From Anaerolineaceae bacterium (GTDB taxonomy: Bacteria > Chloroflexota > Anaerolineae > Anaerolineales > Anaerolineaceae), in the NCBI GenBank assembly GCA_002702705.1, contig PABH01000004.1:1-64000 (forward strand): a stretch of 64,000 nt of DNA. The letters are read 5' to 3'. Below the pieces are notes generated by a model. That model did not search any database, had not been told where the DNA came from, and worked only from the letters and a program-made list of their open reading frames with translations. Position numbers and translations under genes: made by a program. Positions 1 through 64,000 of this stretch are shown in pieces (position 1 is the first letter of the stretch; each line of letters opens with the position of its first letter).

Positions 1-847
1 CCAAAGCGGAATGTAATCTTTGTGAATTATAAAAGGCTTCGATAAAATAGAAAATATCACGTTTGGCTTGGATACGGTTCGGATAAACCTGGAAACCAAT
101 CCATTCACATTTTAAGGTGCTGAAGAAACTTTCAATAACCGCATTATCATAACAATTCCCGGTACGGCTCATGCTGACGGTAATCTGATAATCTTGTAAA
201 AGTTGTCGAATTTGGTTGCTGGCATATTGAACGCCACGATCACTATGGTGAAGTAAACCAGGCAGAATTTCTCTTTGGTTCAAGGCCATTTGTAAAGAAT
301 GTTCAACAAGACCGGTATTAATATGGCTGGACATATGCCAACCAATAATCCGTCTGGAAAACAAATCCATTACAGCAGCAAGATATAACCAACCTTCCTG
401 GGTGGAAATATAGGTTATGTCTGAGACCCATTTTTGATTAGGTTTTTCAGCATAAAAATCACGTTTTAGAAGATTAGGAGCCACCGGATAGGTGTGATTG
501 CTGTTTGTGGTCCGTGTTTTGTGTTTTTTTCTTTCGCCAAAGATGTTATTTTTTTGCATTAACCGCGCTACACGATTGAGCCTGCAAGAAATTCCTTCTT
601 GTCTCAATTGGGCATAGATCCTTGGGCTGCCGTATTTCTTTTTGCTCTTTTGATGAATACGGCGTATATGTTGGATCATGATCTGCGCTTCTTGCTCTCG
701 TGTACTTGGTTTTCGATTTTTCCAAGCATAAAAACCGCTTCGTGATACACCTAATGCCTTACACATTTGGTTGATTGCATAGATTCCTGTATGTTTTTCG
801 ATAAATTGGTATTTTTGATCTACCCGCGTGAGTAGATCTCTAGTACT
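1..847 (-). CDS. IS3-family transposase OrfB (DDE integrase), C-terminus cut by window edge
   Basis: Translating the minus strand in the frame entered after a -1 slip gives a continuous rve-type integrase. It has an N-terminal HTH_21-like part (GVSRSGFYAW, YGSPRIYAQL) and then the three catalytic acidic residues in WVSDITYI, HHSDRGVQYAS and NAVIESFFSTLK. The frame is open up to base 1, ending in RLHSAL, which in IS3 proteins lies only some 10-25 residues before the stop, so little is missing. There is no good start codon of its own near the beginning. It is probably made as an OrfAB fusion through frameshifting. The catalytic triad looks intact, so the transposase may be functional. Confidence 0.88.
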
Positions 848-1128
848 TTTTTTAGGATTTCTTTCTCTTCACGCAATCGTGCATTTTCCCGTTCCAGTTT
901 CCTCATTTTTGCTTCGCTTTCTGAGAGATTGCCATTTCCGGGAAATGATTCTTTCGGGTTTCCCTGACCCTTTAGTTCGCCTATCCATTTTGATAACAAT
1001 CGGTGTGTTATCCCTAATTCTGTTTCAACTTCGGTCATCGATTGATCCCCACTTTCGTAAAGATCTATCGCCTGCAATTTAAATTCTTTTGTGTATTTTT
1101 TCCTTCTTGTTCTCATTTCGACTCCCAA
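820..1128 (-). CDS. IS3-family transposase OrfA (HTH protein)
   Basis: This 102-residue protein has a helix-turn-helix in its first half (KYTKEFKLQAIDLYESGDQS, then ITHRLLSKWI). A leucine-zipper-like coiled coil follows (LERENARLREEKEILKKV), as in IS3/IS911 OrfA. In the family, OrfA binds the terminal repeats and oligomerises with OrfAB. The slippage run lies ten codons before its stop. The length is normal. Confidence 0.9.
   Translation of the reverse strand: MGVEMRTRRKKYTKEFKLQAIDLYESGDQSMTEVETELGITHRLLSKWIGELKGQGNPKESFPGNGNLSESEAKMRKLERENARLREEKEILKKVLEIYSRG
847..853 (-). other. Programmed -1 frameshift site (A7G)
   Basis: The minus strand reads CTA AAA AAA GTA in orfA, a run of seven A followed by G. 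IS3 elements commonly slip by -1 on A6G/A7G runs to make the OrfAB transposase. Slipping here joins orfA directly to the open orfB frame. Confidence 0.75.
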
Positions 1129-1182
1129 GTTTTATTATATAGATTTCTCTTATCTTGGTGTCTCTTTTTTGGGGGGAGGCTC

Positions 1183-1318
1183 ATAAGCTTACTTTTGATT
1201 ATAGAAGAACATTTCTTTTTTAATTATTTCTCTGTACTTCTGTAACTCTGTGTGAAATTTAAAAACCTTACCTGTAATCAGAAGCACACAGAAGTACAGA
1301 GAAACGGAGAAGAAAGTG
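1183..1318. repeat. Palindromic repeat copy 1 next to GxxExxY gene
   Basis: The repeat begins ATAAGCTTACTTTTGATTATA and contains a perfect 17-bp inverted repeat, TTTCTCTGTACTTCTGT at 1227-1243 against its complement at 1288-1304. A second, diverged copy lies at 1346-1470. The outer edge coincides with the end of the IS3 element. Confidence 0.8.
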
Positions 1319-1345
1319 ATTAATTATGTTTTGCCCATAGTTTAC

Positions 1346-1470
1346 ATAAGCTTACATTTGATTATATAAGTTTTAATCATCTCTCTGTATTTCTGTAACT
1401 CCGTGTGAGATTTAAAAACCTTGCCTGTAATCAAAAGCACACAGAAATACAAAGGTACGGAGAAGAAATT
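1346..1470. repeat. Palindromic repeat copy 2 next to GxxExxY gene
   Basis: This is a direct repeat of the 1183-1318 unit, with the same ATAAGCTTACNTTTGATTATA start and the same CTCTGTA(C/T)TTCTGTAACTC core and ACACAGAA(G/A)TAC arm. The right arm has diverged, so the palindrome is no longer perfect. It ends a few bases before the stop codon of the GxxExxY gene. Confidence 0.8.
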
Positions 1471-1473
1471 TCA

Positions 1474-1914
1474 TTAATTTTCTTTTGGTTGGTAATGAAT
1501 TTTTGGTAATGGTTGAAATTTATATTTAGTGTCTTCCTGAGTATTCACTACTCGTTTAAAAGCTGATTTGAATGTAGGTGCTCCGAAATTGATTAATAAA
1601 CCCAGAGGTAATTTTAATAACCGAATATAAGTTAATACCTGTTTCAAGTGAACAGGACGCAAAACCTCTACTGATTTTAATTCCACAATAACCTTATTCT
1701 CCACAAATAAATCAACTCGGAAACCATTAGTAAAAACAATTCCGTCATATTCAAAGTGAATAGGTTTTTGGCAAATTACATTTAATCCACGCTTCGCCAA
1801 ACTTTTTGCAAGTACAATTTCATATACGGATTCCAATAAGCCTGAACCTAATTCCGTATAAATTTTAAATGAGGCATCCAGAATTTCACCTGATATTTCG
1901 TTTAACTCTTTCAT
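1474..1914 (-). CDS. GxxExxY family protein (PD-(D/E)XK nuclease-like fold)
   Basis: The 146-residue protein carries the family signature in GSGLLESVYE near residue 23, an RVDLFVENKVIVELKS segment resembling the D...ExK core of PD-(D/E)XK nucleases, and HLKQVLTYIRLL. The family is widespread, often multicopy, and its function is not established. A strong ribosome site (GGGAGGAATAGG) precedes the ATG. Palindromic repeats sit immediately downstream and an intact-looking IS3 element sits beyond them, so the locus looks like a mobile or repeat-rich pocket. Nuclease activity is inferred from fold only. Confidence 0.88.
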   Translation of the reverse strand: MKELNEISGEILDASFKIYTELGSGLLESVYEIVLAKSLAKRGLNVICQKPIHFEYDGIVFTNGFRVDLFVENKVIVELKSVEVLRPVHLKQVLTYIRLLKLPLGLLINFGAPTFKSAFKRVVNTQEDTKYKFQPLPKIHYQPKEN

Positions 1915-2063
1915 CCTATTCCTCCCACACGGTTAATTAATTATAGAAGAAATTTCCGATACGTATTAAAAAATATTTGTTTAATCTGTATTGCCTGTGT
2001 CTCGAAAGAATAATGTAACTCCGTTTATGAGTTCAAGTCTTTTTTTGTCGAAATCCACCTAGA

Positions 2064-3251
2064 TCACTCTTCATTGGGTTTCATCCAGAGCAGGCAAAGG
2101 AAAGCGACCCCATTAAACAAAATAGCTGCAATCAGATTGGATAAAAAATTCCATTGATACAACCATGGCGAAAGTAAAGCACCCGCCGCGCGGCCAATGG
2201 AAAAACTGGCCATTGCCAGTGCCATTAACGTTGCTCGTGATTGAGAATATAACCCACTAATGAGGGGTAAGCTGGATACAATGGTAAATTCAAAACCGAT
2301 ATAAAAGATAAATAATCCGCTTAACGCACCCAGCGGACTGCTGCTGAAAAAATAAAGCCAACCACTGGCAATCACACTAAAAAGCAGCCCTATCCGGATG
2401 GAAAATGGTTTGCCAATTCTATCAACAAAAAGGGTTGATAAACCTTCCCCGCTTAATTCCGAAATACCAATCACAGCAGATGCGGCACCAAGTGCAGCAA
2501 GCTGCAAGTTAAATTGATCTTCCAACCAAACCCCAAATACCAGGTTAACCACTTCATTGGCGCATGAAATCGCGACGCCAAAAACTAAACCTGCCCAGAC
2601 AGGGTGGCTGCTTAACACTTGACGGATCGTATTCCACCCATTTTTTTTATTCAGGTCTAAAGATTGAGTATTGGGAATATAACGATAAATCAGGGTGATT
2701 GATACCAAACCGAACGCTGCTAAAAAAGGAAAAGGCGTCCGCCAGGCTAAATCCGCAGTTGAATTGAACCGGCTGAAAAATGTAATGATTCCCCCAACAG
2801 CAGGCACCCCAAAAATAAAAGCTAATGACCAGCTTAACTCGGTAATCCCCAAAACTCTTCCGCGTTGATGAAAGGGGGTTTGATCACTTAAATAAGCTTG
2901 TAAGGCGGGAATAAACATCAAACTGCCCAATGCAGAGAGGATCATAGCCGCAAAAAAGAAAAAGAAGGTAGGTAAAAAAGTGATTAACAATGCACTAAAT
3001 GTCATTAAACCCAGTCCAAGCAGCATGCTGATCTTTCGGCCACGCCGGTCTGCGATCGGGGCCAGGAAAGGACCGAAAAAACCGGTCAGGGAGCGGGCTG
3101 TAAAAACCAAAGAAAGGGTCGTGAATTCTACCCCCAAACCCCGCGCAAAAGTATTCAGGAACGGATACATCATCCGGTAACCCGTATTTAATACCGTTCT
3201 AGCTGCTGTCAGGATGAGTACTTGTTTGCGAAGGGAAATGGATTTTGTCAC
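2064..3251 (-). CDS. MFS transporter
   Basis: A 395-residue, very hydrophobic protein with about twelve predicted membrane segments. The conserved MFS loop between segments 2 and 3 reads APIADRRGRKISMLLG. The substrate cannot be told from the sequence. It starts with GTG that overlaps the ATGTGA end of the upstream membrane-protein gene by 4 nt, so the two are co-transcribed and probably translationally coupled. Confidence 0.88.
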   Translation of the reverse strand: MTKSISLRKQVLILTAARTVLNTGYRMMYPFLNTFARGLGVEFTTLSLVFTARSLTGFFGPFLAPIADRRGRKISMLLGLGLMTFSALLITFLPTFFFFFAAMILSALGSLMFIPALQAYLSDQTPFHQRGRVLGITELSWSLAFIFGVPAVGGIITFFSRFNSTADLAWRTPFPFLAAFGLVSITLIYRYIPNTQSLDLNKKNGWNTIRQVLSSHPVWAGLVFGVAISCANEVVNLVFGVWLEDQFNLQLAALGAASAVIGISELSGEGLSTLFVDRIGKPFSIRIGLLFSVIASGWLYFFSSSPLGALSGLFIFYIGFEFTIVSSLPLISGLYSQSRATLMALAMASFSIGRAAGALLSPWLYQWNFLSNLIAAILFNGVAFLCLLWMKPNEE

Positions 3252-3904
3252 ATCGTACTGCTTTTTTGTTTTTCAGATAATTTGGTAAAGATCCACCAGG
3301 CAATTTGAATGGCAAAAAAGAGCGTGACCAGCATTAAACCAATAAAATACAATTGAATATTACCGGAATTGGATTGGGCTACCGGAGAATCGGGATGTAA
3401 TACATTATCAGAGATGCCTAAAGTCCACCATAAAACAACACCATAAACCAAATTACCAATACTGGTGAGAAGAGAATGATTAAAGAGCAAAAAAGCAGCT
3501 TGAATTAATAAGGCAACGATGCCAAATAAAAAAGGAATCTTCCAGCGTGGTTCATCAAAAAAGAAACCACCCCAATTTAATTGCATGACCACCAGGGACA
3601 TGGGTAAATATGTGAACCAGAAAAACAAACCCGTATAAGCACTGGCTCGTGAGGTATTCAGCCAGGCTGGGCTTTGTTTTTTTGAACGGAGAAAAAGAAA
3701 CAAAAAAATCAATGCGGATAATGAAGCAGCGGCAAAAGACACTTTACCAGCCCAAACCCAGGCTCCGTGTAATAAAACCAATTTTAAGTTAGCGCCAAGT
3801 GTTTTTTCACTAGGCCCCAAGATTGTTAAAAGAATAATAAAAGCCAGAGTACCAAGCAAAAGCCAGGGTTTTTGAGTATATTTTTTTATGAATTGGACAA
3901 ACAT
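3248..3904 (-). CDS. Membrane protein of unknown function, six predicted TM segments
   Basis: No family was recognised. About six hydrophobic segments are visible, with an aromatic-rich LLHGAWVWAGK stretch early and a charged C-terminus (TKLSEKQKSS). The longest ORF begins at 3919, but its first codons contain the ribosome site AAGGAGGGA. The likely start is the ATG at 3904 (or 3907), giving about 218 residues. It overlaps the MFS gene by 4 nt, which suggests a shared role. Confidence 0.7.
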   Translation of the reverse strand: MFVQFIKKYTQKPWLLLGTLAFIILLTILGPSEKTLGANLKLVLLHGAWVWAGKVSFAAASLSALIFLFLFLRSKKQSPAWLNTSRASAYTGLFFWFTYLPMSLVVMQLNWGGFFFDEPRWKIPFLFGIVALLIQAAFLLFNHSLLTSIGNLVYGVVLWWTLGISDNVLHPDSPVAQSNSGNIQLYFIGLMLVTLFFAIQIAWWIFTKLSEKQKSSTM

Positions 3905-3982
3905 CATTCCCTCCTTCATCAGGGTTTACCCGATTATATCAATCCTGGCGTTTTAGTGGGTAATTTGAAATGTGGAACATGA

Positions 3983-4022
3983 AAACCCCCCGATTAAGTG
4001 AGTAACACCGCACGGGGGGTTT
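3983..4022 (-). terminator. Hairpin, probable terminator of the 4208-5508 operon
   Basis: A perfect 10-bp stem, AAACCCCCCG against CGGGGGGTTT, with a 20-nt loop. On the minus strand the stem runs into TTTTC. It lies some 185 nt after the methyltransferase stop. A second, looser inverted repeat (TGAGAAT/ATTCTCA) is at about 4030-4068. Confidence 0.5.
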
Positions 4023-4207
4023 AGGGAGGGTGAGAATCTTATGATGTGGTTATACATCCTATTCTCATGCGAAACATCTAGGTTTTTGACCGAGGGTACA
4101 GCATTGCGTATAGGTTATTGATTGGGTAAAATACCCCCGCTTAAATTTGACTGATTAAGTTAATAATACAATAAATAAGATTAAAAGAAAAGAAAGAATT
4201 TACTACA

Positions 4208-4828
4208 TTATAAAAATTTTACAAAAGGCACAATGAAGGGTGTGTTTTTTCGATAAGATTCATAGGTTGCACCAAATTCTTGAACCAGTTTACGTTCTTC
4301 AAAATACGCACCAATTAAGGTATAGAGGGTAACCCCGATATTGAGCGCCAAAACATTCCAGCTCATCACGGGAACCAGCCAAATTACCAAAAAAGTACAG
4401 GTATATAAGGGATGCCGGACGTAACGGTATAATCCCCGCCGTACCAAAGGCAGATTGTGTTCGGCAGAAACAGGATCAAGTGCCTGCTGTAACCCCACAA
4501 AACGCATTGCTCCGGTTAACATGACCGAATGGATCATAAAACCAACCGCAAGGATTTGGATAAAACTTGTGAACAGTATCCATGGCATCGAAATCCGGTA
4601 CATGGTTTGATCAGGTAGGATACCTACCAGGAGTAAAACAGGTAAAAATAATACGGCTGCTTGCAGTGAAAAAAACAAACGATAAAAACGGTGATATGTG
4701 TGTTCTCCTACCTGACGGCGAACCCAGCTTTTAAACGATAAGCCAGCCAAAATAGAATGTATTACGCCATAAACGGCAATACTAAGTAAAATCCATACAA
4801 AACCGGTTTGAAACAACATTAGGCCCAT
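4208..4828 (-). CDS. Isoprenylcysteine carboxyl methyltransferase-like / NnrU-like membrane protein
   Basis: A 206-residue integral membrane protein with five or so membrane segments. Near residue 135 it has GLYRYVRHPLYTC, the signature shared by ICMT, phospholipid N-methyltransferase and related integral membrane methyltransferases. A second conserved stretch is YFEERKLVQEFGATYESYRK near the C-terminus. In characterised relatives these regions bind S-adenosylmethionine and the lipid substrate. It overlaps the upstream acyltransferase gene. The second ATG (4819, TAATG overlap) is an equally good start. The real substrate is unknown; pairing with an acyltransferase suggests a lipid. Confidence 0.75.
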   Translation of the reverse strand: MGLMLFQTGFVWILLSIAVYGVIHSILAGLSFKSWVRRQVGEHTYHRFYRLFFSLQAAVLFLPVLLLVGILPDQTMYRISMPWILFTSFIQILAVGFMIHSVMLTGAMRFVGLQQALDPVSAEHNLPLVRRGLYRYVRHPLYTCTFLVIWLVPVMSWNVLALNIGVTLYTLIGAYFEERKLVQEFGATYESYRKNTPFIVPFVKFL

Positions 4829-5508
4829 TCGTCTTTCACGGGGCCGCCTTGTTCCTTTACCAGTGCATGCAATCGGGCATGATCTTTATAAAAGCCCCAA
4901 TATTTCGGTGGTAAGAGCGCAGCGATTCGGCACATGATTTCAGTGGTGATTTCTTGTAATTGTTCTTCTCGGTTGTTGCGGTCTATATTGGGAATTTGAT
5001 ACGGTTTACCAAAACGGGCTGTCATGCGGGGTTTTCGGAAAGTGAACAATCGTTTAAAAGCCGTATCGGTGCCGGACAGGCCCACGGGAACAATCGGTAC
5101 CCCGGAACGCATGGCTAATAGAATCATGCCAGGTTTGCCTTCCATTAATTCCCCTTTTTTACTACGTGTTCCTTCCGGTGCGATACCCATCGCAATACCA
5201 CTTTTGATTAAATTAACCGCATTGCGAAACGCCGTAAAATCTGCCTGATCTCGATCTAAGTAAATGCCACCGGCGGTGTTAATGATCCAGTTAAGTCCTG
5301 GAAATGTAGCATATTTATTAGCAACCAGAGCGGTAATTTCTGTCCGGACCGGATTGGTGAATAAAAGAGGAATATCGATCCGACTCATATGATTGGTTGC
5401 CACAATTAATCCCCCTGTTTCGGGAAGATTTTCCAAACCATAAAACCGAGTTTCTGTGATCTTTTCAAATACGAAGTATAAAATTCGCTGTAGTTTTTCG
5501 CGCTTCAA
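4819..5508 (-). CDS. 1-acyl-sn-glycerol-3-phosphate acyltransferase family (PlsC-like)
   Basis: The acyltransferase blocks are in order: NHMSRID (the NHx4D catalytic motif) near residue 40, then AGGIYLDRD, then APEGTRSKKG, then VPIVPVGLSG. The family adds an acyl chain to lysophosphatidic acid in phospholipid synthesis at the membrane. It starts with TTG (GGAGGACCTTTG) and leads a two-gene operon with a lipid-type methyltransferase. The length of 229 residues is normal. Confidence 0.9.
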   Translation of the reverse strand: MKREKLQRILYFVFEKITETRFYGLENLPETGGLIVATNHMSRIDIPLLFTNPVRTEITALVANKYATFPGLNWIINTAGGIYLDRDQADFTAFRNAVNLIKSGIAMGIAPEGTRSKKGELMEGKPGMILLAMRSGVPIVPVGLSGTDTAFKRLFTFRKPRMTARFGKPYQIPNIDRNNREEQLQEITTEIMCRIAALLPPKYWGFYKDHARLHALVKEQGGPVKDEWA

Positions 5509-5735
5509 AGGTCCTCCGGTTTAATTATTCTATATACCTATACTATAACGCCAAAGTATAAAAAAAGTTATCCCGCTGTATTAGAAATTTATAAAATTTT
5601 AGAAAGGAAATGGTTTGTTATCAATTTTTTTTGATTGATTCTTAACTTTTATCTTTCAGGTGGATGATTATTGTAGTTCAAGGTAAAATTCAAGCCGTTA
5701 GTTGGGTTAAATTAATAACGATGAAGGATCAATAC

Positions 5736-6614
5736 ATGAATAACTTAAAAAACCAAAGTGGTACAGTCGATAAACGCATTACAAGCACCTCTATTGTAGA
5801 TTGGTTCTTGCGATTATTAAAAGGAACACTGATCGGAATCGGGGCCATTTTACCCGGTTTATCTGGCGGTGTGATGATGGTTATCTTTGGTGTATATGAA
5901 CCGCTGTTACGTTTTATCGCCAATATTCGGGTAAATTTTTTCAAAAACGTCCGTTTTTTCATTCCCGTTGGTATTGGTATGGGGTTGGGCATTGTAGGAT
6001 TTTCGGCAGTGGTGGAATATGCTTTCGAACACTATGCCGCTATATTTATCTGGTTATTTATTGGTTTTATTTCCGGCACATTCCCTTCTTTATTTAAAAC
6101 CGCTGGGAAGCAAGGTCGTAAACCCATTCATTGGATATTTTTAATCGTGATGTCCATCGGCACCTTTTTCTTTATGCATTGGATGGATACGATTAACAGT
6201 GTTGCCATGGCACCCAGTTTTGGCGCCTGGATTTTAAGCGGTGTTTTGATTGGCTTGGGTGTTGTCGTGCCCGGTATGAGCCCATCCAATTTTTTGATTT
6301 ATTTGGATTTATATCAGGCAATGGCGAGCGGTATCCGGCAGTTGGATTTTGGGGTCATTATTCCCCTGGCTATAGGTGTGATTGTATGTATTTTTGCCTT
6401 TGCAAAACTGGTTTCGTGGTTATTTAATAAAGCCTATACCTTTATGTACCATTTCATCCTGGCAGTTGTCATTGGTTCCACGTTGGCAATCATTCCCAGT
6501 GGTGTTACCGGATGGACTATTTTGATCTGTGCGGTCATGTTTGTGCTCGGGGCGGCGGCGGCATACGCCTTTTCCATATTAGAGGAAAGGACCCCGCGCG
6601 AAAATTTGTTTTAA
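5736..6614 (+). CDS. DUF368 family polyprenyl-phosphate transporter (PopT-like)
   Basis: Many membrane segments carry the two inverted-repeat signatures of DUF368: GAILPGLSGGVMMVIFGVYE in the first half and GVVVPGMSPSNFLIYLDLY in the second. DUF368 proteins were recently shown, together with DedA proteins, to recycle undecaprenyl phosphate across the membrane for envelope polymer synthesis. The ORF can be extended to 5664, but AAGGA seven bases before the ATG at 5736 favours that start (about 292 residues). It stands alone, divergent from the acyltransferase operon. Confidence 0.87.
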   Translation: MNNLKNQSGTVDKRITSTSIVDWFLRLLKGTLIGIGAILPGLSGGVMMVIFGVYEPLLRFIANIRVNFFKNVRFFIPVGIGMGLGIVGFSAVVEYAFEHYAAIFIWLFIGFISGTFPSLFKTAGKQGRKPIHWIFLIVMSIGTFFFMHWMDTINSVAMAPSFGAWILSGVLIGLGVVVPGMSPSNFLIYLDLYQAMASGIRQLDFGVIIPLAIGVIVCIFAFAKLVSWLFNKAYTFMYHFILAVVIGSTLAIIPSGVTGWTILICAVMFVLGAAAAYAFSILEERTPRENLF

Positions 6615-6650
6615 CCCCGGCTTCGGCAAGGGCCTAACCTCGGGATTTTT
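6613..6650 (+). terminator. Weak possible terminator after DUF368 gene
   Basis: AACCCCGG can pair, with one mismatch and one G-T pair, with CTCGGGATT, followed by TTT. It lies between two convergent genes. The support is modest. Confidence 0.35.
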
Positions 6651-6668
6651 AACCATAAACCCGGCTCT

Positions 6669-7460
6669 TTAAGCCGTGATAATTTCCCGCAGCCGGCCGA
6701 TTTGATCTACCGCTTTGTTGGTTTCTCGGTTATATTCCAGCGTAACAGCCCAGGGAGATGTTTTTTGTAAGATTTCTTCCAATAGCCGGTAATCCTCTGC
6801 TAATAAATCCAGATGCGAATCCACCAACCGTCCATTGCGGTAACCAGGACGGTTTAAGTGAATTTGCCGCACCCGATCCAGTGGCAGCTGGTAAAGATAG
6901 TCACGTACATCCAAACCAAAAGCAGCGGCGGTTACCTGGGCATGTGCCAGATCAAGCAGTAAATAGGCTCCAGTCTTATCCAAAACCTGATTAATAAAAT
7001 CGGTTTCACAAACATATTCATATGCGCCGGTTGGGTTGTAATCCAAATTTTCAATCAGCACCGGCACATCAAGCAGGTTTATTAATTGATTTAACACAAA
7101 GCAGCTTCGTTCAAAAACGAACGCCCGGGATTGTTGTGGTGAAATAGCGACCATGGCTTCATCAATAAAATCGACCTTGCTGCTGCTGAACCCAAGATGC
7201 AGACTGTACCAGGGTGAATCAGCGATCGCTAACCGCTCTACTGTAACCTGATCCGCATTTTTGTGCTTCAATCCATCCGCATGAGTTAAGGACCATTGGT
7301 AGAGACTGTTATGAAGCAGCATTGGTTTTTGCGGATAAACCTGGCGTGCATTTTCCACGTAGGGACCGTGTACCTCCAAATAATCCAGGTCTATTTGCTG
7401 ATTGTTTAATAATTCTCGCACCACGGGGCAGTCCGTCATGCCCAATTGAATGGTTGCCAT
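6669..7460 (-). CDS. DUF692 family protein (multinuclear non-haem iron oxidase fold)
   Basis: The 263-residue TIM-barrel-like protein has DUF692 landmarks in order: LDYLEVHGPY, LLHNSLYQW, PVLIENLDYNPTG, LLLDLAHAQVTA, QIHLNRPG, VDSHLDLL and VTLEYNRE. Their His, Asp, Asn and Glu residues are the expected iron ligands. Characterised members (MbnB, TglH) modify cysteine or other residues of ribosomal peptides, usually with a partner protein. No precursor peptide or partner is visible here. It begins 2 nt after the asd stop and is the last gene of a hom-asd-DUF692 operon. Its substrate is unknown. Confidence 0.82.
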   Translation of the reverse strand: MATIQLGMTDCPVVRELLNNQQIDLDYLEVHGPYVENARQVYPQKPMLLHNSLYQWSLTHADGLKHKNADQVTVERLAIADSPWYSLHLGFSSSKVDFIDEAMVAISPQQSRAFVFERSCFVLNQLINLLDVPVLIENLDYNPTGAYEYVCETDFINQVLDKTGAYLLLDLAHAQVTAAAFGLDVRDYLYQLPLDRVRQIHLNRPGYRNGRLVDSHLDLLAEDYRLLEEILQKTSPWAVTLEYNRETNKAVDQIGRLREIITA

Positions 7461-7462
7461 GT

Positions 7463-8512
7463 TTAAGCTAACAGACCGTTGGCATATAATAATTCTGCAT
7501 TTAAGACAGAACCACCAGCCGCACCTCGCACGGTATTATGGACGACGGTTACCAGGCGGATATCAAAAATCGGGCAGGGACGTATCCTTCCTACTGAAAC
7601 ACTCATCCCATCACCGGCATCACGGTCTCGACGCGGCTGCGGGCGATCCGGCTCATGGCGTACAATAATTGGCTGTGCAGGTGCTGTAGGCATTTTTTCC
7701 ACTTCTAACGGGCCGCGGAAGTTTTCCAATACATGAATTACATCTGCCACATCAGGTTTATTTTTAAATTTAATTGACATGGTAATGGTGTGACCATCTA
7801 CCACAGGCACCCGGTTGGCATGTGCGCTGACCGTGATTTGTGCGGGAATCCGTTCTCCGTCCACCATTCGGCCTAAAAGCAGGTTGGTTTCACTCTGAAT
7901 TTTTTCTTCTTCGTTTTGAATGTACGGCAGGACGTTATCGTTGATGTCCAGAGAAGGCAAACCGGGATATCCTGCACCGGAGATGGCCTGCATGGTGCTG
8001 CAAAATAGTGTTTCCACACCAAAGGCATCATCCAATGGTTTAAGAGTCATCGCAATCCCATTGGTTGTGCAGTTGGGGCTGGTAACAGCCAAACCTTTCC
8101 AGCCAAGTACACTTTTTTGGGCAGGAATCATTGCCAGATGATCAAAATTAATTTCTGGAATTAATAAGGGTACCCCAGTGGTTTGCCGCAGGGCGGAGGC
8201 ATTCGAACAAACCGCGTATCCCTCACTGGCAAACTGCGGTTCCAATTCGCGGGCAATACCAGCGGGTAAGGCGGAAAACGCCACCTGTCCGGGCAGGTCT
8301 GTCGTGGTCGGTGATACCGTCATGTGGCGCACCACTTCCGGTGGAGAACCAGGTAAAACCCATCGGCAGGCTTCCCCATAGGATCTGCCAGCGGTCCGGT
8401 CCGAACCGCTCAGGGAAACGATTTCAAAATAGGGGTGCTCTGCCAGCATCTGAACAAAACGCTGTCCGACTGCGCCAGTGGCACCAAGAATGGTTACGGG
8501 AATTTTTGACAT
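7463..8512 (-). CDS. asd: Aspartate-semialdehyde dehydrogenase
   Basis: This is the second step of the aspartate family pathway: it reduces aspartyl phosphate to aspartate semialdehyde with NADPH. The N-terminal Rossmann motif is GATGAVGQRF, the catalytic cysteine is Cys148 in SPNCTTNG, and GAGYPG follows. A conserved His lies in SAHANRVPV near residue 240. At 349 residues it resembles the archaeal/fungal-type branch of the family. It lies 24 nt after hom and 2 nt before the DUF692 gene, so all three are one transcript. Confidence 0.94.
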   Translation of the reverse strand: MSKIPVTILGATGAVGQRFVQMLAEHPYFEIVSLSGSDRTAGRSYGEACRWVLPGSPPEVVRHMTVSPTTTDLPGQVAFSALPAGIARELEPQFASEGYAVCSNASALRQTTGVPLLIPEINFDHLAMIPAQKSVLGWKGLAVTSPNCTTNGIAMTLKPLDDAFGVETLFCSTMQAISGAGYPGLPSLDINDNVLPYIQNEEEKIQSETNLLLGRMVDGERIPAQITVSAHANRVPVVDGHTITMSIKFKNKPDVADVIHVLENFRGPLEVEKMPTAPAQPIIVRHEPDRPQPRRDRDAGDGMSVSVGRIRPCPIFDIRLVTVVHNTVRGAAGGSVLNAELLYANGLLA

Positions 8513-8536
8513 AAGATTTTCCTTTGGCGTTAAGGG

Positions 8537-9592
8537 TTAAGAAAGCAGATCAATCAGGTCACTAAAAACACCGGCAGCGGTGACTTCCACCCCAGCCCCG
8601 GGGCCGGAAATGACCAGAGGAAACTCTGCATATCGTTTACTGGTAAATGAGAAATAATTGCCGGGGCCGTTTAATGCACCCAACGGGCTGTTTTTTGGTA
8701 CGCTGGTTAAGCCGACAGTTCCGCCCTGTGGTGTAATCCGAGCGAGATACCGCAGCACCTGACCAGAAGCAGCGGCTTGATCTACTTTTTGTTGGTAATC
8801 TGCGTTTAAGGTCGGTATTGTATCCATAAATTGAGACACGGAAAGGGAACCCAATGCTGTAGGATAAAAAGGTTCTACCTTTAAATCGGACATTTCTAAA
8901 GGCCATCCGGCGGTACGAGCTAAAATCAATGCTTTGCGGGCTACATCAAAACCGCTCAGGTCATCACGCGGGTCGGGTTCCGTATAGCCTAACTCAAAAG
9001 CCTGTGTTACCGCCTGGCTGTAGGTTAAACCACTTTCCATCTGGCTGCAAAGATAGCCCAGCGTCCCGCTCATCACCCCTTCCATAAGGACAATTTCGTC
9101 CTGGCTGTTAATTAACGATTGCAGAGAACGGATGACGGGCAGACCGGCTCCCACTGTGGATTCGTATTTGACCTTTTCTTGATTAAAAAATGGTTCGGCT
9201 TGTGTCCATGGAGCGCTGTGATTGTTTTTATTTGCAAAAATCAAACGACTGCCAGCCTCAAGAGCCTGATGAATTGTTGTTTGTTTGGCAGCCGTGGTGT
9301 CAATCACAATCGTTTCGGTGTTGTAAAGAGCACGAAGCTGTTCCAATGGAATATAACCAGACAGGTTTAAAAGTGATAAACCCGCTTCTTTATTTGTTAA
9401 TACCTGATCTATTACATCGGCAGTTAAGGGATCCCCACTTACCGCCCCCTGACTATCTGCCAGTGCGGTAAACTGAACAGAAATTCCTTTGGTTTTTAGT
9501 ACTTCTTTGGCGGCTTGAATCTGCCGGATCAAAGCACGGCCTACTTTCCCCACCCCAAGGAGAATGATATTTACGGGCATTGTTGATTTCAT
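8537..9592 (-). CDS. hom: Homoserine dehydrogenase
   Basis: It reduces aspartate semialdehyde to homoserine. The nucleotide-binding motif is LLGVGKVGRALI, followed by the catalytic-domain stretch GLPVIRSLQ, then EGVMSGTLGYL, and GYTEPDPRDDLSGFDVARK, the family signature. There is no C-terminal ACT domain, so feedback control by that domain is absent. The ORF can start at 9637, but AAAGGA about 7 nt before the ATG at 9592 favours 351 residues. It is the first gene of the hom-asd-DUF692 operon. Confidence 0.93.
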   Translation of the reverse strand: MKSTMPVNIILLGVGKVGRALIRQIQAAKEVLKTKGISVQFTALADSQGAVSGDPLTADVIDQVLTNKEAGLSLLNLSGYIPLEQLRALYNTETIVIDTTAAKQTTIHQALEAGSRLIFANKNNHSAPWTQAEPFFNQEKVKYESTVGAGLPVIRSLQSLINSQDEIVLMEGVMSGTLGYLCSQMESGLTYSQAVTQAFELGYTEPDPRDDLSGFDVARKALILARTAGWPLEMSDLKVEPFYPTALGSLSVSQFMDTIPTLNADYQQKVDQAAASGQVLRYLARITPQGGTVGLTSVPKNSPLGALNGPGNYFSFTSKRYAEFPLVISGPGAGVEVTAAGVFSDLIDLLS

Positions 9593-9682
9593 GTGAATGT
9601 CCTTTGAAAAGAGAGGTGTTTCAATTCTAACGGGCAAGCGGCCTCTCTTGCAAGGGGCATGTTCACATATTTTTGTTTTAAT

Positions 9683-10642
9683 TTAAAACCGATTTTCTAA
9701 GGCAACAATTAACTGAGGCAATTCATCCAGTGCGTGCTGTTTCCAGGCTTCGTTTTGTTCAGAATCGGGCTGCATATAGACGTCATTGATGGCGCAGGGT
9801 ATTTGTAATAGGCGGTATAACATTAATCGTCCGGCATCCGCGCGCTGCCCATATCCCTGCCAAAACGCGTCACGCCAGTCATCAAACATCCAAGTGAATG
9901 GCGGGTGGATCAGAAACGATAGATCATAAGCGGCATCCCACCACATGGTATCACCCAGGGCGCTGGTTCGGCTTACCTGCCAGAAATTGGTTTCGTTTTT
10001 TTCCAAATAAATGGCCCAGGGAAACGGGCTGCTGTGTACCATAACCGGGGTGTGGTCTTGTAAAAAATCTATATTTTTTTCCCATAACTCTACCATGCGC
10101 TGTTGCTGAATTTCCGCGATTAAGCCGGATTGCACCATTTGTTCTGTGCTGCCGTGACGAATCTCGTTTTCCAGCATGTATTCAGTCGGTGAGGTAGGGA
10201 AGACTTCCAGCGGATTCTCCAACCATACCCCGGATTGAGGGCCGCGGATTTGGTGGAGTTGAGCATAATATCGGCCAACCGCTTCATATACGGGCAGCAT
10301 TTCTTCTTGCGTTAGTTCTTTCATTAATAAATCCAGACGTTTGCCGCGTCCTGCCACCAAAATCAAGTATGGGTATTCGATTAATTTACCACTGGCATCA
10401 GCAACCAGAATTTGTTCATACGGCATTTTACTGGCTTTTAAGATATCAGACACCATTTTTTCATGAATAGTGGAATCCAACCAGTCTTTGACGACATGGA
10501 ATTTAACGACTAAACGCCCTCCGTTTTTCATTGTGACATAAAAAATGCGGCGCACCCATGTTCCTCGATCTTCGATCGAATGTACTTCCGCTTTTGGAAA
10601 ATGGTGGTGTATCAGTCTGACAATATCTGAGGAACGAATCAT
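9683..10642 (-). CDS. Aminoglycoside phosphotransferase/choline kinase-fold protein with altered catalytic loop
   Basis: The 319-residue protein looks like the APH/choline kinase fold, with a candidate ATP-binding lysine in VVKFHV (residue 47) and a long helical C-lobe. Where active members have HGDxxxxN, this one reads MVHSSPFPW, so the catalytic Asp is missing. An acidic patch, ALGDTMWWDAAYDLSFL, stands where the metal-binding Asp is expected. It may be a pseudokinase or bind an unusual substrate. GGAGG six bases before ATG is a strong ribosome site. It is divergent from the metallophosphoesterase gene. Confidence 0.68.
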   Translation of the reverse strand: MIRSSDIVRLIHHHFPKAEVHSIEDRGTWVRRIFYVTMKNGGRLVVKFHVVKDWLDSTIHEKMVSDILKASKMPYEQILVADASGKLIEYPYLILVAGRGKRLDLLMKELTQEEMLPVYEAVGRYYAQLHQIRGPQSGVWLENPLEVFPTSPTEYMLENEIRHGSTEQMVQSGLIAEIQQQRMVELWEKNIDFLQDHTPVMVHSSPFPWAIYLEKNETNFWQVSRTSALGDTMWWDAAYDLSFLIHPPFTWMFDDWRDAFWQGYGQRADAGRLMLYRLLQIPCAINDVYMQPDSEQNEAWKQHALDELPQLIVALENRF

Positions 10643-10777
10643 AGTTTTCCTCCTTTATCCTATTTTACAGATTTTTTACACAAAATGTTGTGCAAATAAT
10701 TAACAAGTTTGCTAAAATACGGAAATCGAGAATTTAATGGTTTTTTTAATAGGCATATTCAGAAAAAGGGGCGTGTT

Positions 10778-11635
10778 GTGGAATCATCACGGTTAATGGT
10801 TTTGTCCGATATACATGGAAATTTACCGGTTTTAAAACAGGTGTTGAAAGACGCAGAGAAATATAAACCGGCTTATATTCTGGTAACGGGGGATATATGT
10901 GGTGGCCCAAATCAAGATGAAAGTATCCGCATGTTACAAGATTATAAGGCGCACTATATTAATGGTAATTGGGAACAAAATATATTTAAGTACCTGGACC
11001 AGCCAACAGAAGATCCAAGAAACCAATTGCACCAGTATGATTACTTAAAATGGTGCAGCCAAAATGTTTCAACCAAATCGCTCAAACAGCTGAGAAACCG
11101 CCCTTACCAGAGTCTATTTTCCTTACCTGGAAAAGACCCGATTCGCATTGCACATGGTGCACCGGATAATCCCTTTACCCTCATTTATCCTGAAACCAAC
11201 CTGACAGAGATTTTAGAGAAAATTGAGGAAACTGTATTTGTTTGCGGCCATACGCACAGCCCTTGGATTGTGAATCGTAATGAAAAATTAGCGATTAACC
11301 CTGGCTCGTTGTTTAACACCATAACGCACAAAAGTGAGGCTACCTACGGATTATTAGAATGGGACGGTAAACAATGGCAGGCAGAAATAAAAAAAGTGCC
11401 TTTTGATTTTAGCCAAGTTGTTCAGGCATTTGAAAGCAGTGGATTGTTAAAATACGGTGGCCCTCTGGCGAAGGCTGTATTATTGAGCATTCAATCCGGT
11501 TTGAATATTTCCCAAACTTTTGTTGATTATGCTGTCAGTATGGCAAAAGTTTCCAGCCCAAACGCGGAATTTGTTCCCAATGCCATTTGGGAAGAGGCGG
11601 AAAAAAGCTTCGATTGGAAAAAATATTACAATTAA
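10778..11635 (+). CDS. Metallophosphoesterase, YfcE-like
   Basis: The calcineurin-type metal-binding motifs are LSDIHGN, VTGDICGG, INGNWE, AHGAP and VCGHTHSPW, in the order expected for a dinuclear metal phosphodiesterase. The ORF can be opened from a TTG at 10709, but the GTG at 10778 has AAGGGG six bases upstream and begins right before the first motif. That start gives 285 residues. The C-terminal ~80 residues are helical and not part of the core domain. The substrate is unknown. It ends in a TTAA shared with the convergent gene. Confidence 0.85.
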   Translation: MESSRLMVLSDIHGNLPVLKQVLKDAEKYKPAYILVTGDICGGPNQDESIRMLQDYKAHYINGNWEQNIFKYLDQPTEDPRNQLHQYDYLKWCSQNVSTKSLKQLRNRPYQSLFSLPGKDPIRIAHGAPDNPFTLIYPETNLTEILEKIEETVFVCGHTHSPWIVNRNEKLAINPGSLFNTITHKSEATYGLLEWDGKQWQAEIKKVPFDFSQVVQAFESSGLLKYGGPLAKAVLLSIQSGLNISQTFVDYAVSMAKVSSPNAEFVPNAIWEEAEKSFDWKKYYN

Positions 11636-13266
11636 TGTTTATAAAAAAGTATCACTGGCAAATAGGATTCCAGACTCGGCCAGAAGATAACATTCGATAA
11701 ACCGGACCATAAATTTTCACTGTTTTTCGCTTTTAATGCAAAATAAAGTGTGCCTTCAGAATAGGGTAGACTGGAACTGTACGAATTGGTTCCGGCCGGC
11801 AGCCCACTGACGAGCATTTGGGCTGTATCCCAATTGGTCGTGGTGATTACTTGGGTGGACCAACGAATCTCCGTATATGCCGTGCCGCTGCTTTCCGTCC
11901 AGGTTAAAGAAAATTGTAATTCTCCCCCAGAAAGCAGCTCATTCTCCAACTGTAGATCTCGGATGGCAGCCGGTGCGGAAAGGTAAAATTCATCCGCACC
12001 AATATCCGCTGCACTGCCGTTTGGACGTGTCTGGCCATCCAAATCGTCACTCACTCCGGTTGGCAAGCTGACCTGATTTATTGCTGCTGTGGCCGATGAT
12101 TTCAGGTGCAAATCCCCTGCAGCGGCATTAACAAACCAGCTGGATTGAGCAGTGGTTAAATTTCCTCCACTGGCAGCTGATGCCCCATCCCGCTGCATTA
12201 GTTGGTCATTCACCAGGTTATTATACAAATCGATATTGGTGTTTGGAAATCGCCATTCAATGGCGGTAAATGTTTTTGATGAGTTGGCTGTATAGACCGT
12301 GTTATGTACAACATCTGAATTGCAATTATTCCACAGGCAGATGCCGCAGTCGAAACCGTATTCCGAGTTAAATAAAGCGCCATCATTTACAGCGATAAAG
12401 TTGTTTTTTACTGTGCCGCCAAAATGATCCACATATCCACTGGTTTCAGGGCAAGGATCGTCCTCATAGGTACGGGCATCACCACTGGTTGACAAACCAA
12501 ATCCAATACCCCGGGCATTATCCATCAGAATATTACGCTCAACGATGGTATCCCGGCTGCCGCGCCAAAAATGAACGGCATGTTCTGAAAGTCCACTCTC
12601 ACACCAGAAGCCGGAAATGGTGTTATCACGCACAACCCAGTTTTTTGCCTGGTGACCATCCACGCCACCGGTATAACAGTTATTTCGGATAAATGGGCGA
12701 CCCGAATCTGTTAATTCAATCAGGGAGCAGGCAATCTCGCCGTTATCCGGATAACCACCGTTGGTTCCGGGATTAATCTTAATTGCCTGTTCACCCGGAT
12801 CGATAATATGTAGATTATAAAGATTGGTGTTTAACGTATTCTCTCCATCTGTTACCACATGGATTGGGTGGGTATACGCTTGTTTTAAGGTTAGATCGGC
12901 AATAACCACATTTGATTTTGTAATCGTGATCATTTCTGTGGTCTGGTAATTTCCATCCAGAATCACGGCTTCCCGATTACCGGAAGCGGAACGTAAGGTG
13001 AGATTTGATACGTCTAACCACAAGTAACTGCCATTGAGATGATAGGTACCGTCAGCGAGCAGAATTACATCCCCCGAAAGCGCTGTATTAACCGCTTGCA
13101 CCAAGTCTGCTACAGAGTTTACAGTGACCGTTCGCCCCACCGAAGCCGGTAACGGGGCACAGGCAGCGGGCAGGTATTCCTCAAGGAAGGTTGCGCCTGC
13201 TGTTTGTTGGTAGCTCAATAAAAAAACAAATAATAACAAAATTACAAAAGAGCTTATCTTTTTCAT
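11632..13266 (-). CDS. Secreted parallel beta-helix protein with choice-of-anchor-type end
   Basis: After a signal peptide (KKISSFVILLLFVFLLSY) comes a right-handed beta-helix of the pectate-lyase/CSLREA type: short Val/Asn/Asp-rich turns such as NLTLRSAS, NVVIADLTLK and NNCYTGGVDGHQAKNWVVRD. A DLDGQTRPNGSAADIGADEF segment, typical of such surface proteins, follows. The last third is fibronectin-III-like. It ends in YLPVILFYKH; similar short aromatic C-terminal tails are common on secreted proteins of Chloroflexota. GGGAG before ATG 13266 sets the start. No catalytic residues can be assigned. It may bind or process polysaccharide. Confidence 0.75.
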   Translation of the reverse strand: MKKISSFVILLLFVFLLSYQQTAGATFLEEYLPAACAPLPASVGRTVTVNSVADLVQAVNTALSGDVILLADGTYHLNGSYLWLDVSNLTLRSASGNREAVILDGNYQTTEMITITKSNVVIADLTLKQAYTHPIHVVTDGENTLNTNLYNLHIIDPGEQAIKINPGTNGGYPDNGEIACSLIELTDSGRPFIRNNCYTGGVDGHQAKNWVVRDNTISGFWCESGLSEHAVHFWRGSRDTIVERNILMDNARGIGFGLSTSGDARTYEDDPCPETSGYVDHFGGTVKNNFIAVNDGALFNSEYGFDCGICLWNNCNSDVVHNTVYTANSSKTFTAIEWRFPNTNIDLYNNLVNDQLMQRDGASAASGGNLTTAQSSWFVNAAAGDLHLKSSATAAINQVSLPTGVSDDLDGQTRPNGSAADIGADEFYLSAPAAIRDLQLENELLSGGELQFSLTWTESSGTAYTEIRWSTQVITTTNWDTAQMLVSGLPAGTNSYSSSLPYSEGTLYFALKAKNSENLWSGLSNVIFWPSLESYLPVILFYKH

Positions 13267-13461
13267 CACACACTCCCAACCCACACAATGCCAGGCGGGT
13301 TATTAAGAAGTGTACAAGATTTTAAAGTTTGACCGATTAACAGTTTCCAAACAGATTTCACCACGGACCATCCTGCTTTTTTGTCCTATTTAATTTAGGA
13401 AATGTTAAACCTGGCGGTGAAAAGGTTTTAAGAAATCGTTTATTGTTCATTTTTATTTAAC

Positions 13462-13497
13462 AAAAAAACCTTCTCCCGTTATGTCAGGAGAAGGTTT
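13462..13497 (-). terminator. Rho-independent terminator of the sigma/anti-sigma operon
   Basis: The stem ACCTTCTCC/GGAGAAGGT has a run of seven T on the minus strand after it. It lies just past the stop of the membrane protein at 13512. The + strand side is followed by only four T. Confidence 0.85.
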
Positions 13498-13511
13498 TGA
13501 GATCAATAATT

Positions 13512-14582
13512 TTACGCTATTGCCGGTTCAACCAGTTGTGGTTCATCCCCGGGTAAATCGGAAAGATCAGCACTATCATGTGGTAGTTGGGTTTCTCGGA
13601 AGAATAATGTCCACACGGTTTCGAAATATGTTTCTCCTAATCCGCCGGCAAACGTGCTTGGGATGGAAACAAAGAGTAAAAAGAGGACAAACCCGATGAC
13701 GATGGCCGTGATCGCACCCTGGCTGATAGCCCAGATGGCGAAACCTATCCCGCCACCCAACAGGCCAGAGAGTACCAAGAGGATCAGTACGACCGGGATC
13801 ATAACCAGGCCAAATCCAATTTGGACACCGACCATAATCAACCATAGGATCAATACATCTTTCCAGAAGCTGCGCATCAGTTTCCAGCCGGAGCGCAGGC
13901 TTTCCATAATGCCCTTTTCATCCAACACACAGATACGTTTGGCCAGTTTCAACCAGACACCCACGAAAACGCCGATGACGACCAGAATGAGGATGGCCAG
14001 GAGCAGCAAGGCAATCCCTGCCACAATGCCAACCACTGTGGCTGCATTGTTTTCGGAAATGGCTAATAAGAAAGGTAAAGCGGCACAGCCAAACAGGATG
14101 ATTACGATAGCTGCCACCGGCAAACCCACCACCAGATCGATCAGGAATAACTGCCAGATTTTCTTTGACCAGCCCCAGCGAAAACCTTGTTTCCAGTTAA
14201 CCTTTTCACCGGTAGCTTCGTAATGATTTACCATTTTGTAATTTGCGGTTAATGCCAGGTTGCGTAGAATGGTAAATAAAACTGACAGTACCAAGATGGC
14301 GAAGCCACCTAAAATGATCCAGGGCAAGACATCCGTAAATTGAATGTTTTCAAAACGAACGGACAGATTTTTGAAGTAGTCGGCAATTTGCCGGAAAAAC
14401 TCCGTGTCGGGCAGGTTATCAAAATCGGTCTGATTCCCACGATAATTAATAGAACCCTGTCCGCCGCCACCGCCGGAACCGCCGCTGCTGCCGGTTAAGG
14501 CAAGCAGGAAACCGAACACCCACAAGGCGGGATAATGCCAGAGAATGTGCCAGGCTCGTTTGAGAAAATTTGTGTAATTCAT
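13512..14582 (-). CDS. Multi-pass membrane protein of unknown function, Chloroflexota type
   Basis: The 356-residue protein begins with a short helix and TM segment, then a low-complexity Gly/Ser stretch (TGSSGGSGGGGGQGS), then five or more TM segments. The segment LKLAKRICVLDEKGIMESL recalls cytosolic loops in glycerophosphodiester phosphodiesterase membrane-domain proteins, but no family can be named with confidence. It is the third gene of an ECF sigma/anti-sigma operon, with AAGGAG before its ATG, so it is probably part of the same envelope response. Confidence 0.7.
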   Translation of the reverse strand: MNYTNFLKRAWHILWHYPALWVFGFLLALTGSSGGSGGGGGQGSINYRGNQTDFDNLPDTEFFRQIADYFKNLSVRFENIQFTDVLPWIILGGFAILVLSVLFTILRNLALTANYKMVNHYEATGEKVNWKQGFRWGWSKKIWQLFLIDLVVGLPVAAIVIILFGCAALPFLLAISENNAATVVGIVAGIALLLLAILILVVIGVFVGVWLKLAKRICVLDEKGIMESLRSGWKLMRSFWKDVLILWLIMVGVQIGFGLVMIPVVLILLVLSGLLGGGIGFAIWAISQGAITAIVIGFVLFLLFVSIPSTFAGGLGETYFETVWTLFFRETQLPHDSADLSDLPGDEPQLVEPAIA

Positions 14583-14592
14583 TGTTAACTCC

Positions 14593-15189
14593 TTATTGAT
14601 TAAAAAAAGTTTGTTGTTTTTGTTGCGTAAGCTGATTGGACCAACCCAAAACCAGCCAAGATAAATAAATCAGCATCAGTAATCCGGTTAGTGCAATGCT
14701 GGTAAATGTGAGTGACCCATAAACGAATCCCCAACCGCTGAAAGTGAACCACTGTTCAAAAAAAAGCTGGAGCCAGGGCACTGTCGTCTGAATTAAACCT
14801 GGTAGTGCTGCGGCCTGATCTACCAGCGTATCTACACCGGGTACGAGCAGCAAGAGGTTGCTGATCAGGTTTATGACTTGAGTGAATGTCAGTAAAATCA
14901 ATAAACCGATCGATCCTATCAACCAGAAGCCACCAGTTCGAGGTTTTTTGAAAACTCTTGTTTGTTCCCGAGGTAAAAGCATATTAATATCATGGATAAA
15001 CTGTTCCGTATTTTTAAAGGTATCCGGTAATTGATAGGTTTGCAGCAGACCGGAAAGTTTTTCACGCTCGTTTATCAGCTCCAAACACTGTGGGCAGGTT
15101 TCCAGGTGTTTTTCAAACTTCGCGATTTGTTTTTCATTTAATTCACCATCAAGGTATGCATCAATCCAGGTTTCAATGTGTTGATTCAT
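14593..15189 (-). CDS. Anti-sigma factor with zinc-finger (zf-HC2) and membrane anchor
   Basis: The N-terminus has the ZAS motif His-x3-Cys-x2-Cys in KHLETCPQCLEL, which in the family holds zinc and binds the cognate ECF sigma factor. After a linker there are two or three TM segments (GSIGLLILLTFTQVINLI and a last one near residue 165), so it can sequester the sigma factor at the membrane. It overlaps the sigma gene by 4 nt (ATGA), with the ribosome site GGAGGACGT inside the sigma gene end. The signal sensed is unknown. Confidence 0.88.
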   Translation of the reverse strand: MNQHIETWIDAYLDGELNEKQIAKFEKHLETCPQCLELINEREKLSGLLQTYQLPDTFKNTEQFIHDINMLLPREQTRVFKKPRTGGFWLIGSIGLLILLTFTQVINLISNLLLLVPGVDTLVDQAAALPGLIQTTVPWLQLFFEQWFTFSGWGFVYGSLTFTSIALTGLLMLIYLSWLVLGWSNQLTQQKQQTFFNQ

Positions 15190-15746
15190 ACGTCCTCCAA
15201 ACTGGGTCTTAACGCGTTGGCTAAGGTTTTTCTAGCATAATTTAATCTTGACATCACGGTTCCCACAGGGATATCCAAAGTCTCTGATATTTCTTTGTAA
15301 CTTAATTCTTCATATTCCCGTAAGATCAAAACCGTGCGGCTTGTTTCCGGCAAACTCAGAATCGTTCTTTTTACAAGCTGGGTTTGTTCTTCCTTCATGA
15401 GATGTCTTTCCACTTTAAAAGATTGGCTAATGACAGTGTTCTCAATGTCCACAACCGGTTTTTCCCGGCGCAGCATATCTAAGGCTGCATTGATGGCAAT
15501 ACGATATAACCAGCTTCGAAAACTTGCAGATGGTTGGTAATTTGGTAAGTTTTGCCAGGCGCGGATGAATGCATTTTGGGCTGCGTCTTCCGCGATGTGC
15601 ATTTCACCACACATACGATATACCACACGGATCACTGCCTGATGGTATTTAGAAACCAGATCTCCAAACGCATCACGATCACCGTTTTGGGCGCGGGAAA
15701 TCAGTTCGGTTTCCATATCTATTTGTTGTATGCTTGCAACAACCAT
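15186..15746 (-). CDS. ECF-family RNA polymerase sigma factor
   Basis: Region 2 is seen in DAAQNAFIRAWQNL and SFRSWLYRIAINAALDML, and region 4 in YKEISETLDIPVGTVMSRLN. The 186-residue length and lack of other regions mark an ECF (group 4) factor. It is first in an operon with its anti-sigma factor and a membrane protein. An internal ATG ten codons on (METELISRAQNG) would also fit the family N-terminus. Confidence 0.92.
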   Translation of the reverse strand: MVVASIQQIDMETELISRAQNGDRDAFGDLVSKYHQAVIRVVYRMCGEMHIAEDAAQNAFIRAWQNLPNYQPSASFRSWLYRIAINAALDMLRREKPVVDIENTVISQSFKVERHLMKEEQTQLVKRTILSLPETSRTVLILREYEELSYKEISETLDIPVGTVMSRLNYARKTLANALRPSLEDV

Positions 15747-16036
15747 CGTCTTTTTTGTGCCTTTCTATAAATATAACGAAGTTCACTTCGGATTTATTCG
15801 ATTATACGGTGTGCCGTTAATTTTATTTCCATTGGGTTATTGCAAAAGCATAGCCTTTTTAACGTGTTGTTGAAGCAAGACGGTATCATTGGCTGGAGAA
15901 AAATCCAAAAGCTTTCTGAATTTACGTTACAAAAGACACAGATAAAAGGATGCATAAGTATTTATGTAGACTTGTGCATCCTTCCAGGTCTTTTTAATAA
16001 TGGATAATAAGACTTTTATAAAAGAAATAATTCGTT
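15747..16036. other. Intergenic region upstream of ECF operon
   Basis: This gap holds the sigma-operon promoter region, in which no clear consensus was recognised, and the terminator of the DUF5680 gene at 15948-15981. No further gene was seen. Confidence 0.5.
15948..15981 (-). terminator. Terminator of the DUF5680 gene
   Basis: The stem GGATGCATAAGT/ACTTGTGCATCC is 12 bp with a single G-T pair and a 10-nt loop. On the minus strand it is followed by TTTTATC. It lies about 55 nt past the stop of the gene at 16037. Confidence 0.75.
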
Positions 16037-16513
16037 TTATCCCACCGAACGAATTTTTCCCCCGTGGAAGTAGAGTTGATAGATTTTTTCACCTTTGTAA
16101 AAGACAAGTTCTTTACCGCGAAACCAGGTTAGATCACCTTCCACAGTGCATGTATATCGAAATTCCCCTTCGCTGTATTCTTCCGGTCCGCGGAATGGCA
16201 TTTCTTCGGGTACCTGCAGTAAGGTTGATTTTAAGAATTGACCAAAACCAGTGGGTGTTTTTTCTGTGGTCATCCGTCCAAAATAATTCATTCCCCAAAC
16301 AGGCTTATTTTGATACCATACCGCTTCTTCCCCTAAAAAGTCCAAATCACCCAGATAGGAATCCAGGTAAACCAACTCTCCTTCTTTAAATGTCAGGTCT
16401 TTGGAAGTAGGTCGAGAGGATTTTGTAAAATCCCCGCCGCCAGCATAGGTGTTTTGTTTTGCCTTAATTAAAAACTGAGTAAATGTGTGGGTTTCCAGAA
16501 TGGATTGTGACAT
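16037..16513 (-). CDS. DUF5680 domain protein
   Basis: The roughly 158-residue protein matches the DUF5680 pattern: FLIKAKQNTYAGGG near the start, ELVYLDSYLGDLDFLGEEAVW in the middle (positions ~50-70), WGMNYFGRM, and a TWFRGKE...YQLYFHGG end. The function of the family is unknown; some members are fused to HTH regulators. GGGAGG ahead of the ATG at 16513 is a better start than the upstream in-frame ATG. It is monocistronic with its own terminator. Confidence 0.8.
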   Translation of the reverse strand: MSQSILETHTFTQFLIKAKQNTYAGGGDFTKSSRPTSKDLTFKEGELVYLDSYLGDLDFLGEEAVWYQNKPVWGMNYFGRMTTEKTPTGFGQFLKSTLLQVPEEMPFRGPEEYSEGEFRYTCTVEGDLTWFRGKELVFYKGEKIYQLYFHGGKIRSVG

Positions 16514-16604
16514 ACAGCCTCCCATAGAACAGCTTGGAATTTAATTTTACTCGGGAATCATGGATTAAAACAGAACGCTTGTAAAGAAGATATGAGCAAA
16601 CTTA

Positions 16605-17534
16605 TTAATGGATCTCCTTGGCGATTGAATCCAACAAAGGGGATATATTATGGAGCAACCAGGAACCGAACGGGTCAGGTAAAGATATTTGCTCTTGCCA
16701 ATTTTTGTCTTCAAAAAAAGTGTCATAACGGCAGGTAACCACTTGGTGAATATCCTTCGGTTTCTTTTGGGTTGGATAATTTTTATGCATATGGAGTGGG
16801 TAATTAATTTGATAGGGCAGTTCGAACCACTCTTCAAAAGGCAGCACGTGGGTCAACATGGCGGATAACACGGCTTGATGGATAAATATCTTGTAGAGCG
16901 GATGTATTTCATAATAAGGCGTAATTTCAGGGTGCTGGTAGATTTTATTGAAGGCGGATCCCCATTGATGTAATAAACCGGCTTCTGGTCGAACGACCAA
17001 CATGCCCGCGTTGATATAGGGACGCAAATGAATTTGATCTACTGAGGTTAAAATGGGAAAGACTTTATCCGGCGAAACCTGATTATGTTGGTATAGCGTT
17101 TCCCAAAAATCATCCGGCGGTTCATCATAAGGCGACCCAATATTTTTGTGATCTACCGGGCGGTATCCCAACGTTTTTCCTGCTGGCAAAATCAGTTCAT
17201 TTGGCTCCTGAATGATCAGACTGTCTCGATCCAGCCAGACCAGTAACTGACTGGTTCCTTTTATGAGTGTTTCAGCTAAACCAGCGATCATCGATTTGAC
17301 AGCAAAGGGAAAATTGATCAGGTCTTCTGCTAATTCCACAGTTTGTAATTGAACCCGGTATTTTTCTAATTGGGTTACTGTATCTTTTGAAAGCGGACTG
17401 CTCTCTAACGTCATAACCCAAACCGGTGCATTTTTGTAGATACCGCCAAATTGACGTAGACTTTTTGTAAATAGAAGGGTTTCTTGTTCCGCCCTGCCTG
17501 GTTTGGCAAATAATGCAAAAGTGATCGCTTCCAT
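16605..17534 (-). CDS. Glycosyltransferase-like protein of unknown function
   Basis: The 309-residue soluble protein has features of a GT-A nucleotide-sugar fold: an N-terminal beta-alpha-beta start (ITFALFAKPGRAEQ), a DxD-like WLDRDSLI near residue 120, and YINAGMLVVRP, similar to the acceptor-side strand of GT8-like enzymes. It also has many His and aromatic residues. It is not assignable to a named family by eye. It has no clear ribosome site and no operon partner. Confidence 0.5.
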   Translation of the reverse strand: MEAITFALFAKPGRAEQETLLFTKSLRQFGGIYKNAPVWVMTLESSPLSKDTVTQLEKYRVQLQTVELAEDLINFPFAVKSMIAGLAETLIKGTSQLLVWLDRDSLIIQEPNELILPAGKTLGYRPVDHKNIGSPYDEPPDDFWETLYQHNQVSPDKVFPILTSVDQIHLRPYINAGMLVVRPEAGLLHQWGSAFNKIYQHPEITPYYEIHPLYKIFIHQAVLSAMLTHVLPFEEWFELPYQINYPLHMHKNYPTQKKPKDIHQVVTCRYDTFFEDKNWQEQISLPDPFGSWLLHNISPLLDSIAKEIH

Positions 17535-17595
17535 AAGTATAGTGTAACAAAAACTTCAAAAAATTGTTCAAAAACAAAGGATTAATCATAAAAAC

Positions 17596-17613
17596 CCTGG
17601 TCCAATGACCAGG
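17596..17613. terminator. Hairpin between divergent units (possibly bidirectional terminator)
   Basis: A perfect 7-bp stem, CCTGGTC-CAAT-GACCAGG, is followed on the + strand by TGTTATTTTTT and on the minus strand by GTTTTTA. It lies in the 5' region of the glycosyltransferase-like gene, so it might also be a leader hairpin. Confidence 0.5.
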
Positions 17614-17670
17614 TGTTATTTTTTCTGTTTTTTGATAGACTTTGAATCGGTTATTAAATCCAGGCTAAGA

Positions 17671-17820
17671 GGAAAGGAGGCGCAGGTTATGTGTAAAATC
17701 ATCTATACGTGTGGGTATTTACCCCAAAATGATGCGCCTCATGTTTTGTTTTCTTTTTAGCAGTCTGTTTTATTAAAAACAGAACCACAGGCGCATATCC
17801 GGCTTGTGGTTTTTTATTTT
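17671..17820 (+). promoter_or_regulatory. Attenuator-like region with mutually exclusive stems
   Basis: Three complementary segments are arranged in order. GAGGCGCA (17677-17684) overlaps the ribosome site of a 23-codon ORF. ATGCGCCTC (17732-17740) lies near that ORF's end. AGGCGCAT (17789-17796) lies inside a terminator-like hairpin, AACCACA/TGTGGTT at 17783-17811, followed by TTTTATTTTTATTT. The middle segment can pair with either neighbour, but not with both. A further 8-bp hairpin (TCTGTTTT/AAAACAGA) is between them. The layout resembles a translation-coupled attenuator. Confidence 0.5.
17689..17760 (+). CDS. 23-residue ORF, possible leader peptide
   Basis: AAAGGAGG lies eight bases or so before the ATG, among the strongest ribosome sites in the window. 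The ORF encodes MCKIIYTCGYLP and ends in an aromatic FSF. No homologue is recognised. It lies inside an attenuator-like array of stems and 190 nt ahead of the RIO kinase gene. It could be a regulatory leader or a free small protein with its own terminator. Confidence 0.5.
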   Translation: MCKIIYTCGYLPQNDAPHVLFSF

Positions 17821-17952
17821 TATTTCGCCAAAACCATCCGTTTGATGAAGAGCTGTTTTGACTTGAATGGTTTTATGGTAAAAAAAATTCAAACCTGTCT
17901 GCTATGTTGATTTAATTGTTAAAAATATAACCAAATATTCAGAGGTGTAATT

Positions 17953-18960
17953 ATGTGTCCTCACATGGACGCTTATGATTTTGACGACGATGAACAGCAA
18001 ATTCCCCCCATTCGTGGTTTGTCCCGTTCCGAACGTCGAAAAAAAACAAAAAAGAAACAACAGAATCCTGGAAATGAAAATATCATACAGGACAGTACGG
18101 CGCAACTTAATGAAGATACCCTTACGTTCACCTACCAGGCTTCCCGTTATGAAGCCGGTTGGTTAGAAAAATCGTTGGGAGGTTTTTACCAGCAGCATTG
18201 GATTCAAGATGTTTTGCGTCTGATTAAAGGCGGTAAAGAAGCATCGGTTTACCAGTGTCTGGCGGATGAATCCAGTGGACAAAAGTATTTGGCTGCCAAA
18301 GTGTATCGCCCACGCCAATTTCGTAATTTAAAAAATGATCACCTTTATCGTGAAGGACGAGATTATTTGGATGAGAATGGACATATCATTCATGATAAAC
18401 GGGCCAGTTATGCCATCCAGAAAAAATCTTCGTATGGATTAAAACTTTCGCACGCTTCCTGGATTGAGCATGAGGTGAAAACAATGCAGATCCTTTTGGA
18501 TGCTGGTGCGGATATTCCTGTGCCTCATGCCAGCGCGGATAATGCCATCCTGATGACTTTTTTTGGCGATGATTTTACGGCTGCTCCGACCTTAAATGAG
18601 GTTTCAATCAACAAAAAAGAGGCGAAGTCACTTTTTGACCGTGTTTTGTTTAATGTGGAATTGATGTTAGCGAACCATCGAGTTCATGCGGATCTTTCAG
18701 CTTACAATATTTTGTATTGGGAAGGTGAAATTTGCTTAATCGATTTTCCTCAGGCAATTGATCCCCGCCAAAATCTCCATGCCTGGCCCATCTTTTTGCG
18801 GGATGTAACCCGGGTTTGTCAGTATTTTTCAAAATTTGGCATAGAATCGGATTCCTTTAACTTGGCATCCGATATTTGGGAAAAAAATGGATTTTCACTT
18901 TCTTCGGAAATTGACCCTCATTTTTTAAAGGAAATGGATCCTTTTGATCATTCTTTATAA
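17953..18960 (+). CDS. RIO1-family serine/threonine protein kinase
   Basis: The kinase core has the ATP loop GGKEASVYQC, the lysine in AAKVYRPRQF, the catalytic loop HADLSAYNIL (Asp and Asn present) and the metal site IDFPQAID; RIO kinases have this in place of DFG. In eukaryotes and archaea, RIO proteins act as ATPases in small-subunit ribosome maturation; bacterial roles are not settled. The N-terminal ~45 residues are lysine-rich (RRKKTKKKQQ), suggesting nucleic-acid binding. AGAGGTG precedes the ATG. It is single-gene, with a strong terminator. Confidence 0.92.
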   Translation: MCPHMDAYDFDDDEQQIPPIRGLSRSERRKKTKKKQQNPGNENIIQDSTAQLNEDTLTFTYQASRYEAGWLEKSLGGFYQQHWIQDVLRLIKGGKEASVYQCLADESSGQKYLAAKVYRPRQFRNLKNDHLYREGRDYLDENGHIIHDKRASYAIQKKSSYGLKLSHASWIEHEVKTMQILLDAGADIPVPHASADNAILMTFFGDDFTAAPTLNEVSINKKEAKSLFDRVLFNVELMLANHRVHADLSAYNILYWEGEICLIDFPQAIDPRQNLHAWPIFLRDVTRVCQYFSKFGIESDSFNLASDIWEKNGFSLSSEIDPHFLKEMDPFDHSL

Positions 18961-19000
18961 CGACGGGATTAGCCATTAGGATTTAAATAACAAATTAAAA

Positions 19001-19036
19001 ATGTAAAAAGCCAGCTCAATTGCTGGTTTTTTTACA
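19001..19036 (+). terminator. Terminator of RIO kinase gene
   Basis: A long stem, ATGTAAAAAGCCAGC against GCTGGTTTTTTTACAT, contains one G-T pair and a T-run. It lies about 40 nt after the kinase stop codon. Confidence 0.88.
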
Positions 19037-19093
19037 TTAATTTTATAGGAATCTCAAATCAGAGCGTTATGATAAAAAATATATTTTTATACA

Positions 19094-19126
19094 TTAAAAA
19101 ACCCTGGGGACTCCAGGGTTTTTTAA
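19094..19126 (+). terminator. Terminator-like hairpin just upstream of the chemoreceptor start
   Basis: TTAAAAAACCCTGG-GGACT-CCAGGGTTTTTTAA is a perfect stem with a T-run in both directions. Only 16 nt separate it from the ATG at 19143, and the ribosome site AGAGAGG is in that gap, leaving no room for a promoter after the hairpin. It may be an attenuator for the chemoreceptor, or transcription may start inside it. Confidence 0.6.
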
Positions 19127-19142
19127 TAAAAGAGAGGTCTCT

Positions 19143-21572
19143 ATGATGAAAAAAAGACAATTGTTGAATCTAAATTCATTACAAGCGAAAGTTTCCTTAT
19201 GGGTTGGGATCTGTTTATTAACAGTAGGGATTGTATTGGTGCCTTATGCCTCAATCACCGCTTTCCGCTTGGCATCCAATGTAGCCGAGCAAAAAATGAA
19301 AAATATTGGTAATGATCAACAAGAGGTCATTCAAACACAGTTAAATGAGGCAATGCTCAGTGCACGAACCATGTCTCAGGCTTTAGCCGCAATAAAAACC
19401 GGAACGGGGAAAGAAGTGATGACCCGAGAGCAAGTAAATGTCATGATCCGTGAAGTAATGAATAGTAATTTGGATTATTATGGCGTTTATACGGTCTGGG
19501 AGCCAAACGCATTTGATGGACGTGATTCAGCGTATGTAGGCGCTCCCGGCCATGATGAGACTGGACGATTTATCTCCTATTGGGCTCCTACAGGTGATGG
19601 TAGTATTGCGCAAGATATTGTTTTTGCCTATGAAACGGACCCTTACTATTTGTGCCCAGTTACAACAAAGACCGAATGTTTCACGGAGCCTTTTGTATAC
19701 GAAGTAAACAATTTAAATGTTTTATTACCTTCTTTGGTATCTCCAATTTTGGTTAATGGAGAAGCTTTAGGTATTGTTGGTGTAGATATAAGTGTCAACT
19801 TCCTGCAAGAACTGGCCGATCAGGTAAATATTTATGATGGAAAAGGTGAAATTACGATCTACTCTCATGAAGGCATGATCGTTGGATCTTCCGAACAACC
19901 GGAATCTGTAGGGAAAACCATCCAAGAGATTTCTCCTGAAAAGGAAGAATTTATTTTAGATTTAATTAAGAACAGCGAAACATATTTTGAAATTAATAAC
20001 CGACAAGCAACCCTGTTTATGCCAATTCAAATAGGTGAAACAACCACGCCGTGGAGTCTTGTGATAACAGTACCCGAGGGTGTTTTATTAAGAGAAGCGG
20101 CAGGCACAATGCGCAATATGATTATTTTAGGTGCCGGCCTATTTTTATTAGGGCTCTTAATCATTTGGTTTGTGATTGGAAGGACGGTCAGTAAACCAGT
20201 GAATATTTTAGTAACTGCTGTTCAACGATTAGCACAGGGTGATACGTTACGAGATTTTGACCAAAAACAAACCCAAAAAATTACAGCGCGTAATGATGAG
20301 ATTGGGTTGATGGGAAAACGATTTACAGATTTAACCGTTTATTTCCAAGATATGGCTGATATTGCCCAAACCATTGCACAAGGCGATTTACGTGTTGAAC
20401 CAAAACCGAAAAATGAAAAAGATGAGTTGGGAAATGCCTTTTTAGAAATGGTTTTAAGCTTAAGAGAATCAGTAAAAAATGTAGCCGCTAGTTCAATGAG
20501 ATTATCCAGCGCATCCAACGAGATGGCTTCCGCTTCCAATCAGGCCGGTTTAGCGACTTCACAAATTTCAACAACCATTCAACAAGTTGCCAGTGGGGTT
20601 ACCCAACAATCCGAGGCGTTTAATCGCACGGTTGCTTCTATTGAACAAATGAGCCGCGCTATAGAAGGTGTTTCTTTAGGTGCACAGGAACAAGCAAAGG
20701 CGGTGAGTAAATCTGCAAGTATTACCACACAAATATCGAATACAATCACCCAGGTAGCCGGAAATGTTAATACGGTAACCCTTCAATCACAAACATCCAG
20801 CGAACAATCAAAATCAGGTGCCAAAACCGTTTTGGAAACGATTGAGAGTATGCAAACCATCAAAGAAAGAGTAGGTTTATCCGCGCAAAAAGTTCAGGAA
20901 ATGGGTGAAAGATCCACACAAATCGGAATGATTGTGGAAACGATTGAAGATATAGCCTCCCAAACAAATTTATTGGCACTGAACGCGGCAATTGAGGCTG
21001 CTCGAGCAGGTGAACACGGCAAAGGATTTGCTGTTGTAGCAGACGAAGTACGGAAATTAGCGGAACGGTCAACCAATGCGACCAAAGAAATTGGAGACTT
21101 AATTGAAACCATTCAGTCCACAGTGGATGAAGCTGTAAAAGCCATGCAAGAAAGTGGCATAGAGGTGGAAAATGGAGTGGTGCGTGCAAACAGTGCGGGA
21201 ACAGCCTTGGATAGTATCTTACAAGCATCCGAAGCGGTTTACAAAGAGTCTCAGCAAGCGGTAAGTGCTGTGAAAAGTATGGAAAATTTAACAATTGAAT
21301 TGGTGCAAGCTTCCGAAACGGTTTCTGCTGTTGTGGAGGAAAATACAGCTGCAACAGAGGAAATGTCGGCTAGTTCAAGCGAGGTTTCTTTGGCAATTGA
21401 ATCGATTGCATCTGTATCCGAAGAAAATAGCGCCGCAATTGAGGAAGTTTCAGCTTCCAGTGAAGAGATGACCGCCCAGGTAGAAGAAGTTTCTGCATCC
21501 GCTCAAGCCCTGGCAGATTTAGCACAAACTTTAATGAAAGTTGTCGAAAAATTCCAATTTAATAACGATTAA
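19143..21572 (+). CDS. Methyl-accepting chemotaxis protein with periplasmic dCache-type sensor
   Basis: The protein has 809 residues. A first TM segment (about 16-40) is followed by a ~285-residue extracytoplasmic sensor resembling dCache_1, with [17 protein letters not shown] and [14 protein letters not shown] second TM (about 326-348), a HAMP domain (GRTVSKPVN..., to about 405) and the signalling coiled coil follow. The hairpin tip is [16 protein letters not shown] with [12 protein letters not shown]. No C-terminal pentapeptide tether for CheR/CheB is seen. No che genes are nearby. The ligand is unknown; dCache domains often bind amino acids. Confidence 0.94.
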
Positions 21573-21576
21573 TCAA

Positions 21577-21611
21577 TTTTCCCAGGCAAAGGAAAACTTT
21601 GCCTGGGAAAA
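21577..21611. repeat. 15-bp perfect inverted repeat after chemoreceptor gene
   Basis: TTTTCCCAGGCAAAG and CTTTGCCTGGGAAAA flank a 5-nt loop. Neither strand has a T-run after the stem, so it is not a classical terminator. It may protect the mRNA 3' end or terminate through its own A/T base pairs. Confidence 0.6.
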
Positions 21612-21665
21612 ACACCTACCTTAAAATTACTTTTTGATACAATTAGTTTGGTTATTTAAACAAGA

Positions 21666-24600
21666 TTGGAATTAATTTTGAATATTCCTGGATTAAATCA
21701 ATCAATTCTAAACACCTTATATGATGGGGTTTCAGAGGCTGTCTTTATTGTTGATTGGAATGGACTCATTCAATACGTTAATAAAACAGCGTTATCCTGG
21801 GTTAATGATGATTTTTCGAATATTCTAAAAAGAAAAATAACGCTCAATTTGAAAGATCAATATAAGTTTTTTGCATATTTTGATACAAAAAACCTGATAC
21901 TTTACCCGGGTTTTATTAAAAATGCTGATAAAGATATTGCAGGAAAAACAGTTGAAGTTCGGATTTCAGACCTCACAACAGAACAAGGTAGATTTTTTGT
22001 TTATTGTATTGAGGATTTATACGAAAAAGAGAAAGACCAATATTTTCATCAGGCAATTTTAGAAATTGCAACCTCAGCCAACCTTACGGATAACCTGGAT
22101 AACTTTTATAAACAAGTACATGCTACCTTAAGGAAATTTGTTGTTGCGGAAAACTTCTATATCGCCATCTACGATGAGGATGCTCAGTTCATCCGTTTTC
22201 CTTATTATGTGGATCAGCAAGATTATTTAAATCCAGAAGATGTATTAATCCAGGCGCGCAACCGCAAGAAAAAACGTGGTCTAACAGAATATCTAATTAA
22301 TCAGGGCCAGCCCTTGTTATTGTCAGAACAAGATATTCAGAAATTATCCAAAGAGGGCGAGATCAGCGTGATTGGCAGTTTGCCTAAATACTGGTTGGGT
22401 GTTCCGTTAAAAAACACAGCCGGAAAAATTTTGGGTGGCATGGCACTCCAGTCTTATGATGAACAAAAAAAATACACAAAAACGGATGAGGAGTTATTAA
22501 GTTTTATCTCCACGCAAATTACGATCACCCTGGAGCGGAAACAAATTGAGGAGAGGCTTAATGTAGAACGAGATTTATTTACCAATGGCCCTGTGGTGAT
22601 TTTTAAACAACTGGTAGAACCAGGCAAAATTGGCAAGATGTTATATGTTTCCCCCAATATTCGCCAGTTTGGGTACCAGGCGAAAGATTTTTTGCAGGGA
22701 AAAATCTCCTACAAGGATATCGTTCACAAAGATGACCGGGACTTGGTCTTTCAGTATGATATGGGTAAAACGTTTATTGATGAAACGTCAGCTTACATGG
22801 GCGAAGAATATCGTATTCTGACCGCTGATGGTGAGATACGGTGGGTTTTTGATTTTACCTATATTTTTAAACGACAAAACGAGGATTTTGTTGAATATAA
22901 TTTTTATATCCTTGATATTACCGACCGAAAAGAAGCGGAAGCAAAATTACAGGACCTTAATGAACGTTTAGAGATCCGGGTTCAGGAACGCACGAACCAA
23001 CTGCTTGAAGCGCAGTCGTTTTTGCAATTATTGATGGATACCATCCCGGCACCAATTTATTACAAAAACGAAAAAGGCGAATATATTGGCAGTAATCTGG
23101 CTTATGAGCAATTAACTGGATTTACAAAATCAGAATTGTTGGGAAAACAAGCCAGTGAAATTTGGCCGGTGTTAGATGGAGAGAGTTATCATGCCTCCGA
23201 TCTGGAATTGATCCAAAAGGGAGGTACGGATTCCTTCGAGGTGCGTGTCACTTCAAAAAACAATCAGACCCGGGATATTATTCTGAACAAAGCGGTGTTT
23301 TCCAACACAGCCAATGAATCAGCTGGTTTGGTGGGTGTTCTTTTAGATATCACTGAACGCAAACGGGCTGAACATTTACAAAGTGTTTTATATATGATTT
23401 CAGAAGCTGCCGGTTCTACAGAAGATCTTGATTCTCTGTACACGTTTGTTCATGAAATTGTTGGTAATTTAATGCCGGCCTACAATTTTTACATTGCTTT
23501 GTATGAAGAAGAGACAGATATCGTTAGTTTTCCTTATTATGTTGATCAGTATACTTCTACACCCAATCCGCGCAAATTAACGGCTGGTTTAACGGAAAGA
23601 GTAATTCACAGCAAACAAACTGTATTTTTGGATCAGAAACATATTCGTGAGATGCTTTTACAGGTGAATAAACTGCCATCCCATGCCTTACCGTATCAAT
23701 GGTTGGGCGTGCCTCTCAAAACCCAAAGCGATAAAGTAATTGGCGTAATGACAGTCCAATCGTATGACCAGCCAGACTATTTTTATACCAAAGAAGATAA
23801 AGCATTATTGGAATTTATCTCTAATCAAATTGCGGTGGCTATTGAACGAAAACAAACCCAAGCGCAATTACGGTTGTTAAATTTGGAATTAGAGGCAAAG
23901 GTAAAAGAACGTACCCTGCAATTAAATATGCAGCTAGTTGACATGCAGCAGCGGGAACGTGAATTAACCGCAGTGGTTGAAATTGCACAGGCTTTGCGAA
24001 AAATTCAAACGGAAGCACAAATTTACCCAATTGTAATCAATTGTTTAAGAACAACGATGGAAGCAGATGGTTGTTCTATCGCCTTGTTTGATGAAGACAG
24101 CCAGGAGATTTATTTCACCGTATCAGAAGGGTATTTTTCGGCTCAAAATGGTGTCCGAATTCCTTTGGAGACTGGTGCTGCCGGTTGGGTGATGCGAAAT
24201 GGAGCGGTTTATCTAAACAATAATATACAGGAAGAACCAGGACCATCCATTCTTAAATATTCTGGGGGAGTTAAAGCTTTATTAATTGCTCCGATGATTG
24301 CAGAAGATCAAGTGATTGGAATGGTAGAAGTCGGTGCAAATCGCAGTTGGGAGGATGAGGATGTCCGCTTATTAACTGCAATTGCTGAAATTACAGCCTA
24401 TGCTATTCAGCGTGAAAAATTAAACGGACTTAAGGAAAAACAGCTTGCCCGATTAAATTCCCTGCGGGAAATTGATCGTATGATCACCGGTAATGTTGAT
24501 TTGTATAACAGCATGACCTTTTTATTAAACCAGATCGTAAATCATCTAAAAGTGGATGCCGCGGATATTTTATTGGTTGTGGAAGGAAGTACCTTCTTGG

Positions 24601-25538
24601 AGTTTGGGCGAGGAATTGGATTTAAACAACCCATGGAGCGCGAATCACTGGTTTCTGTAAAACAGGGCCCTGCTGAATGGGTCATGATGAATAGTGACTC
24701 TCTTTTCATTGGGGATATTCCAAGTGCTCCGCTGTGGAAACCGTATTTTGACCAGCTTCCCTGGGAAAAACTCGTATCTTATTACGCCCTTCCGCTTAAA
24801 ACCAAAGGGCAGATGTTGGGTGTGCTGGAATTGTTTCATCGTACGCCTTTAATGGTGAATGATGATTGGGAAGGGTTTTTATATGATCTGGCCCAACAAA
24901 CGGCGATTGCCATTGAAAACGCTCAACTGATTGATAAGTTGCAAAGAGCAAACCGTGATATGTTATTTGCCTACGACAAAACAATCGCTGGGTGGGCAAG
25001 AGCGCTTGAACTTCGAGATCATGAAACAGGCGGACATAGTTTAATGGTGATGGAGTACACCATGAAACTTGTCCAAATGATGGGAATTCGGCGGGCAGAA
25101 GAGTTAACCCACATCCGCCGGGGTGCTTTGTTGCACGACATTGGCAAAATGGGCATTCCGGACAGTATTTTATTAAAACCAGGCAAATTAACCGATGAAG
25201 AATGGGTAGAGATGCGCAAACACCCGCAGTATGCATGGGATTTGTTATATCCGATTGAGTTTTTGCGTCCGGCTTTGGATATACCACTTTACCATCACGA
25301 ACGTTGGGATGGCAGCGGTTATCCAAAAGGATTAAAAGGGCAAGAAATTCCTTTAGCTGCCCGTATTTTTGCTGTGGTTGATGTTTTCCATGCATTAATA
25401 TCTGACAGACCGTACAGTAAAGCCTGGAAGGTTGAAGACGCATTAAAGTATATTACAGAGCAAAAAGGCAAATTATTTGACCCCGAAGTGGTTAATCAAT
25501 TTATTCGCCTGATTAAAACATCCGGATTTTTGGGTTAA
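21666..25538 (+). CDS. Large PAS/GAF sensor with C-terminal HD-GYP phosphodiesterase
   Basis: The 1290-residue cytosolic protein has, approximately in order, PAS (10-115), GAF (130-290), PAS-PAC (315-430), a coiled coil, PAS (455-575), GAF (590-740), a coiled coil, two more GAFs (765-910 and 930-1075), and HD-GYP (1090-1290). The output domain is intact, with LLHDIGKMGIPD and HHERWDGSGYPKGL; HD-GYP proteins hydrolyse cyclic di-GMP. No TM segments are seen. The start is a TTG (21666, or 21678 with TTGGA upstream). It ends sharing TTAA with the convergent HD-GYP gene. Confidence 0.92.
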   Translation: MELILNIPGLNQSILNTLYDGVSEAVFIVDWNGLIQYVNKTALSWVNDDFSNILKRKITLNLKDQYKFFAYFDTKNLILYPGFIKNADKDIAGKTVEVRISDLTTEQGRFFVYCIEDLYEKEKDQYFHQAILEIATSANLTDNLDNFYKQVHATLRKFVVAENFYIAIYDEDAQFIRFPYYVDQQDYLNPEDVLIQARNRKKKRGLTEYLINQGQPLLLSEQDIQKLSKEGEISVIGSLPKYWLGVPLKNTAGKILGGMALQSYDEQKKYTKTDEELLSFISTQITITLERKQIEERLNVERDLFTNGPVVIFKQLVEPGKIGKMLYVSPNIRQFGYQAKDFLQGKISYKDIVHKDDRDLVFQYDMGKTFIDETSAYMGEEYRILTADGEIRWVFDFTYIFKRQNEDFVEYNFYILDITDRKEAEAKLQDLNERLEIRVQERTNQLLEAQSFLQLLMDTIPAPIYYKNEKGEYIGSNLAYEQLTGFTKSELLGKQASEIWPVLDGESYHASDLELIQKGGTDSFEVRVTSKNNQTRDIILNKAVFSNTANESAGLVGVLLDITERKRAEHLQSVLYMISEAAGSTEDLDSLYTFVHEIVGNLMPAYNFYIALYEEETDIVSFPYYVDQYTSTPNPRKLTAGLTERVIHSKQTVFLDQKHIREMLLQVNKLPSHALPYQWLGVPLKTQSDKVIGVMTVQSYDQPDYFYTKEDKALLEFISNQIAVAIERKQTQAQLRLLNLELEAKVKERTLQLNMQLVDMQQRERELTAVVEIAQALRKIQTEAQIYPIVINCLRTTMEADGCSIALFDEDSQEIYFTVSEGYFSAQNGVRIPLETGAAGWVMRNGAVYLNNNIQEEPGPSILKYSGGVKALLIAPMIAEDQVIGMVEVGANRSWEDEDVRLLTAIAEITAYAIQREKLNGLKEKQLARLNSLREIDRMITGNVDLYNSMTFLLNQIVNHLKVDAADILLVVEGSTFLEFGRGIGFKQPMERESLVSVKQGPAEWVMMNSDSLFIGDIPSAPLWKPYFDQLPWEKLVSYYALPLKTKGQMLGVLELFHRTPLMVNDDWEGFLYDLAQQTAIAIENAQLIDKLQRANRDMLFAYDKTIAGWARALELRDHETGGHSLMVMEYTMKLVQMMGIRRAEELTHIRRGALLHDIGKMGIPDSILLKPGKLTDEEWVEMRKHPQYAWDLLYPIEFLRPALDIPLYHHERWDGSGYPKGLKGQEIPLAARIFAVVDVFHALISDRPYSKAWKVEDALKYITEQKGKLFDPEVVNQFIRLIKTSGFLG

Positions 25539-27115
25539 AAATAATTTCGATTTTCGGATAATTTTAATTTGCCACTGTCATAAGCTTTTCTTAATGCTTC
25601 CACACAGCTTTTATCCAATCGAAATCCCGCTTCGTTATATAACTCCGCAAAAGCAGCTTCGGGAGGCATGGCTGTGCGGTATGGACGGTTAGAAATGAGG
25701 GCGTGAAATACATCTGCAACAGCAACGATCCGACCTGCCAAAGAAATTTCATCTCCCCTTAGCCCTAAGGGATACCCACTGCCATCCAACCGCTCGTGAT
25801 GTTCCACGATTGCTCTTAAAACATCCCCGCCCATTAACTGCACCTTTTGCATAATCTTATACCCAATTTTTGGATGTCGGTAAATTTCATGATATTCTTC
25901 GCGGGTTAAGATCGAGGATTTTTTCAAGATATCATCCGGAATGCCAATCTTACCTACATCGTGCAGTAAGCCGCCGATTTCCAGTTGATTGATCACTTCA
26001 TACGGCAGATTTAATTCATGCCCGATTGCAACTGCGTATTCCGATACGGACTTAGAATGACGTTCTGTATAAGGATCTTTTGCATCCACTGCGTGCATCA
26101 GGCTGCCCAGCAGCTGTTTATACAGATCATCCATTTCGTTGTAGAGGGTAGCGGTTTGTAGGACTGTAGCAGCCTGGCTTGCAAAAATTTCAGCCAGCGA
26201 AACATCCATTTTTGTAAACTCGCCATTCATTTTATTGATGATCTCTAAGCCCCCAATCGTTCTCGGTTTGGAGGTTCCGCGTTGTTTCCCTAACTCAATG
26301 CGGTGCGACTGTAAGGAAACCGCCAATATCGATTGGGTTTCAAAATTGGATATAGCATCCACCCCATTAAAGTGGCGGTTATCCTGGTCTACGTTGTTAA
26401 CGATAATCGTTTCACCCGTTGCAAGTACGTGATTGATGATTCCTTTTCCACGTGGTACGCGGTAATTTTCCACCACCCGGTGATCTGCACGGGAAGAAAT
26501 ATGTAAGATGGCGTCCCCACTGTTTTCTTCAATCAAAAACAAGGAAGCTGCCTCTGCATCCAGTAACAAGGAGATTTGTTCCATCATCATACGTAAAATT
26601 TCGTCAGGAACCAGGGATGCGCTGATATTTCCAATAAATTCCAGTAATTGCTGTAAACGGCCTGACCAACGGTTGCTCTCGTAAAGATGGTACGAAGAAA
26701 CCAAGTGTTGTCCTAATAAACGGGTTTGTTTCTGAACTGTGGACACTTTATCGATATAAGTATTATTGATTAGCTGGATAACCCCAAGCGTTTTTTCTTT
26801 GTGAATAACGGGGACACAAAGCACATTATGAATCTGATGCTCCAACCATTGGGAAAGTTCCGACAACTGGTTAGGATCTTCGACCCATAAATAATCTTCA
26901 TTGATACTATCCCAGGCAAGTTTATCCGGGCAGCGGCTGGCTTGTGGGTGAGCGCCGATAACCGTGTTTAACTGAAAACTCATTGTATCGGGATTGGATA
27001 ATAAAAACAAACCGATTTCTGCCTCTGTTATGTCCTTACAAACATCCAGAAAAGTGTTCAGTTCCGTGTCAAGATCAAGATTTTGAAGCTGGTAGCGATA
27101 TGGAAGCACTGTCAT
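25535..27115 (-). CDS. GAF-GAF-HD-GYP cyclic di-GMP phosphodiesterase
   Basis: The 526-residue protein has a first GAF (about 15-155), a second and better-conserved GAF (about 170-325, with AEAASLFLIEENSGDAILHI and PRGKGIINHVLATGE), and HD-GYP (about 335-510). The output domain has HDVGKIGIPD and EHHERLDGSGYP, and its sequence follows the HD-GYP of the neighbouring large sensor closely (VADVFHALISNRPYR against VVDVFHALISDRPYS). The two may be an ancient duplication of the output domain. No membrane segment is seen. Confidence 0.92.
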   Translation of the reverse strand: MTVLPYRYQLQNLDLDTELNTFLDVCKDITEAEIGLFLLSNPDTMSFQLNTVIGAHPQASRCPDKLAWDSINEDYLWVEDPNQLSELSQWLEHQIHNVLCVPVIHKEKTLGVIQLINNTYIDKVSTVQKQTRLLGQHLVSSYHLYESNRWSGRLQQLLEFIGNISASLVPDEILRMMMEQISLLLDAEAASLFLIEENSGDAILHISSRADHRVVENYRVPRGKGIINHVLATGETIIVNNVDQDNRHFNGVDAISNFETQSILAVSLQSHRIELGKQRGTSKPRTIGGLEIINKMNGEFTKMDVSLAEIFASQAATVLQTATLYNEMDDLYKQLLGSLMHAVDAKDPYTERHSKSVSEYAVAIGHELNLPYEVINQLEIGGLLHDVGKIGIPDDILKKSSILTREEYHEIYRHPKIGYKIMQKVQLMGGDVLRAIVEHHERLDGSGYPLGLRGDEISLAGRIVAVADVFHALISNRPYRTAMPPEAAFAELYNEAGFRLDKSCVEALRKAYDSGKLKLSENRNYF

Positions 27116-27275
27116 GTATTTTCTCTGAGTATTGGATACTTATATAGTTGCAAGATTGTACCAGGTTGGCAAAAATCAATCAAAATCCATAGATATATTT
27201 AGTTTTCCCTTAAATTCCCCTTTTATTGTACAATTGGAAGGATTTTATTTTTACTATCTTTTAAAGGAGGAAACA

Positions 27276-29636
27276 ATGGCTCACAGGCACGCTAAAGATT
27301 TTGATAGCCGTCCGAAGAAGTACGTGCTGGCTGAATTCCCTTACCCTTCCGGGTCCGGATTACATATCGGTCACGCATTCACTTTTACCGGCGCAGACGT
27401 TTATGCCCGTTATGAACGAATGCAGGGTAAAAATGTGCTTTTTCCGATTGGCTGGGATGCTTTCGGTCTTCCAACTGAAAATTATGCCATCCGAACTGGC
27501 CGCAAGCCGCAAGATGTAACCGCTGAAAACACTGCCACCTTTCGACGGCAGATGGAGCGCCTGGGGCTTTCCTTTGATTACGAGCGGATTGTCGATACAA
27601 CCGACCCCAAGTATTACAAGTGGACCCAGTGGATCTTTATTAAATTGTTTGAAAAAGGCTTGGCTTATAAACAGGAGATGCCCATCAATTGGTGCCCCAG
27701 TTGTAAGGTTGGCCTCGCAAATGAAGAAGTGGTTAATGGGAACTGCGAGCGCTGTGGTTCACCTACTTCACGCCGCCGTATCAGTCAATGGGTTGTTAAA
27801 ATTACCGATTATGCAGATCGTTTGATCGATGGATTAGAACAAACGAATTTTGTCGAGAAAGTTAAAGCGGCTCAGATTAACTGGATTGGACGCAGTGAAG
27901 GTGCGCGAGTCCGTTTCGACATCGTTGGTCATGACCGCGAACTGGAAGTTTTCACCACCCGGCCGGACACCTTGTGGGGTTCAACCTTTATGGTGGTTGC
28001 CCCGGAACATTCGTTGGTTGCAGAACTGTGTCTGGACCAACCCGGTGTAAAAGAATATGTCGAAAGAGCTCGCACAAAATCCGATATGGAGCGGGTGGAA
28101 TTGTCCTACGAAAAAACCGGTGTTTTTAGCGGTTTAACGGCCATTAACCCGGCTACGGAAGAAGAGATCCCGGTCTGGATTTCCGACTTTGTTTTACCCA
28201 CCTATGGAACAGGTGCGATCATGTCGGTTCCTGGTCACGACCAACGCGACCATGACTTTGCTTCCAAATATGGCATCGAAATTCGACCGATCATAAAAAC
28301 CACGGATGAATGGGATTTTAGCCAGGCTGCTTACACCGAACATGAAGGCATAATGGTTAACTCCGGCCCGATTAATGGATTAACCGTCAAAGAAGCCATC
28401 CCGGCAGCGATCAAATGGTTAAATGACCATAATAAAGGCGAAACATCTGTTTCTTACCATTTACGAGATTGGATCTTCAGCCGCCAGCATTATTGGGGTG
28501 AACCGATTCCAATGATCCACTGTGAAAGCTGCGGTTGGGTACCGGCTCCTGTCAGTGATTTGCCAATCACACTGCCGGATGTGGAAAAATATGAACCGAC
28601 GGATACCGGCGAATCCCCTCTGGCAAATATCACCGAATGGGTAGAAACGACCTGTCCGAAATGCGGTGAACCAGCAAAACGAGAAACCGACACCATGCCG
28701 AATTGGGCAGGTTCGGATTGGTATTTCCTGCGCTTTGTTGATCCGAATAATGACGATGTCCTGGCAGATATGGAAAAGCTGAAGTATTGGATGCCGATTG
28801 ATGTTTATATTGGCGGTGACGAACACAATACCTTGCATTTACTCTATTCTCGTTTTATTTATCAGTTCCTGTACGATTTGGGTGTCGTTCCGGCTGACGT
28901 GCCGGAACCGTATTACCGCCGTATGTCGCACGGTGTTATTCTGGGGCCTGACAATCAACGTATGAGTAAAAGCCGTGGGAATGTGATTGTGCCGGATGTC
29001 CTCATTGATGAATATGGCACCGATGTTTTGCGCGCTTACATGATGTTTATGGGTCCGTTTGATGCCACCATGGCCTGGAACGAACGCGCCTTGTTGGGTG
29101 TGAAACGTTTCTTGGAACGATTTGAACGTCTGGTGGAAACCCAAGCGGGTACCCACAGCGAAACGCCCAAGGAAATTAAAGCCCTGATCCATAAAGCCGT
29201 AGACAAATTGAACTTCGATTTGAGTAACTTCAAATTTAATACCGCTGTTGCCAAAATGATGGAAACCTTAAACGGTATTTCCGATCATGGTGGGGCGGTT
29301 AACCCGGCCGATTTACGGATGTTGGTGCAGGCCTTTGCCCCAATTATGCCTTTCTTTGCGGAAGAAGCCTGGGCAAAACTGGGTGGTAAAGGCAGTGTTC
29401 ACGCCAGTGACTGGCCGGAAGTTGATCCGGCTCTGGTGAAGGAAGATACGGTTGAAATTCCGATTCAGGTTAATGGAAAACTGCGCGGCACGATTGTGAT
29501 CAACCGGGATGATGATCAGGAGACAGTTGACCAGGCAGCTCGCCAGGTTGAGATCGTCGCCAAACATCTCGAAAGCGGCACCGTTCGTAAGGTGATCTAC
29601 ATCCCAGCCAAAGCGATCAATTACGTTGTGAAATAG
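27276..29636 (+). CDS. leuS: Leucyl-tRNA synthetase
   Basis: The class I synthetase joins leucine to tRNA-Leu. It has HIGHAF near residue 30 and the RMSKSRGN (KMSKS) loop near residue 560. Zinc-type cysteine knuckles are CPSCKVG...CERCG and, later, CESCGW...CPKCGEP. The CP1 editing domain, with TRPDTLWG and GTGAIMSVPGHDQRD, lies between. The 786-residue length is compact, as in short LeuRS forms. AAAGGAGG before the ATG at 27276 rules out a longer ORF reaching back to 27132. Monocistronic, with a terminator. Confidence 0.96.
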   Translation: MAHRHAKDFDSRPKKYVLAEFPYPSGSGLHIGHAFTFTGADVYARYERMQGKNVLFPIGWDAFGLPTENYAIRTGRKPQDVTAENTATFRRQMERLGLSFDYERIVDTTDPKYYKWTQWIFIKLFEKGLAYKQEMPINWCPSCKVGLANEEVVNGNCERCGSPTSRRRISQWVVKITDYADRLIDGLEQTNFVEKVKAAQINWIGRSEGARVRFDIVGHDRELEVFTTRPDTLWGSTFMVVAPEHSLVAELCLDQPGVKEYVERARTKSDMERVELSYEKTGVFSGLTAINPATEEEIPVWISDFVLPTYGTGAIMSVPGHDQRDHDFASKYGIEIRPIIKTTDEWDFSQAAYTEHEGIMVNSGPINGLTVKEAIPAAIKWLNDHNKGETSVSYHLRDWIFSRQHYWGEPIPMIHCESCGWVPAPVSDLPITLPDVEKYEPTDTGESPLANITEWVETTCPKCGEPAKRETDTMPNWAGSDWYFLRFVDPNNDDVLADMEKLKYWMPIDVYIGGDEHNTLHLLYSRFIYQFLYDLGVVPADVPEPYYRRMSHGVILGPDNQRMSKSRGNVIVPDVLIDEYGTDVLRAYMMFMGPFDATMAWNERALLGVKRFLERFERLVETQAGTHSETPKEIKALIHKAVDKLNFDLSNFKFNTAVAKMMETLNGISDHGGAVNPADLRMLVQAFAPIMPFFAEEAWAKLGGKGSVHASDWPEVDPALVKEDTVEIPIQVNGKLRGTIVINRDDDQETVDQAARQVEIVAKHLESGTVRKVIYIPAKAINYVVK

Positions 29637-29653
29637 ATAAATAATCCATTCGA

Positions 29654-29690
29654 AAAACACGTGGGTGAAAACGACCTGCGTGTTTTTTTG
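29654..29690 (+). terminator. Terminator of leuS
   Basis: AAAACACG/CGTGTTTT stem with an inner GGGT/ACCT pair and a seven-T tail. Confidence 0.88.
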
Positions 29691-29712
29691 ATTTGACAAA
29701 AGGAAAGAATTC

Positions 29713-29741
29713 TTGTCGGTTGGAAGCCTTTGTGATAAAAT
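29713..29741 (+). promoter_or_regulatory. Promoter for the tRNA-Ser pair
   Basis: TTGTCG and TAAAAT are separated by exactly 17 nt. The -10 ends 31 nt before the first tRNA. This is a plausible housekeeping sigma promoter. Confidence 0.6.
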
Positions 29742-29772
29742 CGGGGCACGCTGGGAGAATTTGATCCTGGAT

Positions 29773-29857
29773 GGAGGGATGGCCGAGTGGTTTAAGGCGC
29801 CTGTCTTGAAAACAGGTGTGGGGCAACTCACCGTGGGTTCGAATCCCTCTCCCTCCG
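29773..29857 (+). tRNA. tRNA-Ser (anticodon TGA)
   Basis: The acceptor stem GGAGGGA/TCCCTCC, D-arm GGCCGAGTGG, anticodon loop CTTGAAA in CTGTCTTGAAAACAGG, long variable arm and T-arm GGGTTCGAATCCC all fit a class II serine tRNA. CCA is not encoded. Confidence 0.95.
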
Positions 29858-29878
29858 CTGAAAATTTAATCCCTGCAT

Positions 29879-29971
29879 GGGGAGGTGCCAGAGTGGTTGA
29901 ATGGGGCCGCCTGCTAAGTGGTTGTCGGGTTTATAGCTCGACCGCGGGTTCGAATCCCGCCCTCCCCGCCA
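29879..29971 (+). tRNA. tRNA-Ser (anticodon GCT)
   Basis: The acceptor stem GGGGAGG/CCTCCCC, anticodon loop CTGCTAA, a long variable arm and T-arm CGGGTTCGAATCCCG fit tRNA-Ser. The 3' CCA is encoded. It is 21 nt after the TGA tRNA and shares its promoter. Confidence 0.95.
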
Positions 29972-29972
29972 T

Positions 29973-30007
29973 GAAAAAAGTCTGTCATAATTGGCAGGCT
30001 TTTTTGT
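29973..30007 (+). terminator. Terminator of the tRNA-Ser pair
   Basis: AAAAAAGTCTGTC and GGCAGGCTTTTTT form a stem with a T-run directly after the second tRNA. Confidence 0.85.
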
Positions 30008-30049
30008 TATCAGCTTATCTTTCATATGAGTGTTGAGTTGCAGACAAGG

Positions 30050-30160
30050 TGAATGGGTTCGAATCCCAGCTCCTTCGGAGTGCTTCGCGAGCTCCTACGG
30101 AGTGCTGCGCGACCCTCCCCGCCATAAAAAAGTCTGTTGAAACCAACAGGCTTTTTTGTT
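30050..30160 (+). pseudogene. Decayed tandem copy of tRNA-Ser 3' end plus terminator
   Basis: A T-arm sequence, GGGTTCGAATCCCAG at 30055-30069, is followed by two 22-nt repeats and then CCCTCCCCGCCA, the acceptor 3' strand of tRNA-Ser(GCT). A second AAAAAAGTCTGTTG/CAACAGGCTTTTTT terminator matches the one after the real gene. The 5' half of a tRNA is absent, so it is not functional as a tRNA. Confidence 0.75.
30068..30111 (+). repeat. Two tandem 22-nt palindromic repeats
   Basis: AGCTCCTTCGGAGTGCTTCGCG and AGCTCCTACGGAGTGCTGCGCG differ at two positions. Each contains the mini-palindrome CTCCTWCGGAG. They are inserted between the T-arm and the acceptor strand of the tRNA-Ser remnant. Confidence 0.85.
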
Positions 30161-30560
30161 GTAAATTTGCAGGAAGAAAGCAACCTCGGTCCCCACAAAA
30201 AAACGTGAATAAAAGTGTAGGTTGGGCAAGCCCCGTTAACCTTCAAATATATTTGCAGATTTACAGGGTAAACAAATCGTCCTATTACACATATGCCCAA
30301 CTATTCCTTGCCCATTACAAAATAATTGCTTTGATTTCAATCGGGTTTCTGTAAATCAAATACTTAATTTGATAAATAATCTTAACAGATTGCTTCAATC
30401 GTTTCGTCTTTGTCACTTTGGCAAATCAGCAAAAAGGGAAATGCTATAGATGGGGCGGTACCGGCTGAAAAGCTCCTTCGTTATGACACTACTCTAGCAT
30501 GCAACTATAAAACAAATGCATGGACAAGGCTCTTCAGGAAAAGTGTAAAAAAAGATAATC
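30161..30560. other. Intergenic region with no convincing gene
   Basis: The only structure noticed is a small hairpin at 30219-30242 (AGGTT-GGGC...GCCC...AACCT). Short open frames here have no ribosome site or recognisable protein. Confidence 0.45.
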
Positions 30561-32093
30561 TTATTCTTCATCCAGCACTTTCGGCTGGATAATCTCCATC
30601 CATTCACAATCTCTCAGTGGAACCGAAAAACTGTTTTCAGCCCAGTCGTTCTCTTTATCGTAACGATACAATAAACATTGATAGATTTGTTGCTTTTGCG
30701 GAAAAACAAATATACTTCTAGAATCAGGACTCCATCGAGCTTTCCCCTCTGTAAAATTTTTGTTAATTAATTCTCCTTCTGATGAATATAGAGCATATGC
30801 CCCATCTGTTTTTTGAAGCAAGAAATAATTTCCATCTTCAGAAACCTCAAACCTTGCCACATCATTGATTGTAAACTTTACTGATCCTTGGGGATCAACC
30901 GCAATGATATGATGATCAAATTGATCCTCTCCCAATTGTTTTTCCAGTGGAGCGATAAACATTTTTTGTGCTTCAACCCAGACTGGAAAAAAACTCATTC
31001 CTTCTGCTACAAAAGTAGTAGTTTCATCTTCAGCATTATAAATAAAAGTAACAGGATTTACATCAAATTCCCCGATTAAGCATTTTGTGATAAGAAAAAT
31101 ATTTTGCGAGGGTGATACTGCGAAAGAACAAAAAAAATCATCATATACAACTTCCATTTGCCCCGTTCCCAAATCATAGGCACGCATCCTGAATAAAGGA
31201 GGTTCAATGCCGGCCCCAGAAACCAAAATGGTAGTATTATCAAGCCAATTTAATAAAGTATCACCATCCACTTCTGGTTGGTAAATGAAACGTGTATCCT
31301 GTTCCAAATTTGAAACCCAAACATTATGGTTAAGTCCTCCAAAACCAAACTCGCTCATATCATCGTTATATTGATTAAACACAAATAAATCACTATCAGG
31401 AGACCATTCCACAAATGCGGTATGTTTAGTGGTGTTAACACCTGGAAAAATAGTATCTGTTTGCGTATCGTATAAATAAATGGCAGATAAACCATTCTCT
31501 AAAATAGCAGTAAAAGCGAAGAACCTTCCATTATGTGACCAACCCTTTGAACTTTCACGTAAATAGCCATCCAATAATACGTTATTTTCCTCTAATAAAT
31601 CTTTATATTCCTCGCTTACTAAACGGATTTTCTCCACAATTTCCAAAGTTGGTAGTTGGATAATCCATATTTGATTATTAAAATCACCCATAACCGGGTT
31701 GCCTTCGTCATCTGGTGGGTTTTCTATTACAACCGCAAAATGTCTTCCGTTTGGAGAAATTAAGAAATCATTTCTATATAAGGGGCTTTCTACTGATGGG
31801 AGTGAGGAATAATTTATCCCCTTACCATTTAAATCACGGATCAAAAATTGATTGTTCGAATTTTTTACTAATAACCAGGGTCCGTTTTCAGAAAGCGGAT
31901 AGGGCGGTGGGGTAGGTGTGATCGTAGGGGTTATCATCCTGGTTGGGCGTGGTGTCCATGTTATGGTTGGCGTATCGGTAATCGCAGATACGATTGTTGC
32001 TGCCTCAATAGAAGTTAACGGCTGTTCAGATTGACATGCTGATAAGATAAGACAAAAAATAATTAGCCAGAAACCCAATTTGTGAATGCTCAT
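30561..32093 (-). CDS. Lipoprotein with beta-propeller-like repeats
   Basis: The signal peptide ends in a lipobox, LILSACQSE, so the protein is probably lipid-anchored outside the cell membrane. A Thr/Pro-rich spacer (TWTPRPTRMITPTITPTPPP) follows. Then come repeated blades with motifs such as LISPNGRHFAVV, WSHNGRFFAFT, WSPDSDLFVFN and WSPDSRSIFVF, as in WD40-like/TolB-type propellers. AGGAAG precedes the ATG at 32093, which avoids overlap with the PIN gene. The function is unknown. The T/P-rich linker style is common in Chloroflexota lipoproteins. Confidence 0.75.
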   Translation of the reverse strand: MSIHKLGFWLIIFCLILSACQSEQPLTSIEAATIVSAITDTPTITWTPRPTRMITPTITPTPPPYPLSENGPWLLVKNSNNQFLIRDLNGKGINYSSLPSVESPLYRNDFLISPNGRHFAVVIENPPDDEGNPVMGDFNNQIWIIQLPTLEIVEKIRLVSEEYKDLLEENNVLLDGYLRESSKGWSHNGRFFAFTAILENGLSAIYLYDTQTDTIFPGVNTTKHTAFVEWSPDSDLFVFNQYNDDMSEFGFGGLNHNVWVSNLEQDTRFIYQPEVDGDTLLNWLDNTTILVSGAGIEPPLFRMRAYDLGTGQMEVVYDDFFCSFAVSPSQNIFLITKCLIGEFDVNPVTFIYNAEDETTTFVAEGMSFFPVWVEAQKMFIAPLEKQLGEDQFDHHIIAVDPQGSVKFTINDVARFEVSEDGNYFLLQKTDGAYALYSSEGELINKNFTEGKARWSPDSRSIFVFPQKQQIYQCLLYRYDKENDWAENSFSVPLRDCEWMEIIQPKVLDEE

Positions 32094-32107
32094 GTAGGTG
32101 TCACTTC

Positions 32108-32611
32108 CTATAAATTCCCTGCCCATAGGCGAATACGCTTCTCACATTCGAGTTTGGGCAAACGGGCACCCATCTTTAAAATCTTATCCAATGCGTGAGC
32201 TGCTTCTGTAAATCCTAATAATTCATAATGAATCATCTCATCCAATAACCACAATAAGCCATGCACCGTTATATTTTTAGATTCAGAAAAGCTTGCCAAG
32301 TTGCGGTCTCCGGTTATCAGTATCCCGGATCGTTGTCTTGCTAGTAGATATGCAGCAAAATCCGCTACGGCGATCACCCTCTTTGCTTGGCGTAATTCAT
32401 ATAATTCTAAAACTGATGAAGGTTCCAGCTCTAAAAATATTAATCCTTGTTTTTCTAACTCGGTTACATCAACACTTCGGATTTCTTGCCTTGCAAAATC
32501 TGATGCGCAAATTTGGTACGGAAGTCTAAAAACGATGTCTAATAGCATGCCATGATTAAGGTCGATCCAAATATTTGTATCCGTGATTAAGAGTAGCGAA
32601 TGGTCAGCCAT
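32108..32611 (-). CDS. PIN-domain-like protein, probable toxin of a TA pair
   Basis: The 167-residue protein has ITDTNIWIDL near the N-terminus (first conserved Asp of PIN nucleases), QEIRSVD in the middle and ILITGDRNLASFSE, with the later acidic site. PIN toxins cut RNA with metal bound by these Asp/Glu residues. It follows the XRE-ImmA/IrrE gene by 9 nt, an arrangement found in known toxin-antitoxin-like pairs. The toxin role is inferred from this pairing. Confidence 0.75.
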   Translation of the reverse strand: MADHSLLLITDTNIWIDLNHGMLLDIVFRLPYQICASDFARQEIRSVDVTELEKQGLIFLELEPSSVLELYELRQAKRVIAVADFAAYLLARQRSGILITGDRNLASFSESKNITVHGLLWLLDEMIHYELLGFTEAAHALDKILKMGARLPKLECEKRIRLWAGNL

Positions 32612-32620
32612 TTATAAAAA

Positions 32621-33628
32621 TTACCCCCAAGCTTTATCGAGTTTTGCTCCTAACAGTTCTTCTGCCCGAGAACGGGAAATATACTCCTCCGAAATTGCCC
32701 GGTAAATTAAACGATCTATACGGCGAGGGGTCTCATGTTGAATTGGCTTACCTGGTTCATTTTTCCGCCATCCTTGCACTGAAAATTGTCGAAATAATTG
32801 ATTAAAAGTGGTTTGATCGATAATCGCCAAGTCTCGTGCTCTGTAAATCCAAGCCTGCATACTTAAGCCATACTTGTGTTTTAAGAGATAGAGCTCACTT
32901 ACATCAAGATTGGTTCGCTTTTCGCCTAATTCACGCCTTGCGGTAATTGCCGGAACAAGGAATGCACCCGCAAAGCGGTTTGCAGATTTTTCTTCATTGA
33001 TATCGCCGCTGATTAATAAAACTAAATGGCCTAATTCATGTGCCAAATTAAAGCGCTGGCGGTCTCCTTCTAAACCTTTTCGGGTGACTATGATTTTATC
33101 TCCATCGAAAACAAAAGTACACGCATCAAACTTTTCAAAATTTTCAACAAGACCGACTTTTATACCCTTGTCTTCCAAGAGCTCCATTAAGTTTTCAATT
33201 GCATCTGAACCTAAATTCCATTCTTTGCGCAACTTTAAGGCAGCTTCTTCAATATCTTCAATGTCTTTAACTGGGTAATTAGGCAACAAGGGAACCCCCT
33301 TATTGTCTTCCATTAGTCCTTCTATTTCTAAATAACGTTCTAACCATTCCTGTACTTGAGCTTCGATGGCAAGCTGATCTTTAACTTTTAAAGTTGCATG
33401 TTTTCGGAAAGTTTTTAAGTTTATCTCGATAAAAGGAGGGCGGAAGAAAAACTCTACAGGCACATTTAAAGCTGAAGATAAGTGTAATAGAACACTGGAA
33501 CTGGGAGTATCCAGGTTCCGTTCATACTTAGAAATAGCCATCTTGCTAACTTGAACTTGCTGGGAAAGTGCCTCCTGGCTCATTCTTGACCATTTCCGTG
33601 CTAATTTAATCCGTTCACCAATCCCCAT
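32621..33628 (-). CDS. XRE regulator fused to ImmA/IrrE metallopeptidase
   Basis: The N-terminal HTH (IKLARKWSRMSQEALSQQV) is followed by a linker. A zinc peptidase domain with HELGH in FNLAHELGHLVLL and the downstream helix SANRFAGAFLVP comes next, as in ImmA/IrrE (COG2856). Such proteins act as repressor-antitoxins or cleave other repressors. GGAGG five bases before the ATG at 33628 sets the start, four codons inside the longest ORF. It leads an operon with the PIN protein. Confidence 0.9.
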   Translation of the reverse strand: MGIGERIKLARKWSRMSQEALSQQVQVSKMAISKYERNLDTPSSSVLLHLSSALNVPVEFFFRPPFIEINLKTFRKHATLKVKDQLAIEAQVQEWLERYLEIEGLMEDNKGVPLLPNYPVKDIEDIEEAALKLRKEWNLGSDAIENLMELLEDKGIKVGLVENFEKFDACTFVFDGDKIIVTRKGLEGDRQRFNLAHELGHLVLLISGDINEEKSANRFAGAFLVPAITARRELGEKRTNLDVSELYLLKHKYGLSMQAWIYRARDLAIIDQTTFNQLFRQFSVQGWRKNEPGKPIQHETPRRIDRLIYRAISEEYISRSRAEELLGAKLDKAWG

Positions 33629-33745
33629 AATTACCTCCAAAGATGAAACTTCTTAGTTTACATAATAACAAAATATTGTATTTTTGTAAACCGATTTACC
33701 GGTTATTAAATTAAATTGCTGGTTCAAATTCTTTTCTTGAAAAAC

Positions 33746-34507
33746 TTACCCCGCTTCCAGCATCAAAAACAAGCGCACGTAAATGAAAGCATTTTCCCCC
33801 TGCACGACCAACAAAAAACCCTCATCATCATTGGCAAACTGGGGGGCGCTGTGATGGTGAGCATGCACCTGGCACTCCGCTTCGAGTGCTGCAATTTGCT
33901 CTAACGTTTTGCCAACGGCTTCATCCTGGCTGACGACCAGAATATGGTATTGATCTTCTTGCTGCCAGACATGCATGTGCTGGCCCCGCAGCGGCTCTAA
34001 CAAACGACGCCCTTCCGGGCTGTTTAATGTACATCCGGAGTGGCTCAACAACCAATCAAGGGTATCCGCATTGGGTTGACTGAGGGGGTTGTTACATACC
34101 CGCTTTAAAAAAGTGTCCAATGGTTCCCCAATTTGGGTTTTGTTTTCCTGGTTTTCGCGCAAATCTTGCAAAAACAAACCCAATTCATGCTGCAGCACCA
34201 GTGATTGAGTCATCTGGCGTTCTAATTCAAAATAACGCTGCTGGGTGATTTGCAGGATGGTTTCTTGTTCTAGCAAACCGTCCTGCCAGTTTTTTAACAA
34301 AACACGAATATCTGCCAGAGAAAAACCCAACCGCTGGGCGCGCTGAATAAATGACAAGGTAATTTCCGCTTTTGGATCGTATAAACGATAGCCGGAATCA
34401 CTGCGTTCAGCGGGTGTTAACAAACCCTGCTCTTCATAATAACGTAAGGCGGAGGTTCGTAAACCGACTTGTTTGGCTAACTGCCCGATGGTAAGCAATT
34501 TGGTCAT
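33746..34507 (-). CDS. MerR-family transcriptional regulator
   Basis: The N-terminal winged helix is typical: LTIGQLAKQVGLRTSALRYY, then EEQGLLTPAERSDSGYRLYD, then the linking helices. The C-terminal ~150 residues are helical and His-rich at one point (ECQVHAHHHSA), without the cysteines of metal-sensing MerR proteins, and probably bind an unknown effector. It is divergent from the cytochrome P450 gene, whose control region it shares. A dyad in its own promoter fits autoregulation. Confidence 0.9.
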   Translation of the reverse strand: MTKLLTIGQLAKQVGLRTSALRYYEEQGLLTPAERSDSGYRLYDPKAEITLSFIQRAQRLGFSLADIRVLLKNWQDGLLEQETILQITQQRYFELERQMTQSLVLQHELGLFLQDLRENQENKTQIGEPLDTFLKRVCNNPLSQPNADTLDWLLSHSGCTLNSPEGRRLLEPLRGQHMHVWQQEDQYHILVVSQDEAVGKTLEQIAALEAECQVHAHHHSAPQFANDDEGFLLVVQGENAFIYVRLFLMLEAG

Positions 34508-34513
34508 AAAATG

Positions 34514-34548
34514 ATTATATCAATTTAAACCCATAGGTTAACCAATGA
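34514..34548 (-). promoter_or_regulatory. MerR-type promoter and operator
   Basis: On the minus strand TTGGTT and TATAAT are separated by 20 nt, the long spacer typical of MerR-controlled promoters. The dyad TTAACC-TATG-GGTTTAA (34525-34541) lies in the spacer. A TATAAT on the + strand at 34594-34599 could serve the P450 gene. Confidence 0.5.
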
Positions 34549-34633
34549 TGCTTTTTCATTTCACAACATGCACGATTCTTCACAAATTCCATCTATAATA
34601 AATATAAATGAAACCAGGTAGAAAGAAGGAAAA

Positions 34634-35965
34634 ATGACGACAAAAACACCACCCATCGTCTCCGGTGGGTATCCCGTTGTTGGACATGCGCTGGAAATGA
34701 TGAAAGACCGTGAATCCTTATTTAAGCGTGGCTTTCGGGAACATGGCGATTTGTTTTCTATTAAACTCGGTCCACGTTATGCCGTAGTTATTACGGGTGC
34801 GGATTACAATAAACAGTTTTATATGCAAACGGACAAAGAATTAAATATGCAGGATGGTTATCAATTCTTAAAAGCCTCTTTTGGAGAGGTTTTGTTTACC
34901 GCCAGCAAAGAGCTGTATACCAACCAACGTCCCTTATTACAGGAAATCTTCCGCCGAGAACGAATGGCTGGGTATATCCAGGCGATGAATATTGAAGTCC
35001 AAAATTGGCTTGATTCACTGGGGGAATCCGGAGAAGTGGATATAAGCGCAGCAATGTTAAAACTTACCCAATTTGTGGCTGGACGAGCTTTTATTGGCCC
35101 TCATTTTGAACAAGAGCTGGGTGAGGTGTTCTGGCAGCAATACGATGCCATCAGTAACGCCCTTGATCCGGTTTTGCCGCCTAATTTGCCGCTGCCTAAA
35201 TTTCGCCGTCGAGACCGGGCTCGGATAAAAATTCGTGAAGTTTTCAGCCAGCTTGTTCAAAAACGCCGTGAAAATCCATCAGAATATGAAGATCTGATCA
35301 CGATTTTACTGAACTATCCCATGAAAGATGGTGAGTTTTTATCCGATGAAATGATCATGAATTTGTTCATGGGTTTGTTGTTTGCCGGGCACGAAACGAC
35401 GGCTGGTCAGGCAGCGTGGACAATAACCCTCCTGCTGCAGCATCCGGAATACTTAAAATTGGTACAGCAAGAAATTAATGAAAAGTTGCCGTTTGGTTCT
35501 GAAATTGATGGCAGAAAAATTGCGGAGTTTAATCACATCGCCTGGGCCATTGATGAAACAACCCGGCTGCGGCCTTCTGCTGATGTACAGCTGCGTACAG
35601 TAGAAGAACCGATACGATTAGGTGAATATGAAATTCCGGTTGGCTGGCAGTTAATTGCCAACGCGGCTAACTCACATACTTTGCCGGAGGTATTTACCGA
35701 CCCGGCGGTATATGATCCCCTGCGGTTTTCGCCGGAACGGAAAGAGGGAAAAAATCCATTTGCGATTGTAGGTTTTGGCGGCGGAATGCATAAATGCACC
35801 GGTATGAACTTTGCCAAAAATGAGATGACGGTTATTACGAGTTTACTCTTCCAACAATTTGATTTGGAATTACTGTCCGAAGATATCCGTGTCATTCAAG
35901 GAAATGGCGCCAATCATCCTTCTCCGGTTTGGGTAAGGTATACCAAAAAAGACAGTAAAAGCTGA
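34634..35965 (+). CDS. Cytochrome P450, CYP51-like
   Basis: The 443-residue protein has the I-helix oxygen-binding motif FAGHETTAGQ, the K-helix EXXR in DETTRLRPS and the haem-cysteine loop FGGGMHKCTGMNFAKNE. The N-terminal part (PPIVSGGYPVVGHALEMM) is like CYP51 and related bacterial P450s without a membrane anchor. The substrate is not known; sterol demethylation is one possibility only. AGAAGG precedes the ATG. It is divergent from a MerR regulator and ends at a strong bidirectional terminator. No ferredoxin or reductase is adjacent. Confidence 0.92.
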   Translation: MTTKTPPIVSGGYPVVGHALEMMKDRESLFKRGFREHGDLFSIKLGPRYAVVITGADYNKQFYMQTDKELNMQDGYQFLKASFGEVLFTASKELYTNQRPLLQEIFRRERMAGYIQAMNIEVQNWLDSLGESGEVDISAAMLKLTQFVAGRAFIGPHFEQELGEVFWQQYDAISNALDPVLPPNLPLPKFRRRDRARIKIREVFSQLVQKRRENPSEYEDLITILLNYPMKDGEFLSDEMIMNLFMGLLFAGHETTAGQAAWTITLLLQHPEYLKLVQQEINEKLPFGSEIDGRKIAEFNHIAWAIDETTRLRPSADVQLRTVEEPIRLGEYEIPVGWQLIANAANSHTLPEVFTDPAVYDPLRFSPERKEGKNPFAIVGFGGGMHKCTGMNFAKNEMTVITSLLFQQFDLELLSEDIRVIQGNGANHPSPVWVRYTKKDSKS

Positions 35966-36068
35966 GATTTGGGATTTTCTACAACCAGGTTAATTGATTT
36001 TTCTTCTTTAAAACAAACATAGAATCGCACAATCGGGAATAAGAAATAAGGCAGTATTCGTTAATAAT

Positions 36069-36113
36069 AAAACACATTTCTTTTCGTCTTGAATGAAAAG
36101 AAATGTGTTTTTT
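36069..36113. terminator. Bidirectional terminator between P450 and ABC genes
   Basis: A perfect 17-bp stem (AAAACACATTTCTTTTC and its complement) has an A/T-rich base that gives a T-run on both strands. It separates two convergent genes. Confidence 0.9.
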
Positions 36114-36127
36114 AATTAGAGTGCGTG

Positions 36128-36940
36128 TTAAAACTCTAGACGATTAATTCTCCAGATCGCAGCGACAATAAATAGGATACTCCACACGAAGCTCACTATA
36201 GGGCTAATCCATAAGTCACCGGGGACTGCGCCTGGACCCTGTAAGGTTACAACAGGCATTAATTGAGGTAATGCAAACGGCCCCATGTAGAGTAGGAATT
36301 TAATAACACCACTTAAGAGCTGCCCCCCGAATAGAATTCCTAAAGTTCCTGCTAAAAGCGCAGTACGGGAAGGAGAGATCACGCCCAGTAAAAGTGATAA
36401 GGTCATAAAAAAGAGGGTGTGAATGAGTAAAAGCAAGCCCGAAAGTAAATATTGTTGTAAATTTACTTCATATCCCGCGAAGATGAAAATACCGTATCCT
36501 ACAATGAGGGGTGGTAAGAGCATAACAGAAAACATGGGAATAAGATTGGCTGTAAATTTACTAAGATAAAAGGAAACTCTTGAAACTGGTTTTGATAAAG
36601 TCCATGCTGCGGTGCCGCTTTGTTTTTCGCCAATAAATTCGTCTTGTGTGACGATGATCACACCGAGCGCAAGCGATAAGGAAGCCACCCCAAACAGAGT
36701 TTTTAAACCGGAATCCAATAACTCTGCATTGGAAATAGGCTCACCTGCCATCGCTGCAATATTTTTTAATCCAAATAAAGTTGATGCCAACAATCCGTCG
36801 ATGATTACAATCCATAAAATCAGGTGAATCCACCAACGACGGGATCGCCACCATTCACGGGATTCTTTTTTGAATAAATTTTTAAAACCTAACCGCCAAC
36901 CAGTGGTTGTATTCTGAATGAAGACTTGATTAACCGACAT
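36128..36940 (-). CDS. ABC transporter permease (ABC-2 type)
   Basis: The 270-residue protein has six or so TM segments and the pattern of ABC-2 permeases of the NosY/Gld type: an N-terminal cytosolic stretch (FKKESREWWRSRRWW), then paired TM segments with SLALGVIIVTQDEFIGEKQSGTA. It overlaps the ATPase gene by 11 nt. The substrate is unknown. Confidence 0.85.
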   Translation of the reverse strand: MSVNQVFIQNTTTGWRLGFKNLFKKESREWWRSRRWWIHLILWIVIIDGLLASTLFGLKNIAAMAGEPISNAELLDSGLKTLFGVASLSLALGVIIVTQDEFIGEKQSGTAAWTLSKPVSRVSFYLSKFTANLIPMFSVMLLPPLIVGYGIFIFAGYEVNLQQYLLSGLLLLIHTLFFMTLSLLLGVISPSRTALLAGTLGILFGGQLLSGVIKFLLYMGPFALPQLMPVVTLQGPGAVPGDLWISPIVSFVWSILFIVAAIWRINRLEF

Positions 36941-37898
36941 GATTTTCTCCTTCTACTAATTGCAGGAAAACATCTTCCAAATTTAATTTAAGTCGTTGAA
37001 ATTCTGAAACCTGCACATTTTCGTCCGAAAGTACGGCCCGTAGTAATTCTTTTTCAGCAAGGGTCTGGTCCAGCACGTTGACCATTAATTTGTGATAACC
37101 GTGATTTTGGGTGCCTTTTCGCACGTTTTGAACCCAGGTAATATTTTCAAGGCGTTGTTGCGTTTGATCCACATTTCCTTTAAAGACAATTTGGAAAACC
37201 ACACCTTCTTTTGCATTTAATAGATCTTCTACCCGGCCTTGGGCAACCATTTTTCCATGATTCAGGATAACAACCTGATCACTGACACGCTGCACATCAT
37301 CCAGGATGTGGGTGGAAAAAAAGATAGTGGTGTGTTTTCGCAGACGTTCCATAACCTCAAGTACATCACGCCGTCCCATTGGGTCAAGGGCTGCAGCCGG
37401 TTCATCCAGAATTAACAGATCAGGGTAATTGATCTGTGCTTGGGCAATCCCCAGTCGCTGGCGTTCTCCACCGGAAAAACCGCGAATTGGACGGTCAGCT
37501 TTGTCAGTTAATCCTACCAGTTCCAATGTTTCATCAATCCGTTGGTCTATTTTATTTTGTGGCCCTTCAAAGAAAAAATGAGCAGTGTAATTTAGAATTT
37601 CTCGACAGGTCATGTAATTATAGAAATTTGGGTTTTGTGCCAGATAGCCAACGCGGCGGCGGATTTGCGGATTTTCTTTTACGATATCTAATCCGAAAAT
37701 TTCTCCTCCACCACTGGTTGGTTGGGTTAAACCCAATAAAATTTTAATCGCGGTACTTTTTCCTGCACCGTTAGGTCCCAAAAAACCAACGATTTGATTT
37801 GATGGGATGGTCAAGGTCAGATCTTTTAACGCTTCAATATTTCCATAAGATTTGCTTAACCGATCGGTTTTTATTACGGGTTGAGATAAATTTTGCAT
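36930..37898 (-). CDS. ABC transporter ATP-binding protein
   Basis: The domain has Walker A GPNGAGKST, Q-loop LAQNPNFY, signature SGGERQR, Walker B LLILDEPAAALDP and an H-loop in FSTHIL. A C-terminal extension of about 90 residues follows. GAGGAGG before the ATG at 37898 sets the start, fifteen codons inside the longest ORF. With the downstream permease it makes a two-gene exporter of the ABC-2 type. Confidence 0.93.
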   Translation of the reverse strand: MQNLSQPVIKTDRLSKSYGNIEALKDLTLTIPSNQIVGFLGPNGAGKSTAIKILLGLTQPTSGGGEIFGLDIVKENPQIRRRVGYLAQNPNFYNYMTCREILNYTAHFFFEGPQNKIDQRIDETLELVGLTDKADRPIRGFSGGERQRLGIAQAQINYPDLLILDEPAAALDPMGRRDVLEVMERLRKHTTIFFSTHILDDVQRVSDQVVILNHGKMVAQGRVEDLLNAKEGVVFQIVFKGNVDQTQQRLENITWVQNVRKGTQNHGYHKLMVNVLDQTLAEKELLRAVLSDENVQVSEFQRLKLNLEDVFLQLVEGENHVG

Positions 37899-38098
37899 GG
37901 CTGCCTCCTCAAAAATGGCTGATTTAAGCATACCGGAATCCATCGCTGTGGTCCCTGACTAAAACGGTAAACCATGTTACCAGGGAGGATAAAATCAACC
38001 TAACCGGCTGACCAGTTTTAACTTAATTTAGTTTGATTCATGATGGATTTAAGTTATGATGGACTATATCAATTGAATGAACAATAGGATGGTGAAAA

Positions 38099-38695
38099 AT
38101 GACAGAAGAACAAAACATCCCGGTAGAAGAAACGGCTAAAGGCGAGACGGAAACCGCAGGGATTGACATCAATGTGGAAGATTTGGTACAGGCCGATATC
38201 GTTGAAATTTCCCAGGGGGGAGCCAATCAGGTGCAAGCCAAAGAAGTGAGTATCCGGCAGGGAGGTGCCAATTCCATCCAAGCCGATCAAGTACAGATCC
38301 GGCAGGGTGGCGTTGTAAAAGCCGATGCATCCCACATGGAAATTAATCAAGGTGGGGCGGTGTTGGTTGATAGCCAGGATGTCCACATGACAGCATCGAA
38401 AGCAGTAGTGATTGCTGCAAAGGGAAATGTAAAGATTGAACAAGGTGGTATCCAGGTATTAGTTGCAAAAGGGGATATCCAACAAGAGCAGTGCGGCACT
38501 GTTTTTCAAATCTCAAATAATGTGACAATGGATAACAACAGCTCCACGGTATTTTTGTTCGCGAAAAATGTAGAAGGAGAAGTTCACACCCGTTTTGGTC
38601 AGCGCGAATCGATTTTATTTGGAATTCTGGCTGGCATCAGTGCGGGTGCGGTTTTGTTGAGTGGTGTTTTATTTAAAAAGAAGAAGAAAAAATAA
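38099..38695 (+). CDS. QGG-repeat beta-solenoid protein with C-terminal membrane anchor
   Basis: The 198-residue protein has seven successive ~15-residue units from about residue 36. Each is of the form (V/I)xIxQGGAxxVxAxxV: VEISQGGANQVQAKEV, then SIRQGGANSIQADQV, QIRQGGVVKADASHM, EINQGGAVLVDSQDV, HMTASKAVVIAAKGNV, KIEQGGIQVLVAKGDI and QQEQCGTVFQISNNV. This is the periodicity of a small beta-solenoid. A TM segment (ILFGILAGISAGAVLLSGVLF) and a KKKKKK tail follow. The N-terminal ~30 residues are acidic. No family was recognised; bactofilin-like polymerising folds are an alternative. Confidence 0.7.
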   Translation: MTEEQNIPVEETAKGETETAGIDINVEDLVQADIVEISQGGANQVQAKEVSIRQGGANSIQADQVQIRQGGVVKADASHMEINQGGAVLVDSQDVHMTASKAVVIAAKGNVKIEQGGIQVLVAKGDIQQEQCGTVFQISNNVTMDNNSSTVFLFAKNVEGEVHTRFGQRESILFGILAGISAGAVLLSGVLFKKKKKK

Positions 38696-38868
38696 TAACT
38701 CGCCAGTTTTCCTTATAAAGTAGTTTATCCACCCCACCGGTTGGTGGAATTTCACATTAATCAAACAAAAAGTAAACCCTCCGGGAGGTGAAAATTCAAG
38801 GCGGCTAAATTAACAGTTGCCCCTCCTGGAGGTCGGATTTAATTCAGGCTAGCTTTTTAAACATCCTT
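38696..38868. other. Short hairpins between convergent genes
   Basis: Small inverted repeats are seen: CCACC-GGTT-GGTGG (38735-38748), CCTCC-G-GGAGG (38778-38788) and a second CCTCC-GGAGG copy further on. None has a clear T-run. Confidence 0.4.
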
Positions 38869-39162
38869 TTAATCGAGTGGTTTTAACCGGCCTACAATCT
38901 TCACACAGGGACGATTAAAGACGTCTGCCTTGTGGGGACCATCTTCCATCTCTCCACTCAAGTCCTGCCCAGGAAAATGCATTCGTTCATGAAGTTCTTT
39001 TAACCAATGAGGACAGTTGGTGACATCATATACAATGCCATCATAAGCGATGTATTTTGGGTAACCACGTTCACCGTTATTTCGGCGTAATTCCATTTCA
39101 GTGATTTGTTTATCGGGGATCATCATACGCTCATTATACATTTGATATAATTTGATTTCCAA
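38869..39162 (-). CDS. Small cytochrome b5-like haem/steroid-binding protein
   Basis: The 97-residue protein has the b5-like stretch YIAYDGIVYDVTNCPHWLKE (a YVxxxGxVYDVTxxxxW pattern), then LHERMHFPGQDLS, where b5 proteins have the first haem-ligand His in HPGG. HKADVFNRPCVKIVG follows, with the second His. It belongs to the small anaerobe-type b5-like proteins. The first ~13 residues may not be translated; an ATG at MIPDKQITEM is an alternative start. Confidence 0.75.
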   Translation of the reverse strand: MEIKLYQMYNERMMIPDKQITEMELRRNNGERGYPKYIAYDGIVYDVTNCPHWLKELHERMHFPGQDLSGEMEDGPHKADVFNRPCVKIVGRLKPLD

Positions 39163-39222
39163 AAACCAGGAAAAAAATCAAGAAATTCGCTACAATCATA
39201 AGAGCGTAATAAAGGAGTTACC

Positions 39223-40110
39223 ATGTTAATCCCCGAAATTTTAGTTAATGAGCGTGCCTTAACCGGTGAAGGACCATCCTGGGATATGGAAAACCATCTT
39301 TTGTATTGGGTAGATATTCCCAATGCAAAGATTTTTGTTTATAACCCTTATACCAATCATAATCGTGTGATCAACCTTTCAAATCATTTTTCCACCATCA
39401 GTGCAGTAGCACCGCGAAAATCCGGCGGTTTGATCTTTACCCCGGACCGCAAAATTGCTGCTTTGGATTTGAGAACCGAACAGGTCACCATCTTGGCGGA
39501 AGTGGAACACGATTTACCCGGCAATCGATTTAATGATGGAAAATGCGATCCGGCTGGTCGTTTTTTGGCCGGTACGATGAAAAACAATCCGGATGGCGAC
39601 CCAGCTGGCTCGTTATATATCATGGAGCCGGATTTCACAGTTCGGAAACTTTTGGACGGACTTCATATTTCAAATGGCTTGGGTTGGAGCCCGGATTACC
39701 GTCAATTTTATCTGGCCGATTCGGCTTCAAAATCCGTATGGGCTTTTGATTATGATTTAGAAAAAGGGGAAATCAGTAACCAGCGCAGTGCGTTTACCTT
39801 ACCCCCCGGAATGGGCGTAGCCGATGGATTAACCGTAGATACCCAAGGTATGATTTGGCTGGCCATGTGGGATGGGGCACAGATTACCCGCTGGAATCCT
39901 AATACCGGACAATATCTTGATATTTATCGATTCCCAGCCAAACGTACCAGCTGTTGTGTGTTTGGTGGTGCGGATCTGGATGAACTGTATGTAACCTCTG
40001 CCGCAATTGGCCTGGAAGAAAAAGACCACCAGGTATACCCGTATAATGGGGCATTAATGCGCTTTCGCACCATGTATAAAGGTATGCCAAGTTTTGCTTT
40101 TGCTGGATAG
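39223..40110 (+). CDS. SMP-30/gluconolactonase/LRE-like protein
   Basis: The 295-residue six-bladed propeller enzyme has LTGEGPSWDMENHLLYWVDI at the start, NRFNDGKCDPAGRFLAGTM, ISNGLGWSPDYRQFYLADS and MGVADGLTVDTQGMIWLAMW, with the Glu, Asn and Asp metal ligands in place. Relatives open sugar lactones with calcium or zinc bound. A strong ribosome site (AAAGGAG) precedes the ATG. It stands alone, divergent from the b5-like gene. Gluconolactonase activity is likely but not certain. Confidence 0.9.
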   Translation: MLIPEILVNERALTGEGPSWDMENHLLYWVDIPNAKIFVYNPYTNHNRVINLSNHFSTISAVAPRKSGGLIFTPDRKIAALDLRTEQVTILAEVEHDLPGNRFNDGKCDPAGRFLAGTMKNNPDGDPAGSLYIMEPDFTVRKLLDGLHISNGLGWSPDYRQFYLADSASKSVWAFDYDLEKGEISNQRSAFTLPPGMGVADGLTVDTQGMIWLAMWDGAQITRWNPNTGQYLDIYRFPAKRTSCCVFGGADLDELYVTSAAIGLEEKDHQVYPYNGALMRFRTMYKGMPSFAFAG

Positions 40111-40373
40111 GTTAAATTGAAGAAATGAAGAGGCACCAGAGCAATTGGGGGAAGGACTTGAATATTTAATTTTGTTTTATCAAGCAGAATCTGGGCAGGA
40201 GTGCATTCAACAAAGTTACGCTTATGGGTAAAAGTTAGAGATTGGGTTTATAAACCGAAGATCATATATTTTGACTACCCTTAACTACCATCAAAAGGGT
40301 TGGTTGTTTTCACTTGTATTCGATTGGTTAATCATTATACTTAGATCCATAAACTCATTTTTTACCATATTCT
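40111..40373. other. Intergenic region upstream of ABC-lipoprotein cluster
   Basis: No gene or clear promoter was seen. The following ATPase gene has no ribosome site in front of its ATG. Confidence 0.4.
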
Positions 40374-41054
40374 ATGCCTTCCCCAATCATTCTCGCAAAA
40401 AAAATATATAAAACATACCAAAATAACACCCTTTATGTTAATGCATTAAATGGCGTGGATATGGAATTGCCTCAGGGTGCCTTAGCAATGATTTATGGGC
40501 CAAGTGGCGGGGGGAAATCAACGTTATTACACCTAATTGGGGGAATTGATCGGGTTCAATCCGGATATTTAGAAGTCGATGGCGTTTGTTTGCATTCTGC
40601 CAATGAAAAACAGCTTACTCAATTTCGAAGAGATAAAACCGGTTTTGTTTTTCAGTTTTACAATCTATTACCTTCATTGAATGCATTGGATAATGTATGT
40701 TTGCCCTTGTTGGCGAAAGGTGAATCAATAAAACAAGCTCGTCGTAAGGGATTGTTGGTATTGCAGCAAGTTGGGTTATTAGATCGTCAACGGCATCGCC
40801 CGGGGCAGCTATCTGGTGGTGAACAACAGCGTATAGCTGTAGCTCGTGCATTAATTGTAGAACCGGTTTTGGTGTTGGCTGATGAACCAACCGGAGATTT
40901 GGATAGTCATTCTACAATCGAACTGATGGATTTAATTACTTCATTGAATCAGAACTTGGGTATTACTTTTTTGATCGCTACACATAATATTGATATCCGT
41001 TCGGCAGCAACTCATTTGTTTGAAATGAAAGATGGGATATTAAAAATGATATGA
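40374..41054 (+). CDS. ABC transporter ATP-binding protein (MacB/LolD-like)
   Basis: The 226-residue ATPase has Walker A GPSGGGKST, signature LSGGEQQR, Walker B VLVLADEPTGDLD and H-loop IATHN. This is the MacB/LolD/FtsE branch that works with FtsX-like permeases. No ribosome site precedes the ATG, which may mean a leaderless mRNA. It overlaps the next gene by 4 nt. With two permeases and a lipoprotein it forms one unit. Confidence 0.92.
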   Translation: MPSPIILAKKIYKTYQNNTLYVNALNGVDMELPQGALAMIYGPSGGGKSTLLHLIGGIDRVQSGYLEVDGVCLHSANEKQLTQFRRDKTGFVFQFYNLLPSLNALDNVCLPLLAKGESIKQARRKGLLVLQQVGLLDRQRHRPGQLSGGEQQRIAVARALIVEPVLVLADEPTGDLDSHSTIELMDLITSLNQNLGITFLIATHNIDIRSAATHLFEMKDGILKMI

Positions 41055-42220
41055 AACTGCTTTATGTTTTGCGGTTTTTAATCAATCATATTGTTCGAGA
41101 TTGGCTGCGAAGTACATTGACCATTCTCAGTTTATCAATGATTGTTTTTATCTTTTTTTTATCATCGGCTTTAATTTCGGATATGGGGAATTTTGGAAAT
41201 GGGTTAATTGATGTACCTCAGACATTAATATTTATGTCTCGAAATGCCATGTTGCCTTCTGATAGTCAAATCAACACCGTGGATTTTGATTCATATCAAA
41301 CAGCGATTCAGGACCTTTTCGGTGCACATGCTATCAAACAATCGTATACCAAAATTTTTCGTCAACTTCACTACGATGGCAGGTCGATTTCTCTTTCCAC
41401 ATTGACTCAGGACGAGATGCAGGATGGTGCGGATTTTTTTCTTTTGGAAGGCTCTTGGCCAAATAAAAAACAAGAAATCGTCGTTACAAGAGCGTTTAAT
41501 ACCATAACCGAAAAATCGATTGGAGACACCATGACCATTTATGGTTCAGAATTTTTAATTTCTGGAATTATCAATTCTGAAAAATGGATGGCTGCTGTTA
41601 TATTTATGCCCGTAAGTCAGGCAGAAAAACTGTATCAGACTGAGGGTATTTTTCAATTAGGTTTTATTCAGTTAAACAATGACGTTGATGCCAACCTGGT
41701 ACAGCAGTTTTTGGAAACGAACCTTAATGATGGAGATTGTTGTTCAGTTTATCAAGATGATCATTTTGTGGCATTGTACCGTGATGCAGTAAAAGGGATT
41801 CGGTTTTTAGCAAGGATTTTACAGTTGATTGTGCTGTTTCTGATTGCATTTGGTAGTTACAATGCCAGCGTTTTGGTGCTAAACGAACATGAACGGGAAA
41901 TCGCTCTTTTACATGTGGTCGGTTTTTCACCGAAGGTAATTAATGGAATCTTGATATTTCGCTTATGGATCTTACTTTTTATTTCTTATTTGCTAGGGTA
42001 CGGATTGGCTTTGATCTATTCAAAATGGTATTTATCAAACTTACGTTTAGCCATTTCGGGAAATTTGATTCGATTAGAGATAACCTGGGACAGCTTTTTA
42101 CTGGGAGCAGGACTTATCTTTTTGTTTGCTGTAATCAGTGTTTGGTTTTCTTTACGCCATCAATATACAAAAAACATCCATGTTTCCCTTCAAAAAGTAT
42201 TTACCGGGCGGGTGGGGTAA
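41051..42220 (+). CDS. FtsX-like ABC transporter permease, first
   Basis: The 389-residue protein has a first TM segment (residues ~15-38), a large extracytoplasmic domain (MacB periplasmic core type, with EGSWPNKKQEIVVTRAFN) and three C-terminal TM segments with the FtsX signature (LVLNEHEREIALLHVVGFSP). It may move lipid-linked or peptide cargo out of the membrane. The following permease gene begins directly after its stop codon. Confidence 0.87.
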   Translation: MKLLYVLRFLINHIVRDWLRSTLTILSLSMIVFIFFLSSALISDMGNFGNGLIDVPQTLIFMSRNAMLPSDSQINTVDFDSYQTAIQDLFGAHAIKQSYTKIFRQLHYDGRSISLSTLTQDEMQDGADFFLLEGSWPNKKQEIVVTRAFNTITEKSIGDTMTIYGSEFLISGIINSEKWMAAVIFMPVSQAEKLYQTEGIFQLGFIQLNNDVDANLVQQFLETNLNDGDCCSVYQDDHFVALYRDAVKGIRFLARILQLIVLFLIAFGSYNASVLVLNEHEREIALLHVVGFSPKVINGILIFRLWILLFISYLLGYGLALIYSKWYLSNLRLAISGNLIRLEITWDSFLLGAGLIFLFAVISVWFSLRHQYTKNIHVSLQKVFTGRVG

Positions 42221-43312
42221 ATGTTAACAATATTTTGGATTGCATTATTAGACTTACGATCCCATTGGCGGGTTATTGTGGTGATGATTCTTTTTTTTGC
42301 AATCAATGTATTTGCCTATATTGAACTAACCGGCTATCAGTTGAGTATTAATGCGCAATTTCACTTTATTGACAATGATTATTTGATTATCCATGAAGCG
42401 GATACTGCTGCAGAATATTATGGCAGCCGGCTTTCTCCCATTATTGGCGAAGAACTCACCTCCCTTGGATATAGCCGGGTTATCCCTGCTGTACATTCAT
42501 TTACTGTGACTGCTGGCCGTGAAATTCAATTCATCTATGGAATTGACCTGGAACAATATCAAGATGTTGAACGTTTCCAGCTTTTAGCAGGAAGAGCCCT
42601 TAAGGTGGGTGATTCGCAACGATCGGTGATGTTGGGCACTTTGTTTGCAGAAAAAATAAAAGCAAATATTGGAGATACAATCTCCTTACGTGGACGGGAT
42701 TTTCAAGTTGTGGGGATTTTTAAAACCGGAACATTTACAGATAATGATGCTTGGATTTCTTTACCAGCAGCACAAACCTTATTGGGTTGGGGTGAAGATG
42801 TATCGTATTATCTCGTGCCGGATAGCGGCGTATTAAAAACTGGGGACACGTTTGGGCAGGGGATTGTGGTCAGTCGTAGGGGTGAAAGTGTATATGCATC
42901 CAGTAAACAGTACCTTGAATTGCTGAAATTATTTGCTTTTGTTATTCAATGTCTGGGTTTTGGAACAGTAATTACTATGGGTGCATTAATCCTACGAATT
43001 ACTATATTGCATCAATATCCGTTGGCTTTAATGCGGGTTTATGGTTTTTCTAAAATCTCCTTATATATCTACATTCTATTTCAAGCGGTTGTTATCTTTA
43101 TTTTTGGTTTTATGATTGGTTTTGGATTTGCTTTATTGTTTCCTTTGTTATATCAATTAAATGTATCTGGTTGGGTTATTCTCCCTTCTTTTGTTTTTTC
43201 TGAAATTTTGCGTTCATTTGGATATTTGTTTGGTTTTGTGCTGATCGGGGTTTTAATTCCGATCTTGTGGTTTAACCGGTTAAATTTGAGTAAATTATTA
43301 CGTTCGGAGTAA
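42221..43312 (+). CDS. FtsX-like ABC transporter permease, second
   Basis: The 363-residue protein has the same layout as the first permease: one N-terminal TM, a MacB-like core (LLAGRALKVGDSQRSVMLGT and GDTISLRGRDFQVVGIF) and three C-terminal TM segments (PLALMRVYGFSKISLYIYIL). It probably forms a heterodimer with the first permease. Confidence 0.87.
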   Translation: MLTIFWIALLDLRSHWRVIVVMILFFAINVFAYIELTGYQLSINAQFHFIDNDYLIIHEADTAAEYYGSRLSPIIGEELTSLGYSRVIPAVHSFTVTAGREIQFIYGIDLEQYQDVERFQLLAGRALKVGDSQRSVMLGTLFAEKIKANIGDTISLRGRDFQVVGIFKTGTFTDNDAWISLPAAQTLLGWGEDVSYYLVPDSGVLKTGDTFGQGIVVSRRGESVYASSKQYLELLKLFAFVIQCLGFGTVITMGALILRITILHQYPLALMRVYGFSKISLYIYILFQAVVIFIFGFMIGFGFALLFPLLYQLNVSGWVILPSFVFSEILRSFGYLFGFVLIGVLIPILWFNRLNLSKLLRSE

Positions 43313-43337
43313 ATCTAAGTATTTTTGGAGGTTTAAA

Positions 43338-44168
43338 ATGGGTAATAAAAAATTTCTATTTATTTTTGTATTGATTTTATTTTTTTCTTTGGCGTGTAAT
43401 TTAACAAAAATGATCAATACCAATACACCCGGTTCGCAAAATACAGAAGACCAAAATATACTTCCATCAGATGACCAACCTTCAGACCAGGAAATGCCTG
43501 AGCAATCACTTTCTCCCTCCGGCGAGCCGGTTTCCCAACCTGTTGGCATTCGAAAAGGTGTTTCCACATTGGACAGTTATAAACTGACGGTTGAGATTGA
43601 AACAATTGGTCCAAGTCCTAATGAAATCAGCCGGATACAAGTTCAGCAAGAAAACGCCTCTTCACAAGACACCACCTTCTTTTTTGTGACTAATTTTAGT
43701 CAAACCCTGGAAGATCCCGAGCCGAGCACAAGTACAACAAATAATTACCAGATTGGCAATGAAACTTGCTCAGGTTCAGATCAAGATGGGTATAGCTATT
43801 CAATTACTGAACCTGACCAAAAAGAATTACAAGATGTTTTGAAAGACTTGTTTGACTTTAATTTCCTGATAGAGAATCCGCAGTTTATTGGCCAAGAAGA
43901 ATTAAATGGCGTTCAAACTAACCATTTCGTATTCCAGTTAAGTGGTCTTGGTGTAACTTCGGGTGCGCAAGTTTTGGCCAATCAAGGTGAATATTGGTTG
44001 GCTGTGGATGGGAATTACATTGTTCGTTATACGCTGCTGGTGGAAACAAGCACCAGTCCGGAAGAAATCAATCATCTTAAAGTCTGGGTAAATCTGGAAG
44101 ATATTAACCAACCTAAAAGTTTATCCATGCCTCAGGGCTGTATTGATGCGAAAAATTCTCCGGAATAA
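43338..44168 (+). CDS. Lipoprotein with LppX/LolA-like fold
   Basis: A signal peptide ends in the lipobox FSLACNLTK, followed by an acidic Asp/Gln/Pro-rich spacer to about residue 70. A domain whose strands (STLDSYKLTVEIETIG, EELNGVQTNHFVFQLSG, LAVDGNYIVRYTLLVE) resemble the LppX/LprAFG or LolA half-barrel follows; these bind lipids in a groove. GGAGG sets the start. The link to the MacB-like ABC genes suggests a cargo carrier or subunit. Confidence 0.7.
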   Translation: MGNKKFLFIFVLILFFSLACNLTKMINTNTPGSQNTEDQNILPSDDQPSDQEMPEQSLSPSGEPVSQPVGIRKGVSTLDSYKLTVEIETIGPSPNEISRIQVQQENASSQDTTFFFVTNFSQTLEDPEPSTSTTNNYQIGNETCSGSDQDGYSYSITEPDQKELQDVLKDLFDFNFLIENPQFIGQEELNGVQTNHFVFQLSGLGVTSGAQVLANQGEYWLAVDGNYIVRYTLLVETSTSPEEINHLKVWVNLEDINQPKSLSMPQGCIDAKNSPE

Positions 44169-44223
44169 AATAATTTTTTTGTTATAACCAGCTTAATAAT
44201 ATACGGCTCAATTTACTATCCAT

Positions 44224-44281
44224 CTTTCGGCGTTCGCTGGTGTTCAAAACCACTGTTTTGAACACCAGCGAACGCCGAAAG
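44224..44281. repeat. Perfect 27-bp inverted repeat with 4-nt loop
   Basis: CTTTCGGCGTTCGCTGGTGTTCAAAAC is followed by CACT and its exact complement. It is higher in G+C than its surroundings. On the + strand it is followed by AGGTTTTGTTTTC, so it could terminate the ABC-lipoprotein operon, but the stem is longer and more perfect than a usual terminator. Confidence 0.9.
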
Positions 44282-44413
44282 AGGTTTTGTTTTCTAATCC
44301 TATTTTTAGATTTTTCTTAAGAAACGCTAATGTTGAACTATTGCGATAAATTTTTCACAAACGTATAATACTAAGTGAGTTATCATAAGAAATACATAGA
44401 AAAGCATAGGTAA

Positions 44414-45070
44414 ATGACAAAAAAAATCCCACAAGAAATCGATTGGTATGAATTATCTCAAGCCGCAGCCTATCTAGGTGTTCACTTCACAACCTTGAGG
44501 CGCTGGGCAGATGAGGGTGAAATCGAATTTATGCGTACGCCGGGAGGGAAACGAAGATTCCGTAAAGCTGCATTGGATCGTTTCTTAAACCGCCATTCGG
44601 AAAATATCGATCCAACCTCCGATCAACATGCTTTATCAGCATTAATGGAAAATCAAGCGCTAAATAAAACGAGAGCTGGTATTCAGGGATTGAACCATGA
44701 TCACTCTTCCTGGATGCATCACATCAGTCCAGAAGATCGACTGCGAATGCGCAACACCGGAAATCGTATTATGGTGTTACTTATGCAGTACAATGCCCAA
44801 GGCAGCAACGCTGAGGTTTATTTGGAAGAGGGAAAACGGATTGCTGCGGAATATGGCATGATCTGCTACCAAGCAGGGTTAAGCGTGGCGGATACTATTC
44901 AAGCATTTATGTTATTTCGCACCTCTATTTTAGAGGCTGTTTATGAAACTTCAGGCCTGGATACGATTTCAAATCAGGAAGGAAACACTTTGTACCATCG
45001 TACTTCCGGATTTTTGGATCATTTCTTAATGGGGGTCATCAATACCTTTTGTGAACAAAAAAACTGCTAA
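44414..45070 (+). CDS. HTH regulator with helical sensor domain, haem operon
   Basis: The N-terminal domain is a MerR/excisionase-like winged helix (YELSQAAAYLGVHFTTLRRW, then GGKRRFRKAALDRFL). After a linker, the C-terminal ~130 residues are all helical and resemble the RsbRD N-terminal type of globin-like sensor (PEDRLRMRNTGNRIMVLLMQ, GLSVADTIQAFMLFRTSIL). It is 23 nt ahead of the radical SAM gene and probably regulates the haem genes. Haem or oxygen sensing is an inference only. Confidence 0.72.
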   Translation: MTKKIPQEIDWYELSQAAAYLGVHFTTLRRWADEGEIEFMRTPGGKRRFRKAALDRFLNRHSENIDPTSDQHALSALMENQALNKTRAGIQGLNHDHSSWMHHISPEDRLRMRNTGNRIMVLLMQYNAQGSNAEVYLEEGKRIAAEYGMICYQAGLSVADTIQAFMLFRTSILEAVYETSGLDTISNQEGNTLYHRTSGFLDHFLMGVINTFCEQKNC

Positions 45071-45093
45071 AAAATCTAAAAGATAGGTGGAAT

Positions 45094-46293
45094 ATGAAAT
45101 TAGTTCGTCAACTGAATTATGACCTTAACAAACGTCCTTTTATGGTGATCTGGGAAACAACCCAGGCTTGTGATCTGGCCTGCAAACACTGTCGGGCTGA
45201 ATCACAACCAGAACATCACCCCAATGCCTTAACAACCTCACAGGCTAAAAGCCTAATTAATCAATTAAATGATTTTGGTAAACCGCATCCGATTTTAGTG
45301 CTTACTGGTGGTGATCCTTTTAAGCGAGACGATATTTTTGAATTAACCAAGTATGCTACCGATCTGGGTTTGCCGGTAGCTTTATCCCCATCCGGAACCC
45401 CCTTATTAACCACAGAGAATTTACAACGGGTTCGGCAATCGGGCTGTAAGGCCATTTCTTTAAGTTTAGATGGGTCAAATGCCGTCATTCATGATGAATT
45501 TCGTGGTGTGCCGGGTTCCTTCGATTGGACCGTGAATGGTTGGAAACAAGCCCAACAAGCAGGATTAAAAATTCAAATTAATACGACAGTCACCAAAGAC
45601 AATTTGTTTGATTTGCCGGAAATCTTCCGGTTGGTACATGAAATTGGTGCAATGACCTGGAGTTTGTTTTTCCTGGTACCAACCGGCCGCGCCAAACAAG
45701 AGGATGAAATTTCTCCCCTGGCTTATGAATCCGTGATGCACTTTTTATATGATGCCTCCAAGTTTATCAGCTTAAAGACGACGGAAGGCCATCATTACAA
45801 ACGGGTGGTTTTACAACGCTCTCTGTTGGAAGAAAAGGGATTGGATTGGTTGCCTTATTTTGAGGTGGACGAAGTTTATGCTCGTTTGTCTGCTCATTTA
45901 CAACAAGTGGTTCTTGAAAATCAGATCAGACGCCGTATGGATGACCGTATTCGCCGTACCCCGCTGCATATTAATGCGGCAGAAGGTTTTGTATTTGTAT
46001 CTTTATTAGGCGAGGTGTTTCCCAGCGGATATTTACCGATGAGTGCCGGAAATATAACCCAAACCTCCTTAATGGATATTTATCAGCACAGTGATTTGTT
46101 TGTCTCGTTAAGAAATAAAAAAGCATTACAGGGACGCTGCGGAATTTGTGAATACAACACGGTTTGTGGTGGTTCACGCTCCCGAGCCTATGCTGTCACA
46201 GGAGATGTATTGGCGGAAGAACCATTTTGTTCCTACCAACCTGGTAGTTTTCCCTTTGATCATAAAATTTTCGATAATGAACTAGCCGTCTAA
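45094..46293 (+). CDS. Radical SAM/SPASM protein, haem-cluster type (TIGR04053-like)
   Basis: The radical SAM cluster cysteines are Cys26, Cys30 and Cys33 in ACDLACKHC. The SAM-binding parts are LTGGDPFKRDD and LSPSGTPLL. The C-terminal SPASM cysteines lie in CGICEYNTVCGG and in PFCSYQP, for at least one further iron-sulphur cluster. It resembles AhbD and its paralogues, which are found beside haem genes. AhbD decarboxylates iron-coproporphyrin, but here a ChdC-type gene follows, so the exact step is uncertain. AGGTGG precedes the ATG. Confidence 0.85.
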   Translation: MKLVRQLNYDLNKRPFMVIWETTQACDLACKHCRAESQPEHHPNALTTSQAKSLINQLNDFGKPHPILVLTGGDPFKRDDIFELTKYATDLGLPVALSPSGTPLLTTENLQRVRQSGCKAISLSLDGSNAVIHDEFRGVPGSFDWTVNGWKQAQQAGLKIQINTTVTKDNLFDLPEIFRLVHEIGAMTWSLFFLVPTGRAKQEDEISPLAYESVMHFLYDASKFISLKTTEGHHYKRVVLQRSLLEEKGLDWLPYFEVDEVYARLSAHLQQVVLENQIRRRMDDRIRRTPLHINAAEGFVFVSLLGEVFPSGYLPMSAGNITQTSLMDIYQHSDLFVSLRNKKALQGRCGICEYNTVCGGSRSRAYAVTGDVLAEEPFCSYQPGSFPFDHKIFDNELAV

Positions 46294-46377
46294 CCCCAAA
46301 ATATTTTCCCCAATTGGGCCGGAATTTTCCTTCCGGAGTGTTTAACACGCCTACTACTCATTATAAAAGGAGATAAG

Positions 46378-47064
46378 ATGACTGAAAGAATATTATCCCA
46401 TTTTTGTTTTTTGCGATTTACCCCAGATTACTGGAACCTGCCTTCAAATGAACAAAAAAATTGGCACCAACAAATTTTAGTCGCATTATCCGAATCTGAT
46501 TTGGCCCAGACCCTCTATCAGGTATTTCCGGCTGCTGCTGATGTGGATGTATTGGTATGGTCCAGTATGTTGATTGGTGATAATGCAGAAATTGATGTTT
46601 ATTTTGATAAAACAGCGCGGTTTTTTAATCGGTTTCGATCTGTTTTAGAGCCGGTATCTGTGTATTGGGGTTTTACTCGCCCATCCGATTATGCTCGTGG
46701 TAAATCCAGTCAGGAAATTGAACCTTTTGACGGCCAACGCGAACCGTATTTAGTGGTTTATCCGTTTGTAAAGACCGCGGCCTGGTATCAATTGGGGCGT
46801 GACACCCGCCAGGGCATGATGAACGAACACATTCGGATTGGGCACCAGTATAAAGAAATTAAACAGCTTTTGTTATATTCATCTGGTTTACAAGATCAGG
46901 AATTTGTCGTCATTTACGAAATGGGCGACTTGCCCCAGTTTTCAGCATTGGTTACTGAACTGCGTGGTTCGGAAGCAAGACGTTACACGGAACGAGACAC
47001 CCCGCTTTATACGGCCATTTATCGTGACCCGCAAGAAATTTTAGCGCTTTTTGAGGCAGCATGA
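46378..47064 (+). CDS. chdC: Coproheme decarboxylase, ChdC/HemQ type
   Basis: The 228-residue chlorite-dismutase-fold protein has VYPFVKTAAWYQLGRDTRQG, with the conserved Tyr of HemQ, and then MNEHIRIGHQY, with the proximal haem His. GDLPQFSALVTELRGSEARR follows. In actinobacteria and firmicutes this enzyme converts coproheme to haem b. AAAGGAG precedes the ATG. It overlaps the next gene by 4 nt. The conserved residues favour decarboxylase over true chlorite dismutase. Confidence 0.88.
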   Translation: MTERILSHFCFLRFTPDYWNLPSNEQKNWHQQILVALSESDLAQTLYQVFPAAADVDVLVWSSMLIGDNAEIDVYFDKTARFFNRFRSVLEPVSVYWGFTRPSDYARGKSSQEIEPFDGQREPYLVVYPFVKTAAWYQLGRDTRQGMMNEHIRIGHQYKEIKQLLLYSSGLQDQEFVVIYEMGDLPQFSALVTELRGSEARRYTERDTPLYTAIYRDPQEILALFEAA

Positions 47065-47987
47065 AAAAAACAGCGATATTATTGATGGCCTATGGCGGGC
47101 CGGATAAATTAGAGGATGTAGCCCCATATTTGTTGGATGTGAGGGGTGGACGGCCAACGACTCCCGAATTAACGGAAGAAATCAAAGCGCGTTATGCGGC
47201 CATTGGTGGAAATTCTCCTTTACTTCCAATTACCCGGAAGGTAGCCCAGGCTTTGGAAAAAAAGTTGCAGGCAGATTATGGTGCAGAAATTAAAGTGTTT
47301 GTGGGTATGCGCCATTGGTTCCCTTATATCCGGGAAGCCGCAGCCCAAATTGTGGAACAGGGTTTTGAGCGAGTAATAACCTTGTGTATGACCCCATTTG
47401 ATTCGCGGTTTACTACGGAAGTGTATTTTCAACATTTAGACCAGGCACTTGCCCAGCACGGCCTTACAACCGAAATGGAAGTGGTCCGCATTCCGGGTTG
47501 GTATCAAGAACCAGGCTTTGCTGAAAGCCTGGTGCAAAAAGTAAGCCAGGCACTCTCCAGCTTTGAGAATGAACGGAAAGTACGTGTGTTTTTTAGTGCC
47601 CACAGTTTGCCAGCTGTGGTGCTGCAGGAAGGTGACCCCTATCCGCAGCAGTTTCAAGCTCTGGCAGAGATGGTAGCGCAAAAGGCGGGCTTATCCCCGC
47701 AAAACTGGCAAATCGCTTATCAGAGTGCAGGGGCAGGAAAAATTCCCTGGCTGGGGCCGGACCTTGAAGAAAAAGTGATTGAGTTAGGGGAAAAGGGCAT
47801 CCAGGATGTGCTGATTGCGCCAATCGGTTTTTTGTGTGATCACGTTGAGATTCTTTATGATTTGGACATTGAGCTGTTAGCAGAAACAGAGCATTTGGGG
47901 ATGAATATCAAACGAACCCAATCCTTAAACGCCGATCCACGATTTATCAGCTTTTTAGCAGAACGGATTACAAAGGAACTAATTTAA
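47061..47987 (+). CDS. cpfC: Ferrochelatase (coproporphyrin-type)
   Basis: The 308-residue enzyme inserts iron into the porphyrin. It begins LLMAYGGPDKLEDVAPYL. The metal-binding His is in VFFSAHSLP and the Glu in LCDHVEILYDLDIE, the family signatures. The following CgoX-type gene and preceding ChdC gene suggest the coproporphyrin-dependent pathway, so coproporphyrin III is the likely substrate. It is coupled to both neighbours by start/stop overlaps. Confidence 0.92.
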   Translation: MKKTAILLMAYGGPDKLEDVAPYLLDVRGGRPTTPELTEEIKARYAAIGGNSPLLPITRKVAQALEKKLQADYGAEIKVFVGMRHWFPYIREAAAQIVEQGFERVITLCMTPFDSRFTTEVYFQHLDQALAQHGLTTEMEVVRIPGWYQEPGFAESLVQKVSQALSSFENERKVRVFFSAHSLPAVVLQEGDPYPQQFQALAEMVAQKAGLSPQNWQIAYQSAGAGKIPWLGPDLEEKVIELGEKGIQDVLIAPIGFLCDHVEILYDLDIELLAETEHLGMNIKRTQSLNADPRFISFLAERITKELI

Positions 47988-49444
47988 TGGAAGGTACTAA
48001 AGAGAGTATTCGCAAACAGATTGTTGTTGTAGGTGCCGGGATTAGCGGACTTTCAGCAGCATATTATCTACAAAAAGCAGTTGCTGAACAAAATTTACAG
48101 GCTGATATTATCCTGGCGGAAGCAGGAGAACATATCGGTGGAAAGATCAAAACCGATTATGTTGAAGATTTTGTCATAGAAGGAGGCCCAGATTGTTTTT
48201 TACGTCAAAAACCATGGGCCTACCAGCTGGCCAAAGAACTTGGTATTGAAACAGGAGTGATCGGCACCAACGATGAACGCCGAAAAACTTTTGTCTTGGA
48301 TAAACAAAAATTGGTACCCCTGCCGGATGGGGTCATGTTAATCATTCCCACCAAAATCAAACCCTTTTTGTTTTCCCCCTTGTTTTCCTGGCCTGGCAAA
48401 CTGCGGATGGGTTTGGATTTGCTGATCCCAAAATTTGTTGGGGATGAAGATGAAAGCATTGGACAATTTGTACGCCGTCGTTTGGGCAAAGAAGCTCTGG
48501 AAAAACTGGCTGAACCGCTGCTTTCAGGCATTCATGTTTCCGATCCGGAAAAACAAAGTTTGTTGGCAACCTTTCCGCGTTTTCGTAATTTAGAGAAAAA
48601 ACACGGCAGTTTGATTATGGGCATGCTGGCTGCCAAACGACATCCAGCACCAGCGCCGTCCAGCAACGGGCAGCCAAAATCATTATTCCTGTCTTTTAAG
48701 GAGGGTATGGGTTATTTTGTTCAGCAGTTGGAACTGTCCCTCAATAAAACGACCATCTTAAAAAACAAAAAACTATTAAAACTGACACCCGGAGTACAGC
48801 ACCGTTATCAGTTAATTTTTGAAGACAAAACGGAAGTGCAGGCTGATGCTGTGGTGCTGGCTGTCCCTTCTTTTGCCGCTGCTGAAATTTTATCGGATTT
48901 TAGTGATGATTTATACAACGATTTATTAGCCATTCCTTATGTTTCCACAGCGACCATATCTTTGGCTTACCCCAAATCCGCTTTTCCCAAAGGGCTGGAA
49001 GGATTTGGTTTTTTGGTGCCGCGCACCGAAAACCGGCAAATTACGGCCTGTACCTGGTCTTCCATTAAATTTAACCACCGTGCCAATGAGGAACATATCT
49101 TGATGCGTTGTTTTATCGGTGGGCCGGGAAAAGAAGAACAGGTGGATTGGAATGATGCTGCTGTCAGGAACGTGATTCAATCTGAATTGAAGGATTTGCT
49201 GGGTATTACGGCAGCACCCCTGTTTATGAAAATTTATCGCTGGGAAAAAGCCAACCCACAGTACGAAGTGGGTCATCTCAATCTTGTTAAACAAATCAAA
49301 CAGCTTGTTTCAGAAAAAGCGCCTTATGTTTATTTGGCCGGCAGTGCGTTTGAAGGGGTCGGTATTCCGGATTGTGTCCGGCAGGGCAAAGAGAGCGCGT
49401 TAAGTTTGATAACGGCATTATTTGAAACGGAGGTTTTACAATGA
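47987..49444 (+). CDS. cgoX: Coproporphyrinogen III oxidase / protoporphyrinogen oxidase, FAD type
   Basis: The 485-residue protein has the FAD motif VVVGAGISGLSAAYYL, the family stretch EGGPDCFLRQKPWAYQLAKE, LAEPLLSGIHVSDP and a C-terminal YLAGSAFEGVGIPDCVRQG. The HemY/CgoX type oxidises the porphyrinogen with oxygen; the neighbours suggest coproporphyrinogen. It overlaps the substrate-binding gene by 4 nt, so transport and haem synthesis are one transcript. Confidence 0.93.
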   Translation: MEGTKESIRKQIVVVGAGISGLSAAYYLQKAVAEQNLQADIILAEAGEHIGGKIKTDYVEDFVIEGGPDCFLRQKPWAYQLAKELGIETGVIGTNDERRKTFVLDKQKLVPLPDGVMLIIPTKIKPFLFSPLFSWPGKLRMGLDLLIPKFVGDEDESIGQFVRRRLGKEALEKLAEPLLSGIHVSDPEKQSLLATFPRFRNLEKKHGSLIMGMLAAKRHPAPAPSSNGQPKSLFLSFKEGMGYFVQQLELSLNKTTILKNKKLLKLTPGVQHRYQLIFEDKTEVQADAVVLAVPSFAAAEILSDFSDDLYNDLLAIPYVSTATISLAYPKSAFPKGLEGFGFLVPRTENRQITACTWSSIKFNHRANEEHILMRCFIGGPGKEEQVDWNDAAVRNVIQSELKDLLGITAAPLFMKIYRWEKANPQYEVGHLNLVKQIKQLVSEKAPYVYLAGSAFEGVGIPDCVRQGKESALSLITALFETEVLQ

Positions 49445-51141
49445 AACGGTTAATACTATTCTTAATGGTGATTGGATTGTTAAGTGCCTGCACGGCCAAA
49501 CCAACGGAAACGCTGCAAGGTGCTGCTTCGGAGGGCGCAGATTCGGAATCGGTTTTTTTGCCGGTTTTGGAAGGTGAGTCACAAGAAGCCATGGAATCAA
49601 ACTCCGGGGAGACAGAACCCATTACAACCGAATCTGTTGAAGTGGAACCAATGGTAGTCACACGGGTCTTAACAAGCGATCCCAATTCTTTAGATCCGCA
49701 TGGGGCGATCAGTGCCGGTCAAAATGTGGTTTTACCATTCCTTTTGGATACGTTAGTATACCGTGATGAAAATAACAAGTATCATCCCTATCTGGCCGAG
49801 TCCTGGCAGGTTTTGGAAGGCGGCCGAGTATATCAATTTGTGTTAAAAAGCGGCGTGAAATTTCACGACGGCAGTGATTTGAATGCCGATGCGGTCCGTT
49901 TTAATTTTCAGCGGATTAAGGATGCCAGTGGGATTTCCCCGTTAGCGGGAAGTTTTGCGATCATTGAATCGATGGAAGTGGTGGACGAGTTAACCCTGCG
50001 GATAACCTTAACTGCTCCTTCTGCTACCTTTTTAGGTACCATTTCTACCCCCTATGCCGGTATTGTCAGCCCCACAGCGGTTGAGGTTTGGGGAGAAGAA
50101 TTCGGGCAGCATCTGGTGGGCAGTGGTGCGTATCAATTGGATGATTGGGAAACCGGATTGTTTATTTCATTGGTTAAAAATGAAAATTACCAGTGGGCTC
50201 CTCAACCCATAAAAAATCAGGGTGCACCCTATATTGATGAAATGAATTTTAAGATCATTCCGGATGCAACCATGCAGTACAATGCTTTTTTATCCGGAGA
50301 AGTGGATATTTTGTTCATCAATGACCCCGAACAGGTTAAAACCTTTCAACAGGTTCCGGAGGCGGTTGTTGAACCGATCACCTTAAACAGTTTAATCTAC
50401 ATTGGATTTAACTGTACCCAGGCACCTTTTGATCAGGTAACAATGCGAAAGGTAATTGCCCATGCCATTGATAAAGAGTTGCTGGTGGAATTGGCCCTGG
50501 GTGGGGTTGGGTCAGCGGCCCACACGCTGATTGTGCCTACCCTGGCGGGGTATGACGAATCATTGGAAACGCTTGATCCGACTTATGATCCTGCACTATC
50601 CCAGTCCATTTTGCGGGAGGAAGGCTATCAGCAGGAAAACAACGGCACCTGGACAAAAAATGGACAGCCCTTGGCCTTGGAACTGCTGATTTCCACCCGT
50701 TCCCCAAATGAAGCCTTAGCCACCGTGGTACAGGCGCAGTTAAAAGAAATTGGCATTCCCGTCACGATTAATGCACTGGATAGTGGTGCGGCCCGCACGG
50801 CTGCCACTTCCGGTGATTATCAATTTTCTATTTGGCGTTACGATTGGAACGATCCGGATATTTTAAACATGTATCTTTCGACCGAAATGATTGGCAGGAC
50901 CAATCGCCAGTTTTACAGTAATCCCGATCTCGATCAGATTTTGGCAGAAGGAGAAACGCAGTTGGACGAGGCAGCCCGGGAACAGTTGTATGTTCAGGCT
51001 CAACAAATTTTGATGCAAGATTTACCCTGGATCCCGCTGTATGTACCGCTCGATTTTGTTGTTATGCGGAATACCATTCAGGATTACCAAATTGGTTCGA
51101 TGGGCCGCATTGTTTTGAACGATGCTGTTGTAAAAAAATAA
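49441..51141 (+). CDS. Peptide/nickel-type ABC substrate-binding lipoprotein (family 5)
   Basis: The lipobox is GLLSACTAK, followed by an acidic Glu/Ser/Thr-rich spacer (about 20-80). The SBP family-5 domain then runs through VTRVLTSDPNSLDPHGAISA, FHDGSDLNADAVRFNF and RKVIAHAIDKELLVE to IPLYVPLDFVVMRN. Dpp-type transporters carry dipeptides, nickel, haem or 5-aminolaevulinate. The fixed place after haem genes suggests a tetrapyrrole precursor or metal, which is inference. Confidence 0.88.
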   Translation: MKRLILFLMVIGLLSACTAKPTETLQGAASEGADSESVFLPVLEGESQEAMESNSGETEPITTESVEVEPMVVTRVLTSDPNSLDPHGAISAGQNVVLPFLLDTLVYRDENNKYHPYLAESWQVLEGGRVYQFVLKSGVKFHDGSDLNADAVRFNFQRIKDASGISPLAGSFAIIESMEVVDELTLRITLTAPSATFLGTISTPYAGIVSPTAVEVWGEEFGQHLVGSGAYQLDDWETGLFISLVKNENYQWAPQPIKNQGAPYIDEMNFKIIPDATMQYNAFLSGEVDILFINDPEQVKTFQQVPEAVVEPITLNSLIYIGFNCTQAPFDQVTMRKVIAHAIDKELLVELALGGVGSAAHTLIVPTLAGYDESLETLDPTYDPALSQSILREEGYQQENNGTWTKNGQPLALELLISTRSPNEALATVVQAQLKEIGIPVTINALDSGAARTAATSGDYQFSIWRYDWNDPDILNMYLSTEMIGRTNRQFYSNPDLDQILAEGETQLDEAAREQLYVQAQQILMQDLPWIPLYVPLDFVVMRNTIQDYQIGSMGRIVLNDAVVKK

Positions 51142-51150
51142 AAATAATCG

Positions 51151-52077
51151 ATGAAAAGAATTTTTGTACGTTTTTTGAGTGGACTGGCGACTGTTTTTGT
51201 CGCCAGTTTCCTCGCTTTTCTTATTTTAGATTATGCTCCCGGTGATGTTGGGGATCGTTTGATTAGTGAAACCGCTACCGAGGCCCAGATTGCGGAAGTA
51301 CGCGATTCTTTAGGATTGGATTTGGCTGTCAGTGAACGATATTTTTTATACATAAAATCAGTTCTATTGAATGGTGATTTCGGGCGTTCTCTGGTCAGCC
51401 AGCGCAGTGTTGCCACGCTGATTTATTCCGCGTTAAAGTACACGGTTATTTTGGCTTGTCTTTCCACTTTTTTAGCAACTTTGTTGGGGATTACATTAGG
51501 GGTTTGGTCGGCTAATAGCAGTGGAAAATGGGTAGAACCGATTGTGAGTACAGGGTCCATGTTTTGGATTTCTGTTCCGGTGTATGGATTGGCCTTATTT
51601 TTGGTTCAATTTTTTGCCGTCCAGAATCATTGGCTGCCAGTGGTAGGCGGGGGTTCTTGGATTCATTTTATTTTGCCCGGCATTTCGCTTGCGCTGCCTT
51701 TTTCTGCGGCTGTTGCAAGATTAACCCGCTCCAATCTAAAAATGATTTTGGCCTCTCCCCACATCATAACCGCCAAGTCGAAAGGCCTTACCTCTCATCT
51801 GATTTGGCACCGGCATATCGTCCGAAATGCGCTCCCCCCTGTGGTTTCGATGATTGGGCTGCGATTTGGTTCTTTGTTGGGCGGTACCTTTGTGGTGGAA
51901 ACGATTTTTGGTTTTCCTGGTTTGGGACGATTAACCGTCGAAGCCATTTTTGATCAAGATTTCCCGGTGGTGTTGGGCGCAGTATTATGTGCTGCCATTG
52001 TTTTCCAAACGATTAATTTTTTCTTGGATGTACTACACATTTTGCTTGATCCGCGAGTTGAACAAAAGGCACTGTGA
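51151..52077 (+). CDS. Peptide-type ABC permease DppB-like
   Basis: The 308-residue permease has a TM-start typical of DppB (FVRFLSGLATVFVASFLAF) and six TM segments. The ATPase-contact EAA-type loop is AKSKGLTSHLIWHRHIVRNA, followed by LGGTFVVETIFGFPGLGRL. It has no strong ribosome site, being 9 nt after the substrate-binding gene. Confidence 0.9.
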   Translation: MKRIFVRFLSGLATVFVASFLAFLILDYAPGDVGDRLISETATEAQIAEVRDSLGLDLAVSERYFLYIKSVLLNGDFGRSLVSQRSVATLIYSALKYTVILACLSTFLATLLGITLGVWSANSSGKWVEPIVSTGSMFWISVPVYGLALFLVQFFAVQNHWLPVVGGGSWIHFILPGISLALPFSAAVARLTRSNLKMILASPHIITAKSKGLTSHLIWHRHIVRNALPPVVSMIGLRFGSLLGGTFVVETIFGFPGLGRLTVEAIFDQDFPVVLGAVLCAAIVFQTINFFLDVLHILLDPRVEQKAL

Positions 52078-52081
52078 TCTT

Positions 52082-52966
52082 ATGATAAATATCCGGAACC
52101 TGGTTCGTATAAATCAGCAAGCACAATCAAATAAAAAAACCGATAACGGTAATAAAAAACTGCAAATTCCGCCCCAACTGCTGGTAGGTGGTTTGTTGGT
52201 GTTAACCATTCTTTCCATGGTGTTGTGGTCAGAACACTGGAGCCATTTTCCCTATGATCAGCTACGAGTAGGACCGCGATTAAGCCCCCCTTCCAAAATT
52301 CATTGGTTTGGAACAGATGGTTTTGGACGGGATGTCTGGAGCCGGTTGGTGATTGGCTCAAGATATACCCTGGGGATGGCTTTTACTGCCAGTCTGATTT
52401 CGATGCTGCCGGGAACCTTTTTGGGATTAATTGCTGGTTACCGTGGTGGCTGGCTCGATCGAATCTTATCCCGCTTTATTGACTTGTTACTGTCTTTACC
52501 CGGTTTGTTGTTGGCTATTATTTTAATTGCGCGGTTGGGTCCTTCCATGTTAACGACAGCGATTGCTTTGGGTGTGACCGGTATTCCCGCTTTTTACCGA
52601 GTTATCCGGACGGAAACAATTACCCTATCGATGGCCCCTTTTGTGGAAGCCAGTACGTTGGCTGGTGCACGGACTTTTCGGATTCTTTTTCGCCATATCT
52701 GTCCACATCTTTACCCCGATTTGATCGTATTAGGCTCTTTGCGGATCGGTACTTTTATGCTGGCGGGCAGTGGTTTGAGTTTTATTGGCCTGGGAGCTCA
52801 ATCGCCCACACCGGAATGGGGTGTGCTGCTTTCGGAGGGTAAACAATTTATGAATACGGCCTGGTGGTTATGGGTCTTTCCCGCTGCGGCTATTATGTTG
52901 GCTGTGTTTTCATTTAATTTGTTTGGTGATGGTCTGCGTGATTGGGTGGACGAACGATCCAGGTAA
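52082..52966 (+). CDS. Peptide-type ABC permease DppC-like
   Basis: The 294-residue permease has HWFGTDGFGRDVWSRLVIGS, then the EAA-type loop ASTLAGARTFRILFRHICPH, then GSGLSFIGLGAQSPTPEWG, all typical of DppC. The ORF extends back to 51950 inside dppB, but the ATG at 52082, just after the dppB stop, matches family N-termini. No DppD/DppF ATPase gene follows in the window. Confidence 0.9.
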   Translation: MINIRNLVRINQQAQSNKKTDNGNKKLQIPPQLLVGGLLVLTILSMVLWSEHWSHFPYDQLRVGPRLSPPSKIHWFGTDGFGRDVWSRLVIGSRYTLGMAFTASLISMLPGTFLGLIAGYRGGWLDRILSRFIDLLLSLPGLLLAIILIARLGPSMLTTAIALGVTGIPAFYRVIRTETITLSMAPFVEASTLAGARTFRILFRHICPHLYPDLIVLGSLRIGTFMLAGSGLSFIGLGAQSPTPEWGVLLSEGKQFMNTAWWLWVFPAAAIMLAVFSFNLFGDGLRDWVDERSR

Positions 52967-52984
52967 AGTTTTTTCCTTAATCTT

Positions 52985-53755
52985 TTACCAGCGCAGTGAC
53001 AGACAACTTAATCCGCCATCCATTTTACGGTATTCACTGGTGTCTAATACTACGATTTTAAATCCCGCTTGTCGGATAATGTTTTCTGTTTTAGGGAATC
53101 CTTTTGGTGCAAAAACGACATCATTAAATCGCAAACAGTTTCCGGCATAGGTTTCATTGCTGGGAACAATTAGTTTTCGATATTGGCTAAAGGACGGGTG
53201 CTCAGCCAAGTGTTCATCCAGCAGCATGGTATTTTCTCCCAGATAGGCTAAACCGCTTTTGAGATGTAATAAACCACCGGCTGATTGAATGTTCACTTCG
53301 CTGCTGGTGTAATTATTTTGTTGAAGGATATTTGCCAGTTGTTTTGCTCCTTCCGGATTTGTACGTTCAGAAATGCCGATAAAAAAGTGTTTTTCAGCCT
53401 GGCAAATGTCCCCGCCATCCAGGGTGCCAGGGGCAGTGATGTGAAAAATTTGGTCAAAATATGGTTGTAATGCGGGTTCAATTAACTGAATTTCACCACG
53501 GCGACTTTCAGCACCTGGACGGGTGATCACAGCAAAATCTTTGGTAACGACGGCGGCATCTTCCACAAAAACGGAGTCGGGGAAGTCTGGGGCAGCAGGC
53601 AGGGAGATGACATGGCCTCCGGTTTCACTTAATGCCTGGCAGTAGGCTTGGTGTTGTTGTATGGTTAAGTCCATATTGGGTTTGCCTAAGTCAGCTGTTG
53701 TAATCCCTTCAGGATAGGTTTTTGCAGGAAGACGGGTTAACGCGTAAGTGAACAT
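52985..53755 (-). CDS. Dimethylarginine dimethylaminohydrolase (DDAH)-like amidinotransferase-fold enzyme
   Basis: The 256-residue protein of the guanidino-group modifying superfamily has FPDSVFVEDAAVV, LDGGDICQ, the catalytic His in SAGGLLHLKSG, and the catalytic Cys in MDGGLSCLSLRW at the C-terminus. DDAH turns methylated arginine into citrulline. The size fits DDAH better than arginine deiminase (about 400 residues). It is 10 nt behind rdgB. Confidence 0.88.
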   Translation of the reverse strand: MFTYALTRLPAKTYPEGITTADLGKPNMDLTIQQHQAYCQALSETGGHVISLPAAPDFPDSVFVEDAAVVTKDFAVITRPGAESRRGEIQLIEPALQPYFDQIFHITAPGTLDGGDICQAEKHFFIGISERTNPEGAKQLANILQQNNYTSSEVNIQSAGGLLHLKSGLAYLGENTMLLDEHLAEHPSFSQYRKLIVPSNETYAGNCLRFNDVVFAPKGFPKTENIIRQAGFKIVVLDTSEYRKMDGGLSCLSLRW

Positions 53756-53765
53756 ATACGAATCC

Positions 53766-54368
53766 TCATTTATTTTCCGTTAAACTTAAAATGGTTGGCA
53801 CAGCGTCCAATACGGCCAAGGCGCGGTGGCTGCGCCGATTTTTTTCTGCTGAACTGATCTCGGCCATGGTTTTATTCAGGTCATCCAAATAAAAGATGGG
53901 GTCGTACCCAAAACCGCCTGTGCCGCGTTCCTCAGGCCAAATTTGTCCATAACAGTTTCCGGTATGGTGATATTCTTCCCCGGTTGGTGTGGCGATCACC
54001 ACCGTGCAGTGGAAATGCGCTTTCCAAGGTTGTGGTTTTCCGGCTAGTTGTTCCAGCAGATAAACCCGTCGGTCCGCGTCGGTAGCATTTGTTTGTGGGG
54101 CGTACCGTGCCGAGTACAAACCAGGAGCTCCGTTTAAAGCATCTACTTCCAGGCCGGAATCATCTGCTAAGGTGATCAATCCGCTGGCTTTACAATAAGC
54201 CCTGGCTTTTTTCTGTGCATTTTCAAGATAGGTGTTTCCGTCTTCTACTACATTCAGATGGACCCCAATATCTGCCGGTAAAACCAGTTGAATGGGAATA
54301 TCTTGGAGTATGGATTGAAATTCTCTTAACTTTCCGGGGTTACTGCTGGCGATCAAAATCGTTTTCAT
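53766..54368 (-). CDS. rdgB: XTP/dITP diphosphatase (RdgB/HAM1)
   Basis: It removes non-canonical purine triphosphates. Its motifs are IASSNPGKLREFQSIL, TLADDSGLEVDALNG, GLYSARYA and GTGGFGYDPIFY, followed by SHRALAVL. GGGA before the ATG at 54368 sets the start, eleven codons inside the longest ORF. First gene of a two-gene operon with the DDAH-like gene, divergent from DUF177. Confidence 0.95.
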   Translation of the reverse strand: MKTILIASSNPGKLREFQSILQDIPIQLVLPADIGVHLNVVEDGNTYLENAQKKARAYCKASGLITLADDSGLEVDALNGAPGLYSARYAPQTNATDADRRVYLLEQLAGKPQPWKAHFHCTVVIATPTGEEYHHTGNCYGQIWPEERGTGGFGYDPIFYLDDLNKTMAEISSAEKNRRSHRALAVLDAVPTILSLTENK

Positions 54369-54407
54369 GTTAATATTTCCCTTTTTTATCATAAAAATCA
54401 TAATAAG

Positions 54408-54436
54408 TTGACGGCTTAATATCGGTGTGCTATAAT
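54408..54436 (+). promoter_or_regulatory. Housekeeping promoter of the DUF177-rpoD-ssb region
   Basis: TTGACG and TATAAT are separated by exactly 17 nt, close to consensus. The transcript should start near 54443, which rules out an earlier GTG (54425) as the DUF177 start. Confidence 0.8.
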
Positions 54437-54475
54437 CTCAAAAGTGTTATTATACCTTCGAACGACAGAGTTGCT

Positions 54476-54955
54476 TTGAGCCATCCACGTTACCCACTTC
54501 GCATAAATGTTGGGTTCATGATTAATGAACCAATCGGCAGCTTCCGAGAACTTGATTTTCAGTTTGATGAAGTTGTCTTGCTTTCCGAATTTCAGCTTAG
54601 TGATTTTGAGGGTACTGTTCGAATTAATCGAACACCACAAGGTTTGTTGGTAGATGGAAAGTTTCGTGCCAAGGTAGTGGGGCAATGTGTGCGCTGTCTA
54701 GAAGATCATGATCAAATTTTAGAAACTGAATTCCAGGAACTGTTTGCCTATCACAGCCGTCACACACGCGATGAAGAGTATTTTGTCCCTGAAGATGGGT
54801 TCATTGATTTGGAGCCTTTGGTATATGAAAACATGATTATTGATATTCCGATTAGAACCTTATGTAAACCGGATTGTAAGGGGCTTTGCCTCGATTGCGG
54901 TACCAATCTCAATTTATCCACCTGTGACCATGTGCCTGACCAGGCACAATCTTAA
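54476..54955 (+). CDS. DUF177 (YceD-like) protein
   Basis: The family pattern is clear: YPLRINVGFMINEPIGS at the start, VGQCVRCLEDHD in the middle, and a C-terminal zinc-type set, CKPDCKGLCLDCGTNLNLSTC. YceD proteins are linked to 23S rRNA accumulation and usually lie before rpmF, which is not found here. A TTG at 54476 is the best start behind the promoter and gives about 159 residues; there is no strong ribosome site. The next gene is the primary sigma factor. Confidence 0.88.
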   Translation: MSHPRYPLRINVGFMINEPIGSFRELDFQFDEVVLLSEFQLSDFEGTVRINRTPQGLLVDGKFRAKVVGQCVRCLEDHDQILETEFQELFAYHSRHTRDEEYFVPEDGFIDLEPLVYENMIIDIPIRTLCKPDCKGLCLDCGTNLNLSTCDHVPDQAQS

Positions 54956-55097
54956 TCATTAAATACGGAACTATACTTGCAACTACTCCTGTAAAATCCG
55001 GAGTGTTGGCCTAAAAACATATTATTTGTAGTAAGAGTGATTTGCAGTTGAATCAAAATATGGCTTCAGCAAAGCACTACGGGGAAGAGGAGGAGTT

Positions 55098-56285
55098 TTG
55101 GCGAATCCAGGTAGACGTAACCGCAAGACAGAAGTTTTTCGAATGCTGCTTGAGAAAGCAGATATACAGGGATACTTAACCATGGATGACCTGATGGAGG
55201 CTTATCCTGAGATCAGCAGTGATGTGGATCGAATGGAATCCTTTATGACAGCTTTACGCCGCCGTGGTGTGGATATATTGGACGACGAAAGAGCGTCTCA
55301 CCATCACGGTGATAATGGTGGCGGCCCGCCAACCGACATGGACCCCTATGCAGCCAACCTGGAAACGATTTCCAGTGATGATACGATTGGTTTATATCTA
55401 AAAGAAATGTCTTCTGTGCCACTGCTTTCGGTGGAAGAGGAACTGGATTTGGCCAAACGAATTGAAATTGGCGATATGGCAAAACAATTAATTGATGAGT
55501 TAAATGGCAATACCCCTCCGGAAGAAAAAGAACGACTGAATTTTGAAATTGAGGATGGAGAGCAGGCCCGCGCGCATTTAATAAAAGCCAACACCCGTTT
55601 GGTGGTTAGTATTGCCAAACGTTATATTGGGCGGGGTGTACCTTTTTTGGATTTGATTCAGGAAGGGAATTTAGGCTTGATGAAGGCTGTGGAAAAATAT
55701 GAATACCAGCGAGGATTCCGTTTTTCTACCTATGCCACCTGGTGGATTCGGCAAACCATTACCCGTTCCATTGCCGATCAAGGCCGTACCATTCGTGTGC
55801 CTGTGCACATGGTGGACCGTATTCGGCAGTTGTATCGTTTGATGCATGAAATGGAACAAAAACTGGGGCGTGTTCCAACCACGGAAGAACTGGCTGAGGA
55901 TATGAAAGTATCAGTTAACAAAGTGGATTGGATGATGCGTGTTTCATGGCTGCCCTTATCCCTTGAAAGCCCGATTAATGATGATGAAGAAGAATCGGAA
56001 TTGGGCATGTTTGTGGAGGATACCCTCACACCAACCCCCATCCAAAGCGCTTATAATAAAATGCTGCGTGAGCGGATCGAAGCTGTTTTGGATACCCTGC
56101 CTCCTCGTGAAGCCCGTATTTTAAGGTTACGTTTTGGGCTGGATAATGGGCATACTTACACCCTGGAAGAAGTGGGGCAAAAATTTGGTCTGACCCGAGA
56201 ACGTATTCGTCAGATCGAAAGTAAAGCTTTGCGTCGTCTGCGACACCCGCGCAGATCACGGCAATTAAAAGAATATGTTGGTTAA
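55098..56285 (+). CDS. rpoD: Primary-type RNA polymerase sigma factor (RpoD/SigA family)
   Basis: The N-terminal part is sigma 1.1-like (MLLEKADIQGYLTMDDLMEA). Region 1.2 is DTIGLYLKEMSSVPLLS, region 2 is FLDLIQEGNLGLMKAVEKYE and FRFSTYATWWIRQTITRSIA, and region 4 is TLEEVGQKFGLTRERIRQIE. Start TTG with AGGAGG five bases upstream. The 395 residues and full set of regions mark a group 1 or 2 factor; it may be one of several in this genome. Confidence 0.93.
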   Translation: MANPGRRNRKTEVFRMLLEKADIQGYLTMDDLMEAYPEISSDVDRMESFMTALRRRGVDILDDERASHHHGDNGGGPPTDMDPYAANLETISSDDTIGLYLKEMSSVPLLSVEEELDLAKRIEIGDMAKQLIDELNGNTPPEEKERLNFEIEDGEQARAHLIKANTRLVVSIAKRYIGRGVPFLDLIQEGNLGLMKAVEKYEYQRGFRFSTYATWWIRQTITRSIADQGRTIRVPVHMVDRIRQLYRLMHEMEQKLGRVPTTEELAEDMKVSVNKVDWMMRVSWLPLSLESPINDDEEESELGMFVEDTLTPTPIQSAYNKMLRERIEAVLDTLPPREARILRLRFGLDNGHTYTLEEVGQKFGLTRERIRQIESKALRRLRHPRRSRQLKEYVG

Positions 56286-56341
56286 AATAGAGTACAATTA
56301 ATCTCTACTGTAGATTTAGTATGTAACCCTGGAGGAATTGA

Positions 56342-56752
56342 ATGTATCAAAAGCTTACAATTGTAGGAAATTTAGGTCGTGATCCTGAAATGCGTTATAC
56401 CCCTTCCGGACAGGCTGTTACCAGTTTTCCGGTGGCTACGAATCGAACATATACCGGTTCGGATGGAAACCGGGTAAAAGAAACCACATGGTTTCGTATC
56501 TCTGCCTGGGGTAAACAAGCTGAAAACTGCAATAATTATTTAAAGAAAGGCAGTAAAGTCCTTATAGAAGGACGTCTTGTACCTGATACGACGACTGGTG
56601 GTCCCCGTGTCTTTAATCGGAATGATGGTACTGCCGGAGCAAGTTTTGAAGTTACTGCCACAACAGTACAGTTCCTGGATTCACGTCAGGATAGTGAAGG
56701 TTTAGGCGGTGGATCATCTGACATCGAAACCGATGATGAGATTCCGTTCTAA
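56342..56752 (+). CDS. ssb: Single-stranded DNA-binding protein
   Basis: The OB fold begins YQKLTIVGNLGRDPEMRYTP, with TWFRISAWGKQAENC in the middle. The acidic C-terminal tip DDEIPF recruits partner proteins. The length is 136 residues. GGAGGAATTGA precedes the ATG. It is followed by DUF3467, translin and Cas4-like genes at short spacing, so it may be part of a DNA-processing unit, although ssb also has housekeeping roles. Confidence 0.95.
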   Translation: MYQKLTIVGNLGRDPEMRYTPSGQAVTSFPVATNRTYTGSDGNRVKETTWFRISAWGKQAENCNNYLKKGSKVLIEGRLVPDTTTGGPRVFNRNDGTAGASFEVTATTVQFLDSRQDSEGLGGGSSDIETDDEIPF

Positions 56753-56772
56753 AAAAAATATAAGAAGAAAAT

Positions 56773-57141
56773 ATGAATGATAAACCAAAGGGGAAACCTG
56801 CGTTTCCCCCTTTAGTTATACCTGAAGACCTTGTACCCAAATACAGCAATTTAACTCGCATCAGTCATACACCATCCGAGATTATTCTGGATTTTTCCGC
56901 CTTATTACCCGGATCTAAACCGGAGGTTGTGTCGCGTGTTTTAATGTCACCTGTAGGCGCAAAGATGTTTTATCGCGCCTTGGGTGAGAATCTGGCCCGT
57001 TATGAAGCAAGTTATGGTTCTATTCAATTGCCAAACAGCAACACCGCTTTGGCACATAGCTTATTTAAAAATGTTCACCCGCCAGAAAGACCGGAAGACA
57101 AAGAACCACCGGATCCACAAGAACCGGAGAATGAGGAATAA
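56773..57141 (+). CDS. DUF3467 protein
   Basis: The 122-residue protein has LTRISHTPSEIILDFSALLP and VVSRVLMSPVGAKMFYRALG, as in DUF3467, a small family of unknown function. The tail is Pro/Glu-rich (ERPEDKEPPDPQEPENEE), like the acidic tail of neighbouring SSB. Its stop overlaps the translin start (TAATG), so the two are translationally coupled. Confidence 0.85.
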   Translation: MNDKPKGKPAFPPLVIPEDLVPKYSNLTRISHTPSEIILDFSALLPGSKPEVVSRVLMSPVGAKMFYRALGENLARYEASYGSIQLPNSNTALAHSLFKNVHPPERPEDKEPPDPQEPENEE

Positions 57142-57836
57142 TGGATCGTTTTTCAATTGTATCGGAATTTGTTCACGCAGAATTTGACGCCCGTAATCAA
57201 GCTCGGGACAAAGCCCTGGTGCAGGCTCGCCAGGTCATCCGTTTTGCCGCACAGACTATTCGTGCCATTCACCGCATGGATATTGAAGAAGCAAGCCATA
57301 AACTTGGAGAAGCAAAACAACTTGTTCGACAGCTAAGAAACGACCTGGCCGATTATCCCGAATTATTTTACGCAGGTTATACCCAAGATGCGTTTAAAGA
57401 ATATGTCGAAGCAGAGATCACTACAGCCTTAATCCTTAACCAGGAATTACCGCTGCCGTCTGAATTGGATGTGGAACCAGCCGCTTATTTAAATGGATTA
57501 GCGGAAGTTGGTGGTGAACTTCGCCGCCGCTGCCTGGATATTTTACGCAAAGGTTATTCTGACGAAGCGGAACGTTTGTTGGGTTTGATGGATGAAATTT
57601 ATGCTTTGTTAATCACGGTGGATTATCCTGATGCCCTCACTTATGGCCTGCGTCGCAAAACCGACCTGGCACGTGGCATTGTAGAACGTACCCGTGGTGA
57701 TATGACCATCAGCTTACGTGAACAACGGCTGACAAAAGCAATGAAAGAACTTTCTTTAAAATTAGATGTTGAATTTAATAACGGGCCGGAAACAAATTTG
57801 ACTGAGGAAGAGGATTCCGAACAGGAGAATGATTGA
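57141..57836 (+). CDS. Bacterial translin-family protein
   Basis: The 231-residue, all-helical protein follows the translin pattern: ARQVIRFAAQTIRAIHRMD near the N-terminus, YAGYTQDAFKEYVEAEI near residue 80, YLNGLAEVGGELRRRCLDI, and DALTYGLRRKTDLARGIVER towards the end. Eukaryotic translin forms octamers that bind RNA and single-stranded DNA, and with TRAX makes an RNA endonuclease. Archaeal and bacterial members exist but are little studied. It overlaps both neighbours, lying between DUF3467 and the split Cas4-like gene. Confidence 0.87.
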   Translation: MDRFSIVSEFVHAEFDARNQARDKALVQARQVIRFAAQTIRAIHRMDIEEASHKLGEAKQLVRQLRNDLADYPELFYAGYTQDAFKEYVEAEITTALILNQELPLPSELDVEPAAYLNGLAEVGGELRRRCLDILRKGYSDEAERLLGLMDEIYALLITVDYPDALTYGLRRKTDLARGIVERTRGDMTISLREQRLTKAMKELSLKLDVEFNNGPETNLTEEEDSEQEND

Positions 57837-58078
57837 AGAAGCGGACCATTCGCGCTTCCGAGATTGGCACGTACTTATATTGTAAACGAGCCTGGTGGTA
57901 TCAAAATCAGGGTGTAGAATCACAAAACCAACAGGAAATGGCTGGCGGATTTGCATACCATCAGCGGCATGGAAAACAAGTCCTGCGTGCTGTCTTATGG
58001 CGTGCTGCCGGATGGCTCTTTCTGTTGGTTGCCATTGCCGTATTGGCGGTGTGGTTAACCCAATCCGTTATAAATTAA
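57833..58078 (+). CDS. Cas4-like nuclease, N-terminal chain with membrane anchor
   Basis: The 81-residue protein starts RASEIGTYLYCKRAWWYQN, the pattern of the N-terminal cysteine region of Cas4/Dna2-type nucleases (Cys17). A TM segment near the end (AGWLFLLVAIAVLAVWLTQ) anchors it in the membrane. It has no nuclease core. Start TTG, overlapping the translin stop by 4 nt. It ends 10 nt before the second chain. The pair is probably one enzyme split by gene fission. Confidence 0.72.
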   Translation: MKKRTIRASEIGTYLYCKRAWWYQNQGVESQNQQEMAGGFAYHQRHGKQVLRAVLWRAAGWLFLLVAIAVLAVWLTQSVIN

Positions 58079-58088
58079 GGCGAATCCC

Positions 58089-58598
58089 ATGATTTTTTTG
58101 GTTCTTATTTTATTGGGATTGGCTTTGTGGATGCTGCTGAAAGGTAAATCGCTGCAGCAAGATGCCGGTTTACCTCAGGGACGCATTTTATACAGTGATC
58201 CGGAAATGGTTGGCCCTCCCCCCAAACCGTTTTTTGATGTGGAAACCCAGTTAACCGGCAAACCGGATTATTTGGTGATGGAAGGGGAATCCATAATCCC
58301 GGTAGAGGTGAAAAGCAGTTATGCCCCAGCCGAGCCCTACGCCGGGCATGTGTTTCAATTATTGGCTTATTGTTTGTTGGTGGAACGCGATACCGGCAAT
58401 CGACCACCCTATGGCATCCTGCGGTATCGCAACCGAACCTTTGCGATTGATTACACAGTCGAACAAGAAACTGCGCTGCTGAATTTGCTGGCAGAAATGC
58501 GAGAAGATTTTCGGATGGGTGAGTTGGAACGTTGTCATGATGATTCGGGGCGCTGTGCACGCTGTGGTTTTCGTGATATTTGTGATCAGCGATTGTAG
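58089..58598 (+). CDS. Cas4-like nuclease, catalytic chain with membrane anchor
   Basis: The 169-residue protein starts with a TM segment (IFLVLILLGLALWMLLKGK). The RecB-type PD-(D/E)XK core follows: Asp60 in GKPDYLV, Glu73 and Lys75 in PVEVKSS, and Gln90/Tyr94 in HVFQLLAY. The C-terminal cysteine set, Cys149, Cys156, Cys159 and Cys165 (RCARCGFRDIC), has the C-x2-C-x5-C spacing of the Cas4 iron-sulphur cluster. The fourth ligand would normally be the N-terminal Cys, here in the other chain. No cas1, cas2 or CRISPR array is seen. Confidence 0.83.
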   Translation: MIFLVLILLGLALWMLLKGKSLQQDAGLPQGRILYSDPEMVGPPPKPFFDVETQLTGKPDYLVMEGESIIPVEVKSSYAPAEPYAGHVFQLLAYCLLVERDTGNRPPYGILRYRNRTFAIDYTVEQETALLNLLAEMREDFRMGELERCHDDSGRCARCGFRDICDQRL

Positions 58599-58978
58599 TT
58601 CACCCGGCGGAAGCTGGTAACAAACAAAACAACGCTTTTAATGGTTTTATGAACGAATTGGTAATAGGTGCGGAAAGAGCAGACCTCGAGATGATGCTTG
58701 CTGACAGCGTCCCCTATTAACCTGATCTGTCCTCCCAACAAACAGTCCTTTTATTAAAAAATCTCGAGGTCGGACGCCGAACGCCATACCAAAACCGGGA
58801 TTTTGGGTTGGAAGTTGCTCAAAAAAACATGGTTTATGTGCTATTCATCCGCTGTTTCCTCACGGATCATCTCGGTTAAATAGGAAGGGTTCACAAATTA
58901 AAGTTGAAATTTGATTTTTGGATTATATTGTAATTTGACTTTTATCCGCATGTTGAGTAGAACAAGGTATATATTGGA
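58599..58978. other. Intergenic region with long-range inverted repeat
   Basis: No gene was recognised. GACCTCGAGAT (58682-58692) and ATCTCGAGGTC (58761-58771) are perfectly complementary and enclose 68 nt. This could fold as one structured RNA. TTGGAG just before 58985 is the ribosome site of the next gene. Confidence 0.5.
58682..58771. repeat. 11-bp inverted repeat enclosing 68 nt
   Basis: The perfect arms, GACCTCGAGAT and its complement, contain the palindrome CTCGAG, so each arm could also bind a dimeric regulator. No promoter or terminator clearly belongs to it. Confidence 0.6.
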
Positions 58979-58984
58979 GTGAAC

Positions 58985-60007
58985 ATGAACCCGATTCAAA
59001 ATACACAGGTAATTATTGTAGGCGCAGGCCCTACCGGTTTGGAACTGGGGGTAGCATTAAAACAAAAAAACATCCCTTTTTTGATCTTTGAAACAGGACA
59101 AATTGGACATACCATTTCCTGGTGGCCAAAGGATACCCGTTTTTTCAGCACATCCGAACGAATTGCTATGCCGGGTATTCCGCTGCATGTATTCGACCAG
59201 CAGCACCCCACAGGGGATCAATACCTGGCGTATTTGCGAGAAGTGGTACAGCAATTTGATTTAAAGATTAACAATTTTGAAAAAGTAACCCTTATTGAAA
59301 AACAAAACGATTTGTTCGTGGTACATACGGAAACCCGGCATGGACAATTTGTTTACCAGGCAAACCAGGTTGTTTTGGCAACAGGCGGTATGGCGAAACC
59401 ATGTAAGTTAAATATTCCCGGAGAAGATTTGCCGTTTGTAACTCATTACCTTGATGACCCCCACCTCTATTTCCAGCGTGAATTACTGGTCGTTGGTGGA
59501 CGCAACTCGGCTGTGGAATATGCGCTGCGTTGTTGGCGAGCGGGCGCGTCGGTGACCTTAAGTTACCGCAAAGAATCGATTGGCCCAAAATCCGTAAAAC
59601 CAGCCTTGATGCAAGATTTTGAAACCGTTGTGCGAGAAGGAAAAATTCGATTTATGCCTTCCACCATACCGGTGGAGATCACCCCAGACCAGGTGGTTTT
59701 ATCCGGTACGGATACGGATGGATACCCAGTTAAAGGAAAAAAACAAATTATTCACCCGGATGCGGTTTTATTATGTACCGGATACGTGGCGGATATGTCC
59801 TTATTTAAACAACTTGGTGTCACATTAACAGGTAAAGAACAAGCGCCCCAATTTAATGAAAACACGATGGAAACCAATGTGCCTGGTGTGTATGTCTTGG
59901 GGACGGCTGCGGGCGGCACACAGAAAAAATTTGAACATTTTATCGAGACTTCACATAAACATGTGCCAAAGATATTAAATGCGATTGAAAAAAGTATGGA
60001 AAATTAG
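58985..60007 (+). CDS. YpdA-like NAD(P)/FAD-dependent thiol reductase
   Basis: The protein has VIIVGAGPTGLELGVAL, then FETGQIGHTISWWP, TRFFSTSERIAMPG, a second nucleotide motif VVGGRNSAVEYALR, and a C-terminal GVYVLGTAAGGTQKKF. This is the YpdA (Bdr) family, which reduces bacillithiol disulphide. It lacks the CxxC of classical thioredoxin reductases, as is usual for YpdA. GGAG five bases before the ATG at 58985 favours it over GTG 58979. Whether this organism makes bacillithiol cannot be seen here. Confidence 0.85.
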   Translation: MNPIQNTQVIIVGAGPTGLELGVALKQKNIPFLIFETGQIGHTISWWPKDTRFFSTSERIAMPGIPLHVFDQQHPTGDQYLAYLREVVQQFDLKINNFEKVTLIEKQNDLFVVHTETRHGQFVYQANQVVLATGGMAKPCKLNIPGEDLPFVTHYLDDPHLYFQRELLVVGGRNSAVEYALRCWRAGASVTLSYRKESIGPKSVKPALMQDFETVVREGKIRFMPSTIPVEITPDQVVLSGTDTDGYPVKGKKQIIHPDAVLLCTGYVADMSLFKQLGVTLTGKEQAPQFNENTMETNVPGVYVLGTAAGGTQKKFEHFIETSHKHVPKILNAIEKSMEN

Positions 60008-60029
60008 CTCGCTGGTATAATTAACCATC

Positions 60030-60905
60030 ATGGTCACCCGACAGAACCCTCCCAAAACGTTTGCGATTGCCACCCACCCTGCGCAGCCCGAAGCAGCGGA
60101 AGAGGCAAGAACGATCGCAACACAATTAACCAAACTGGGCTTAAAACATGTGTTAAGTGCATCAATTTACGAACCACAACTTAAGCGTAAATTAAAATCT
60201 GGTGCAGCTGATTTTTTGGTTGCCCTGGGTGGGGATGGAACCATGCTGCGGGCTGGGCATTTGGTAGCGCCGTTGGGTGTGCCCGTGTTGGGAATTAATC
60301 GCGGGCGGTTTGGTTTTTTAATGGAAATCGGTCAAACCGGATGTAAAGAGCGGTTCCAGCAGTTGGTCAGCGGCGACTTTTGGATTGAAAATCGGATGAT
60401 GTTACACTGTGTCCATCGCCGCTTGGAAGAATTTTTAGGTGAATGGCATGTTCTAAACGATGTTGTCATTTCACGTGGCCAATATGTGCGTCCCATCCAA
60501 TTAACCGCCAGCTTGGATGGTTATTTGTTGGCTTCTTATAATGCCGATGCTTTGATTGTTTCTACTGCTACCGGCTCCACTGCTTATGCATTGGCTGCTG
60601 GTGGTCCAATCTTGCCGCCCGAATTACGTAATATTTTAATCGTACCGGTAGCACCCCATTTATCCGTGGATCGTTCGATTATCCTGTCGGAAGGGTCTAA
60701 GGTGGTGGTGAAGGTTAATACTTCCCATCAGGCTGTGTTAAGTGCCGATGGTCAGCCGCCGGTCATCTTAAAAGATGGTGATACCGTGGAAGCCAGTGCT
60801 GGGGAGTATTCGGTTTCTTTTATCCGTTTTGAAGACCCCGGCTATTTTTACCGAAACTTAAATCAATATATGGAGCGAAGTCCAATTACAGGTGGATTTG
60901 TATGA
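60030..60905 (+). CDS. nadK: NAD kinase
   Basis: It phosphorylates NAD to NADP. Its motifs are LVALGGDGTMLRAGH, VPVLGINRGRFGFLMEI and VSTATGSTAYALAAGGPI, all typical. The 291 residues are a normal length. It overlaps the next gene by 4 nt. Confidence 0.94.
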   Translation: MVTRQNPPKTFAIATHPAQPEAAEEARTIATQLTKLGLKHVLSASIYEPQLKRKLKSGAADFLVALGGDGTMLRAGHLVAPLGVPVLGINRGRFGFLMEIGQTGCKERFQQLVSGDFWIENRMMLHCVHRRLEEFLGEWHVLNDVVISRGQYVRPIQLTASLDGYLLASYNADALIVSTATGSTAYALAAGGPILPPELRNILIVPVAPHLSVDRSIILSEGSKVVVKVNTSHQAVLSADGQPPVILKDGDTVEASAGEYSVSFIRFEDPGYFYRNLNQYMERSPITGGFV

Positions 60906-61423
60906 GTGAGACAACCAATCAAGAATTAGTATGTTACCGTCATCCGGACCGTGAAACCCGGCTGCGATGTAATAACTGCGATCGGCCGATGTGTGTGGAA
61001 TGTGCCGTGAAGACCCCTACCGGGTATCGGTGCAAGGACTGCGTACGCGGTTTTCAGAAAAAATTTGATACGGCTCAACCACAAGATTATGTGTTTGGGG
61101 TGATTATTGCGGCTGTGCTTGCCTATCTGGGTGGTTTTGTTACCCAGTTTATTGGCTTTTTTATTATTTTTGTCGCCCCCGCGATTGGGGTTGGTATTGC
61201 AGAAATCGTGCGCCGCGTTATTCAACGCAGGCGGTCAAAACGTTTATTTCAAGTGATTACCGGAGCAGCTGTATTTGGTGCCTTGGTTAAGGTGCTGCCC
61301 GGCGTAATCATTGGATTGTTTTTTGGTTCATTTGATTTATTTGGTCTGATCTGGACCGGTGTATATGTCTTTTTTATGATCAGTAGTTTGTATTATCGTC
61401 TTTCCGGAATTCAGATCCGGTAA
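60902..61423 (+). CDS. Zinc-ribbon (B-box-like) membrane protein
   Basis: The N-terminal part has a Cys/His set (CYRHPDRETRLRCNNC, then CVECAVKTPTGYRCKDC), a B-box-like zinc site common in Chloroflexota membrane proteins. Four or so TM segments follow (FGVIIAAVLAYLGGFVTQFI and later). The function is unknown. It is coupled to nadK and 25 nt before recN. Confidence 0.8.
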   Translation: MSETTNQELVCYRHPDRETRLRCNNCDRPMCVECAVKTPTGYRCKDCVRGFQKKFDTAQPQDYVFGVIIAAVLAYLGGFVTQFIGFFIIFVAPAIGVGIAEIVRRVIQRRRSKRLFQVITGAAVFGALVKVLPGVIIGLFFGSFDLFGLIWTGVYVFFMISSLYYRLSGIQIR

Positions 61424-61448
61424 TAAGCGGACCATGTAGGGAAAATGT

Positions 61449-63197
61449 ATGCTGACTGAACTGCGCATCACCAATTTTGCGATTATTGAAGACTTGGAAC
61501 TAACCTTTGCGGATGGTTTAACCACGTTTACGGGGGAAACCGGCGCTGGTAAATCGATAATTTTTGACGCTATTGAAGCACTGGTGGGTGCGCGTACCGA
61601 TATCACCAATATTCGTGCAGATGCGGATCGCGCTCAATTGGAAGCGGTGTTTCGGTTAGATGAACATAACCGAAATAGTGTTCATGCCATTTTGGAAGCA
61701 GAAGACCTGATGGATGACCCCGATTATGTCGTTTTGGGTCGTGAACTACGCCGCCAGGGGAGAACGGTAGCTCGTATCAATGGTATTACTGTAAATGTTG
61801 GTTTATTACGGCAAGTCGGTGCCTATCTGGTGGATATACATGGTCAATCGGAACATTTATCCTTATTGGATGTACGCCAACACCTCACATTATTAGATCG
61901 TTTTGCAACTTCGCAAGAAAATTTGCAGGCGTACCAGACAGTTTATTTTCAATTACGCCAGGTGTTAAAAGATTTAGCGGATTTACAAAAAGAAGAAGCC
62001 GATGCCCAGCAGCGGATTGATTTGTTAAAATTCCAGGTCGAAGAAATTGAATCAGCCAAGATCATACCCGATGAAGAAGAAGAGTTAAAGGAAGAACGCA
62101 ACCGTTTAGCGAACGCGGAAAATCTGGCAGAGCTGGGAAGAACAGCTTTTAATTTACTAGATGAAGGTGATGCCGAAGTTCCAGCAGTAAGTGATTTGTT
62201 GGGCGAAGTGGTTAATGCCTTAGAAGCCTTAAGTAAAATTGATCCTGCCCGCCAAAGTTTAACAGATCAGGTCGAAAGTATTTCAGTACAGGTGGAAGAA
62301 TTGACTCGTGATTTACGGGATTATCTGGAAGAAGTGGAACCCAACCCACGCCGTCTGGAACAACTGGAAGAGCGATTGGATCTTTTGCGGAATTTAAAAC
62401 GAAAATATGGCGGCAGTTTAGAAAGTGTTTTAGCACATGCCGAAAAGGCACGGCAAGATTTGGATAAAATTGAACATGCGGAAGAACGGATTGCTGATCT
62501 TAAAAAACAAGCCGCTGATCTGATCCGTCAGGTTGTGCAGCGAGGGGAGATTTTATCACAACAGCGCCAGGAAGCTGGCAAAAAATTAGGCAGTGCGGTG
62601 GAAAACGAATTGGCCGATTTGAGTATGGCTGGTGCTCGTTTCGAGGTAGGTTTATCCAAACAACCAGATTCAAAAGGAATAGCGCTTTCTACGGGGGAGC
62701 GGATTCGTTTTGATGAAAACGGCTTTGATCAGGTGGAGTTTTTAATTGCGCCGAACCCTGGTGAAGGATTGAAGCCAATGGTGAAAATTGCATCCGGTGG
62801 TGAAACCGCACGTTTAATGTTGGCCCTAAAGCGGGTATTGGCTCAAGCTGATGATATCCCCACGTTGATCTTTGATGAAATTGATCAGGGTATTGGGGGA
62901 CGGGTTGGTTACGTGGTTGGAGAAAAACTCTGGCAGTTAGGACGCCAACACCAGGTTCTGTGTGTTACCCATCTTCCTCAATTAGCCGCTTTTGGCGATC
63001 ATCATTATAAGGTTCGTAAGTCGATTGTGGATGGTAGAACGCAAACCATCGTTGAAGAAATGCAAGATAAGGAGCGGTTAATTGAGCTGGCACAAATGTT
63101 AGGTGTTGTTTCGGAAACCCACCTGACAGCTGCAGAAGAAACACTAAAAACAGCCCAGCAGCGCATCAGTGCCTATCAATTGTTTGGAAATCAATAG
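61449..63197 (+). CDS. recN: DNA repair protein RecN
   Basis: The SMC-like ATPase has Walker A TGETGAGKSIIFDAI, long coiled coils (about 160-370), and the signature and Walker B ASGGETARLMLALKR and PTLIFDEIDQGIGG, and H-loop CVTHLPQLAAF. RecN acts in double-strand break repair. The 582 residues are a normal length. TAGGG precedes the ATG. Confidence 0.95.
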   Translation: MLTELRITNFAIIEDLELTFADGLTTFTGETGAGKSIIFDAIEALVGARTDITNIRADADRAQLEAVFRLDEHNRNSVHAILEAEDLMDDPDYVVLGRELRRQGRTVARINGITVNVGLLRQVGAYLVDIHGQSEHLSLLDVRQHLTLLDRFATSQENLQAYQTVYFQLRQVLKDLADLQKEEADAQQRIDLLKFQVEEIESAKIIPDEEEELKEERNRLANAENLAELGRTAFNLLDEGDAEVPAVSDLLGEVVNALEALSKIDPARQSLTDQVESISVQVEELTRDLRDYLEEVEPNPRRLEQLEERLDLLRNLKRKYGGSLESVLAHAEKARQDLDKIEHAEERIADLKKQAADLIRQVVQRGEILSQQRQEAGKKLGSAVENELADLSMAGARFEVGLSKQPDSKGIALSTGERIRFDENGFDQVEFLIAPNPGEGLKPMVKIASGGETARLMLALKRVLAQADDIPTLIFDEIDQGIGGRVGYVVGEKLWQLGRQHQVLCVTHLPQLAAFGDHHYKVRKSIVDGRTQTIVEEMQDKERLIELAQMLGVVSETHLTAAEETLKTAQQRISAYQLFGNQ

Positions 63198-63223
63198 ACC
63201 TGTACTTTCTGAAAGGCGGGAAA

Positions 63224-64000
63224 ATGAGCGGGGAAGAAGTTCTACATATTCAATTGTTAGGTCCTCCGAAAGTTTTTTGGAAACAAAAACCGCTTTTATT
63301 AAAACGGCGAACCACCAGATTGTTATTGTATTTTTTGGCTTACCAAACCGACAGCAAAACGGTAGGGCGAAATCAGGTTATGGCACATTTTTGGCCAAAC
63401 CATTCGGAAGAGATTGCTCGTCGAAACCTGCGTGACTGGTTAAGTAAGTTAAGAAAAGAATTACCAGGTGATTATTTTATTCAAACGGATCGGGAATGGA
63501 TTTGGCTGAATGAAAAAAGGGTTCAGGTGGATGCGTGTGAATTTGAAGAAATCTACCAACAGATCAATTTACCGATTTTAATGCCAGCTGATCGTCCCTT
63601 ACCGGAGACCGTTTATCAAAAATTATTGTATGCATTAAATATGTGGCAGGCTCCTCAATTTATGTATGGGGAAAAAGCATTTGATCAAGATGAGCTGCAG
63701 GAATGGCTGGATAAAAACAATTTACAGCTGCGTAAAAAGCGTCTTGATTTGCTGACCCGATTGGGCCGGCATTATATGTTTTTGGGTGATTATGAAGAAG
63801 CCATTAAATGGTTTGATATGGTGATTGATGAAGATGAATATATGCAGTTTATCAATGCCAATCTATTTCGATTGGAAGCTTTCTTTCGTTTAGGGCGGAT
63901 TGGGGAAGCCTGGGAAATTTGTTCGGATTTAAAAACGGATTATACTGCTCAAGACTTTGAAAGTTATGGGCAGTTATTTACGGATTTATGCCGGGAAATC
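63224..64000 (+). CDS. BTAD/SARP-type transcriptional activator, cut by window edge
   Basis: Translation gives an open frame to the last base. The N-terminal winged-helix-type part starts VLHIQLLGPPKVFWKQKPLL, with RTTRLLLYFLAYQTDSKTV and RRNLRDWLSKLRKELPG, the OmpR-like DNA-binding domain of SARP/AfsR regulators. A helical TPR-like bacterial transcriptional activator domain follows (RLGRHYMFLGDYEEAIKWFD). AAAGGCGGG precedes the ATG. The rest, possibly with an ATPase and TPR repeats, lies outside. Confidence 0.82.
   Translation, partial: MSGEEVLHIQLLGPPKVFWKQKPLLLKRRTTRLLLYFLAYQTDSKTVGRNQVMAHFWPNHSEEIARRNLRDWLSKLRKELPGDYFIQTDREWIWLNEKRVQVDACEFEEIYQQINLPILMPADRPLPETVYQKLLYALNMWQAPQFMYGEKAFDQDELQEWLDKNNLQLRKKRLDLLTRLGRHYMFLGDYEEAIKWFDMVIDEDEYMQFINANLFRLEAFFRLGRIGEAWEICSDLKTDYTAQDFESYGQLFTDLCREI

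Follow-up and report, generated by a model that had tools for sequence, protein, structure and literature searches.

Why would a bacterium of the phylum Chloroflexota encode a Cas4-like nuclease in two pieces, directly behind a protein of the translin superfamily, with no Cas1 found in its assembly? The question is raised by positions 56342-58598 (+ strand) of a 64,000-nucleotide stretch (contig PABH01000004.1, assembly GCA_002702705.1, Anaerolineaceae bacterium, class Anaerolineae), hereafter the window. A first-pass annotation made from the sequence alone described here five genes running in one direction with short gaps or overlaps, in the order ssb, DUF3467, translin and a split Cas4-like pair, and inferred a membrane-bound nucleic-acid processing complex with a likely non-CRISPR role. 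The observation was confirmed, whereas the interpretation attached to it is only partly supported. Many Chloroflexota seem to carry this predicted DNA-cutting enzyme as two separate, putatively membrane-anchored proteins, each with part of the predicted active site, often encoded next to a TRAX-type protein predicted to cut RNA and, in some lineages, next to a DNA-repair gene.

The Gene String

The first gene (56342-56752, +; 136 aa) encodes an SSB with a DDEIPF tip (PF00436, E 3.4e-30), which is one of 6 SSB-family matches in the genome, 4 of them strong. It is followed by a DUF3467 protein of unknown function (56773-57141, +; 122 aa; PF11950, E 1.4e-14) and, through a TAATG overlap, by the translin-superfamily protein (57141-57836, +; 231 aa). 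The N-terminal half of Cas4, N4 (57833-58078, +; 81 aa), starts with TTG and overlaps the latter by 4 nt, whereas the C-terminal half, C4 (58089-58598, +; 169 aa), begins after a 10-nt gap and in a different frame. The conserved string runs on downstream to nadK, a B-box membrane protein and recN. In the window, NAD kinase lies at 60030-60905 (+; NCBIfam NAD kinase models) and RecN at 61449-63197 (+; TIGR00634, E 1.5e-165); among 80 named C4 loci, clusters named by eye as nadK and recN are found in 35 and 31, respectively. SSB and DUF3467 are looser members of the string than TRAX, N4 and C4; DUF3467 lies within 3 kb of TRAX in only 32 of 120 genomes of the class. At gathering scores, Rfam finds only two tRNAs in the window, at 29773-29968.

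Two Halves of a Predicted Cas4-Type Nuclease

N4 and C4 match consecutive parts of the 180-position Cas4 profile TIGR00372, N4 covering positions 2-47 and C4 positions 65-178 (E 2.3e-16), although with 22.9 and 60.2 bits, respectively, both remain below the NCBIfam cas4 cut-off of 65 bits. All 34 aligned relatives of N4 match that model at E up to 0.1 and all 36 aligned relatives of C4 do so at E up to 0.001; however, N4 alone matches solved Cas4 only weakly (E 0.11). N4 carries the Fe-S Cys17 and the motif-I His43 (S9, C17, W21, G39 and H43 are invariant in 34 rows), while C4 carries D60, E73 and K75 of motifs II and III, Q90 and Y94 of the QxxxY motif, and Cys156, Cys159 and Cys165. The PD-(D/E)XK motifs of Cas4 are divided, with the His on N4 and the rest on C4, as is its arrangement of one N-terminal and three C-terminal cysteines. 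In 80 loci of the class plus the window, the N4 Cys is kept in 60 and the His in 62 of 63 sequences, the rest being gaps, whereas in C4 the D, E and K are kept in 81 of 81, and the Q, the Y and the three Cys in 80 of 81. These residues equal those described for Pcal_0546 and SSO0001 (PMC4176176). The first-pass annotation called the nuclease split, but did not see that each chain holds part of the predicted active site and of the Fe-S ligands, nor that the split is conserved.

Both pieces have a predicted membrane helix, C-terminal in N4 (58004-58063, +) and N-terminal in C4 (58089-58142, +), with limits in the window read by eye. Hydropathy indicates the helix in 60 of 63 N4 and in 81 of 81 C4, and charge bias favours both soluble parts inside, i.e., the N-terminus of N4 and the C-terminus of C4.

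Not all members are likely to be active. Outside the class, the motif-II Asp is lost in two loci (L229 and L230) and replaced by Glu in a third (L226), and inside the class the one-chain locus L239 has an altered motif III. L229, with both helices, and L239, without them, are natural fusions that join the two halves in Cas4 order, and both fall inside the split group in the tree. Loci L228 and L259 were left out of this tree and, among its 53 rows labelled split, one (L257) has no N4 match and was labelled by its helix. Of 17 ordinary Cas4 from the phylum, 12 show the N-half profile in the same chain, and in the other 5 it was not found.

Distribution and Linkage

Of 120 genomes of the class, 88 hold both halves, 2 hold one and 30 neither. 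Before this count, eight C4 matches judged to be ordinary Cas4 were dropped (each lies under 1 kb from a Cas1 match), together with the N4 match at one of these eight, one one-chain genome and an N4 remnant in another genome. Within a limit of 3 kb, which was our choice, the halves are not neighbours in 24 of the 88 genomes, firmly so in 19 judging from the extent of the contigs, whereas the other 5 could reflect contig breaks. TRAX, N4 and C4 lie within 3 kb on one strand in 48 of the 88, with C4 always downstream of TRAX, and N4 lies within 3 kb of TRAX in 60 of 87 genomes and 29 of 36 families. A lack of co-occurrence between the translin-type gene and the Cas4-like pair, which had been set beforehand as grounds for refutation, was therefore not observed, and chance adjacency is excluded.

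The N4 profile was too poorly conserved for a scan of named genomes and, thus, C4 was used. In a survey of 201 genomes of the phylum, the C4 profile was found in 86 (ordinary Cas4 included), N4 in 55 and TRAX in 112; counted by eye, 42 of the 43 genomes with an N4 match at E 1.5e-10 or better also have a C4 match at 6.4e-21 or better. Co-divergence was examined in 46 loci, giving a partial correlation of 0.38 for N4-C4 given TRAX (0 of 2000 permutations) and of 0.30 for N4-TRAX given C4; all three travel together and N4-C4 is not singled out, so this result is given little weight.

The absence of CRISPR genes was tested for Cas1 only, and no Cas1 was found in the window's own assembly. Moreover, presence of the pair does not depend on cas1 (51 of 88 genomes with the pair against 16 of 30 without, p 0.68). 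Thus, a CRISPR role is rejected for this genome by Cas1, and as a rule, in agreement with the first-pass annotation.

The TRAX-Type Protein

The protein that had been taken for a translin is of the TRAX type. Its Pfam Translin score (PF01997) is 24.4 bits, just under the cut-off of 25.9, and it was missed by the whole-genome search with that family, but it matches NCBIfam PRK14562 (E 7.5e-76) and its nearest solved relative is AfTrax (3zc1, E 3.4e-26). The four acidic positions, E87, E90, E122 and E126 in the window protein, are Glu in 48 of 48 sequences. The protein is found in 110 of 120 genomes of the class, as a rule with one translin-superfamily match per genome, and it is a predicted RNase. 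Our literature searches showed no role for bacterial TRAX.

Proposed Function

The best reading is that N4 and C4 are the two halves of one Cas4-type (RecB-fold, Fe-S) nuclease, made as separate polypeptides, each held in the membrane by one helix, with both soluble parts on the cytoplasmic face. In this view, they would pair so that the His and the first Cys from N4 complete the metal site and the Fe-S staple formed mainly by C4. However, Cys mutants of Pcal_0546 kept nuclease activity (PMC4176176), so the Fe-S share of N4 may matter for stability only. We propose that the tethered nuclease trims DNA ends or single strands and that TRAX removes RNA from the same substrates, as a chromosomal maintenance or repair activity beside SSB and RecN, and not as CRISPR or phage defence. 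The sequences themselves show the split, the share of residues in each chain, the hydrophobic helices, the co-occurrence and the linkage, whereas assembly in trans, the Fe-S cluster, the topology, nuclease and RNase activity, any physical complex or joint work with TRAX, and the role in DNA maintenance are inferred. We give this reading as a whole a probability of roughly 0.55; its architecture is well supported, but the maintenance role remains tentative and somewhat less likely than not.

In addition, AddA-like proteins are more often present where the pair is absent (12 of 30 genomes against 13 of 88, p 0.008). However, this result was exploratory, since the threshold of 1e-30 was chosen by us, at most 5 candidates were scored per genome, no protein exceeded the model's cut-off in any of the 120 genomes, descent was not corrected for, and the difference is weaker by family (8 of 29 against 7 of 12, p 0.08). 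Moreover, a gene of the L,D-transpeptidase kind sits between N4 and C4 in 24 of 80 fetched loci by one clustering (the family being checked on one), but in only 1 of 80 named loci by a stricter one, and a pure DNA-repair reading does not explain it. A bolder and unlikely, although not excluded, possibility is that the two-chain Fe-S nuclease, with active site and cluster shared between polypeptides, forms with TRAX a Chloroflexota complex that processes RNA-DNA substrates, such as R-loops or broken replication forks at the membrane, and stands in for AddAB-type end resection in many of these bacteria.

The survey of Cas4 by Hudaiberdiev et al. 2017 (PMC5704561) leaves the job of Cas4 outside CRISPR open, and a conserved form that is split in two, predicted to be tied to the membrane and linked to a TRAX-type gene and often to recN gives a concrete way to find one. 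A nuclease whose metal site and Fe-S ligands come from two membrane proteins would also be an unusual way to keep a dangerous enzyme off until both halves meet. The locus also offers a genetic partner for bacterial TRAX.

Alternative Explanations

The rival that survives best, although it is considered less likely than the main reading, is that N4 and C4 do form a split Cas4 but TRAX is a neighbour only by old operon habit, performing RNA or tRNA work while the nuclease acts alone. TRAX is present in 22 of the 30 genomes without the pair and N4 is not within 3 kb of it in 27 of 87, some of which may be contig breaks, so TRAX has a life of its own; in the phylum sample it is also commoner than N4, and archaeal TRAX was reported in an ancestral operon with SepRS, a tRNA enzyme (PMC5424206). 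Nevertheless, the linkage extends to 29 of 36 families, N4 stays beside TRAX without C4 within 3 kb in 12 genomes, 8 of them firmly, and the pair is found without TRAX in only 1 of 88.

It is also possible, but unlikely, that the pair is a membrane-posted nuclease against incoming nucleic acid (phage or transforming DNA, or salvage of DNA and RNA taken up), with TRAX cutting the RNA of the invader. The predicted membrane location of both halves, the predicted DNA and RNA nucleases side by side, and the suggestion that solo-Cas4 has uncharacterised defence or repair functions (PMC5704561) would fit. However, in PADLOC the two halves match Cas4 models, and C4 also Cas4-Cas1 fusion and DruK nuclease models, while TRAX and DUF3467 match none. 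A known defence system is rejected, with nothing beyond these models in PADLOC. Among PHROGs, C4 matches phrog_1706 (CRISPR-associated, 1.1e-10) and phrog_35024, DUF3467 matches phrog_7919 (8e-5), and TRAX and N4 match none. Moreover, the pair is found in 36 of 48 families of the class, often between housekeeping genes, unlike the patchy defence islands that are known, and a link to natural competence through ComEC showed no association (82 of 88 against 25 of 30, p 0.14).

That C4 is the enzyme and N4 a membrane regulator that only resembles the Cas4 N-terminus could be argued from the weak similarity of N4 alone to solved Cas4, but it is improbable, since 34 of 34 N4 match the Cas4 model, in the window at exactly the positions that C4 lacks, and the two fusions join both halves in one chain. 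Finally, although single-chain Cas4 exists and the two ORFs are only 10 nt apart in different frames, a broken gene, sequencing error or frameshift is refuted, since the split is seen in 62 of 80 fetched and 62 of 80 named loci (overlapping sets) with none fused, another gene lies between the halves in many, the halves are firmly apart in 19 of 88 genomes, and the key residues are kept.

Comparison with Known Systems

The window protein shares with AfTrax of Archaeoglobus fulgidus (3ZC0/3ZC1; Parizotto et al. 2013) the aligned acidic positions, although an AfTrax Asp (Ala in 3zc0) aligns with Glu122, and the bacterial gene is often beside a nuclease gene. With TRAX of the eukaryotic C3PO, the sequence match is weak (E 6.6e-5 to 0.04) and the acidic pattern, which includes Glu197 of the human protein (PMC9246224), is shared, but no separate translin partner was seen here.

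Solo-Cas4 of Chloroflexi has been surveyed by Hudaiberdiev et al. 2017 (PMC5704561), where a word search of the main text, figures and supplements aside, returned no mention of split or translin and a single 'membrane', in the name of a neighbour gene. With Cas4 itself (DUF83; Pcal_0546 4R5Q, SSO0001 4IC1, and the Cas4 chains 7mi4 and 8d3l), the pair has in common the RecB motifs (His, Asp, Glu-x-Lys and Gln-x3-Tyr) and the 1+3 Cys arrangement. However, it is a variant and not an ordinary member of the family, being made as two polypeptides, split between motif I and motif II, each with a predicted membrane helix, and it shows no dependence on cas1.

Organization of the Gene Cluster

As described in the first-pass annotation, five plus-strand genes lie at 56342-58598, and this observation holds. 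The SSB (PF00436, E 3.4e-30) and DUF3467 (PF11950, E 1.4e-14) proteins are plain assignments. The third gene (57141-57836) encodes a translin-superfamily protein, hereafter TRAX, that scores 24.4 bits with PF01997, just under the 25.9-bit cut-off, and was missed by a whole-genome search with that family, but matches the model PRK14562 at 7.5e-76. NCBIfam names PRK14562 models "haloacid dehalogenase superfamily protein", apparently a legacy name, which looks like a misnomer carried into annotations. The last two ORFs match Cas4, the first (N4, the N-terminal half) at positions 2-47 and the second (C4, the C-terminal half) at positions 65-178 of the 180-position profile. The N4 gene overlaps that of TRAX by 4 nt and starts with TTG, whereas the C4 gene begins 10 nt later in another frame.

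Conservation of the Split Cas4-like Pair

The split is real. In 120 genomes of the class, TRAX is found in 110, C4 in 91, and N4 in 91. After ordinary Cas4 proteins, a one-chain case, and a remnant were dropped, 88 genomes hold both halves, one holds N4 only (genome G044, 82% complete), one holds C4 only (genome G043, whose C4 begins at base 303 of its contig), and 30 hold neither (Fisher p 6e-26, not corrected for descent). In genome G079, which has no C4 match, a short N4 match with a stop inside lies just behind TRAX (contig C119, 45409-45477), thus the two halves may decay together. Among the 88 genomes, TRAX, N4, and C4 all lie within 3 kb in 48, TRAX and N4 are together without C4 in 12, N4 and C4 are together without TRAX in 16, none are within 3 kb in 11, and TRAX is absent in one. 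Hence, the halves are not within 3 kb of each other in 24 genomes. The sizes of the contigs show that, in five of these (G076, G081, G096, G105, and G108), a contig break could hide a neighbor, and the linkage counts are lower bounds for the same reason; in the other 19, among them the one-contig genome G010, the halves are firmly apart and both are kept.

Loci were retrieved from 80 of the 91 genomes with a C4 match. N4 is found beside C4 in 62 of these 80 loci, never in the same frame, and TRAX in 47 of 80, always in the order TRAX > N4 > C4. In a second scan, of named genomes, the best 80 of 253 C4 loci were kept, with titles that name Chloroflexota or groups belonging to it, except for one "uncultured bacterium" (locus L202). 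In this second set, N4 is present in 62 of 80, TRAX, N4, and C4 in 46, and all five genes in 24, with no fused halves, although some of these loci come from the same genomes as the first set and, thus, the two sets are not independent.

Distribution of Key Residues and Predicted Membrane Topology

Residues were examined in 80 class loci plus the window. In N4, Cys17 and Trp21 are kept in 60 of 63 sequences, Gly39 in 61, and His43 in 62, the rest being gaps. In C4, Gly57, Asp60, Glu73, and Lys75 are kept in 81 of 81, and Gln90, Tyr94, Cys156, Cys159, and Cys165 in 80 of 81, the rest again being gaps. The layout reported for the Cas4 protein Pcal_0546 (PMC4176176) is the same, with one N-terminal and three C-terminal cysteines, a metal held by Asp and Glu, a conserved His proposed in addition, and motif II, motif III, and QhXXY residues needed for activity. 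The split therefore falls between motif I and motif II. That the two chains share one site is, however, an inference from this layout alone.

A hydrophobic 19-residue window (mean of 1.6 or more) is found in 81 of 81 C4 N-termini and in 60 of 63 N4 sequences. Of the three misses, those of loci L072 and L087 were cut short at the profile edge and show a hydrophobic stretch in the fuller sequence, while that of L124 scores 1.45. Lys and Arg are frequent before the N4 helix and rare after it (185 against 33 in 63 sequences), and rare before the C4 helix and frequent after it (17 against 259 in 81 sequences, where the upstream count can include non-coding letters). By the positive-inside rule, this puts both soluble parts in the cytoplasm. 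Moreover, the protein of locus L229 (genome G139) joins N4 and C4 in one chain through two hydrophobic stretches, as expected if the split lies in the outer turn of a hairpin.

Genomic Context

N4 lies near TRAX in 29 of the 36 families that have the pair, whereas DUF3467 lies near TRAX in 17 of 48 families and in 32 of 120 genomes. Downstream, clusters assigned by eye to nadK and recN are found in 35 and 31 of the 80 loci of the second set, respectively, as limited by 4 kb of flank, and the window's own copies are confirmed by NCBIfam. In the window, a YpdA-like putative bacillithiol disulfide reductase (58979-60007; 291 bits, below the 339.9 cut-off) stands between C4 and nadK. In 24 of the 80 loci of the first set, a gene of one cluster lies between N4 and C4; the one checked (locus L088, 1717-2451) is a YkuD L,D-transpeptidase, although a stricter clustering finds it in only one of 80 loci of the second set. 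This gene is not explained by a DNA-repair role and may hint at a cell-wall or membrane context. The SSB of the cluster is not the only one, since the genome has six SSB-family matches, four of them strong, and it may be specialized.

Elsewhere in the window, a heme-related cluster (45094-49444) comprises a radical SAM TIGR04053 protein, a weak HemQ-like match, a ferrochelatase, and a protoporphyrinogen-oxidase-like protein, the last one assigned by eye. Furthermore, a regulator resembling the spr1629 repressor/antitoxin (118.6 bits, below its cut-off of 335) is found next to a small PIN-like protein, assigned by eye and without an NCBIfam match, at 32108-33640, which could be a toxin-antitoxin pair.

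Possible Function

DNA maintenance is rated as the most likely among the functions considered, but it is not shown by the analysis. In its favor are the neighbors ssb and recN in part of the genomes, the broad spread of the pair (36 of 48 families), and a higher frequency of AddA-like proteins where the pair is missing (12 of 30 against 13 of 88, p 0.008; by family, p 0.08). Nevertheless, this last test was exploratory, used a threshold of 1e-30 with at most five candidates scored per genome, and no protein passed the AddA cut-off in any of the 120 genomes. The evidence from PADLOC models also goes against a known defense set, as the two halves match Cas4 models there, C4 also matches Cas4-Cas1 fusion and DruK nuclease models, and TRAX and DUF3467 match none. 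A CRISPR role is opposed by the absence of Cas1 from the genome itself and by the presence of cas1 in 51 of 88 pair-positive and 16 of 30 pair-negative genomes.

Relationship to Known TRAX and Cas4 Proteins

In the literature searched, which excludes most subscription papers and all bioRxiv preprints and makes any novelty provisional, no paper contains any of the phrases searched for a split or membrane Cas4, none combines translin with bacteria and Cas4, and one combines translin with Chloroflexi, on another subject. DUF3467 appears in a single paper, which seems to deal with chlorhexidine and Porphyromonas gingivalis. The 2017 survey of Cas4 reports solo-Cas4 in many Chloroflexi (PMC5704561), and bacterial translin-superfamily proteins are not new either, since a 2012 study of them in eubacteria has been cited (PMC5424206).

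The TRAX protein of the window matches AfTrax at 3.4e-26, NEQ131 at 3.9e-9, and TRAX of C3PO at 6.6e-5 to 0.04. Positions 87, 90, 122, and 126 are Glu in 48 of 48 sequences, the third of them being Asp in AfTrax, and thus this protein is of the catalytic, TRAX type by residues.

In profile searches of the PDB, C4 matches the Cas4 chains 7mi4 (1.1e-7), 8d3l, 4r5q, and 4ic1, whereas N4 matches 8d3l only at 0.11, although 34 of 34 N4 sequences match the NCBIfam Cas4 model at E up to 0.1. For comparison with ordinary Cas4, 20 weaker C4-profile places were retrieved, most of them from the phylum sample. Of the 17 taken as ordinary, 12 have the N-half profile in the same chain, five (L246-L250) show no N-half match, and 16 have no hydrophobic window of 1.6 or more before motif II, the exception being L254 with 1.69. 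Motifs are changed in places among the other proteins, since L229 and L230 lack the motif-II Asp and L226 has Glu there, all of them outside the class, while the natural one-chain fusion L239 (genome G107), inside the class, has no helices and an altered motif III. In a tree of 72 rows, the 17 ordinary proteins form one side of a branch (97/78) and the 53 split and two one-chain rows the other. The two one-chain rows lie among split ones, L229 firmly beside L230 (100/100) and L239 on a long branch whose place is unsure, and three split rows from other families (L225-L227) attach nearest to the ordinary Cas4 proteins. Although the root of the tree is unknown, one origin of the split and later re-fusion fit this arrangement.
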